This document shows positions 1 to 39,509 of a DNA stretch of 39,509 nucleotides, piece after piece. The first letter of the stretch is position 1. Each line of letters starts with the position of its first letter. The stretch is from Chthonomonadales bacterium (GTDB lineage: Bacteria > Armatimonadota > Chthonomonadetes > Chthonomonadales > CAJBBX01). The notes under the pieces are model-generated. The model did no database searches, was not told where the DNA came from, and saw nothing but the letters and a program-made list of their open reading frames with translations. Both the position numbers and the translations under genes were made by a program. The DNA lies in assembly GCA_027459625.1 (NCBI GenBank), contig DAIDHP010000038.1, forward strand, positions 1-39,509, in the 5' to 3' direction.

Positions 1-9
1 ATCAAGCTA

Positions 10-18
10 TGGTAAAAT
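10..18 (+). promoter_or_regulatory. Possible extended -10 promoter element
   Basis: A TG-n-TAAAAT string lies 47 bases upstream of the Rpn-family start codon and matches an extended -10 element in five of six core positions. The window begins too close to it to look for a -35 box. This is a weak call from sequence resemblance only. Confidence 0.3.
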
Positions 19-22
19 AGCA

Positions 23-40
23 TGTCGCGGGAATGCGACA
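23..40. repeat. Perfect 6-bp inverted repeat in the leader of the Rpn-family gene
   Basis: The arms TGTCGC (23-28) and GCGACA (35-40) are perfect reverse complements separated by six bases. They sit between the candidate -10 element and the ribosome binding site at 51-57. The repeat could be an operator for a dimeric regulator or a small leader hairpin. No T-run follows, so it is not a terminator. Confidence 0.4.
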
Positions 41-64
41 CCCATCCATGAGGAGGGACGCGCC

Positions 65-1015
65 ATGAGGCACGATCAGTACTGGAAGACGATACTCCGC
101 ACATTTCTTCGGGAGTTCATGGAACTCTTCCTCCCCGAGGAGGCGAGCCGTCTGGACTTCTCGAGCGTCAGCGATGTGGAGAGACAGCTTTTCACCGACC
201 TTCCGGAGGGGAGGATGCGGGAGCCGGATTTGGCGCTGGAGGTTCGCTCGCCCGAGCGCGAGGCGGAGGTGATCGTCATTCACATCGAGATTCAGCATCG
301 GCGAGGCGCTGATGTTCCGCGCAGGATGTGGGAGTATTACAGCCTATTACGGCTGCGGACCAGCCTCAGGGTTCTGCCACTCGTTCTCTACCTCCGTCGA
401 GGGGCGGGGGGAGTGGCACCGGAGACCTACGTTGAGACTCTGCTGGGGCTTGAGATACTCCTATTCCGTTACATGACGGTGGGGCTTGGGGATCTGCGGG
501 CGGAGGAGTATCTGGAAAGGGACAACGTGCTTTCCGCCCCTCTGAGCGCGCTGATGTCCGGCGAGAGGGCGACAAGGGTGGCTCGCAAGATACGCGCCTA
601 CGACAAGGTGCGCAGGTCGATTCTTGACGAGGCGCGGCGCAGCATGCTGGTGCACATGATTGACAGGTACCTGATTTTGAGCGAGGAGGAGGAGGTTGAG
701 ATGAGCCAGAAGTTGAGGGAGAAGGAGCACGTCGAGGTGCAAGAATGGCTGTCGGACTACGAGGTTCGCGGCATTGAAAAAGGGATCGGACAGGGCATCG
801 AGCAAGGCATTGAGCAAGGCATCGAGCAAGGCATCGATCGCGGACTTGTTCAGGGGAAAAAGGAGACACTGCTGCTTTTACTGAGGCATCGGTTCGGGAC
901 CGTGCCGGAGGATTTGGCAAGGAGAATTGAGGGGATTGACAGTGCGTCCGAGTTGGACGCCCTCGCGTTGAAGGCGGTGGAGGCGAAAGCGTTGTCGGAT
1001 TTGGGTCTGGATTGA
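65..1015 (+). CDS. Rpn/DUF4351-like PD-(D/E)XK nuclease-family protein
   Basis: The 316-residue product resembles the Rpn (recombination-promoting nuclease, putative transposase) group. In the N-terminal half D55 and the E75-x-Q77 pair fit the PD-(D/E)XK core with Gln at the usual Lys position, a variant seen in this superfamily. Residues 240-259 form a four-residue repeat (Gly-Ile-Glu-Gln type), encoded by five 12-bp units at 782-841, and a Leu/Arg-rich helical tail follows. Such Gly-Ile-x-Gln linkers before a helical C-terminus are common in this family. The start is supported by AGGAGGG at 51-57 with a seven-base spacer. Family members are often present in many diverging copies per genome, so the gene may be mobile or self-recombining. 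Its real biological role is not settled and the nuclease activity is inferred from the family. Confidence 0.8.
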   Translation: MRHDQYWKTILRTFLREFMELFLPEEASRLDFSSVSDVERQLFTDLPEGRMREPDLALEVRSPEREAEVIVIHIEIQHRRGADVPRRMWEYYSLLRLRTSLRVLPLVLYLRRGAGGVAPETYVETLLGLEILLFRYMTVGLGDLRAEEYLERDNVLSAPLSALMSGERATRVARKIRAYDKVRRSILDEARRSMLVHMIDRYLILSEEEEVEMSQKLREKEHVEVQEWLSDYEVRGIEKGIGQGIEQGIEQGIEQGIDRGLVQGKKETLLLLLRHRFGTVPEDLARRIEGIDSASELDALALKAVEAKALSDLGLD

Positions 1016-1268
1016 CAATGCCGATCCACGCATCCTTTCGTTTTGTTCATCCGTATCGTAGGAGGAATAGCTCATAACATGGATTTACAATTTTCAGCTT
1101 TTTGATGGCGACACTAGGGTCCCAACCTTTATGTAAATATGCATGACGATATTCACTTAGCGGCATGATAGATGAACTCTTCAGGAAAGAGCCAAAAATA
1201 GCTGAAAGGATAATACACTGCATACTGGTAATTTTTTTTCCTAAAATCCCCAGAGGAGACAGACAGAT

Positions 1269-2684
1269 ATGAATGTAATTGTAATCGTAACCGACAGCAT
1301 GAGGGCGGATCATCTCGGTTGTCATCCATTATGCCAAAGCTATCGTGGAATCAAGGTTCAAACTCCCAATCTCGATAAACTCGCATCGGAAGGGACTCTC
1401 TTCGAGGAGGCGTATGCGGAGAGTTTACCCACCATGCCTACCCGCAGAAACTGGTGGACGGGCAGAGTGGGGTTTCCTTTTCAAGGTTGGCAACCCTTTG
1501 AAAACGACGATTACTTGCTATCTGAGGTCCTATGGGATCGGGGATACACAAGCGCATTAATCTCGGACACCTATCACATGCATAAGCCCGTTTACAATTG
1601 CGGAAGAGGGTTCGACACCGTGGTCTGGATACGCGGGCAGGAGTATGACCCGTGGATTGTGGATTCCTCCGTTTCCATCGATTTGATGCCGCATCATCGC
1701 CTTAGAGGGGATGACAGCGATGAGATGTGGCGTGACCGTTTTATCCAAAACCTACGCAACGCCTCCTATCGCAAAAAGGAGGAGGATTACTCTGTGGCGA
1801 GAGTGGTGAACGCTGCGAAGGGGTGGCTGGATGAAACAGTGAATAGGCAGGGAATTCAAGACAAGCTTTTCCTCTGGGTGGATTGTTTCGACCCGCACGA
1901 GCCGTGGGACCCTCCGCAACCATACGCCTCCATGTATGATCCGGATTACAAAGGAATGGAGATCTTTGACCCCGTCCCTGGTACGACCGAAGGCTATATG
2001 ACCCCTGAGGAAATTCATCACACCAAATCCCAATATGCAGGGGAGATTACCATGGTGGACAAGTGGGTCGGGACTCTGCTAGATCATATCCGCGATTTGG
2101 GGCTGTATGAAAACACGCTTATCGTGCATATCAGCGACCACGGCGAGCCTTTCGGCGAGCACGGGATCATCCGCAAAGCATCCCCCTGGAACTACGAGGA
2201 ACTGGCGCGCATCCCGTGGATCATCCGGCACCCAAAAGGGGTCGGAGCGGGAAAAAGGGTGAGGGAGTTCGTACAATCCACCGACTTCATGCCTACAATT
2301 CTGGATTTTCTGGATATTCCGCAACCGTTGGTACTTCCGTTCAGCGCACCGCGTAAAAGCGCACAACTCTTCCCGCAGGATGTGACGCTTCGTACCAATA
2401 CGATCAACCTGCACGGTCAAAGCGTGTTGAAACTGATGTCCGGCGAAGCGGATAAAATCAGAGATTACGTTTATACAGGTCACCATAATCAGCAATGGAC
2501 CATTCGAAGCAAGGAATGGAGTTACCATTATCCGCTTGTTCCTGAAGCCAGCAAAACCGGAGGCCCGGAACTGTATCATCGTTCGGAGGATCTCACCGAG
2601 CAGGTCAACGTGGCGGACAGATATCCGGATGTCGCGGATGAGTTGGAGTTGCAGTTATGGCGATGGGTGATGTACTTGAAGTAG
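1269..2684 (+). CDS. Sulfatase-like hydrolase (alkaline phosphatase superfamily) with Thr at the nucleophile position
   Basis: This 471-residue protein has the sulfatase/alkaline phosphatase fold signature. The N-terminal strand ends in the metal-binding T8-D9-S10, and a second metal site is visible at D290-H291 (Ser-Asp-His-Gly), followed by Glu-His-Gly. In true sulfatases the nucleophile lies in a C/S-x-P-S/A-R motif and is matured to formylglycine. Here the equivalent stretch is T55-M-P-T-R59, so formylglycine cannot form at that position. The enzyme may instead act as a phosphatase, phosphodiesterase or phosphonate-type hydrolase using Thr. There is no signal peptide, so it is probably cytoplasmic. 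AGGAG at 1254-1258 supports the start. The gene converges on the next one with only three bases between stops. The 253 bases upstream show no other gene. The fold is certain and the substrate is unknown. Confidence 0.85.
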   Translation: MNVIVIVTDSMRADHLGCHPLCQSYRGIKVQTPNLDKLASEGTLFEEAYAESLPTMPTRRNWWTGRVGFPFQGWQPFENDDYLLSEVLWDRGYTSALISDTYHMHKPVYNCGRGFDTVVWIRGQEYDPWIVDSSVSIDLMPHHRLRGDDSDEMWRDRFIQNLRNASYRKKEEDYSVARVVNAAKGWLDETVNRQGIQDKLFLWVDCFDPHEPWDPPQPYASMYDPDYKGMEIFDPVPGTTEGYMTPEEIHHTKSQYAGEITMVDKWVGTLLDHIRDLGLYENTLIVHISDHGEPFGEHGIIRKASPWNYEELARIPWIIRHPKGVGAGKRVREFVQSTDFMPTILDFLDIPQPLVLPFSAPRKSAQLFPQDVTLRTNTINLHGQSVLKLMSGEADKIRDYVYTGHHNQQWTIRSKEWSYHYPLVPEASKTGGPELYHRSEDLTEQVNVADRYPDVADELELQLWRWVMYLK

Positions 2685-2687
2685 TCA

Positions 2688-5288
2688 TCAGTCTCCTTTA
2701 ATCCATTTCAAGGCGAAATCCCCCGGGGAGAATCCGCGTTCCGGATCAAGACGCAGGCTGGTGATACGATGTCCCTTCCAGTAAGGGTTTTCTCCGATCG
2801 GTATATGGTACACTTGGAAATCGGTTCCCGGCTTTATCGGGAAACGGACACACATCTGTTCCAGCGTGGCTTTCGCTCCCTCCGCCTGAAAGTAGATTTG
2901 CGCGTAGGTTCCGCAGGAGACTTTCATGCATATTGTAATCTCCTTCACACTGTCGGGAGCCAAATTGATTGCAGGAGCGATCACGTAGGGATCAGTACCG
3001 ATAATCCTTGCTGTTAGCGCACCGTCCACGATCCTGAGGGGGCTCAGATTGCTTTGCCCCATCCATCCCCGGGCGTCATGATTGAATTGGAAATCCAATC
3101 GAGTTAGAGCGGGGGGACTGGGAGGTGCGTATTTCATTCTCTTACCCTCCACCCATGCATCGCCATTGGAAGGATTGAGGCGCATGACAACCTTGCCGTT
3201 CTCCCAAAGGGTGGGTTGGGTTTGCCCCATTACTTTCTCTCCCCGAGGATTGAGATATTGCATGCCTGCGTTGTCATCACGTATGAAATCCACCCTGTGC
3301 AGTGTTCCTGGAGCGCAAGCCGAGTACGCCAGGAGTTTCCCCGTTCCATCCCAAGCAATCCAACCGGATTGCGGGAGGATTACGGTATCCCCCCCGGCTT
3401 TTACGGAGAAATCGTCGGGAAGGCGATTAACAATAATATTCAAACCGTTTTGATATTGCACCCATATTCTTTTGAGGCAATCAGGTTGCGGGTTCCAATC
3501 CGCTGTCAGGGGGTTCACGCCCGCTTTCAGGATATCCTGGAGGGTAACCCAATGACCATCGCTCCAATAGCGCACATCCTTGACAGGTTGCAGTAGGTAG
3601 TGTGTTTGCAGCGTTCCGATTAGGAGGCACTCCGTGATCACGTAATCCCAAGGTGTGTTCGGATAGTAGAAGAGATACCCGCCGTTTCCGTAGAGTACTT
3701 CGGCGGCGCGGTAGTCGTCATACTGCTTCGGATCGCTCATGTAGTTCGCCGTGCCGGAACTGAATCGCTTGAAGGGCGGCATTTCGTAAAAGCGATACAT
3801 CAGCCCCATACCATAGAAGACGGAAAGTTGCTGCAAACGGTGAAGCTTAAATTCCGGTGTGATCGCGCGATGATATCCATCGAACATGCCGAAGTCACCG
3901 GTGTCCACATACTCCCCAAGAAGTTGTTCATCCATGTTGGATTCGCTGCCTAACGGACCGTGATGAATACTTTTGATGAGAAGCGCCAATTCCCGCTGAT
4001 ATTTAAGAGCCTGCGACATGGCTCCCGCATTTTTTTGATGCGCATTGTAGTCGATATAACCCCATGGCCCACCTGAGCTAGTCATCTGATCCGTAAAACT
4101 CGCGTTAGTGTGGAAAAGGTTTTGGATCTCAGTTTCTTGCCGTTTGGCTAGTGGCAGCCAGTCCGAAGGACGGGTGAACCACGCCTTGGTTCCGTCCGGT
4201 TTTAGCGCTGGCACCGCTTGACCTGCAAGAGCGCTTGGGGATAATGGACGGAGATATACGTAATTGGTGCGTAAGCCGAACTCTCCCACGCTCCTTGCGT
4301 ACTTTGACAGAGATTGAAAATCCTTAACGGAGCCGATTCCCGGGTTGGGGGGATACTTCGGCATGAGAATACTGTCGGGGTCCATGGAGTCGAATCCTCC
4401 CGCCTGCCAGTTCTCGAAGATGGTAAGGAAGCGAATCCTCTTCATTGTGATGGCCGAAAGATATCTCAGGAAGTATTCCGTATCCCGTGCGTTCCCGCCC
4501 CATACATCCAAAAAAATCGAGCGGGATAGCTCTTTGGTGTATTGACTTGGTAACTGGGCGGGTATCGGAACGGTGCGCCAGAGGTCCGTGCCAATGCGGA
4601 GTGAGAGTGTTTCGTTTAAGGGCATTCGCGTGCCATCGGTGCGAGGATTGTAAACGACATCCAGCGCAGCAGTGAAGGGTCCCTCCCCAGAGAACCGTTG
4701 ATCCGGCGCGTCCCAGGTGGAACCGCTGCTTTTAGCCATATCCCAGATCACCGCCACATACACGTTCTTATTGGGATACCACGCTATGAGAGGCCAGAAG
4801 GGCTGTGCATATGCCTCGGCATTGCGAGTATAGCTGAAGCGAATCCATTTCCCTTGTCCTATCGTCTCTCCGGCGCCCATTCTCGTGCAGGATAATGAAG
4901 CATCATGGATATGAAGTTTCAATCCCCCTTTGTCAGGAAGGATATCGATGGTGTATTCCGCCGTTTCCCCCTTATCCTGTACTTGATAACGACAGGATGC
5001 GCCTTTGGCAAAAGGTTGTGAAGAGACCAGCGATGTATCAAGCGATCCTGCGGATTTCTCGCCGTCCTTGAAGAGGAATGTCGGACCAAAGCCATGTAAC
5101 GGCTCCAATGTCATACCGTTGCATTCAGCGGTCAACTTCCGCGAGGATGGGGAGTAGCGATAGGTTACTTCTCCCACTCTCCATGAATACCCGTTCGGCG
5201 TAGAAAAGCAAGGGCTTGTAAGAGTTGTTAAACCCATGAACAGGAGTATTATCAAAATCCGGTTTGCATACAATTTGCTCAGGATCAT
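2688..5288 (-). CDS. Large secreted glycoside-hydrolase-like protein
   Basis: The 866-residue product starts with a Sec-type signal peptide (about residues 1-29, hydrophobic core Ile-Leu-Ile-Ile-Leu-Leu-Phe). The N-terminal third is beta-rich, like a sugar-binding sandwich. A middle region of about residues 255-600 has the alternating strand/helix pattern and aromatic/acidic motifs of a TIM-barrel glycosidase. The last 130 residues look like a jelly-roll carbohydrate-binding module. I cannot place it in a numbered GH family or point to catalytic residues with confidence; DUF5696/GH101-like proteins are one possibility. The start is supported by GGAGGG with a five-base spacer. It is divergent from the GH51 gene across a 312-bp gap, and the two probably act on the same type of polymer outside the cytoplasm. 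Confidence 0.65.
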   Translation of the reverse strand: MILSKLYANRILIILLFMGLTTLTSPCFSTPNGYSWRVGEVTYRYSPSSRKLTAECNGMTLEPLHGFGPTFLFKDGEKSAGSLDTSLVSSQPFAKGASCRYQVQDKGETAEYTIDILPDKGGLKLHIHDASLSCTRMGAGETIGQGKWIRFSYTRNAEAYAQPFWPLIAWYPNKNVYVAVIWDMAKSSGSTWDAPDQRFSGEGPFTAALDVVYNPRTDGTRMPLNETLSLRIGTDLWRTVPIPAQLPSQYTKELSRSIFLDVWGGNARDTEYFLRYLSAITMKRIRFLTIFENWQAGGFDSMDPDSILMPKYPPNPGIGSVKDFQSLSKYARSVGEFGLRTNYVYLRPLSPSALAGQAVPALKPDGTKAWFTRPSDWLPLAKRQETEIQNLFHTNASFTDQMTSSGGPWGYIDYNAHQKNAGAMSQALKYQRELALLIKSIHHGPLGSESNMDEQLLGEYVDTGDFGMFDGYHRAITPEFKLHRLQQLSVFYGMGLMYRFYEMPPFKRFSSGTANYMSDPKQYDDYRAAEVLYGNGGYLFYYPNTPWDYVITECLLIGTLQTHYLLQPVKDVRYWSDGHWVTLQDILKAGVNPLTADWNPQPDCLKRIWVQYQNGLNIIVNRLPDDFSVKAGGDTVILPQSGWIAWDGTGKLLAYSACAPGTLHRVDFIRDDNAGMQYLNPRGEKVMGQTQPTLWENGKVVMRLNPSNGDAWVEGKRMKYAPPSPPALTRLDFQFNHDARGWMGQSNLSPLRIVDGALTARIIGTDPYVIAPAINLAPDSVKEITICMKVSCGTYAQIYFQAEGAKATLEQMCVRFPIKPGTDFQVYHIPIGENPYWKGHRITSLRLDPERGFSPGDFALKWIKGD

Positions 5289-5600
5289 TGCTTCCCTCCG
5301 TGTGAATTGAATACATGCGTAATACCCGTTGCAGTGGTTTGATCTCGGATAAAGTGGAAAATATGAAATGACGGATTTGCCCTTTCGATCACTTTTCTCC
5401 GTACCCCATTTAGGAATATCGTCTGATAGTCGTCTTTTATGATATGAATGTGCTAGTTAATATTATGAGGTAAAATGAAAATCATCGCATCCCCAAATCC
5501 CACATCGCCTTCAGTTCTCAAGGATTTACAGGATGCTATATCGTTAAACTATATCAAAATAATGATTTCTTTAGCGGAAATCATCCAATTGAGGTGAAAG
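5289..5600. other. Divergent intergenic region with an 8-bp hairpin before the GH51 gene
   Basis: This 312-bp AT-rich gap must hold the promoters of two divergent secreted hydrolase genes. Just before the GH51 ribosome binding site there is a perfect 8-bp inverted repeat, ATGATTTC (5562-5569) and GAAATCAT (5577-5584), with a seven-base spacer. It may be an operator or a leader hairpin. I could not assign convincing -35/-10 pairs. Confidence 0.4.
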
Positions 5601-8051
5601 ATGATGCGGTTCGAAAAAGCATTGCTCTGCATTTCCATGCTATGCTGGGTGATAGTTGGATCGGCGATGGCGGATTCATCTAAAATCGTGGTTGATGTGG
5701 TGCATCCGAGTGCGAAAGTGAGTCCAATCCTTTATGGTCTGATGACCGAGGAGATCAATCATTCCTATGACGGCGGTCTTTACGCGGAATTGATTCAAAA
5801 CCGAATTTTCAAGGATAATGCGACGATACCCGTGCATTGGTCTATCATTCAGTCGAACGGAGCAACAGGCTCCATCGCCTTGGATAATTCAAATCCTGTG
5901 AATAACACCGCACTTACCACCAACCTTCGGTTGGAAGTCAACTCCGTACCCAAGGGAGGTCGCGTAGGGGTGGCTAATGACGGTTACTGGGGCATTCCCG
6001 TCAAGCCTAACACCATGTATCACGCCTCGTTTTACGCGATGTCGGCTCCTGGATTTAAAGGCGCCCTTACTGTTGATATCGAGAGCAATGATGGTTCCAA
6101 GGTATACGCCACTGCCAAAGTGGATGGTATCGACACGTTTTGGCGTCAATACAAGGTGACTCTTCGCACCGGGGAAGCCCCCTTTTCAGCGGAAAACCGT
6201 TTCGTTATCTCCGTGAATTCTCCAGGAACCATATGGTTTAATCTTATCTCTCTCTTCCCGCCAACTTACAATAATCGCCCGAACGGAAATCGTCCGGACT
6301 TGATGAAACTTTTGGCGGCGATGCATCCGTCATTCCTGCGCTTCCCCGGTGGGAATTATCTTGAGGGTAACAGCATCAAGGAGCGATTCAATTGGGAAAA
6401 GACCATCGGTCCAATTGCGGATCGTCCAGGTCATTACTCTCCATGGGGGTATCGCTCCACGGATGGAATGGGCTTGTTGGAGTTCTTGGAGTGGTGCGAG
6501 GATCTCCATATGGAGCCGGTGTTGGCTGTATATGCGGGGTATTCGCTGAACGGCACGTTTGTAAAACCAGGGAAAGACCTTGAGCCTTACGTTCAATCCG
6601 CACTGGATGAAATTCAGTATGTGTCGGGATCGGACCAAACCAAATGGGGGGCGGAGCGGACAAAGGACGGTCATCCGAAGCCGTTTCCTCTTCATTTTGT
6701 TGAAATAGGCAATGAGGATGGTTTTGACGGATCGCATAGTTATGACGCACGCTTCGCCCAGTTTTACGACGCGATCAAGGCGAAATATCCCCGCCTGCAG
6801 GTGATTGCGACCGCCCCGATCAAGAGCCGCGTTCCAGATTTGGTCGATGACCACTATTATCGATCCGCACTGGCCATGGAGATGGATTCAGGTCATTATG
6901 ATTCCTATCCACTTGGCAAACCGCATATTTTTGTGGGGGAATGGGCTTCAACGGAGGGCAGTCCCACGCCGACAATGAACGCCGCCCTTGGGGACGCCTC
7001 TTGGCTGACAGGGTTGGAGCGGGATTCCGACAAGGTGCTTATCGCCTCCTACGCTCCTCTGCTGGTGAATGTGAATCCGGGAGCCTCGCAATGGGGCACC
7101 AACCTTATTGGTTACAATGCGCTTTCCTGCTTTGGTTCTCCTTCCTATTACGTGCAGGTAATGTTTAGTCAAAATCGGGGGGATAGGGTTTTGAATGAAA
7201 CGATATCCTCCACAGGCAAAACACAACCCATAAATGCCGCTCCGGAGGGGGCCATAGGCGTTGGGACTTGGAATACGCAGGCGGAGTACAAGGATATTAG
7301 TGTGATTGAGAACGGAAAAACGATCTATCAAAGCGATTTCGCCAATGGCGACCAAGGTTGGAGGTTCAACTCTCCGGACTGGAAAATGAACGACGGGGTT
7401 TTGCAGCAATCGCAAGTCCGAATGGACTGCCAGGCGGTGACGGGGAATCCTCGTTGGAAAAATTACACTTATGAGCTAAAGGCACGTAAAATCGGCGGTC
7501 AGGAGGGGTTCCTTATCATGTTCCATGTAAAGAACCGCCAAACCTGGGTGTGGTGGAATATCGGCGGGTGGGGTAACTCTCACACTGGACTGGAACGGAT
7601 GTGGGATGGTCAGAAGAGCGAGATCGGGGAGACATCACCGGTCACCGTTGAGCCAGGCAAATGGTATGACATTAAAATAGTGTTGAATGGCGACAGGATT
7701 CGTTGCTTCCTTGACGGAAAACTGATTACATCGGCTATCGACCCGCCAGCCCCGCAATCCAAGGCGATCTATTCCGATGCCACATTGGACAACAAAACAG
7801 GCGATGTTATTATGAAACTGGTCAACACCTCCTCCGATCCGCAAACCATAACGATCAGCCTACAGGGAGTGAAAAAGGTGGATTCCATAGCCAAAGGAGA
7901 GATACTTTCGGGGTCTCCCACCGAGGTGAACACCATCTCCGATCCGAAAAGGGTGGCGCCCAAAACCTTGGTGATTGACAACGTCGCACCAACGTTCACT
8001 CATACCTTCCCGGCATACTCGGTGAGCGTGTTCCGTATTCATACGAAATAA
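5601..8051 (+). CDS. Secreted GH51-type alpha-L-arabinofuranosidase with an inserted concanavalin-like domain
   Basis: The 816-residue protein has a signal peptide (about 1-24, ending Ala-Met-Ala). The catalytic barrel carries the GH51 hallmarks: Arg-Phe-Pro-Gly-Gly-Asn, the E368-I-G-N-E372 strand with E372 as acid/base, and the later Val-Gly-E447-Trp strand with E447 as nucleophile. The family removes terminal arabinofuranosyl groups from arabinan, arabinoxylan or related glycans. Residues from about 575 to 710 form a separate beta-sandwich (DUF1080/LamG-like, rich in Trp and Gly), inserted before the final C-terminal beta domain; this is known in larger bacterial members. GAGGTGA at 5591-5597 lies only three bases from ATG 5601 but six from ATG 5604, so the second Met may be the true start. 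A terminator follows at 8085. Confidence 0.9.
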   Translation: MMRFEKALLCISMLCWVIVGSAMADSSKIVVDVVHPSAKVSPILYGLMTEEINHSYDGGLYAELIQNRIFKDNATIPVHWSIIQSNGATGSIALDNSNPVNNTALTTNLRLEVNSVPKGGRVGVANDGYWGIPVKPNTMYHASFYAMSAPGFKGALTVDIESNDGSKVYATAKVDGIDTFWRQYKVTLRTGEAPFSAENRFVISVNSPGTIWFNLISLFPPTYNNRPNGNRPDLMKLLAAMHPSFLRFPGGNYLEGNSIKERFNWEKTIGPIADRPGHYSPWGYRSTDGMGLLEFLEWCEDLHMEPVLAVYAGYSLNGTFVKPGKDLEPYVQSALDEIQYVSGSDQTKWGAERTKDGHPKPFPLHFVEIGNEDGFDGSHSYDARFAQFYDAIKAKYPRLQVIATAPIKSRVPDLVDDHYYRSALAMEMDSGHYDSYPLGKPHIFVGEWASTEGSPTPTMNAALGDASWLTGLERDSDKVLIASYAPLLVNVNPGASQWGTNLIGYNALSCFGSPSYYVQVMFSQNRGDRVLNETISSTGKTQPINAAPEGAIGVGTWNTQAEYKDISVIENGKTIYQSDFANGDQGWRFNSPDWKMNDGVLQQSQVRMDCQAVTGNPRWKNYTYELKARKIGGQEGFLIMFHVKNRQTWVWWNIGGWGNSHTGLERMWDGQKSEIGETSPVTVEPGKWYDIKIVLNGDRIRCFLDGKLITSAIDPPAPQSKAIYSDATLDNKTGDVIMKLVNTSSDPQTITISLQGVKKVDSIAKGEILSGSPTEVNTISDPKRVAPKTLVIDNVAPTFTHTFPAYSVSVFRIHTK

Positions 8052-8084
8052 TGCGTGCATCTGTGGTTTAAATGATATAATATT

Positions 8085-8115
8085 GCCCGTCCTTCCAAGG
8101 ATGGGCGATTTTTTT
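8085..8115 (+). terminator. Rho-independent terminator after the GH51 gene
   Basis: Arms 8085-8094 and 8097-8106 pair over ten positions (one G-T) and are followed by seven T residues at 8109-8115. It ends plus-strand transcription from the arabinofuranosidase gene. Confidence 0.85.
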
Positions 8116-8138
8116 ACACAGAGGAGTGTTTGGATGGT

Positions 8139-8173
8139 AAAAAAACCATCCCACTCTTTTGAATGGGATGGTT
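8139..8173 (-). terminator. Rho-independent terminator of the cytochrome-porin gene
   Basis: On the minus strand a 10-bp stem (AACCATCCCA against TGGGATGGTT, 8164-8173 with 8144-8153) is followed by a run of T. It lies 20 bases beyond the stop of the cytochrome-porin gene. It is back to back with the plus-strand terminator at 8085, as expected for convergent genes. Confidence 0.85.
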
Positions 8174-8192
8174 GATGTTCCTTGTAAAAAAA

Positions 8193-9428
8193 TCAATAAA
8201 AGAGAGTGATCGCTCCCATGAGGGAGTTATTACCCGGGCGCATCTGGTTCCGATATTCCAGTTGATAACGAACATAATGCGTGGGCTTCATCGCCAAAGT
8301 GAATGTGTACGCTTCCGTGGTGGCGTTGAGCGGGGACCCGATCTGATCCGAACCTTTAACGGTGTCGTATCGTGCCATGAACGCATAGCGATCCCCGAGA
8401 TAGGCGTCCGCCTCCAGCAGGTTCCCGAAGCTGTTGGCTGTATCCCCCGCTGCATCGGTCTTATCCTTGCCCCACAGAGCGCCATAATTCAACTCCGCAG
8501 AGAAGGGTAGGTGCGTTTCGTCGCCTTGGTAGAACGTGTGTGAAAGGCTCGCAAACAAGCCAATGCGATCGAACACATCCGTGAAGCTATCCACGGGATA
8601 GTTATTCGGATCCGTAGTGGCGGGGAAAGGAGTCACTCCGTGATAATACAATGCTGAAAGGGAGCTTCCTTCATTGCCGATCAGCCAATCCCCTTGCACT
8701 TCGTAATCGCTGGCGCGATGCCCCACGAGTGTGACATCGCCTGCTCCGGTAGAATCCACACCGTTCAGCCAGGATAATTTCCCGGTAACGTTGTGATTGG
8801 TGTAACCGAATTCTACGCCTCTTTCCAATCCGGCCATACTGAAATTGCCCTGACCATTGTCAAATAGCGGGCCATTGGAGCCGAACATCATCGCATCATT
8901 GATGGAGAAATCCCTGTCGCCACCCAGCTTGAAACCGGACATTACCGGGATTTGCCCTGCGCGAATGGTGAAGAAGTTGTTCGGGGAGCCAACGTTGTAC
9001 TGTCCCCACGCCTCCGCGAAACCGGAACTGGCTTCGGATTGCGAGGAGAACTCATACATTACTTTGGTGGTGAGATTATTGGTGACAGGCGTGGCTAGTT
9101 GCACCTCGGCTCCATCCAGATTGAACCCTGTGTTGCCACCTGGATTGGTGTCTTGGAAGGAGAAGTAGGTGAAGAAGCTCATGGTGTCGAACAGATCGGC
9201 CGCCTTCGCCTTCACGCCGGGCAGGCGATATCCGTTTCGGTAAAATTTATAACCGAATGGAGTCAGGCGAGGAGCCATGGTGTGGCATGTACTACAGGGC
9301 AGCCCGTAGCGAATTGCAAACTGCGGCAAAGCGTTCGCCTGGCGGGAAACTCCGCTGAGTAGGATCGCTCCCAGCGCCGTGACGACGAACAAGGGGGTTA
9401 CTATGCCCCGTTTGAACAACCGTTTCAT
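8193..9428 (-). CDS. Cyc2-like fused monoheme cytochrome-porin of the outer membrane
   Basis: The 411-residue product has a signal peptide (about 1-33) and then a single c-type heme motif, C45-S-T-C48-H49. The stretch around it (Pro-x-Phe-Ala, Gly-x-x-Cys-x-x-Cys-His, then Leu-Thr-Pro-Phe-Gly and Asn-Gly-Tyr) matches the N-terminal signature I know from Cyc2-type fused cytochrome-porins. The remaining 350 residues alternate polar and aromatic residues with Gly/Asn turns and end in Leu-Phe-Tyr, as outer-membrane beta-barrels do. In iron oxidisers Cyc2 carries electrons from extracellular Fe(II) across the outer membrane. Distant homologues have unproven roles, and no other electron-transfer gene is nearby. 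The start has AGGAGG with a five-base spacer. The fusion architecture is clear; the electron donor or acceptor is not. Confidence 0.8.
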   Translation of the reverse strand: MKRLFKRGIVTPLFVVTALGAILLSGVSRQANALPQFAIRYGLPCSTCHTMAPRLTPFGYKFYRNGYRLPGVKAKAADLFDTMSFFTYFSFQDTNPGGNTGFNLDGAEVQLATPVTNNLTTKVMYEFSSQSEASSGFAEAWGQYNVGSPNNFFTIRAGQIPVMSGFKLGGDRDFSINDAMMFGSNGPLFDNGQGNFSMAGLERGVEFGYTNHNVTGKLSWLNGVDSTGAGDVTLVGHRASDYEVQGDWLIGNEGSSLSALYYHGVTPFPATTDPNNYPVDSFTDVFDRIGLFASLSHTFYQGDETHLPFSAELNYGALWGKDKTDAAGDTANSFGNLLEADAYLGDRYAFMARYDTVKGSDQIGSPLNATTEAYTFTLAMKPTHYVRYQLEYRNQMRPGNNSLMGAITLFY

Positions 9429-9629
9429 ACGGTCCTCCTTTACTTATATTGTGCCGTTTTTGTAAAAGTCTCATACGGCTTGTAATATAATGACACAGAC
9501 TTAAGAAATATTCTCTGCAATTACATTTTTTTTTACTTATGCCTTAAAAAAAGAATTTTAATCAAAACATTATGAAGTATATTGCAACTCTTTGTTGCGC
9601 ATAATGTTATCGAGGCTTAATCCGGGCTA

Positions 9630-9661
9630 GAAAAAAAGCCATGGTTCAATGAACCATGGCT
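9630..9661 (-). terminator. Rho-independent terminator of the sigma-factor gene
   Basis: AGCCATGGTTCA (9637-9648) and TGAACCATGGCT (9650-9661) are perfect reverse complements around one central base. On the minus strand the stem runs into eight T residues. It separates the sigma-factor gene from the downstream cytochrome-porin gene, so the two are probably transcribed independently. Confidence 0.9.
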
Positions 9662-9714
9662 AATTGATGTGGATTTCGAGATGATCAGTTGTGCAAGCCG
9701 TTTGTCATATTATT

Positions 9715-10356
9715 TCAAGCACGGTCCCCTATGATCCTGCGCAGATTGTTAAGTCCGTGTCGCAACAAGGATCGCGCCGAGGATACGCGAATGTTCAAAG
9801 TGAGAGCAATCTCCTCGTATGATAAAAGATCGTAATATCTCCATACAATGATTTGACGCTGTCTTGACGGGAGTTGAAGGATGGCCTCCGGCAGTGATTG
9901 GATGATCCGCTGAAGATTGAGTTTTTCAATCCACTGCGAGGTGGGATCGACCGGCTCCCCTGGTTCGCCATGCTGCATAATATCGTCAATATTGGTTTCC
10001 CTGCGGGCATTGCGCCAGTGGTGTCGGGCGTATACGTACACGGAATAAGTCAGTTGCCGCACTAGGTATGCGCGCAAGGGAACCCCTCTCTCAGGGTCGA
10101 ACTGATCAAGGAGCATGCTGAAACGGTAGTAAATCTCCCCTTGCAGATCCTGGCGCATTTCCTGATCTTTGCCGGCGTACTGATTCACGAGCCTCCTAAC
10201 GAGGGGCTGAAACTGATTGAATAACTTATCCCGGTTTTCATGGCGGGGTTGGCTCTCTTGAGCCTGCAAATTCTCTTCAGGAATTTCGGGCGGGTTGGTC
10301 TGAATGAAACGATTGGGACACAAAGTGAGGTTATCAGACACGTCATAGCCTTGCAT
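9715..10356 (-). CDS. Sigma-70 family RNA polymerase sigma factor
   Basis: This 213-residue protein has a non-conserved 45-residue N-terminus and then sigma region 2 (about 46-115), with the core-binding helix, an Asp-Pro-Glu-Arg-Gly segment and a Tyr/Trp/Arg-rich -10 recognition helix. A short linker precedes region 4 (about 145-210), with Leu-Pro-x-Arg-Gln-Arg and a helix-turn-helix starting at Leu-Ser-Tyr-Glu-Glu-Ile-Ala. Its size and lack of region 3 fit the ECF or short SigH-like type. No anti-sigma gene is adjacent. AGGAG lies six bases before the ATG. Its regulon is unknown. The two tandem repeats and the 490-bp AT-rich gap lie just upstream of it. Confidence 0.85.
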   Translation of the reverse strand: MQGYDVSDNLTLCPNRFIQTNPPEIPEENLQAQESQPRHENRDKLFNQFQPLVRRLVNQYAGKDQEMRQDLQGEIYYRFSMLLDQFDPERGVPLRAYLVRQLTYSVYVYARHHWRNARRETNIDDIMQHGEPGEPVDPTSQWIEKLNLQRIIQSLPEAILQLPSRQRQIIVWRYYDLLSYEEIALTLNIRVSSARSLLRHGLNNLRRIIGDRA

Positions 10357-10593
10357 CTCTTTCTCCTATTGTTATTCCGTATGTTGCAGTGCGTGATTTA
10401 TTATTTGAGATGATACAGGCCTGAGGACTTCTTAGCCTTTGTGATCCATTTTCATCATGTATTCCGATGTATTTTTAATACTGCATATCCCATGCCAAAG
10501 AGGGGCGAAGCATGAAAAAAATCTGAAAATTTTAGAATATTATTTCAATTGTTTTGGTTTGAGCACTCTGAAACTCCTCTGATCCATCATATA

Positions 10594-10739
10594 TACCTGG
10601 GAAAAGGCATTTATTATTATGGATAAATAATATTCCCATGAATATAGATATCCCCGCTGATCCAGCAAGTTTACTTGGGAAAGGGCATTTATTATTATGG
10701 ATAAATAATATTCCCGTGAGTATAGATATCCCCGCTGAT
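10594..10739. repeat. Two tandem 68-bp AT-rich repeats with a 78-bp period
   Basis: Copies at 10594-10661 and 10672-10739 differ at only about four positions, all transitions. Each copy begins with GGGAA and contains an imperfect palindrome centred on ATTATGGATAAAT that closes with TTCCC, so each can fold into a hairpin. Each ends with a GATATCCCCGCTGAT block. The repeat lies in the 490-bp gap between the divergent sigma-factor and pentapeptide genes; the rest of that gap (10357-10593 and 10740-10846) shows no gene. The 78-bp period is a multiple of three and the plus frame stays open to 10859, but there is no ribosome binding site before its only ATG at 10638. I regard the repeat as regulatory or a slippage duplication. 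Confidence 0.75.
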
Positions 10740-10846
10740 ATTGCTATCTTGATTATCGGGACTGGGAATGAACAAATGAACTGTCTTGGCAGTCAGAAAC
10801 GTAATATATACGTGCGCGGCGGACGTTTTGCAGGGGATAGGATTGT

Positions 10847-11350
10847 ATGGTACTTATAAGGCATCGTTTAACTTCCCAACTATTGTTGGAGTTGGAGGAT
10901 GAGAATCTGGCGTACGTTACGCTTCCAAATGTGAATCTCTCCCACGCGGATTTGTCCTGGATGAATTTGGAGGGGGCGGATCTGAGCAAAGCCAATTTGA
11001 GTGATACTCTCCTCGACAATTCCAATCTGTCTTTTTCCGATCTCACTTTCGCCTGTTTATCGAACTCTTCTCTTCAGCATGCGGACATGAATACCGCGGA
11101 ACTGAGTTTCTGTGACCTGACCCGTGCGAATTTACGAGGAGCCAACCTATGCGGAGCGGACCTCTTCGGAGCGAGTTTGAATTATGCGGACCTTTCGGAG
11201 GCGAACCTTTGCGGAGCGGATCTGGATCAAGCCATCCTTGACGACGCAAACCTCAATTACTCCGTCTATGACAAGGAAACCCGTCCGCCGTCGCACGTAT
11301 CCCTGAAAAACAGAGGTGCTATTCTTATAGACAATTCGACTAAGGACTGA
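10847..11350 (+). CDS. Pentapeptide-repeat protein
   Basis: The 167-residue protein consists mainly of A(D/N)LXX pentapeptides from about residue 25 to 140, such as Ala-Asp-Leu-Ser and Ala-Asn-Leu-Cys-Gly, which fold as a right-handed quadrilateral beta-helix. The N-terminal 20 residues and the C-terminal 25 residues lie outside the repeat. There is no signal peptide, so it is cytoplasmic. Some family members mimic DNA and protect gyrase, but most have no known role, and this one lacks specific features of the Qnr/MfpA group that I could point to. A weak AGGG lies about 11 bases upstream of the ATG. It is co-directional with the thioester/exosortase cassette but separated from it by 122 bases. 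Confidence 0.85.
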   Translation: MVLIRHRLTSQLLLELEDENLAYVTLPNVNLSHADLSWMNLEGADLSKANLSDTLLDNSNLSFSDLTFACLSNSSLQHADMNTAELSFCDLTRANLRGANLCGADLFGASLNYADLSEANLCGADLDQAILDDANLNYSVYDKETRPPSHVSLKNRGAILIDNSTKD

Positions 11351-11424
11351 TCCTTCGTCTTTTCGGACGCATCTTCTTCCATACAGGTACAAATACCTGA
11401 TTTTCCGCCTATTCCTCAATTTCA

Positions 11425-11459
11425 TTGCACTTATGACAACGATATTATATATTATCGTT
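11425..11459 (+). promoter_or_regulatory. Candidate promoter overlapped by a 7-bp inverted repeat
   Basis: TTGCAC (11425-11430) and TATATT (11448-11453) are separated by 17 bases. A perfect inverted repeat, AACGATA (11438-11444) and TATCGTT (11453-11459), brackets the -10 box and ends directly before the ribosome binding site at 11460. A repressor bound there could block both transcription and ribosome loading. The resulting leader would be very short, which argues for caution about the promoter call. Confidence 0.35.
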
Positions 11460-11472
11460 AGGAGAGTGCAAT

Positions 11473-12255
11473 ATGAAACCACGATTGATCGCTTGTATAA
11501 TCCTACTGTGCGGGGTCTGCGGAACCGCCTTCGGTCAGACCGGTTATTCCTTGAATGAAAATTTGGAAAACTCAGCAACATGGGCCGTCACCATTCATTC
11601 CACCGATGGCGGTTACAATGGTGGCGTTGACGCCGGGCCTTATGACGATGCATGGAATACGAATCCCATGCCTCAGGGATATTCCAAAGACATGACTGTT
11701 TTTTGCGCGGATATTCGGCATTACGATGTGAGCCCATCCAAGGTCACGATCATGCCATTTTCCGCGGATACCACCGGGACTTTTACGGATAATGGGTCGT
11801 TCAATTCCAATTATCTGAATTTCACTTATTATTACGCCAATCTGGAACGCGCAGCGTGGCTTTATGATCATTATCTGCCAGCAGTGCAAAAAGCCAGCGG
11901 GACACAAAAGCAAATTGATGGGGCGGCGTTGCAAATCGCAATCTGGAAGGCAATTGAAACGGATACGAACGATGTTTCTTCTGTCGATGACACCTCGGAT
12001 GTTTTTTACATGAGCTCTTATCCGGCCGATCAGACCGATCCGTCGATAGTGGATCAGGCGAATACGTGGTACACAGCAAGTGCTAATCAGAAAGCCGCTG
12101 GCACGCTCTTTTTAGCGGCACACAACGGAAACTATAATCAAAACATGCTTGGGCCCGCCGTCGCTCCCGAACTTCCCGGCTCGCTTCTGTTTCTCGTAGG
12201 ATTAATGATCCCGGCATTGGTTTTCACAAGACGTAGAATTCATGGGATGTGTTGA
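11473..12255 (+). CDS. Thioester-domain surface protein with PEP-CTERM-like (exosortase) sorting signal
   Basis: The 260-residue precursor has a signal peptide (about 1-21) and a C-terminal tripartite sorting signal: Pro-Glu-Leu-Pro, then a hydrophobic span, then Thr-Arg-Arg-Arg. This is a PEP-CTERM-type signal with Leu in place of the second Pro, and an exosortase gene follows. In the mature part, Phe-C78-Ala-Asp and Leu-Q154-Ile-Ala-Ile-Trp resemble the Cys and Gln motifs of thioester domains (TED), where an intramolecular Cys-Gln bond reacts covalently with host or surface amines. The intervening Ala-Ala-Trp-Leu-Tyr segment fits too. AGGAGAG at 11460-11466 gives a six-base spacer. It is probably processed and displayed on the cell surface or in matrix. 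The bond itself is inferred. Confidence 0.75.
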   Translation: MKPRLIACIILLCGVCGTAFGQTGYSLNENLENSATWAVTIHSTDGGYNGGVDAGPYDDAWNTNPMPQGYSKDMTVFCADIRHYDVSPSKVTIMPFSADTTGTFTDNGSFNSNYLNFTYYYANLERAAWLYDHYLPAVQKASGTQKQIDGAALQIAIWKAIETDTNDVSSVDDTSDVFYMSSYPADQTDPSIVDQANTWYTASANQKAAGTLFLAAHNGNYNQNMLGPAVAPELPGSLLFLVGLMIPALVFTRRRIHGMC

Positions 12256-12582
12256 AGTATCGTCTTTCCTCGGTTGCACATAAGTAGTGGCTCAGGTATT
12301 TACTTTAAGAGACGAAAAGGTGTCTCGTCCTCGCCTCGGGAATTTCACAAGGCGGTACGTATACGCTTTGGTCATGGAGAGTTGCCATGAGGATCGGGAA
12401 ATATCATTTGTCAATACCGTATCACCGCAATGATGTTGGGAATCTTCTGCATAGATTGTGGCTCGCTTGGTCGTTGAGGGTTTTGTTGAAGACTAACACC
12501 GGTTTTTATGTGAGAAATATGCGAAAATAGCTTGCATCCTCTGTTTTCACGGGAATGCAACTCGGATAGGTTGCAGTGGGAT
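12256..12582. other. Gap between the sorting substrate and the exosortase
   Basis: No gene is apparent. A perfect 6-bp hairpin, TCATGG (12372-12377) and CCATGA (12385-12390), lies mid-gap without a T-run. A weak GAGAC/GTCTC pair lies near 12310. I do not recognise a riboswitch. A TTG at 12532 could extend the exosortase frame by 17 residues, but it lacks a ribosome binding site. Confidence 0.4.
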
Positions 12583-13485
12583 ATGTCATCAATTCAGGAA
12601 GTTAAAGCGAAAAAACGCGAGTTTCCAGCACCGCTATCGGCTCTTTTCCCGCTTATTGTGTATATTCTTTTATGGATACCCATCGCTTCGGAACTATGGA
12701 GCGAATGGAGATTGAATGAAGCTCTCTCTCAGGGACCTTTGATCGTTTTAATCGCCATTGGATTGATATGGTATCGAATTCCAACCATAGGAAAACTTGA
12801 ATCCTCCTCCGTTCCTGGTTTAATATTTCTGATTTGCTCCTCACTCCTCTATATTATGGCGGTTTGGGCGGATATCGTATTCCTCAAGACGATCTCCCTT
12901 TTGTTGATCGCCATCGGAGTGATATGGTATCTGGGCGGTTCCAAGGCGGCGATAAGTATGTCGGGACCAATCGGGTTTTTAGTATTCATCATTCCTTGGC
13001 CCACCACATTGGTGGACAGGATCAGTTTCCCCCTCCAGCTTGCAAGCAGCGCATATGCGGCGTTATTCGCCGGGATATGCGGACTTCCCGTTGTGCGAAA
13101 CGGCGTTCAGTTGTTCGTGCAAACTTCTCCCACCGCGAAACCGATATACAGCATTCTCGTGGCTCAGGCATGCAGCGGGATGACATCCCTGAACGTATTA
13201 TTGGCTCTCGGGTATTTAATCGCCTATTACACGGATGTGAAATGGGGATGGCGTTTCTTAATGGTCCTATGCGTCATCCCTTTGGCTCTGTTCCTGAACG
13301 CCACTCGATTAACGTTTGTCTTATTGGCGGGGGCGAAAATAAGTCCGTCCGTTGCGAAATGGGTGCATGATAACGAGGAGCCCGTTTTGGTCTTCTTCTC
13401 CAGTATTCTGCTGCTATTGCTGCGTCAAGGGCTGCTCACATGGACAGGCCCTGGTACCGCCGACCAATCGGAGAGCGCCAAATGA
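12583..13485 (+). CDS. Exosortase (transpeptidase-like membrane protein)
   Basis: Counted from the TTG at 12532, the frame shows the exosortase triad: C214 in Ala-Cys-Ser-Gly, R259 in Asn-Ala-Thr-Arg and H279 in Trp-Val-His-Asp. From the ATG used here these are C197, R242 and H262. About eight hydrophobic segments span the membrane. Exosortases cut PEP-CTERM-type signals and pass the protein to the outer surface, often attached to exopolysaccharide. I chose ATG 12583 because the family usually starts close before the first membrane segment, and the extra upstream residues are poorly supported. The obvious substrate is the gene just upstream. The stop overlaps the next start by four bases (ATGA), so it is co-translated with the EpsI-type gene. 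Confidence 0.9.
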   Translation: MSSIQEVKAKKREFPAPLSALFPLIVYILLWIPIASELWSEWRLNEALSQGPLIVLIAIGLIWYRIPTIGKLESSSVPGLIFLICSSLLYIMAVWADIVFLKTISLLLIAIGVIWYLGGSKAAISMSGPIGFLVFIIPWPTTLVDRISFPLQLASSAYAALFAGICGLPVVRNGVQLFVQTSPTAKPIYSILVAQACSGMTSLNVLLALGYLIAYYTDVKWGWRFLMVLCVIPLALFLNATRLTFVLLAGAKISPSVAKWVHDNEEPVLVFFSSILLLLLRQGLLTWTGPGTADQSESAK

Positions 13486-14120
13486 GACAAACGAGGTTTT
13501 TCATCGCCGGATGCGTAATGCTCGTGGCATTGTTTGGAAATATATGGAATAAAAGCATTGAGAACGCCTCCTATGCCGGTTCCGATGTCATCGCGAATTT
13601 AAACATCGATTACCACGGATGGAAGACTACCAACGGTACGATCAGCGCCGGCGACTTGAAGTTGCTTCGTCCCGATTCGTATCTCATTCGGCAATATCTC
13701 TCTCCTGATAAAAGCCAGGAGGTAGATTTGGCTGTCATTGCCGGACATCGTAAGCAGAGCATCCATACTCCGGGTTTCTGCATGGTGGGCGGCGGTTGGG
13801 AAATTACAAGCAAGCAACCCGTCACGGTTCACTCGTCCGTCGGCCCCATACAAGCGATGCAATCCTTCATGACTCAATCCGGCGAGCGGTTGGTGGCGTT
13901 GTATTTTTACACGGATGGCTCGTATAGCACCGACAACCTGATTAAGTTTCAAGCCGTGGAGTTGTTGAAGCGTATCGAACGGCGCGCCCCGGAAGGAGCG
14001 TTGGTGAGGGTGATCGTGCCCGTTAGAGGCGATCCGAACCCCGCTGTAAGCCTCGCGCATGTTTTTTTACTAAACGCCGCTCCGAAGATCATGAGCGCTC
14101 TGAGATCGATTCAGCCTTAA
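13482..14120 (+). CDS. EpsI-type exosortase-associated protein (DUF3485)
   Basis: The 212-residue protein has one N-terminal membrane segment (about residues 5-22) and an extracytoplasmic domain. The domain carries the EpsI signature, a His followed after several residues by Cys and a Gly-Gly-Trp (His-Thr-Pro-Gly-Phe-Cys-Met-Val-Gly-Gly-Gly-Trp). EpsI domains occur either fused to the C-terminus of exosortases or as the next gene, and are thought to work with them; the biochemical role is unclear. The start at 13482 overlaps the exosortase stop. An upstream in-frame ATG at 13440 would bury the start inside the exosortase and is less likely. Confidence 0.85.
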   Translation: MRQTRFFIAGCVMLVALFGNIWNKSIENASYAGSDVIANLNIDYHGWKTTNGTISAGDLKLLRPDSYLIRQYLSPDKSQEVDLAVIAGHRKQSIHTPGFCMVGGGWEITSKQPVTVHSSVGPIQAMQSFMTQSGERLVALYFYTDGSYSTDNLIKFQAVELLKRIERRAPEGALVRVIVPVRGDPNPAVSLAHVFLLNAAPKIMSALRSIQP

Positions 14121-14457
14121 TTTATTCAATGTGTGCAAACGGATTGGGTTCGTCGCGCCTTCCATAATTTCGTTTGAGTGACGGCAGGGAAGGATCAGGT
14201 TGTTCTTATGAGTTTGATCGGGGGGAATTGCATAATTCAGAAATCGATGTTATCTCGCACCAAGAAAGCTCGATGAAACATCGTAAACCTGAAGTTGTAA
14301 TTACCTATTCTTGCAGCGGTTGCACGGATCGAGGAGCTTCTGTACATTATAAGCACATGTGTAGCATAATGAATCGTATTATTACCAATCAAATGCATAT
14401 ATGGACGGGAAATATCGTAATCGCAATACAATCAATCGTGGTTTGTCAGGGGGAATG
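14121..14457. other. Non-coding gap before the sugar-nucleotide genes
   Basis: This 337-bp gap has no supportable gene, terminator or RNA. A 94-codon open frame at 14174-14458 has ordinary random composition and no ribosome binding site. The gap suggests that the epimerase and dehydrogenase genes have their own promoter. Confidence 0.4.
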
Positions 14458-15405
14458 ATGTCTTCTAAATGTCTTGTGACCGGCGGGGCTGGGTTTATTG
14501 GATCGCACATCGTGCGCGCTCTATTGGAGGAGAGAAGCTTTGTGAAGGTGATTGACAATCTTATCACCGGAAAACGCGAGAATCTCAAGGAAGTGGAGCG
14601 AGATATCGAGTTCATGGAAGGAGATATCCGAAACCCGGTTGACTGTTCCAAGGCGTGCCATGACGTGGAAGTGGTATATCACTTGGCGGCGTTAGGATCC
14701 GTGCCCCGATCGGTTGAAGACCCTTTCACTTCAAACGAAGTGAATGTCACGGGAACCCTCAATATCCTTATCGGCGCTCGAAACGAAGGAGTGAGAAGAG
14801 TTGTCTTTTCGTCATCTTCTTCGGTGTACGGGAACACCCCATCCCAGCGAAAACACGAGGGGATAAAACCGAACCCTCTTTCGCCATACGCGGCGTCAAA
14901 GCTGGCGGGGGAGGCATATTGTTCGGTATTCAACCGTAACTATGATATTGAAACGGTGGTTTTGAGATATTTTAACGTTTATGGACCTCGACAGGATCCG
15001 AATTCTCAATACGCCGCAGTTATCCCTCGGTTCATCACCGCGCTGGAAAAGGAGGAAGCGCCCGTTATCTATGGTGATGGAGAGCAGACACGCGATTTCA
15101 CATATGTGCAAAACGTCGTGAACGCCAATCTGCTCGCATCGAAGTCAAAAGCAGCAATTGGTCATGTGATGAATATCGCCTGCGGGGATGAGATATCCGT
15201 GAATCGTCTTTTAAACGGGATCGCCATGAGAATGCAGTGTACGGCGAATCCGGTGCATCTTCCCGAAAGGGCGGGGGATATCAAGCACTCCTGCGCTGAC
15301 ATACAAATCGCTCGGGAGATTTTGAATTACGAGCCTTCGGTGACTTTTGAAATTGGTTTGGATAAGACAGTGGAGTCGTTCCGCAATGTGGCGGCGAGTA
15401 AGTGA
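14458..15405 (+). CDS. NAD-dependent sugar-nucleotide epimerase (WbpP/TviC-like UDP-GlcNAc or UDP-GlcNAcA 4-epimerase)
   Basis: The extended short-chain dehydrogenase fold is clear. It has an N-terminal Gly-Gly-Ala-Gly-Phe-Ile-Gly NAD motif, a Ser-Ser-Ser-Val-Tyr-Gly catalytic-serine region and Y144-x3-K148. The Tyr-Phe-Asn-Val-Tyr-Gly-Pro-Arg-Gln-Asp-Pro block resembles the WbpP/TviC subgroup acting on UDP-N-acetyl-hexosamines or their uronic acids. Pairing with the following 6-dehydrogenase supports formation of an acetamido-uronic acid precursor for capsule or exopolysaccharide. Three candidate starts exist (14401, 14455, 14458). AGGGGG at 14448-14453 favours the last two. The product is 315 residues, the usual size. 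Confidence 0.85.
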   Translation: MSSKCLVTGGAGFIGSHIVRALLEERSFVKVIDNLITGKRENLKEVERDIEFMEGDIRNPVDCSKACHDVEVVYHLAALGSVPRSVEDPFTSNEVNVTGTLNILIGARNEGVRRVVFSSSSSVYGNTPSQRKHEGIKPNPLSPYAASKLAGEAYCSVFNRNYDIETVVLRYFNVYGPRQDPNSQYAAVIPRFITALEKEEAPVIYGDGEQTRDFTYVQNVVNANLLASKSKAAIGHVMNIACGDEISVNRLLNGIAMRMQCTANPVHLPERAGDIKHSCADIQIAREILNYEPSVTFEIGLDKTVESFRNVAASK

Positions 15406-15428
15406 TGTAAAGGAGATAGGTAAACAGG

Positions 15429-16760
15429 ATGAAAAGCGTTAATGACAAGATTTCCCTCTCCGAGGAGCTTTTGGAGTCGTTGAAAGCCCACACGGCGAAA
15501 ATAGCGGTCGTGGGTATGGGTTATGTCGGATTGCCAATGGCGGTGGAGTTCGCGCGAATTGGATTTGACGTAACCGGATTGGAAGTGGACCAGCGGCGAT
15601 GCGAAGCCTTATGTAAAGGCGAATCGTATATCGCGGATTTGCAGGACAGCGACATTATGGAGGTGATTCATCAAGGCGACTTTCATCCATCCTCCGATCT
15701 GAATTCGCTCCATGAAGCGGATGTCGTCTTGATATGCGTACCCACTCCTCTTAGGAAGTCCAAGGATCCGGATCTCACAGCGATTCTTTCGGCAGGTGAG
15801 GCGATCGCGGAAAACCTTCATCGCGGACAGTTGATCATTCTGGAAAGCACGACCTATCCAGGGACCACTGAGGAGATCCTTCTGCCCATGTTCGAGGAGA
15901 AGGGGCTAAAGGTGGGAGAGGATTTCTTCCTCGCATTCTCTCCGGAGCGAATTGATCCTGGCAACCCGCAATTCAGCGTGAAAAACATTACCAAGCTGGT
16001 CGGAGGGGTCACTCGGATGTGCACGGAGCTTTCCGCCACCCTCTACGAGCAAATTGTTTCCAAGGTGGTGCGGGTTAGCAGTGCGCGGGTGGCGGAGGCT
16101 TCAAAACTGCTGGAAAACACCTTCCGCAGCGTGAATATCGCACTGATGAACGAGATGTCGATCATTTGCAAGCATCTGGATGTGGACGTTTGGGAAGTGA
16201 TTGACGCCGCCGCGACGAAGCCCTTCGGGTTCCTTCCTCACTATCCGGGGCCTGGCATCGGGGGGCACTGCATTCCCCTCGATCCGCACTATCTCTCATG
16301 GAAGGCGAGGCTAAGCGGATATGAACCCAGATTTATCGCCTTGGCAAGCGAAATCAACGGCGCAATGCCTCACCATGTGGTGGATTTGGTTTCCGAGGCG
16401 TTGAACGACAGCGGAAAAGCGATACGTGGAAGCAATGTGGTGGTCCTGGGTGCGGCGTATAAACCGAACGTGAGCGATTTCCGCGAAAGCCCCTCGATGG
16501 AGATTATGGAGATACTGATCCACAAAGGTGCAAAACTAAGCTATTGCGATCCCTATGTTCCGGAAATCAAGGTTGGCAACGATATCCTGACGGCGGTTGA
16601 GGCAAATGAACGCACCATCAGCAAGGCGGATTGCGTGGTGGTCGTAACGAACCACAGGGATTTTGACTACGACATGATCGTGCGAAAATCACCTATTGTG
16701 GTGGATACACGCAACGCCACGAGAAAGTACGCCGATTTGGGGAAGGTGTATTTCCTCTGA
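15429..16760 (+). CDS. Nucleotide-sugar 6-dehydrogenase (UDP-N-acetylglucosamine 6-dehydrogenase type, WbpA/TviB-like)
   Basis: This is a 443-residue, three-domain UDP-sugar dehydrogenase. The N-terminal Rossmann motif is Gly-Met-Gly-Tyr-Val-Gly-Leu-Pro. The Glu-Ser-Thr-Thr-Tyr-Pro-Gly-Thr-Thr motif is typical of the WbpA/WecC side of the family. The catalytic cysteine is C281 in Gly-Ile-Gly-Gly-His-Cys-Ile-Pro, and the C-terminal UDP-binding domain begins at about 320. It would oxidise the C6 of UDP-GlcNAc (or a related sugar) to the uronate using two NAD+. It lies 23 bases after the epimerase gene and ends at a strong terminator, so the two form an operon. AGGAG lies 13 bases from the ATG, somewhat far. 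Confidence 0.9.
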   Translation: MKSVNDKISLSEELLESLKAHTAKIAVVGMGYVGLPMAVEFARIGFDVTGLEVDQRRCEALCKGESYIADLQDSDIMEVIHQGDFHPSSDLNSLHEADVVLICVPTPLRKSKDPDLTAILSAGEAIAENLHRGQLIILESTTYPGTTEEILLPMFEEKGLKVGEDFFLAFSPERIDPGNPQFSVKNITKLVGGVTRMCTELSATLYEQIVSKVVRVSSARVAEASKLLENTFRSVNIALMNEMSIICKHLDVDVWEVIDAAATKPFGFLPHYPGPGIGGHCIPLDPHYLSWKARLSGYEPRFIALASEINGAMPHHVVDLVSEALNDSGKAIRGSNVVVLGAAYKPNVSDFRESPSMEIMEILIHKGAKLSYCDPYVPEIKVGNDILTAVEANERTISKADCVVVVTNHRDFDYDMIVRKSPIVVDTRNATRKYADLGKVYFL

Positions 16761-16820
16761 AAATTGATTAAAGCTTTTCCCTTCCGGAAAAGGCGGGGAT
16801 CGATGCGAACTCCTTATTGC

Positions 16821-16864
16821 CGGTCGGTGAACGAAAGAGTTTTGTTCACCGACCGATTTTATTT
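16821..16864 (+). terminator. Strong rho-independent terminator of the sugar-nucleotide operon
   Basis: CGGTCGGTGAAC (16821-16832) and GTTCACCGACCG (16844-16855) form a perfect 12-bp stem with an 11-base loop and are followed by ATTTTATTT. The minus-strand side has no T-run, so it works for the plus strand only. Confidence 0.9.
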
Positions 16865-16912
16865 ACGCTTCCGGCGGAAATAGGTTTTTCCGCTTCACCC
16901 CGCTCATTGCGC

Positions 16913-18433
16913 TTACTTCCCTGCGGGAAAGGACATCTCCTCCACGAAGATATCCTGGAACTCTGGGTCTTCGTTCAGCGAGAAGTGAGTTGTCTTGGCG
17001 CGAATATTCTTGAAGGTTTCCTCCGGAAGATCATTGGTGAAGAGAGCCATCTTCGCTCCGAGCAGTGCGGAATTCCCAACAGGCTCCACCTTCTCCAAGG
17101 GAACCTGAATTAAGCCTATTCTGCGGGCGCTCCCACGGTTAATGTAGTTGCCGAACGCGCCGGCGAGATAAAGGCAACTGAGGTCTTCCAGTTTCGCCCC
17201 CCATCTCTCCAGGAGAATCCTAACGCCTGCGGCGATTGCGCCTTTAGCGAGTTGCAGTTGGCGGATGTCCGTCTGTGTGAGACGGACCGGATCTTTCAAA
17301 AGAATGCTATCCACCTTTTCAGCGAAACGCCCCGTAGGTTTGATCGTTCCGTTTTCCAGCGCCGCAGCCACCGCATCCACGAGACCGCTTCCGCAGATGC
17401 CGCGCGGTTTTTCATTGCCTATCACCTCACAGTCGAAACCGTCCGCCAACGGGGACACCTTCCAAATAGCTCCCGTGGAGGCTCGCATGCCCATGCTGAT
17501 CTTCGCCCCTTCGAACGCAGGTCCTGCGGCGGTGGATGCGCAAATCAATCGGTTTTTATCCCCAATGACGATCTCGCCGTTTGTCCCAAGGTCCACGAGC
17601 CCCACTGGCTTTTCGCTATGATGCAGATTGGTGGCGAGCACGCCTGCGAGGATGTCGCTTCCCACGAAACTTCCCAACCCCGGGAGGAATTGAATCCGCG
17701 GTTCCCCGACGCCTTGCCACTCCAATTCCCTCGGCGTGAACGTCATCAACCCGTCGTTCGGAGATTCAAACGGATAATGAGAGAGCGGCTCCACGTCCAC
17801 GCCGCAGAACAGGTGATGCATGACGGTGTTGCCAACAAGGGTGATGCGACGCAATTCATATGGGGAAACATGCGCGGAATCCAAGGATTCCCGCACCATA
17901 TGAAGTATCTGCGTTCTGATGGCTTCGGTAAGTTCCTTCGCACCATCCCCCTCCATGGCGTATTGCACCCGGCTCATCACATCGCTGCCGAAACGCGCCT
18001 GGGGGTTCAACGCCGTGCGCACCGCGAGGATGCCTCCGTTTTGAAGATCAAGAAGCTGCGAGGCGAGGGTGGTGGTGCCGAGGTCCACGGCGATACCGTA
18101 ACCCTCCTGAGGGGTGAATTTGAAATTTGCTTCATTGGTGAGGATGCTGGTTTGCCAATTGCGAAGCTCTATGGTGATACTCTCGGTAACCTGAGCTTTG
18201 CACGCAAGGCGCCAGCCCTCTTTCAATTCCCGCTCTGAAAACGCATCCGAATCTTCCGGGGTGACGGGCAGAGCGCCTCGGGTGACTCGGATTTTGCATC
18301 CCTTGCATTTCCCTTGCCCCCCGCATGGAAACTCCACTCCCTGATCAAAAAGAATATCGCGTAGTTTCGCTCCCTTTTCAGTGGTGAGTTCCATGCCCGC
18401 AGGCTGAAGGAGTATATGACATATGTTTCGCAT
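16913..18433 (-). CDS. RACo-like reductive activator of corrinoid proteins (2Fe-2S ferredoxin plus DUF4445/ASKHA domain)
   Basis: This 506-residue protein begins with a plant-type ferredoxin domain holding C37, C43, C46 and C78, the four ligands of a 2Fe-2S cluster. A linker leads to a long ASKHA-like region with Val-Asp-Leu-Gly-Thr-Thr at about residue 115, a second Val-Asp-Leu-Gly-Thr-Asn-Gly motif, and Gly-Asn-Thr-Val-Met-His. RACo proteins use ATP to re-reduce inactive Co(II) corrinoid proteins of methyltransferase systems. The usual partners (corrinoid protein, methyltransferase, MtgC/MtaC types) are absent from the window, so this copy is an orphan. The ribosome binding site before ATG 18433 is weak. 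It is divergent from the GH2-type gene. Confidence 0.85.
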   Translation of the reverse strand: MRNICHILLQPAGMELTTEKGAKLRDILFDQGVEFPCGGQGKCKGCKIRVTRGALPVTPEDSDAFSERELKEGWRLACKAQVTESITIELRNWQTSILTNEANFKFTPQEGYGIAVDLGTTTLASQLLDLQNGGILAVRTALNPQARFGSDVMSRVQYAMEGDGAKELTEAIRTQILHMVRESLDSAHVSPYELRRITLVGNTVMHHLFCGVDVEPLSHYPFESPNDGLMTFTPRELEWQGVGEPRIQFLPGLGSFVGSDILAGVLATNLHHSEKPVGLVDLGTNGEIVIGDKNRLICASTAAGPAFEGAKISMGMRASTGAIWKVSPLADGFDCEVIGNEKPRGICGSGLVDAVAAALENGTIKPTGRFAEKVDSILLKDPVRLTQTDIRQLQLAKGAIAAGVRILLERWGAKLEDLSCLYLAGAFGNYINRGSARRIGLIQVPLEKVEPVGNSALLGAKMALFTNDLPEETFKNIRAKTTHFSLNEDPEFQDIFVEEMSFPAGK

Positions 18434-18470
18434 GGTTTTTTTGTTCTCATTAATTGTAAGTTTTTCTAAG

Positions 18471-18476
18471 ATTATA
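18471..18476 (-). promoter_or_regulatory. Possible -10 box for the RACo-like gene
   Basis: A perfect TATAAT on the minus strand lies 37 bases before the start codon. No good -35 box is found 16-18 bases upstream, so the call rests on the -10 alone. Confidence 0.3.
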
Positions 18477-18589
18477 CGCTATTATTTTTCGTTTTCGTTG
18501 GGCGGATTGGCCGATCCACCCGATCATCCAATCCGCGAAATATGCAGGTAATATGTATTATCATGTATCCTAGCCAAGGAGAGGTCGCC

Positions 18590-21500
18590 ATGCATCGGTT
18601 TCCATTCCTTTTCAATCGTCGATTTCATGCGCTGATTATCATTTTGCTCTGTGCGCCACTCGTCTTCTCCGTCTCTTCCGTGCGCGCCCAGGATTATGTG
18701 TGGATCGAAGGGGAATCCCCCTCCTCCATATCCCCCGCGACCATCAAGCCCGCAGTGAACGACGACGGCAGACCGGATTACCTCAGCGGGGGCAAATGGC
18801 TGCAACTGCAGGTGGATGCCCAAAACGTGGGGAATGAGGTTCCCGACGATGGCGTTATCCTCTCCTATAAGTTCACCGCCCCGGAGCGGGCGAATTATGA
18901 AGTTTGGAACAGGCTTGGATTCGAGAACGTTCGCTCCCCCTTCGATTGGAAGATGGACGATGACGCTTGGAACCATGTCGATCCGATGGATGTCTCCACG
19001 GACTTGGTGGAACTGCAGACATGGAACCCTCTCGGCTGGGTGAGTATGGGAAATGTGACGATCGGCAAAGGTGATCACATCCTATACATTCGCATTCAGA
19101 AAACCAAGGACTCCAAAGGGAATTACCAGCGCATCCTCTACGCCTCTGACGCCATCTGTCTCTATCCCGGTGTGTGGCGGCCCAATGATCTTTACAAGCC
19201 GGGTGACACGAGCTACATCACCCAACAAGATAAGCAAGCGGCGACTCAGGTGTTCGATATCTCCCCCCAACAAGGCGCCAACCAGATTTCCACCTCCTTG
19301 AAGGGGCTGTGGCAAATTGCACGTTGGGATGAACCCATCGTTAAGGGCAAGGATGATCCGGCGACGAGTATCCCGGACGCCTCCTCGCTCTACTGGAAAT
19401 CCATGGAGGTTCCCGGAGATCGAAACAGCCAGTTGCCGATGTGGATGTACGGGCATCGCTACATCCTCGAAACGCACATGCGGGTTCCGGCGGATATGCA
19501 GGGGCGATCCTTCATCCTCCATATGCCATCCATCAATATGCTTGGATCCGTCTTCGTGAACGGACAGCTTTGCGGAACATGCGACACCCCCTTCGCGCTC
19601 TGGAACTGCGATATCACCAGGGCGGTCAAGCCAGGTCAGGTTAACGACATCCAACTCGTCATGAAGGATGCATGGTACGCCTTGCAGACCACGCAAACGC
19701 CGCAGGGACCGACCCTCGCCTACATGCCTCAGGATATGATCTCCAAATACGGCCCTTCGACCTTTGATTTTCCCGTCTGGAACCATTACGAAAGCGGTAT
19801 TTTACAGGAGCCCTCGCTTATCGTGGCGGGAAAGGTGTACGTGTCGGATGTCTTTCCCAATCCCTCCGTAACGAATAAGACGCTCGAACTCGATATCACC
19901 CTGCATAACTCCGCCAACGCGCCTATCACGGTCGGGGTGAATAACGAGGTGGTCCCGCTCGACGGCAGCGCAGCGGCGAAGGTCTTCGCTCCGAAGGAGA
20001 TTACGGTTCCCGCCCACGGAGATGCGCTGCTGAAAACGACCGAGACCTGGGCGAACCCGCATCTTTGGTGGCCTGACGATCCGTTCCAGTACAACGTCGT
20101 CACGTCCGTTAACGAAAACGGACAGCCCCTGGACCGCAGGAAAACGAAATTCGGTTTCCGGCAATGGGGCTGGCAAGGGGCGTCCTTCACGCTGAACGGC
20201 GTACCTTGGTGGGGATGCGGCGATCTCACGGATAACTCCACGGATAACCCGGACCAGGCGATGGCGACGTTGAAGGCGCATGGGCAGGACATGATGCGTC
20301 TCTGGGGAGAGGATGGCTGGGGCGGTATGTCCATCAATCGCGCCTTGGACTTTTTCGACTCCCATGGCATGTGCATTCGCCGCACCGGCATCTTCGACGG
20401 CGAGATGGCGGCGTATAACTTAACGGATGCGCAGGGCAAGCCCTACGAGCCGCTCTTCCGCAACTGGCGCAAGCAGCTTCTCGCCTGGGCGAAGGGGCAG
20501 CGCAATCATCCCTCCATCTTCATCTGGTCGATAGAGAACGAGATCACTTTCATCAATGCCCATGTTTTCGGCAACGACGCCAAAATAGACCCCGAAATAC
20601 GAAAGGCGGGGGAGGAGTTGATGTCGATGGACCCTACGCGTCCGGTGATGACGGATGGCGGGAACGCCTTGCTGGATCAATCGCTGCCCGTTTACGGAGG
20701 GCACTACATGGAGCCGGCATTCACCGATCTTCCCCAGGGGGCATACGACAAGTCGGCGTTTGCGCATCGACAAGTGTGGCCCATCACGGATGTGAAACCG
20801 ATTCTCCTCGGTGAATCCTACTACGCCACGGGAACCAAACTCTCCGAATTCGCCACCGTGGGAGGGGAGACGGCGATGGAGGGATGGTCGGAGGCGCGAC
20901 ATTCGGTTGGTTTGGTGGCGAAGATGCTCTCCGAGGGGTATCGATGGAACGGGATCAACTTCCAGTTCTGGATGGGGGGGCAATCGAATCTCTATTACAA
21001 CTCGTGGCAACCGATCGCCGTCCTTTGCAAGGAGTGGAACTGGACATTTGATTCCGGCGAGAGGGTCACCCGCCGACTTGGAATCTTCAACAACACACAT
21101 TACCCGCAATCGATTCGTCTGATCGCGAAGCTTGTTTCTGGGAAGCGCGTTTTCTCGACCCTCTCCTCCCTTCACCAACTGCCTGCGGGAGGCGTTGAGA
21201 AGTTTGATGCGTTCCTGCCGATGCCCAGGGTGGCGTCACGTACGGAGGCGAAATGGCTCCTCACCTTGGAGGTGAAGGGAAAACAGGTCTTCAGGGATGT
21301 CCAATATGTCTCCATCCTTGACACGCGGGCGATGAAGTTTCGCGTCCCGCCCGGGCGTCTTGCGGTTTACGATCCTCACGGCGCGGTGATCCGGTATCTG
21401 CGCAGCGTCGGCGTACCCTTTGCAAAACTCGAAAGTCTGAATTCACTCCCAGCCAAGGCGAAGGTTCTGCTCATTGGCGCGGACGCCTTGGATTCGCGGT

Positions 21501-23611
21501 TGAGCGATTCCAGCCTCTTCGCAGCTTACGCCCAGAGCGGTCATTCCGTCCTCCTTCTCGAACAGCGGAACCCATTACGGTATCAAGGACTTCCCGGCGT
21601 GATGCCTCCAGCAAGGAATCAAGGCTACATCGCCTTCGCGCAGGATTTGGAGAGCCCCCTCATGCGCGGATTGGAGCAAAAGGATCTTTTCACTTGGGGC
21701 GGCGACGGGTTGCTGTATCGCGACGCCTACGAGAAACCGGTCACCGGCGGCGACTCCATCATCGAGTGCGGAGTTGGCTTGGCGTACTCGGCTCTCGCGC
21801 AGATGACGGTCGGCAAGGGGATGCTGCTCCTGAGCCAACTGCTCGTTGAGCGAAAACTGGATGCCTGCGCCCCTGCGAGAGCCCTGCTGAACAATATGAT
21901 TCGTTACGGGCTGGAGTACCGAAAGGTGACCCGCCCAGTCGAGGTGTCCGCCGCGGACAACCCCCTTTTGGTCGGCGCATTGAAGGAGAGCGGGTTGAAA
22001 TCCACGGCGGCGAACGACCCTCTTCAGGCGTTGAACATCGCCGGTTCCATTCTCGTGATGGACGCCTCGCCGAGTCATTTGCATCTGCTCGCAACCCATC
22101 TCGCCCAAGTCAATCGGTTCGTGCAAAACGGGGGCTGGATCGTCTTCAACAACCTCACGCCGGAGGGGCTTCAGGATTACGACAAGATCGTGGGGTTCGA
22201 CCACATGATCCGGCAGTTTGGAAGAGAGAAGGTCACTTGGTGCATTCCGCGCAATCCGCTCACCGCCGGGCTTTCCACGTCGGATATCGTGATGAACTCC
22301 GGTCAGCGCATCTTTAGTTGGATGGCGGGGGATTATCCGGACCCCAATGAATTCAGCTACGTGCTGGATTACGATGACGTTGCGCCTTTCGGGAAATCAC
22401 CCTACTTCGGGTGGGGGAATCTGGTCAACGGTTTCACGATGAACGACGGATTCTGGCCCCTCATCGAAAACATCCCCATTCCGCAGGACGGCAAGCCCTT
22501 CGACATTCCCATCGCCTTCCCCAAGCCGCAAACCTTCACGCAATTCACTTTCGTGAGCGACACCAACTATTGGGGCACTACGAAGGTCGAATTGATCTTC
22601 AACGGGAAAACGGAACTCACCTTCCACACCAAGCCCGGCAACGATCCGCAGACGTTCGCCATCGATCCGCCTCAAACGGCGCAAAATGTCACGCTGCGTA
22701 TCGCAGGATGGGAGCCCAAGCCGGGTACGGCGCCGAACATGGGGTTGGATAACATCTACCTGTTTGTGAAGCGCCCGCTTGGATTCCATAAAAGAGTTCG
22801 TCCCATGCTGAATATCGGTGCGATGCTCGAATACCCCCGGGGCAAAGGGGGAATGGTTCTCTGCAACGTCAAATTCATGGCGAATGAAGCCGTTCCGGAG
22901 AACGCGATCAAGAAGCGAACCATCCTCTCCGTGATCCTACGCAACCTCGGGGCGCCCTTCTCCGGAGGCAAGACGATCATCGCGGGCGAGAAGAACTTGG
23001 TCTATCATCCGGTGGATATTACGAAGAAAGCCAATCAGTATCGTAACGACAAGGGATGGTTCGGCGATCGCTCCTTCACCTTCGCCGACCTGCCGACGGG
23101 AGTTCACACCTTCGCGGGAGTGAACTACGACGTGTACGAATTCACCACATCGCCCGTGCCGGATTGCATCATGCTGGGTGGCGCCGGAGTTCCCGGCAAT
23201 TTGCCTGATCAGATCACCGATATCCCCGTCAACCGCAAAGCCGACGCCCTCTTCTTCCTGCAGACGGCTCGAATCGATCAGCCGCTTTCCGATCGCGACA
23301 GGAAGGAGGGGAAGAGGTATGAGATGGCGGATTACATCGTCCACTACGGGGATGGCAAAACCGCGAAGATACCGATCTACAGCGAAATAGATGTGGACAA
23401 CTACCGTCAGGAGCACCCCGCCGCGCTCCCAGGGGCGCAGATCGCTTGGATATCCCCCTACGCGGGAACGAAATACAGCGCCGTGGCTTACTCGATGCAG
23501 TGGAACAACCCGCGTCCCAACGTGGAGATACGCAGCGTGGATTTGGTTTACGGACCGGAACGCCGAGGCGTCTTCGCGTTGCTGGCGCTCACGGCGGCGC
23601 AAGTTCCGTAG
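18590..23611 (+). CDS. Very large secreted GH2-type beta-glycosidase (beta-mannosidase/exo-glucosaminidase-like)
   Basis: The 1,673-residue protein starts with a signal peptide (about 1-34, ending Val-Arg-Ala). Residues 35-210 look like a carbohydrate-binding sandwich. About 235-490 form the GH2 jelly-roll and immunoglobulin-like domains. The barrel from about 490 carries Trp-Ser-Ile-E649-N650-E651 with E651 as likely acid/base, and Leu-Leu-Gly-E742-Ser as likely nucleophile strand. Beyond the barrel, about residues 930-1200 look like a class-I glutamine-amidotransferase/trimerisation-like fold, and the final 400 residues include another jelly-roll. It is about twice the usual GH2 length. AGGAG at 18577-18581 with an eight-base spacer clearly selects ATG 18590 over an in-frame ATG at 18542. 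The exact sugar cannot be read from sequence. Confidence 0.85.
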   Translation: MHRFPFLFNRRFHALIIILLCAPLVFSVSSVRAQDYVWIEGESPSSISPATIKPAVNDDGRPDYLSGGKWLQLQVDAQNVGNEVPDDGVILSYKFTAPERANYEVWNRLGFENVRSPFDWKMDDDAWNHVDPMDVSTDLVELQTWNPLGWVSMGNVTIGKGDHILYIRIQKTKDSKGNYQRILYASDAICLYPGVWRPNDLYKPGDTSYITQQDKQAATQVFDISPQQGANQISTSLKGLWQIARWDEPIVKGKDDPATSIPDASSLYWKSMEVPGDRNSQLPMWMYGHRYILETHMRVPADMQGRSFILHMPSINMLGSVFVNGQLCGTCDTPFALWNCDITRAVKPGQVNDIQLVMKDAWYALQTTQTPQGPTLAYMPQDMISKYGPSTFDFPVWNHYESGILQEPSLIVAGKVYVSDVFPNPSVTNKTLELDITLHNSANAPITVGVNNEVVPLDGSAAAKVFAPKEITVPAHGDALLKTTETWANPHLWWPDDPFQYNVVTSVNENGQPLDRRKTKFGFRQWGWQGASFTLNGVPWWGCGDLTDNSTDNPDQAMATLKAHGQDMMRLWGEDGWGGMSINRALDFFDSHGMCIRRTGIFDGEMAAYNLTDAQGKPYEPLFRNWRKQLLAWAKGQRNHPSIFIWSIENEITFINAHVFGNDAKIDPEIRKAGEELMSMDPTRPVMTDGGNALLDQSLPVYGGHYMEPAFTDLPQGAYDKSAFAHRQVWPITDVKPILLGESYYATGTKLSEFATVGGETAMEGWSEARHSVGLVAKMLSEGYRWNGINFQFWMGGQSNLYYNSWQPIAVLCKEWNWTFDSGERVTRRLGIFNNTHYPQSIRLIAKLVSGKRVFSTLSSLHQLPAGGVEKFDAFLPMPRVASRTEAKWLLTLEVKGKQVFRDVQYVSILDTRAMKFRVPPGRLAVYDPHGAVIRYLRSVGVPFAKLESLNSLPAKAKVLLIGADALDSRLSDSSLFAAYAQSGHSVLLLEQRNPLRYQGLPGVMPPARNQGYIAFAQDLESPLMRGLEQKDLFTWGGDGLLYRDAYEKPVTGGDSIIECGVGLAYSALAQMTVGKGMLLLSQLLVERKLDACAPARALLNNMIRYGLEYRKVTRPVEVSAADNPLLVGALKESGLKSTAANDPLQALNIAGSILVMDASPSHLHLLATHLAQVNRFVQNGGWIVFNNLTPEGLQDYDKIVGFDHMIRQFGREKVTWCIPRNPLTAGLSTSDIVMNSGQRIFSWMAGDYPDPNEFSYVLDYDDVAPFGKSPYFGWGNLVNGFTMNDGFWPLIENIPIPQDGKPFDIPIAFPKPQTFTQFTFVSDTNYWGTTKVELIFNGKTELTFHTKPGNDPQTFAIDPPQTAQNVTLRIAGWEPKPGTAPNMGLDNIYLFVKRPLGFHKRVRPMLNIGAMLEYPRGKGGMVLCNVKFMANEAVPENAIKKRTILSVILRNLGAPFSGGKTIIAGEKNLVYHPVDITKKANQYRNDKGWFGDRSFTFADLPTGVHTFAGVNYDVYEFTTSPVPDCIMLGGAGVPGNLPDQITDIPVNRKADALFFLQTARIDQPLSDRDRKEGKRYEMADYIVHYGDGKTAKIPIYSEIDVDNYRQEHPAALPGAQIAWISPYAGTKYSAVAYSMQWNNPRPNVEIRSVDLVYGPERRGVFALLALTAAQVP

Positions 23612-24104
23612 AGGACGCCTTGCATCATTTGCCTCTCTTGCGCGGCGCCGAGCAGAGTCATGAGATTTTCCCTCGTGTAGCCTCCCTGTAGATGCAAGGG
23701 GGGCAGTGATCGCACTGCAAGCGTCTCGTTCACAACCCGCCAATGGTCTATGAATCCCTCCATGACAACCGGATATGAATTGACTGAACGTTATTATGCA
23801 TTCAATAGAAGTACTTTAACAACGATGAACAGTTCCAATATATTCATGCAAATCGCCCACGCAAGCGTCAAAAGATGCTATGGGTCCGTCAATGGAGAGT
23901 GAAATCGCATGTGAATCCATATACAACTGGAGGTAGGAGACGGAAAAGGCTTGAAAAGGCGGAGCGAACCCGGTTTTTGAGTTGAAAATAAGGTTCGCAC
24001 GGATCTACAAGGTGTAAGGTCTTGGATCCATCGCCGTATCGTTCACGTTGTAACGCTCCTGAGTGGAGGAAATCACGGAGATTGGAGGGTTAAATCGTGC
24101 GGGA
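23612..24104. other. Gap between the GH2-type gene and hflX
   Basis: This 493-bp gap has no recognised gene, RNA or terminator. On the minus strand an open stretch from about 23790 into the end of the GH2-type gene (23548) begins with a peptide-like Tyr-Pro-Val-Val-Met-Glu-Gly string. It may be the remnant of a coding sequence, but I cannot assign it to a family. Confidence 0.35.
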
Positions 24105-25382
24105 TTATCTTCGTTTCACTCGGTACTCCTCCAACCTTCCAGCGAGGTCTCGAGTGATCTCCGCACGGACATGGATGCTATCCTCCCTGTAGTCCGCATG
24201 GATCACCCTGCCGTATTCGTAGCATTGAGCGAGGAGATTACTGCGGGAGTAGGGGATATGGAGCGTGACGGGCACAAGAAGGGATTTGATGACGCGAACG
24301 ATATGATCCATAACGCTTGGAACGCCCTCCGCAGTGCGCGCGGAGATGTAGCAACTGTTCGGATCGTTGGCGACCATCTCCCGAAGCAAGTAATGGTCGC
24401 TGACGCGATCCGACTTGTTGAGGACGGTGATGATCGGCTTCTCCGCCGCGCCCAACTCTTCAAGCGTGGTCATCACAGCCGCCATCTGCAACTCCCTCTG
24501 CGGGGCGCTGGCGTCCACCACGTGTATCAGGAAATCCGCCTCGCACACCTCCTCGAGCGTGGCTCGGAAGGCGGCGACGAGGTCGTGCGGGAGATTGCGG
24601 ATGAATCCCACGGTGTCGGTGAGCAAAATCGCCCAGCCATCCGGCAGTATCACGCGGCGTGTGGTGGGGTCCAGAGTGGCGAAGAGTTTCGGATCGGCGT
24701 AAACATCCGAACCGGAGAGCAGATTCAGTAGAGTCGACTTGCCGGAACTGGTGTATCCCACCAATGCGGCTGTGGGGAAGGGGAGACGGCGCCGCAGGTT
24801 GCGCTGCTGCTGACGCTGGCTCTGCACCTCCGCAAGCTCCTCCTGCAGGGCTCCGATGCGATCCCTCACCTTGCGTCGGTCGGTTTCCAGCTTCGTCTCG
24901 CCCGCGCCTCCACGAACTCCGATGCCTCCCTGCTGCCTCTCGAACTTGGTGTAGAGGTTCATAAGGCGTGGCAGGAGGTAGGTGAGTTGCGCCAACTCCG
25001 TCTGCAACTTGCCCTCTCGGGTGTGTGCGCGCTGGGCGAAGATGTCGAGGATAAGCTGGGTGCGGTCCACCACGCGGCATTGAACGATCTCCTGAAGGTT
25101 TCGCTGCTGGGTGGGCGTGAGTTCGCAATCCACCACCACGAAATCCGCCAGAGTGTCCCGAACGCCCGCCTCCAGTTCCTCGGACTTTCCTCGCCCGATG
25201 TAGTAAGCGGGGTCGGGGGTGGGGCGGTGCTGATGCAGTTCGCCGACCACGGTGCCGCCCGCCGTTCGAACAAGGGAGGTGAGCTCCTCGATGGCGTAAG
25301 GCTCCGCGTTCTCGTCTGTCTCGACGCAAACAAGAAAGGCGCGTTCGACGCTGTCTATGGTTTGGAGATTGGCTTTGGGCAT
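24105..25382 (-). CDS. hflX: GTPase HflX
   Basis: The 425-residue protein shows the HflX layout. An N-terminal domain with Tyr-x-x-Gly-x-Gly-Lys (about 60-66) is followed by a coiled coil around 160-200 with the Gly-Gly-x-Gly-Glu-Thr glycine-rich segment before it. The G domain has G1 at G209-Tyr-Thr-Ser-Ser-G214-K-S-T, G3 at D256-Thr-Val-Gly-Phe and G4 at N322-Lys-Ser-Asp. G1 carries Ser-Ser where Asn-Ala is usual. HflX binds the 50S subunit and splits stalled or hibernating ribosomes after stress. AAGGAAAG lies upstream of the ATG. It is the last gene of a minus-strand run after the MntA/HepT pair, 38 bases downstream of hepT. Confidence 0.93.
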   Translation of the reverse strand: MPKANLQTIDSVERAFLVCVETDENAEPYAIEELTSLVRTAGGTVVGELHQHRPTPDPAYYIGRGKSEELEAGVRDTLADFVVVDCELTPTQQRNLQEIVQCRVVDRTQLILDIFAQRAHTREGKLQTELAQLTYLLPRLMNLYTKFERQQGGIGVRGGAGETKLETDRRKVRDRIGALQEELAEVQSQRQQQRNLRRRLPFPTAALVGYTSSGKSTLLNLLSGSDVYADPKLFATLDPTTRRVILPDGWAILLTDTVGFIRNLPHDLVAAFRATLEEVCEADFLIHVVDASAPQRELQMAAVMTTLEELGAAEKPIITVLNKSDRVSDHYLLREMVANDPNSCYISARTAEGVPSVMDHIVRVIKSLLVPVTLHIPYSRSNLLAQCYEYGRVIHADYREDSIHVRAEITRDLAGRLEEYRVKRR

Positions 25383-25420
25383 GTTTCACGACTTTCCTTC
25401 ATAAGACATGACGATAGGCG

Positions 25421-25846
25421 TTATTCTGCATCCGGTTGGTTGACATATGCGAGGATCGCTTCGGTGTATTCCAAAAACGTGTCCATGTGATCCTTGATGA
25501 CGGTGTCGATCCTTGCAACATCGATGTTTTGATATTGATGCACAATATGGTTTCGCAGGTTCACCATTCGGACCATCTTAGTGGCTAAATCCGCCTGAAT
25601 GATCTCCTTGTCTCTTAAAAGACGGAAGCTATCCGAACTTGAATCGGGGATTCCTAGTTTGTAGTTCTTCAGGACATAATTCGCCAAATCCACCGCAGTT
25701 TCGCAAGCTCTCAAAAGGTTAAGGGTTGCGGCGTCCTGACGGGTGTAATCCTCCGTGAAGTTTCCGTCGCTGGCGAGGCGCTCCTCTCGCGCCCGGTTCA
25801 CGCACCTTTGGATGCTTTGAATTTTGGCAAGTATGATGTTTCTCAT
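25421..25846 (-). CDS. hepT: HepT-like HEPN toxin (DUF86)
   Basis: The 141-residue, all-helical HEPN protein carries the R-x4-H-x-Y motif as R98, H103 and Y105, counted from ATG 25846. HepT proteins are ribonucleases of the HEPN superfamily. In the characterised Shewanella system the cognate MntA adds AMP to the Tyr of this motif and so switches the toxin off; the same Tyr is present here. An upstream in-frame GTG (25855) is possible, but ATG 25846 has GAGGG eight bases before it and shares the TGATG junction with the mntA stop, typical of coupled translation. Confidence 0.88.
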   Translation of the reverse strand: MRNIILAKIQSIQRCVNRAREERLASDGNFTEDYTRQDAATLNLLRACETAVDLANYVLKNYKLGIPDSSSDSFRLLRDKEIIQADLATKMVRMVNLRNHIVHQYQNIDVARIDTVIKDHMDTFLEYTEAILAYVNQPDAE

Positions 25847-26256
25847 CAACCCCACCCTCTCGGGTCGTTTATAAAGGCTTTTATGATCTCCTTGCGCTCC
25901 TCGTTCAGCTTCTGATAGTAGGAGATGGTGAGCATTTCAAACTCGCCCGCCGCGAATTCGTCCGAGCAATAAATGCGTCGGTCCGCCCTTATGATCTCCA
26001 TTTGGAAGACGGTGGAGACGATGCGAAGGTTAATCAAGTCGATGGGCGTGCATAGCCTATCCACCAGGTCGATTTCGCATGGGGACAAAACCAAGGATCC
26101 GATCCCTCGCGCCGTGTCGGGCGGGAACAAAAGGGCGATATCCACGTCGCTATCCGCCCTTTCATACTCCGTACCATGAGTTCCGAAGAGATATATCGCC
26201 TGAACGGAGGGGTAATGGCTCAAGACAATTTGCATGATGATCTGTGATGTATCCAT
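25846..26256 (-). CDS. mntA: MntA-like nucleotidyltransferase antitoxin
   Basis: The 136-residue protein has the minimal nucleotidyltransferase signature G-(S)-x10-D-x-D as G25-T26 and D37-V-D39, with Thr in place of the usual Ser. MNT antitoxins transfer AMP from ATP to their HEPN partner. The gene precedes hepT and overlaps it by one base, which is the order of known MNT-HEPN pairs. It starts 29 bases after the stop of dapL, so the pair probably rides on the dapL transcript as well as any promoter of its own. Confidence 0.88.
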   Translation of the reverse strand: MDTSQIIMQIVLSHYPSVQAIYLFGTHGTEYERADSDVDIALLFPPDTARGIGSLVLSPCEIDLVDRLCTPIDLINLRIVSTVFQMEIIRADRRIYCSDEFAAGEFEMLTISYYQKLNEERKEIIKAFINDPRGWG

Positions 26257-26285
26257 GAATTCCCCTTCGTCAAAGCCATACTAGG

Positions 26286-27461
26286 CTATTTTATCCCCAT
26301 CGACTTGATTCGCTCCACAACCTCCGCCACGCGCTCGCCGTTCTTGTCGCCCATGACGGTCAGGGACATGCGTATGTATCCCTCGCCGCAATCCCCGTAT
26401 CCGACACCTGGTATCACAAGCACTCCCGTCTCCTCCAGCAACCTTTTGGCGAAATTCATGCTTGTCTCGCCCTTGGGGACGGGAGCCCACACGTAGAAAG
26501 TCGCCTTGGGCTTGGGGATGTTCCATCCGAGAGCGTTCAGACCGTCCACGAGGATGTCCCGGCGCTTGCGAATAAGGTTGAGGGTGGTGGAGTTGTCCAC
26601 GTGCTCGATCGCGTACGCCGCCGCGCGGGAGATGGCGGGGAACTGCTTGCTATCCACATTGGATTTCATTTTATTCAGGGTGGCCAAGGCATCCGCGTTG
26701 CCGAAAGCCATCGCGATGCGCCACCCCGTCATGTTGAACATCTTCGAGAAGGAGTGGAGTTCGATCACCACATCCTTGGCGCCCTCCACTTGCAGTGCCG
26801 AAGGCGGGCGGAACCCGTCGAAGGAGACCTCGGAGTAGGCTGCGTCGTTGATGAGCAGAAGGTTGTTCTCCTTGCAAAAAACCACGGCGTCCCTGTAGAA
26901 ATCCAAATTCGCCACGGCGCCGGTGGGGTTGTTGGGGTAGTTCAGCCAGAGAAGCTTGGCTTTGCGGGCGATGTCGGAGGGGATTGCGTTCAGGTCGGGC
27001 AGGAAACCCCTCTCCGCCTTGAGAGGAACGGTCACCGCCTCCCCGCCCGCCATGAGTGTGTTCACCTTGTAGACGGTGTAAGCGGGATCGGGAACGATGG
27101 AAATGTCGCCGGGATCGATGAACGCCCACGCGAGATGCGCCAACCCCTCCTTGGAGCCGATCATGAGGAGAGCCTCGGTTTTCGGATCGATCGGCACCCC
27201 GAAACGCTTTTCGAACCATCTGGAGACCGCCTCAAGGAAGAGTGTATCCCCGGCGGGGGTTTCATCGTAGCGATGGGTTTCAGGGTTTTTCGCCGCCTTG
27301 TAAAGCGCATCGATGATGGGGGCGGGCGTAGGCTGGTCGGGATCGCCGATACCCAAATCTATAAGATCCTTACCCTCCGCAATCGCCTTCGCCTTGGCGC
27401 GCGCAATTTCTCCGAAAAGGTATGGGGGGATTTTATCCAGTCTTTTGGCATGTTCTATCAC
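26286..27461 (-). CDS. dapL: LL-diaminopimelate aminotransferase-type class I/II aminotransferase
   Basis: The 391-residue PLP enzyme has Asp-Leu-Gly-Ile-Gly-Asp-Pro-Asp at 35-42, Asn-Tyr-Pro-Asn-Asn-Pro-Thr-Gly at 174-181, and the Schiff-base lysine K240 in Ser-Phe-Ser-Lys-Met-Phe-Asn-Met-Thr-Gly-Trp-Arg. The overall pattern is that of DapL, which converts tetrahydrodipicolinate to LL-diaminopimelate in one step for lysine and peptidoglycan synthesis. Closely related aminotransferases act on other substrates, so the exact reaction is inferred from motif similarity. The start is GTG with AGGAG nine bases upstream. It is followed by the toxin-antitoxin pair and hflX. Confidence 0.88.
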   Translation of the reverse strand: MIEHAKRLDKIPPYLFGEIARAKAKAIAEGKDLIDLGIGDPDQPTPAPIIDALYKAAKNPETHRYDETPAGDTLFLEAVSRWFEKRFGVPIDPKTEALLMIGSKEGLAHLAWAFIDPGDISIVPDPAYTVYKVNTLMAGGEAVTVPLKAERGFLPDLNAIPSDIARKAKLLWLNYPNNPTGAVANLDFYRDAVVFCKENNLLLINDAAYSEVSFDGFRPPSALQVEGAKDVVIELHSFSKMFNMTGWRIAMAFGNADALATLNKMKSNVDSKQFPAISRAAAYAIEHVDNSTTLNLIRKRRDILVDGLNALGWNIPKPKATFYVWAPVPKGETSMNFAKRLLEETGVLVIPGVGYGDCGEGYIRMSLTVMGDKNGERVAEVVERIKSMGIK

Positions 27462-27542
27462 TTGCCGGTTCTCCTCTGCAATCTCAAATTGAATATGTTC
27501 TTACGTTGTATATTATAACCCGTAACTCATTTGAAGTGTTGA

Positions 27543-27569
27543 AAACCCGGGCGGGCGTCATTCGCCCGG
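27543..27569 (-). terminator. Probable terminator after the six-hairpin glycosidase gene
   Basis: CCGGGCG (27547-27553) and CGCCCGG (27563-27569) form a GC-rich 7-bp stem with a nine-base loop. On the minus strand it runs into four T residues. It overlaps the stop codon at 27558-27560 and would separate the glycosidase gene from dapL. Confidence 0.6.
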
Positions 27570-30083
27570 CTTGGGCATGGGGACGCCTTTTCTCAGATAT
27601 CCCGTGATGAAGGCGGTCTGAGCGTAGTAGGTGTCCGTAAGCAGACCTTCGTAACCGCACGGCGTTCCATCCCAACGCTTCCAGTCCACCCCGGAGCCAA
27701 CGCCGTTCTGGAACACCCCGTCCTTGTAGCCCTGCAACATTTGGAAAAGAATATGATTCGCCTCGGCTCGCCGGTTGAGGGCGTAAAGCGCCTGAATATA
27801 GAAATAGGCGAAACTGCCCGTTGCGCCTCCGTTTTCATAGTCCTGGAAGGAGTCGGAGCCGTTATCCTTGTGGGGTTGCCCCAACACCCCTCCCCCCGCA
27901 TAATCCTTTCGTGTGATGGGTATCAGATTGCCAGGCATGCCTATCCGGAAATTATCGTAGCCGACCTCCCGCATCTTCGCCTGCATGCGATCCATGATGG
28001 CGTTCCCCTCCTTAGGGGTCACCAGCCCGTAATCGATCGCGATGCCGTTTACGAAGGTGAAATAGTAATCGTGCAGTTTGCCGTCCTCGCTCCTCCACCC
28101 CGCAAGCACGCCGGTGGCGGGATCGTAAAATGTCTTGTAATACACGTCCTTGATCATTTGCGCCCGGTGATCATACATTTTTTCCTGCGATGTGCGCCCG
28201 AGGCGTCGTTCCAGGTCCGCTGCGGAGAGGAAGGCGCGGTAATCCAGCGCGTTGGCGTAGGCGTCCTTCCACCCGAAGCTGATTACATCCCACCAGTTGC
28301 TCGACCATTGCCCCGCGCCGTCGATTCCGGTCCCGCTGATTCCGCTGCGGGTGGATTCGGATAGTCCGTCGCCGTCCGCGTCCGCCGCGATAATCCGGTT
28401 GGCGTATTTTTCCACATCCTTGATATGTTTTCGGAGCCACCCTATGTCGTGCTGACCGTCCGCGTAATCCCAGCTTGAGATGACCAGGGCGGGATCGGTG
28501 TCCATGAAGACCTTGTCGTCGCCCCCGTATCCTTGCGCCCCGGCGAAGTAGCGGTCAAGGCTCGTACGAACCATGTCAAGCGCGGTGAAGTGCGGGAAAA
28601 GTTGCGGGGTGAAATACGCCTGATCCGCATATTCGTACATGCAGAAGAGGCAGTTATCGCTAATGGAGTTGTTGGAGAGGATACCTACATCCGGCCGGAA
28701 CTGAAAAATGTTCAACCACCCGCGTTTTAAGCCCGCAAAATCGGGGTTGGAATCCACGATGGTTTTGTCAGGATAGACGTTGTCGATTTCGAGGTCGAGG
28801 GTGGTCGTGTGGTCGCCCTTCTCCTCACTCACGGTTGCGTCCGTGTTGTCGCGGCTGGCTGTTTGCAGCGCGAACTCCTCCTCCCTTGCATTCCTGTCGC
28901 CTGTGAAGCGCATAAAGGGGTTCCCTCCGTGCGCGTTGATCAGGAGGGAGCCGTGATCGGGGAAATGGAGCAGGAACGGAAACTCCAGAACTCCCAACGC
29001 CTTGAGCTTGCCCATCGGTCCAGGAGGCGTGACCGCCGCGTTGAATAGCATCCTGAGCGGCGAGGAGTTCAGCGCCAAATAGCCATTCGGGACCTGGCGC
29101 ACGATGACAATTCGGATGCTCTTGGGCTCGATCGTAAAGGTGAGATCGTCCTTTTCAAGGTTTCCAAGCGAGACATCGAGATATTGCACCACGCTCCCCT
29201 TTTGAACCAGACGAAACGATGAGTCGGCGGACGAGTGTTTTTCGCTCCATGAATTGGCGACCATATCCGCACCGCTCGGCGATTTCAGCAAGTTGCGATC
29301 AAGGTTTCCATTCCCGCTCTCATCCACGTCGAAGAAGGAGATTCCCGGGCGGTCCAGAGGGAAAGCGACTTTCAGCCATGGGGAAGCGAAGAATATCTCG
29401 GTTTTGGTGATGGTCCCCGTAACGCCCTTCGGCATCCCTCCCTTAAGCAGGGATATCGATCTTACGGGCTGGACGGATGTCGTCGGAGCGGGCGTGATCG
29501 GCTTCCCAACCCACTCGCCGAACACCTGCAGTTCACTCGCCTGGCAGTAGTTGGGGAACTGCTTGTTGGAGGATCGGGTGATGAAGAGACGGAAGTTATC
29601 GCTGACAACGGGAGGGAATCGCACCGAAATGGATGGGTGCGCACTATCCAAATTGACGTTCCGACATTTGAACAATTGCCGACACGCCTCGCCATTCCTT
29701 GGAAGGTATTCGCCAATGAAATCGACGGGGGCGCCGATGTCGGCACGCCACAACGTCATTTTGTCAATGCGGGCGTAGCGAGGAAAATGAATCCAGACCC
29801 AATGCGGGTGCGGTTTGCTTAAATCCGTGTGCCATCGGTTGAAGGCTGGCGGATCGTTGGGTCCTCGGATGATACCGTCTATCAAGCGACTTGCGGGAGC
29901 CTTTCCGCCCGGGTCGAACGGGGATCCATGCCACTCCGAATCGGCGGAGATTGTGGAGCCGTTGGAAGCCAGTGCGACGTTGATTTCATCGCCGTTTGCG
30001 GCGCGCGCGGTGAAAGCCGAAACAAGGAGGAATGCCACTCCGAATATCACGACGCACACGAACGCTCTCTTCCTGAAAGACAT
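27558..30083 (-). CDS. Secreted protein with F5/8-type (discoidin) domain and six-hairpin glycosidase-like domain
   Basis: The 841-residue product has a signal peptide (about 1-29, ending Ala-Arg-Ala-Ala). Residues 33-192 look like an F5/8 type C (CBM32-like) domain, with a conserved Trp-x-Trp-Ile-His-Phe core. A beta-sandwich fills about 215-430. From about 440 the sequence is helical with Trp, Asp and Gly motifs typical of (alpha/alpha)6 glycosidases (Asp-Ala-Asp-Gly-Asp-Gly-Leu, Trp-Trp-Asp-Val, and a late Tyr-Glu-Asn-Gly-Gly). I cannot name the GH family. The gene starts 13 bases after pyrF with a strong AGGAG, so a secreted hydrolase is co-transcribed with nucleotide synthesis, an unusual pairing. 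Confidence 0.7.
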   Translation of the reverse strand: MSFRKRAFVCVVIFGVAFLLVSAFTARAANGDEINVALASNGSTISADSEWHGSPFDPGGKAPASRLIDGIIRGPNDPPAFNRWHTDLSKPHPHWVWIHFPRYARIDKMTLWRADIGAPVDFIGEYLPRNGEACRQLFKCRNVNLDSAHPSISVRFPPVVSDNFRLFITRSSNKQFPNYCQASELQVFGEWVGKPITPAPTTSVQPVRSISLLKGGMPKGVTGTITKTEIFFASPWLKVAFPLDRPGISFFDVDESGNGNLDRNLLKSPSGADMVANSWSEKHSSADSSFRLVQKGSVVQYLDVSLGNLEKDDLTFTIEPKSIRIVIVRQVPNGYLALNSSPLRMLFNAAVTPPGPMGKLKALGVLEFPFLLHFPDHGSLLINAHGGNPFMRFTGDRNAREEEFALQTASRDNTDATVSEEKGDHTTTLDLEIDNVYPDKTIVDSNPDFAGLKRGWLNIFQFRPDVGILSNNSISDNCLFCMYEYADQAYFTPQLFPHFTALDMVRTSLDRYFAGAQGYGGDDKVFMDTDPALVISSWDYADGQHDIGWLRKHIKDVEKYANRIIAADADGDGLSESTRSGISGTGIDGAGQWSSNWWDVISFGWKDAYANALDYRAFLSAADLERRLGRTSQEKMYDHRAQMIKDVYYKTFYDPATGVLAGWRSEDGKLHDYYFTFVNGIAIDYGLVTPKEGNAIMDRMQAKMREVGYDNFRIGMPGNLIPITRKDYAGGGVLGQPHKDNGSDSFQDYENGGATGSFAYFYIQALYALNRRAEANHILFQMLQGYKDGVFQNGVGSGVDWKRWDGTPCGYEGLLTDTYYAQTAFITGYLRKGVPMPKPGE

Positions 30084-30096
30084 CTCTTTCTCCTTT

Positions 30097-30822
30097 CTAC
30101 GAAACAGCCGCTATCTCCTCCAATATACTCACCGCCGCTTGCACGGGATTGGGGACTGCGGTGATGGGGCGACCAATCACCAAGTAATCCGCGCCAAGAC
30201 GGATCGCCTCACCCGGAGTGAGCGTGCGCCGTTGATCGCCCTTATCCGATCCGGCGGGCCTCACGCCTGGTGTGACGATGAGGAAATCCTTCCCGCACGC
30301 CTCCCTCACGCTTTCGATCTCCCTCGGGGATGCGACCACTCCGTCCCCTCCGGCTTCCTTGACCATTTTCGCAAGGGATTTCACATAATCGGCGGGGTTG
30401 AGAGACACATGGAGTTCGTTCCTTAACTCCTCCTCCGCGATGCTGGTGAGAAGCGTCACTCCCAAAAGCAAGGGGGGCGCGAGTTCATTTTGAGAGGTGG
30501 ATTCACGCAACGCATCCGCCGCCGCCTTGATCATTCGAGAGCCGCCGGAGGCGTGCAGGTTCGTCATCCAAAGGTTGCGTTTCGCGATGGACCGCATCGC
30601 CCCTGCAACGGTGTTCGGGATGTCGTGCAGTTTCGCATCGTAGAATATCCTCTCGACCCCAACCTCCCTGAGGCGATCAAACACACTCATTCCGACGGCG
30701 TTTACTAACTCCAGCCCGACTTTAAACGCCCCCACGCACTCGTGAAGCGTTGATGCCAGGTGAAGGGCGTCGGGGAGGTTATCGACGTCCAACGGGAGGA
30801 TGATTCGATCTTTTGGATTCAT
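30097..30822 (-). CDS. pyrF: Orotidine-5'-phosphate decarboxylase
   Basis: The 241-residue protein has the catalytic array of OMP decarboxylase: D12, K34, and D62-Ala-K64-x-x-D67-Ile-Pro-Asn-Thr. The phosphate-binding end, Pro-Gly-Val-Arg then Gly-Asp-Gln-Arg-Arg and Gly-Arg-Pro-Ile, is also present. It makes UMP from OMP in the last step of pyrimidine synthesis. It overlaps the stop of the ABC ATPase gene by four bases (ATGA type), so the two are translated together. No other pyr gene is nearby. Confidence 0.95.
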   Translation of the reverse strand: MNPKDRIILPLDVDNLPDALHLASTLHECVGAFKVGLELVNAVGMSVFDRLREVGVERIFYDAKLHDIPNTVAGAMRSIAKRNLWMTNLHASGGSRMIKAAADALRESTSQNELAPPLLLGVTLLTSIAEEELRNELHVSLNPADYVKSLAKMVKEAGGDGVVASPREIESVREACGKDFLIVTPGVRPAGSDKGDQRRTLTPGEAIRLGADYLVIGRPITAVPNPVQAAVSILEEIAAVS

Positions 30823-31775
30823 CTGGATAGTTCCTTTGCCGGTTGCATTTCGTTTTCATCGGATCGTGTGCGGATATCCTCCCATACATCCCATAAATCG
30901 GGTTTTTTGAGGTAAATGGTGCGAACGCCTCCCGCCGGTGCGCGTAGCAACTTCGCCGCCTGCGATTGACCGTCCATCGCTCGGAACCGAATGCCTTTCT
31001 CGGTCTCCATCACCTCCACGTCGAATATTCCTCGAAGCGTTTTTCGCACATCCTCCGGATATAACGCCTCCACAATCACGGTATCTTTGCCGTGCGCTTT
31101 CATTAACTGCTCCCGAGTTCCGTGGGCAAGCGTCTGTCCTTCATCCAAGAGCAAAACGAAATCCGCCATCTCCGCCTCTAAGGAGGAAGTAGTGGATTGC
31201 ACCACCGCCGCACCTAGTGTGGTCTGCATTTGCAGAAGATGCCGATTGATGTTCTCCCGGGTATGTCTTGGAAGCGGGGCGAGGTCATTATCGAGCAGGA
31301 CAAGCAGGGGTTTGTGCACAATCGCGAGAGCCACTCGTAACGCGACAAGCTGGCAGGAGCTTAACTCCCGTACCGGGCAATCCCGCTGTTCGTAGAGGTC
31401 CGTGACATTTAACGCCTCCACCAGTCGCGCCGCCCGTTGCGAGGAGGGAAGGTTGTGGAGAATCAACGCTTGGCTGAGTATCTGATGGGGCGAGAAGAGT
31501 GAGGGGAGACGCTTGTCATTCGTGTATCCGATCGCTTTGGACATTGCTCGTGGCTGTTTGCCGAGAATACATATTCTTCCGGATTCCAAGGGGACGGATC
31601 CGGAGATCATCTTCAGAAGCGTCGTTTTACCGCTTGCGGCGGGACCAAATAGCGATAGTCTTTCTCCTCTTTCCAACTTGAAACTGACATCCCTCACCAA
31701 CTTCCATTTACCGGGTTTCGCCGTGGCATGGGTTATGTGTAAAACGGTATCGGTGGAGGGATGTACGTTTCTCAT
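30819..31775 (-). CDS. Degenerate ABC-type ATPase
   Basis: The 318-residue protein has an ABC nucleotide-binding domain in the first 215 residues and an about 100-residue unassigned C-terminal extension. Walker A is intact (G44-P-A-A-S-G-K-T51). The other motifs are altered. The Q-loop Gln is replaced by Asn/Asp (N86-D87). The signature is L138-S-S-C-Q rather than LSGGQ. The Walker B Asp D162 is followed by N163 instead of the catalytic Glu. The H-loop His is replaced by T196. It may bind ATP but hydrolyse it poorly or not at all. No membrane partner is adjacent. It lies between ybaB and pyrF, 26 bases after ybaB. Confidence 0.8.
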   Translation of the reverse strand: MRNVHPSTDTVLHITHATAKPGKWKLVRDVSFKLERGERLSLFGPAASGKTTLLKMISGSVPLESGRICILGKQPRAMSKAIGYTNDKRLPSLFSPHQILSQALILHNLPSSQRAARLVEALNVTDLYEQRDCPVRELSSCQLVALRVALAIVHKPLLVLLDNDLAPLPRHTRENINRHLLQMQTTLGAAVVQSTTSSLEAEMADFVLLLDEGQTLAHGTREQLMKAHGKDTVIVEALYPEDVRKTLRGIFDVEVMETEKGIRFRAMDGQSQAAKLLRAPAGGVRTIYLKKPDLWDVWEDIRTRSDENEMQPAKELSR

Positions 31776-31801
31776 TTTTCGAATACGGAGCGGGTTTTGT
31801 A

Positions 31802-32155
31802 TTAGAAGAGTCCGCCCGGAAGGTTGATGCCTCCCGTGACCCCCTTCATGATCTCCGTTTGCGTTTCCTCGGCTTTGTCTTCCGCTTCGCGAATTGCGGT
31901 GATGATGAGGTCCTGAAGCATCTCCACATCATCGGGGTCAACCGCTTCGGGCTTGATTTCAAGGTCCACCAATTTCCCTTTGCCTGTCACAATCGCCTTG
32001 ACCATCCCGCCTCCTGAAGTCGCTTCAACGCGAATCTCCTCAAGCTTCCCCTGGGCGTCGAGCATATCCTGCTGCATTTTTTGGGCTTGCTTCATCAGCT
32101 TGTTCATATCGCCCAAGCCGCCAAAACCAGCCCCGCCGCCAAAACCCTTTGACAT
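31802..32155 (-). CDS. ybaB: YbaB/EbfC family nucleoid-associated protein
   Basis: The 117-residue protein has a Gly/Met-rich N-terminus, a helix with Met-Lys-Gln-Ala-Gln-Lys-Met-Gln, and the conserved Gly-Gly-Gly-Met-Val-Lys-Ala and Asp-Pro-Asp-Asp-Val-Glu-Met-Leu-Gln-Asp-Leu segments. EbfC-type proteins bind DNA as dimers. The gene normally sits between dnaX and recR; here dnaX precedes it but recR does not follow. AAGGAG eight bases before ATG 32155 selects this start over an upstream in-frame codon at 32191. Confidence 0.93.
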   Translation of the reverse strand: MSKGFGGGAGFGGLGDMNKLMKQAQKMQQDMLDAQGKLEEIRVEATSGGGMVKAIVTGKGKLVDLEIKPEAVDPDDVEMLQDLIITAIREAEDKAEETQTEIMKGVTGGINLPGGLF

Positions 32156-32350
32156 TCCTAATTCTCCTTTTCGGGTGTCCGTATCATTCAATCCCTGGGA
32201 TATTTGGTATCCAAGAGGGACATAAAGAACGTGTGATCTATTCCAATACGTGTCATTGCAAAAGATGGTGTATTAAAAATTTCGTCCGTCATCAAAAACG
32301 CGACGCACGCCCTGTGTCGAGAGCCAAACAATCTCCTTGATTCATTCAGA

Positions 32351-34147
32351 TCAAGGTATGATTCTACCATTAAAAATATCCAGTACGACATCCAGATCGG
32401 ATTGCTGCTCCATCTGTGTCTCTTCCTCACCGTCGGGATCGTCCGCAATTTCCGGCTCATCGGCTTCGTGGAAGTTTGAATTATCCTCCAAGTCATCGGA
32501 ATCGTCCTCCTCGTCGGAGGGGGATGGGATTTCCTGCGCGGGAGAAGGCTCGTCGAATTCAGGAGTGGGAGCCACGGGAGGAAGTTGTTTGTTCATGACG
32601 CATACCAGCTTCAGCGCGACGCCTCCCAATTGCTCCGACATCTCCTTGGCGATGTAATCCTTTCCCATGGGTTTACCCGGATCCTTGCTTACGATACGAT
32701 TAATCTTGTCCACAGCGAACTGGCTTGGGAATGATAGGGTCACAACATCGCCATCGACTCCGCTTACATACACCTCGTCGGACAAGATTGCCCCCATGGA
32801 GGGAAATTTGTCAAGCATCTCCTTAAGCACTCTGCGCCAAACGAACTGCACACTTTCAAGGCTTAGCGATGCATGTGTGTTTTTTTCAGCCTTCGGGACG
32901 GATACGGTTTCCGCGTGATGTTCGTGTGCGGGCTGAGGTGCGATAGTCGCCTTCGTCTTCAGGGGTGGTTCCGGTTCCCGTCGCTGGAAGGATGGCTTTA
33001 CCGCTTCCGTAGTTATCGTGGCTTTTGCGATAGCCTTCTGGGAAAACTGCAGATTGGCGGGCTGTATCTTCAATAACGCCCTCTCCACAAGAAGCCTCTG
33101 CTGGTTGGAAAAGCGAAGGTCTCTTTCTATCTCCGACAGGATATCAAGCATGGCGAGGAGTTGGCGAGGCTCGAAGAAGGAGGATTGACGTTTCAGTTCC
33201 AGAAATCGCTCTTCGCTAACATCCGATAACGCGGACGCGTCAGGCGAGGTGGAGGCCACCAGAAGATCGCGCAGGTGGTTCTGGAGTGCGTTGAGCGTCT
33301 GCTTCGCGTCCTTGCCTGAATTCATCAGGTCGTCCGCCATCTTCAAGGCGTTGCCGATGTCATTCGACTGAACGACTTGGATGATCTCATCGAGAACTTT
33401 CGGTCCGATGGCGCCGATAGAGACATTCACCGTCTCGGCGGTTAAACATCCATCGGAGTACGCGAGTGTTTGCTCCAATAGGCTAAGAGAATCTCTGAAT
33501 GAGCCTTCTGCAGCGCGAGCCACCGAGATAACCGCCTCCTCGTCATACTCCACGCCTTCCTTGTTCAATACGCGTTTTAGGTTCTCCACCAAGTCGGAGA
33601 GAGTTCCGCGCCGGAAATCCATTCGCTGGCAACGGGATCGAATCGTGATGGGTACCTTGTGCGCCTCCGTGGTCGCCAGGATGAACACCACATGCGCGGG
33701 AGGCTCCTCGATGGTTTTCAAGAGGGAGTCGAAAGCCTTGGCGGAGAGATCGTGCACTTCGTCGATGATATACACTTTGAAGCGCGCTTCCGCGGGATAG
33801 TATCTTGCATTCTCGATGATCTTCTCTCGAACGTCATCGATTCCCGTTTCCGACGCCGCATCCATCTCAATCACGTCCATGGCGGAGCCATCGCGTATTC
33901 TCATGCACATATCGCACACCCCGCATGGGGTGGGAGTGGGTTTGTCCGAGGCTTGGCAATTGAGCGCCCGTGCGAGCAGGCGCGCGGTGGATGTTTTGCC
34001 GCAACCCCTTGGGCCGCAAAACAGGTAGGCGTGTGCGATGCGTCCTAAGCGAATGGCGTTCTGCAGCACCGTGATGATGTGCCGCTGACCCACCACCTCT
34101 TCAAAGGATTGCGAGCGATATTTGCGATAGAGGGCGACGTATGCCAT
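32351..34147 (-). CDS. dnaX: DNA polymerase III subunits gamma/tau
   Basis: The 598-residue clamp-loader subunit has Walker A G45-Pro-Arg-Gly-Cys-Gly-Lys-T52, zinc ligands C64, C75, C78 and C81, Walker B D129-E-V-H132, and Ser-Leu-Leu-Lys-Thr-Ile-Glu-Glu-Pro-Pro. The last 80 residues are very acidic and end in a Leu-Asp-Ile-Phe-Asn-Gly-Arg-Ile-type tail seen in other phyla. I did not find a clear programmed frameshift site for a short gamma form. It loads the sliding clamp and links polymerase and helicase. The ribosome binding site is weak. The large SRP RNA lies upstream on the same strand, the arrangement also known from Bacillus. Confidence 0.95.
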   Translation of the reverse strand: MAYVALYRKYRSQSFEEVVGQRHIITVLQNAIRLGRIAHAYLFCGPRGCGKTSTARLLARALNCQASDKPTPTPCGVCDMCMRIRDGSAMDVIEMDAASETGIDDVREKIIENARYYPAEARFKVYIIDEVHDLSAKAFDSLLKTIEEPPAHVVFILATTEAHKVPITIRSRCQRMDFRRGTLSDLVENLKRVLNKEGVEYDEEAVISVARAAEGSFRDSLSLLEQTLAYSDGCLTAETVNVSIGAIGPKVLDEIIQVVQSNDIGNALKMADDLMNSGKDAKQTLNALQNHLRDLLVASTSPDASALSDVSEERFLELKRQSSFFEPRQLLAMLDILSEIERDLRFSNQQRLLVERALLKIQPANLQFSQKAIAKATITTEAVKPSFQRREPEPPLKTKATIAPQPAHEHHAETVSVPKAEKNTHASLSLESVQFVWRRVLKEMLDKFPSMGAILSDEVYVSGVDGDVVTLSFPSQFAVDKINRIVSKDPGKPMGKDYIAKEMSEQLGGVALKLVCVMNKQLPPVAPTPEFDEPSPAQEIPSPSDEEDDSDDLEDNSNFHEADEPEIADDPDGEEETQMEQQSDLDVVLDIFNGRIIP

Positions 34148-34280
34148 GAATGAGTTCGTCTCGTTTGCTTACGGAGAGGAAGGCGTTCGCCATCCGCCGG
34201 GAAACGCCGCATTTGGAAATGTATATGCGCCACTTTACTTGAATGATCGTGCACCCCGCTTTTGTTATATTTCTTCATGG

Positions 34281-34514
34281 AAGCAGTCGCCGACAACTAC
34301 GGTCAGGTATTTCCGCGGCACTCGGGAAGTCACCCTTAGTGCTGCTACCTTCCGATCCTGACACGGTTCAGATGCTTGCCGATGCGCGGAGCCTGTCCAT
34401 CAACATCGCCTGCGTGTGTTGAACCAAAAAGAAAATATATCGAGAGCGGGGAGTTCAACCCCGTTATAGCGGATTACGGGTACAGGGCACCGCTGGCTCC
34501 CCGTCTAGCACGAT
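34281..34514 (-). ncRNA. ffs: Signal recognition particle RNA, large bacterial type
   Basis: On the minus strand the 5' part contains GGTGCCCTGTACCCGTAATC and the following Alu-domain segment, as in large bacterial SRP RNAs. The distal part holds the helix 8 core CGGAAGGTAGCAGC, the binding site of Ffh. The outer helix 5 arms pair near GCAGGCGA and CGACTGC (34283-34289). The RNA joins Ffh to guide ribosomes to the membrane. The ends are approximate: the 5' end is set from the promoter, the 3' end from helix 5. Confidence 0.9.
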
Positions 34515-34520
34515 CTGTCT

Positions 34521-34550
34521 ATAATACACCAAAAGAACCATGAGGCGCAA
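34521..34550 (-). promoter_or_regulatory. Promoter of the SRP RNA gene
   Basis: On the minus strand TTGCGC (34550-34545) and TATTAT (34526-34521) are spaced by 18 bases, and the SRP RNA 5' region begins about seven bases downstream. The -10 is good and the -35 only partly matches. It abuts the end of the next gene upstream (stop at 34554), inside whose tail the -35 nearly lies. Confidence 0.55.
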
Positions 34551-34553
34551 ATA

Positions 34554-35897
34554 TCATTGGGAGTTATTGAATTTGCGTGTGACTTTTAAGTTGCCGAGAG
34601 CCGTCTGATAGTTGAATATCTCCTGCTTGCACAGCCAGTAATATTCAAAACCCCAGCCCCCGTCGCCGCGATACCCGAAGCCTCGATGCAGTGTGGGCTC
34701 GATATCGTTGCTCATGTTCTGATCCCATTGATCCGGCGGTTCGAACTCATTCCATTGGCAAATGAAAACAAATCGCGGCTTCGCTTGCTCCACTTTGCTC
34801 CATTGATTGCGAAAGGTCACGCCGTAATCGTGTCCGTCCGCGTCCGGCGATTCGTAATTCCCGCTTGCCGGATCGGAGATGTTTCCGGGATAGCCGAAAA
34901 CCGCCGTCATCGCTTCCGGTTTACCCTTGTAATAGGTCACTTGCGGGTCTCGATCGTACCACGACCAGTACCCGTATTTCGCTCCGTGAACCGTTTCAAG
35001 CCATGCGTTCACGTAGCGTATGGTGAAACGAGGGTCTTGCCATGTCGGTGGCTTGCTGAAAGTGGGACCGCCCATGTAAACATCCAGCAAAGGTTTGCCC
35101 AAATAGGTGATGAATAGTTTACGGTACTCTGGATTTTGAATGTAATGAGAGTAAATGTAGTCCACCTCTTTCATGAAATTGGGCGTGCCCCATTTCCCTC
35201 CGTCCGGTCCCACCAACAGTACGATTTTTGGGTGTTGTTTCATTTTGAGGTATAGGTCGCACAGCATGTTTGTGGAGTCTCTCATCTCCTGAGCCACCGG
35301 CGTGGGCCAGGGACCGTTGAGGTTATTACTCCAGTCAAGTTGAACGAAGTTTATTCCCAGATCATTCATCCAGAGCGTCTGCTGGCGCAGAACCCTTATG
35401 TCTATGGAGGCGTATTGGCCAAGTATCGGAGTCGCCTCCTGATGCCCCCACTGGGCGTATCCGGGCCCAAACCATGTCTCCAAGTCCATTCCAACTTGAT
35501 GATTTGGATCGTTGATGATATTGAAGGTTCTCGGAGTCACCTTGATCGGAACGGAAATGGAGCTTAACGATCCCGCTGTCACCTTCACCTCATGCGCGCC
35601 GGTTTCAGGCATGGGCAGAACGAACCGCGCCACACCGAAATCATTCGTGACGTAGGGACCACACCACTCCTTTCCGTCAAGATAGGATTGCAGGGTCACA
35701 TGAGACGCGCGTTTGCCAGCGGAATCGGTTGCGATGGCGGTGTATGCGACGATATCGCCCTCCGGCACGGTCGTGTTCGAGGCGCGGAGAGAGATCGCCG
35801 TGGGGGTGACGGCAGGGGCGGCGGTGGTGTCCGCATGCGATAAGGCGGATAGACGAAACGAGAAGATGCAACCAAGGATAATCCATACATATTTCAT
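34554..35897 (-). CDS. Secreted glycosidase-like protein with N-terminal Ig-like domain
   Basis: The 447-residue product has a signal peptide (about 1-23). Residues 32-122 form an invasin/Big-type immunoglobulin-like domain (Gly-Asp-Ile-Val-Ala-Tyr-Thr-Ala and Asp-Phe-Gly-Val-Ala-Arg-Phe). The remainder has a TIM-barrel pattern with Asp-Leu-Glu-Thr-Trp-Phe, Gln-Leu-Asp-Trp, Tyr-Trp-Ser-Trp-Tyr-Asp-Arg-Asp, and a terminal Gln-Trp-Asn-Glu-Phe-Glu-Pro strand. The closing Trp-Asn-Glu-Phe motif recalls GH99/GH71-like alpha-glycan hydrolases, but the assignment is tentative. An excellent ribosome binding site (AAAGGAGGG, seven-base spacer) supports the start. Confidence 0.65.
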   Translation of the reverse strand: MKYVWIILGCIFSFRLSALSHADTTAAPAVTPTAISLRASNTTVPEGDIVAYTAIATDSAGKRASHVTLQSYLDGKEWCGPYVTNDFGVARFVLPMPETGAHEVKVTAGSLSSISVPIKVTPRTFNIINDPNHQVGMDLETWFGPGYAQWGHQEATPILGQYASIDIRVLRQQTLWMNDLGINFVQLDWSNNLNGPWPTPVAQEMRDSTNMLCDLYLKMKQHPKIVLLVGPDGGKWGTPNFMKEVDYIYSHYIQNPEYRKLFITYLGKPLLDVYMGGPTFSKPPTWQDPRFTIRYVNAWLETVHGAKYGYWSWYDRDPQVTYYKGKPEAMTAVFGYPGNISDPASGNYESPDADGHDYGVTFRNQWSKVEQAKPRFVFICQWNEFEPPDQWDQNMSNDIEPTLHRGFGYRGDGGWGFEYYWLCKQEIFNYQTALGNLKVTRKFNNSQ

Positions 35898-36247
35898 ATG
35901 GTTTCCCTCCTTTCAGAGAGCGGGTTTCTCCCTGCGTTCAAGGATGAAACGCGCTGAAAACGGTTATGATGCATTGATTAGGGTTGAGAACGGCGTTGAA
36001 GGCGCCGATATTGCATGATACCCATAATTCCCCTCTGAAGACGCCCCCTTCGATTCACACGCATTTTTTGAGTGAAAATTTCCACCGAGTTTCTCGATGA
36101 ATGATGCTTGGTACGGTGTGAGGGGATGTGGTCGGGAGGAACCGCGACACGCAAAGGTTGAAATGGGGAAGAAGCGTGAAGCGGTTATATCAAAAAGACT
36201 AAAAGGTAAAAATACAATAAAATATGAAAAACCGGATGTAAACAAAC
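35898..36247. other. Upstream region of the Ig-glycosidase gene, no other gene seen
   Basis: This stretch presumably holds the promoter of the gene at 34554-35897. Between 36190 and 36247 it becomes AT-rich. No intact gene is visible, and decayed sequence connected with the RHS remnant next to it may extend into it. Confidence 0.35.
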
Positions 36248-36273
36248 GGATTCTTCGCTGTTTTATGTAGGTA
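36248..36273 (+). repeat. Extra copy of the MITE terminal repeat
   Basis: This 25-26-bp stretch, with TTCTTCGCTGTTTT as its core, matches the two terminal repeats at 36427 and 36738 in about 22 of 25 positions. It lies beyond the RHS remnant and may mark an older or nested element end. Confidence 0.55.
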
Positions 36274-36300
36274 GCACGAAATAGTGCTTGCCCGCTATTT

Positions 36301-36395
36301 GGTGAAGGGTCGCGCAGAGCCAAGACCGTCGTACAGGTGGAACCCCCGCTTCTTTGAATGTGAGAAATGCCGAATGTGTAGGTTCCCATAAACAT
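36301..36395 (-). pseudogene. RHS core-domain remnant
   Basis: About 86 bases align with 38766-38852 of the RHS gene further right, with a one-base length difference. On the minus strand it reads Gly-Thr-Tyr-Thr-Phe-Gly-Ile-Ser, matching Gly-Thr-Tyr-Thr-Tyr-Gly-Val-Ser. After a frameshift it reads Leu-Tyr-Asp-Gly-Leu-Gly-Ser-Ala-Arg-Pro-Phe-Thr-Lys and then a stop. It is a displaced and decayed fragment of an RHS core, not a functional gene. Confidence 0.7.
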
Positions 36396-36426
36396 TCCTC
36401 ATGATATTTATTACTCAAAAAAAGGA

Positions 36427-36738
36427 GGTTCCTCGCTGTTTTGTGTGGGTATACAACAGGCGGGTGTCTCTGCATTGAACTCATTCCATCCCGAAAAAGA
36501 TGTCCAATGGAGTGTGCCGATACGCTTGCAAAGCCCGAAGAATGATGTGTTGCGGGCGAACCGAGCCATTCATATTCAACCCCTTCGGGGGTTAGGGGAT
36601 GGCTTTCAAGCCATTTGGGATATCGTACCTCGGGATTCATCCCGATGGGAGTATGGCGCGGAACCATAATAAACGCCATCTTATTCCATTTCACCGCTTA
36701 CTCATCTATTCATCACCCACAGGAAACAGCGAAGAACC
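36427..36738. mobile_element. MITE-like non-autonomous element with about 25-bp terminal inverted repeats
   Basis: The left end (36427-36451) and right end (36738-36714, reversed) agree in about 21 of 25 positions around the shared core TCGCTGTTT and TGTGGGT. Similarity extends outward as a CAAAAAA run on each side. The 312-bp interior codes for no transposase and contains three compact hairpins. The ends resemble, from memory, those of ISL3-type elements; this is unverified. No clear target duplication was found. Confidence 0.55.
36578..36645. repeat. Array of three 6-bp-stem tetraloop hairpins
   Basis: Three perfect hairpins follow one another: AACCCC-TTCG-GGGGTT (36578-36593), ATGGCT-TTCA-AGCCAT (36599-36614) and TCGGGA-TTCA-TCCCGA (36630-36645). 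All have six-base stems and TTCR loops. The first is the very stable C(UUCG)G type. They lie inside the MITE-like element and could be structural signals of a mobile element or an RNA. Confidence 0.7.
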
Positions 36739-36861
36739 ACTTTTTTGTGATTCATGATGTAAGTCTCCTAGTCTTGTAATGTAATATTAATATTAAGGCT
36801 GTCTCACTTTATATTGACACATAGGGAAAATGATGCTATTCGATATCAATTGTTTATATTC

Positions 36862-37113
36862 TTAAGGGGCCTTTTTATTGAGATAAATTTTCTTGATAAT
36901 AATTATCATGTTTATTGTACCACCTATCAATGCTATGCAATAAAGAATGTACATATATATTGGTAAATGAAAATCTACTCCATACATAAAGTAGCCGCTT
37001 ATTAATATTACGATTCCCAATAAAAGATCATATTTCTTTTTTTCACGCATATATATATATAAGTAGTATAAGCCATAAATGAAAAAGTATATGCTTGTAA
37101 TAGCGTATATCAT
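36862..37113 (-). CDS. Small AT-rich membrane protein, unknown
   Basis: The 83-residue protein has three hydrophobic segments (about 3-22, 29-46 and 50-74) separated by a Lys-rich loop, and it ends in a Lys-rich tail. GGAGAG six bases before the ATG makes translation likely. Its base composition is far more AT-rich than neighbouring genes, a sign of acquisition. It lies downstream of the RHS gene on the same strand, with a decayed insertion sequence in between. A role as an RHS immunity protein is possible from position and size only. I recognise no family. Confidence 0.65.
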   Translation of the reverse strand: MIYAITSIYFFIYGLYYLYIYMREKKKYDLLLGIVILISGYFMYGVDFHLPIYMYILYCIALIGGTINMIIIIKKIYLNKKAP

Positions 37114-37155
37114 TTATCTCTCCATAAAATTATGATGATTCATTTATTATTATTT

Positions 37156-37200
37156 TATATATCAGCCTTGATTATAATATATAATCAAGGCTGATATATA
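37156..37200. repeat. Perfect 21-bp palindrome with 3-base loop
   Basis: Arms 37156-37176 and 37180-37200 pair at all 21 positions, including the non-AT core CAGCCTTGAT. It ends exactly where the left end of the IS630-type element begins, and lies 43 bases before the small membrane-protein gene. No strong T-run follows on either strand, so a cruciform, operator or insertion hot-spot is as likely as a terminator. Confidence 0.85.
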
Positions 37201-38257
37201 TTATTAACTCGGCAATTAAATATTGTAATTAGGTTGCATACCTGATTTTTGAATGCTAAAAGTACTTCCGTACCCGATTTTGCGATTTTTGAAGCTTGTG
37301 CATGTATGAATTCACATCGCCTTTAAAATCCTGTTCCTTGTGAACGGGTGGCTTTGAACACAAGCCGGCTTTCAGGTCGCAATTGAGATAGTCATCCGGA
37401 TCAACTCATGTGAATAGGAGGAAAGGTAAAACAACTCGATCAAGTCCTTGCGTTCCTTAAGTCATTCCCTCACCAGTTTGCCGTGATGCACTCACATGCT
37501 GCCCACAATCAAGAAGACCGTGCGTCCTGCGTCCTTGATCAAACGCTCCAGCAACCTGACGAGCAAATCCGCGTTCATCGTCTTCTTGTAAATCATGAAT
37601 CTCACCTTTCCCTGGTTGGTTATGGCGGAAATCATATTTACGCTCTTGGTGGCTGCGGTCAATCGGATCACCGGGGTAGTACCGGACAGAGCGTATCCGC
37701 GCCCCTCGCTTTCATCAATCCGAACGCTCGTCTCGTCGTACCAGTGCGTCTCGGCTCCCTCCTCCGCTGCTCTCCGGATACTCCTCTCGCAACCATCGTT
37801 GAACCGCCATCGGGTACTGCTCATACGCGCGCCTTTGAGGCTTTTGTGGAGTGAAACCCCAATGACGCAGGTATTCGCCCTCCGTGCGTACCGGCATCCT
37901 AATCCCGTATTGCCGCCATATCACCTGCGCCACCGCCTGGCGAGTCCAAAGACCAAACGAGAACCTCAATCGATCCGGAGTTTTATCGATGATTAAATTC
38001 CTTATCGCCGTCTCCCTCGAACGCTTTTCTCAATAGCCTTGTCACCGTGGCGTTTGTAGCGATTGTAATGAGTGCCGATGTAGGTGGTGCTCAAGCCGGT
38101 GTCATGGAAATCTCGCGGTAAGACATACCGTGCTCGCGTAGCCGTATGGCGACCTTTCGTATTTGGTATTGCTCATCCTGATTAAGTGTACGAGCATCTG
38201 TTTTATGCATGCTATTGTATAGCATATTATTATTATATTTAGTTACTGAGCTAATAA
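37201..38257 (-). mobile_element. Decayed IS630-family insertion sequence
   Basis: The left end from 37201 (TTATTAACTCGGC...) and the right end from 38257 inward (TTATTAGCTCAGT...) match in 23 of 29 positions as inverted repeats, with mostly transition differences. The about 1.06-kb interior is filled by a broken IS630-type transposase. Family members insert at TA, which fits the flanking TA-rich sequence. Confidence 0.75.
37236..38212 (-). pseudogene. IS630-family transposase, disrupted by frameshifts and stops
   Basis: Read along the minus strand, successive frames give the full family outline. A helix-turn-helix N-terminus starts at 38212 with Arg-Glu-His-Gly-Met-Ser-Tyr-Arg-Glu-Ile-Ser. 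The middle Arg-Gln-Ala-Val-Ala-Gln-Val-Ile segment leads to His-Trp-Gly-Phe-Thr-Pro-Gln-Lys-Pro at about 37890-37860. The DDE region has Trp-Tyr-Asp-Glu at about 37743. A C-terminus near 37350-37240 ends Asn-Arg-Val-Arg-Lys-Tyr-Phe. At least four frameshifts or stops interrupt it, so no active enzyme can be made. Confidence 0.85.
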
Positions 38258-38327
38258 TTAAAAATCAATATATCCCCGGAGGTTCGGCACCTGGAGGCGG
38301 ATTAGGTATCCATGGATGATTTTGAAA

Positions 38328-39399
38328 TCATGTAATAATTGAATTTAGCGGGCCGGTATCATTAGCATACACAACTGCTAATGCGCTGGGAATTCCAATT
38401 ATGGCCTTCGCTATAGGAGGCATAGGGGCAAATGCGGCGATTGCCACCCCAATTCCTCCAACAACCTTAAGCCATTGCCGGAATGTCGAGCTAGTGCTAA
38501 AATGCCCGCTCGGATCAACCTCATTTGCAGGGTCATCCCCGCAATACACATACGCAAGCTGGCTTAGGTCCGTATCCCTGGTCAGGAAGCTTCCGGTTGC
38601 CGGATCGTAATTCCTCGCACCCACCTGCATGATCCCCGCGTCCCCGTCGTTTCGGTAGCCGGATGTGGCGCCGAACTGGTAGGGGGAGGAGGTGGAACCG
38701 TATGTACCAACTGTGTTCCCGTACCCATCGTACGTCACTGCGGCGGTCACTACCCCCGATGCATTGGTGAAGGTTCTCGCGGAGCCGAGCCCGTCATACT
38801 GGAAAAACTCCCCGTTTCTTCGGATGAGGGAAACTCCGTAGGTGTAGGTTCCGGTATATATTCCGCCCTGCGCCTCAAGGATCACCCTGCCGCCGTCGTA
38901 GAGGGAGACGGTGGTCACGCCGCCCGCCGTTCGGCTCACTCGTCTTCCGAGGGCGTCGTAGGCGTAGCCGACAACGTTCGATCCGGTGGTTATCGAGACA
39001 AGCTGGTTGTCGTAATCGTACCCGAATGCCGTCGTCACCCCGTTGACGGTTTCTGTCCCCGTCGGCGTCATGGACGTAGATGTTGTTACCGGCGGAGAGA
39101 AGCTCGTCGTCGCTGTCGTAACCATACGTGATCAGGTTTCCATTCAGCGTCTCGATGATTCTGTTTCCCATTGCGTCATAGGAGAAGCTCTCCGAGTAGG
39201 GGTTGGTTCCGGTGCGAACCTCCTGCGTCAGTTCGCCGTCGGAACTGTACCCGTTCGTCACCGCGCAGCCGTTCGGAAGTGTATCGCCGGTCACGTGTCC
39301 GTCGCCGTCGTATGTGTAAGAAGTCGCACCAGCGGAATCCGTCATCTGACTGATCGCATTTCGTGGAGTGTGGGAGTAGGATATCACCCGACCGCTCAT
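38328..39399 (-). pseudogene. RHS-repeat core protein, frameshifted
   Basis: Typical YD/RHS repeats are present (Ser-Tyr-Asp-Ala-Met-Gly-Asn-Arg, Gly-Tyr-Asp-Tyr-Asp-Asn-Gln-Leu, Tyr-Asp-Ala-Leu-Gly-Arg-Arg). The conserved core end, Tyr-Val-Tyr-Cys-Gly-Asp-Asp-Pro-Ala-Asn-Glu-Val-Asp-Pro-Ser-Gly-His, is followed by a tail of only about 57 residues with a hydrophobic stretch. The reading frame changes near the four-base G run (minus strand) at 39057-39060; one extra G would explain it, either a real mutation or a sequencing error. A GGAGG nine bases before ATG 39399 offers a local start. The sequence beyond 39400 to the window end is not recognisably RHS. Intact relatives deliver C-terminal toxins; here the tail is not a recognised toxin. 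Confidence 0.75.
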
Positions 39400-39509
39400 G
39401 CTCGCGTTCCTCCGCTCGGGTCGCATTTGGAAACACGCGGTGCAAAAAAGAGTTGCATAAGGTGGGTGGAACTATTCCGCTCGTTCGTCCGGGGATGATT
39501 CGCGCTCAT

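Follow-up and report, generated by a model that had tools for sequence, protein, structure and literature searches.

The locus described here raises the question of whether a gene lying among glycosidase genes in a sugar-degrading bacterium encodes a Cyc2-type iron oxidase, and what its product might otherwise do. Cyc2 is used as a metagenome marker gene for microbial iron oxidation. It is an iron oxidase in a few characterised bacteria; for distant homologues, above all those of Cluster 3, the authors of the Cyc2 clusters regard the function as uncertain (PMC8406198), and a Cyc2 tree includes many organisms without known iron oxidation (PMC7029218). The window, by which we mean the whole stretch of DNA that was analysed (39,509 bp), is the entire contig C38 of a 4.55 Mb genome (G000) that is 96.55% complete, and the host is a member of the Armatimonadota, probably of the order Chthonomonadales.

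The open reading frame begins with ATG and runs without an internal stop to give a 411-residue protein consisting of a signal peptide, ALPQFAIRYGLPCSTCHTMAPRLTPFGYKFYRNGYRLPG, and a stretch of amphipathic strands that closes with LFY (Table 1). The heme site CSTCH lies in this intact frame exactly at residues 45-49, where an earlier note made from the DNA letters had placed it; it is preceded by ALPQFAIRYGLP, is followed by TMAPRLTPFG and further on by NGY, and contains the only two cysteines of the protein. In 200,000 shuffles of the residues the wider heme motif never arose, and CxxCH did so at a rate of 4.5e-5. Searches of Pfam, NCBIfam and PDB sequences gave no family for the protein.

Table 1. 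Coordinates of the Cyc2-like gene, its parts, the flanking hairpins and the partner genes of relatives
Feature	Position	Strand	Basis
Cyc2-like fused monoheme cytochrome-porin, 411 aa	8193..9428	-	intact ORF, homologue alignment, AlphaFold2
Signal peptide, residues 1-33 (cut after ANA, by eye)	9330..9428	-	sequence inspection
Heme domain, residues 34-69; CSTCH = residues 45-49 (9282-9296)	9222..9329	-	sequence, alignment, profile comparison
Predicted 16-strand barrel, residues 83-411	8196..9182	-	AlphaFold2, structure comparison
Terminator hairpin past gene end, kept in same-genus genome	8144..8173	-	
Terminator hairpin between upstream sigma-factor gene and Cyc2-like gene	9637..9661	-	
Secreted Cys-rich protein genes of relatives	L033:7263-7937, L034:7218-7892, L036:7077-7904; also G012, G018, G021		

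The structure of the protein was predicted with AlphaFold2. Using an 11-sequence alignment, the model had exactly 16 strands and a mean pLDDT of 65.9; a second run, for which the signal peptide was removed in order to place the heme domain, again gave 16 strands (mean pLDDT 62.8) and did not raise the confidence of that domain, which was below 50 in both models. The barrel-like remainder ending in Phe-Tyr described in the earlier note was borne out by both runs and by the LFY end, while the heme domain that it expected within the pore was modelled with low confidence only. VIA-align matched the model to OprO (Z 23.5), OprP (Z 23.4) and other 16-strand porins such as OmpT (24.2). OprO and OprP have served as templates for modelling Cyc2 (PMC8406198); since they are matched here among other 16-strand porins, the prediction points to a general porin fold, within which these two do not stand out. 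The two outcomes named beforehand as fatal to the Cyc2 reading, no barrel in the model and membership of some unrelated family of cytochromes, did not occur: the models have 16 strands and the heme domain matches that of Cyc2. We consider it confirmed that this is a real, intact gene; its product is a predicted pore, presumably in the outer membrane, fused to one heme.

The window protein has much in common with the Cyc2 proteins of Acidithiobacillus ferrooxidans, Mariprofundus ferrooxydans PV-1 and Clusters 1-3: a signal peptide (recognised by eye here) and behind it a single CxxCH near the N-terminus, AxPxFA before the heme site, PxL four residues past CxxCH (CHTMAPRL), a length of about 400 residues (at least 365 is expected, and 411 was found), and a fused 16-strand barrel of OprO/OprP-like fold, which is a prediction in this case. 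The motif AxPxFAR[QK][TY], upstream of the heme site, has been described as unique to Cyc2 (PMC8406198). It is absent in this strict form from the window protein (ALPQFAIRY, isoleucine for arginine) and from a second copy in the same genome (ALPPFAHRY, histidine for arginine). The Acidiphilium-type homologue (L052), which occurs on an Acidiphilium plasmid and likewise on one of Acidithiobacillus ferrooxidans, also departs from it (IPAFAAQT, alanine for arginine), so the motif does not hold without exception. Of the full Cyc2-type heme context that had been claimed, Phe-Ala before the site and Leu-Thr-Pro-Phe-Gly and Asn-Gly-Tyr after it were present, but FAIRY stands where Cyc2 has FAR[QK][TY].

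A profile comparison of the closest group of homologues with six proteobacterial Cyc2-like proteins, which are plasmid homologues and not the characterised Cyc2 proteins, gave a probability of 97.8 over 350 columns. This full-length score was rejected as proof of barrel homology, because splitting the alignment placed the signal in the heme domain: the heme domain alone (36 columns) matched proteobacterial Cyc2 with an E value of 2e-14, whereas the barrel alone gave 0.01, little better than shuffled columns (0.015-0.83). Homology to proteobacterial Cyc2 that is detectable by profile is confined to about 36 heme-domain residues, and the barrel sequence is not detectably related to the homologues tested. 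Given a Cyc2-like heme domain and architecture, an altered strict motif, and a barrel not detectably related in sequence, the protein was filed as Cyc2-like and not as Cyc2. The designation of a Cyc2-type fused cytochrome-porin holds for the monoheme and predicted 16-strand architecture, and in sequence for the heme domain only; the earlier note had nevertheless named the nearest known relative correctly. As far as sequence comparison goes, this Cyc2-like cytochrome-porin is divergent, duplicated and specific to its lineage.

Matches to the Cyc2-like family were found in 24 of the 101 genomes searched. Scanning the contigs of genomes with the single window protein gave no matches, and scanning them with the homologue alignment gave eleven loci. 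Phage records held no match to the protein; plasmid records held one, in Methylocystis, which led to the proteobacterial reference sequences. The closest group, eight uncharacterised Armatimonadota Cyc2-like proteins (L003-L010), aligned over the full length with 33-59% identity, the values against the window protein being given as 33-44%. Across nine relatives with identities down to 33% the heme region was conserved, and in an alignment of the window protein with nine homologues P35, F37, C45, C48, H49, P53, L55, F58, G59, Y60, F62, R64, G66 and R68 were invariant. The second copy in the window's genome (L048, C5:115226-116407) is about 60% identical to the window protein, and adjoins a flagellar cluster consisting of fliF, fliG, fliH, an ATPase gene, fliJ and a transglycosylase gene. 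In a same-genus genome (G001) one contig ends with the C-terminal part of an orthologue; this fragment is convergent with an arabinofuranosidase gene as in the window, and both terminators are kept.

A tree of 36 sequences was constructed with midpoint rooting only, and its Cyc2 references were the six proteobacterial homologues, with no Cluster 1 or Cluster 3 sequences. In it the two copies of the window's genome were sisters (100/100) within a ten-member clade (100/100) shared with L003-L010, and the proteobacterial homologues grouped apart, with a branch of 1.97 dividing their clade from that of the window protein. Seven of the eight L003-L010 proteins keep FAR and one has FTR, while the window protein has FAI. 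They differ further in their surroundings, as six of their genomes, all order-level relatives (G012, G013, G016, G018, G019, G021), have directly upstream of the Cyc2-like gene and on the same strand a gene for a conserved, secreted Cys-rich protein of about 225 aa (CxxCG ... CxMCxC ... C). This protein belongs to no Pfam or NCBIfam family, and a search of the window's genome for it gave no match. In a different, sister sub-clade of Armatimonadota Cyc2-like proteins (L012, L018, L026), the gene immediately upstream encodes a di-heme MauG/cytochrome c peroxidase-type protein.

The neighbours of the gene in the window encode a sulfatase, an arabinofuranosidase, a sigma factor, a pentapeptide protein, an exosortase, a DUF3485 protein, an epimerase, a nucleotide-sugar dehydrogenase and a GH2 protein, and the earlier note was right to place the gene in a sugar degrader. 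Two convergent terminators lie downstream of the Cyc2-like gene, and upstream a hairpin splits it from the sigma-factor gene, so that it is probably transcribed alone, judging by the hairpins. An operon shared with the sigma-factor gene was weighed and discarded, as the terminator that separates the two is strong. No other cytochrome gene was found in the window. In each of the seven proteobacterial Cyc2-like plasmid records examined (two of them near-identical), by contrast, a c-type cytochrome lies within about 2.2 kb; the window gene is also unlike Cyc2 in having no iron-oxidiser context and in occurring as two copies specific to its lineage. The exosortase-family gene (TTG start listed) and the DUF3485 (EpsI-type) gene that follows it occupy bp 12532-14120, in surroundings that resemble an exopolysaccharide locus with the epimerase and nucleotide-sugar dehydrogenase genes. 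Two long reading frames, at 2688-5288 (866 aa) and 27558-30083 (841 aa), match no Pfam family.

The statement that the locus has no other redox genes is essentially true of the window, where the sole other iron-sulfur gene found encodes a RACo-type activator (16913-18433), but it is false for the genome, which has an ACIII-like complex, cytochrome oxidase and cytochromes c. The ACIII-like cluster includes a five-heme and a monoheme cytochrome and lies beside COX1 and a COX2-cytochrome c fusion; further monoheme cytochromes c (one of 129 aa), cytochrome c assembly genes and one Omp85 protein are also encoded. The search for periplasmic cytochromes and terminal oxidases suggested in the earlier note found both, as in a Cyc2 pathway, and the Cyc2-like protein could feed this respiratory chain. 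None of the five Cytochrom_C matches in the genome is a di-heme Cyc1-like protein, and apart from the ACIII-like subunit no multiheme cytochrome was found with the Cytochrom_c3_2 model. An MtrAB/PioAB/MtoAB-type system was not found: a search for the MtrB/PioB barrel (PF11854) gave no match in this 96.55% complete genome. RuBisCO-based autotrophy and a link of the Cyc2-like protein to an LPMO were also considered; neither RuBisCO nor LPMO_10 was found in the genome. The products of two more COX1-family genes, at about 765 aa, are as long as quinol-dependent nitric oxide reductases.

The function that we tentatively favour, at a little less than an even chance, is that this divergent Cyc2-like protein relays electrons through the outer membrane to the cytochrome c pool, Fe(II) being the leading candidate donor. 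The 16-strand barrel would carry a short N-terminal domain with one covalent heme c, in a Cyc2-like build; a small reduced compound, most likely Fe(II), would reach the heme via the pore and donate an electron, which would pass to a periplasmic cytochrome c and on to cytochrome c oxidase. In a sugar-degrading aerobe this could provide a supplementary source of energy or remove Fe(II), and would not amount to lithoautotrophic growth. Read directly from the DNA are the intact gene and its heme site, a conserved family with a heme domain homologous to that of Cyc2, and the oxidase, ACIII-like and cytochrome c genes of the genome; the barrel is predicted, and the outer-membrane location, heme attachment, and electron flow and its inward direction would follow from these. 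Arguing for the relay are the conserved heme domain in an intact gene, the syntenic fragment in another species, the 16-strand models with their OprO and OprP matches, the match of the heme domain to proteobacterial Cyc2, the Omp85, cytochrome c assembly, ACIII-like, oxidase and monoheme cytochrome c genes, and a search for RuBisCO that found none. Arguing against it are the altered strict motif, the barrel without detectable homology, the lack of an adjacent cytochrome, the pLDDT below 50 of the heme domain, and the uncertain function of distant homologues (PMC8406198). Fe(II) is perhaps the donor, and is the least certain element of the relay.

The same architecture might instead serve a donor or acceptor other than iron, for example another metal, a phenolic or a humic compound, the clade then being a Cyc2-like relay with a different partner. 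We consider this somewhat doubtful. The motif is altered in both copies of the window's genome, their clade (100/100) is far from proteobacterial Cyc2, there is no cytochrome neighbour, and the six order-level relatives have the secreted Cys-rich gene upstream in its place; however, the rest of the heme domain is well conserved, the Arg of FAR is absent in the Acidiphilium-type homologue as well, and the Cys-rich partner is missing from the window's genome. A stronger form of this idea, that the Armatimonadota proteins are a separate cytochrome-porin branch, distinguished by a barrel of its own, by the altered heme motif and, among relatives, by the secreted Cys-rich partner replacing the cytochrome, and exchange electrons with a non-iron partner, appears improbable; if true, it would be an undescribed outer-membrane redox function for sugar-degrading bacteria. 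Electron export, outward to Fe(III), humic substances or redox enzymes attacking polysaccharides, is decidedly improbable. It would fit a gene beside glycosidase and sulfatase genes, and the direction of flow cannot be read from a sequence, but neither LPMO_10 nor an MtrB/PioB barrel was found in the genome, nor, with the Cytochrom_c3_2 model, a multiheme cytochrome beyond the ACIII-like subunit, the glycosidase gene is convergent and set apart by terminators with no shared operon, and the second copy adjoins flagellar genes instead. A porin whose heme domain is structural, sensing or detoxifying (e.g. against peroxide), carrying no respiratory current, is very unlikely, as the MauG/peroxidase-type neighbour of the sister sub-clade that would suit it is missing from the window's clade, and the heme site and its surroundings are conserved as in electron-transfer Cyc2.

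The Fe(II) relay that we favour has a precedent. A Cyc2 of Cluster 3 was published in 2022 from the Armatimonadota MAG mg022 (class-level clade HRBIN16, Katase hot spring), and Fe(II) oxidation by this heterotroph was already suggested (PMC9671151). The two cases share the phylum, a chemoorganoheterotrophic host and suggested Fe(II) oxidation, and differ in that mg022 is of another class-level lineage and its protein, which we liken to the window protein by description, was reported as Cluster 3 (PMC9671151). An outer-membrane electron-exchange role is consequently not undescribed for heterotrophic Armatimonadota, and the novelty claimed in the earlier note, of a role not yet described for such an organism, was lost to this publication. 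A sugar-degrading member of the Armatimonadota in which a heme-domain match comes with a barrel not detectably related, a broken motif and no partner cytochrome marks a limit to the safety of Cyc2 as a marker, and the Armatimonadota set provides proteins for testing whether iron oxidation extends to distant Cyc2-like proteins.

Other surroundings of Cyc2-like genes were observed among the loci collected. In two Acidobacteria MAGs (L037, L038) the gene is followed by molybdopterin/Fe-S, ferredoxin-type, NrfD and 4-heme cytochrome genes, and in L038 a 10-heme cytochrome is also encoded nearby. One Cyc2-like region is shared, together with its flanking genes, by a plasmid of Acidithiobacillus ferrooxidans and one of Acidiphilium cryptum (L052 and L053).
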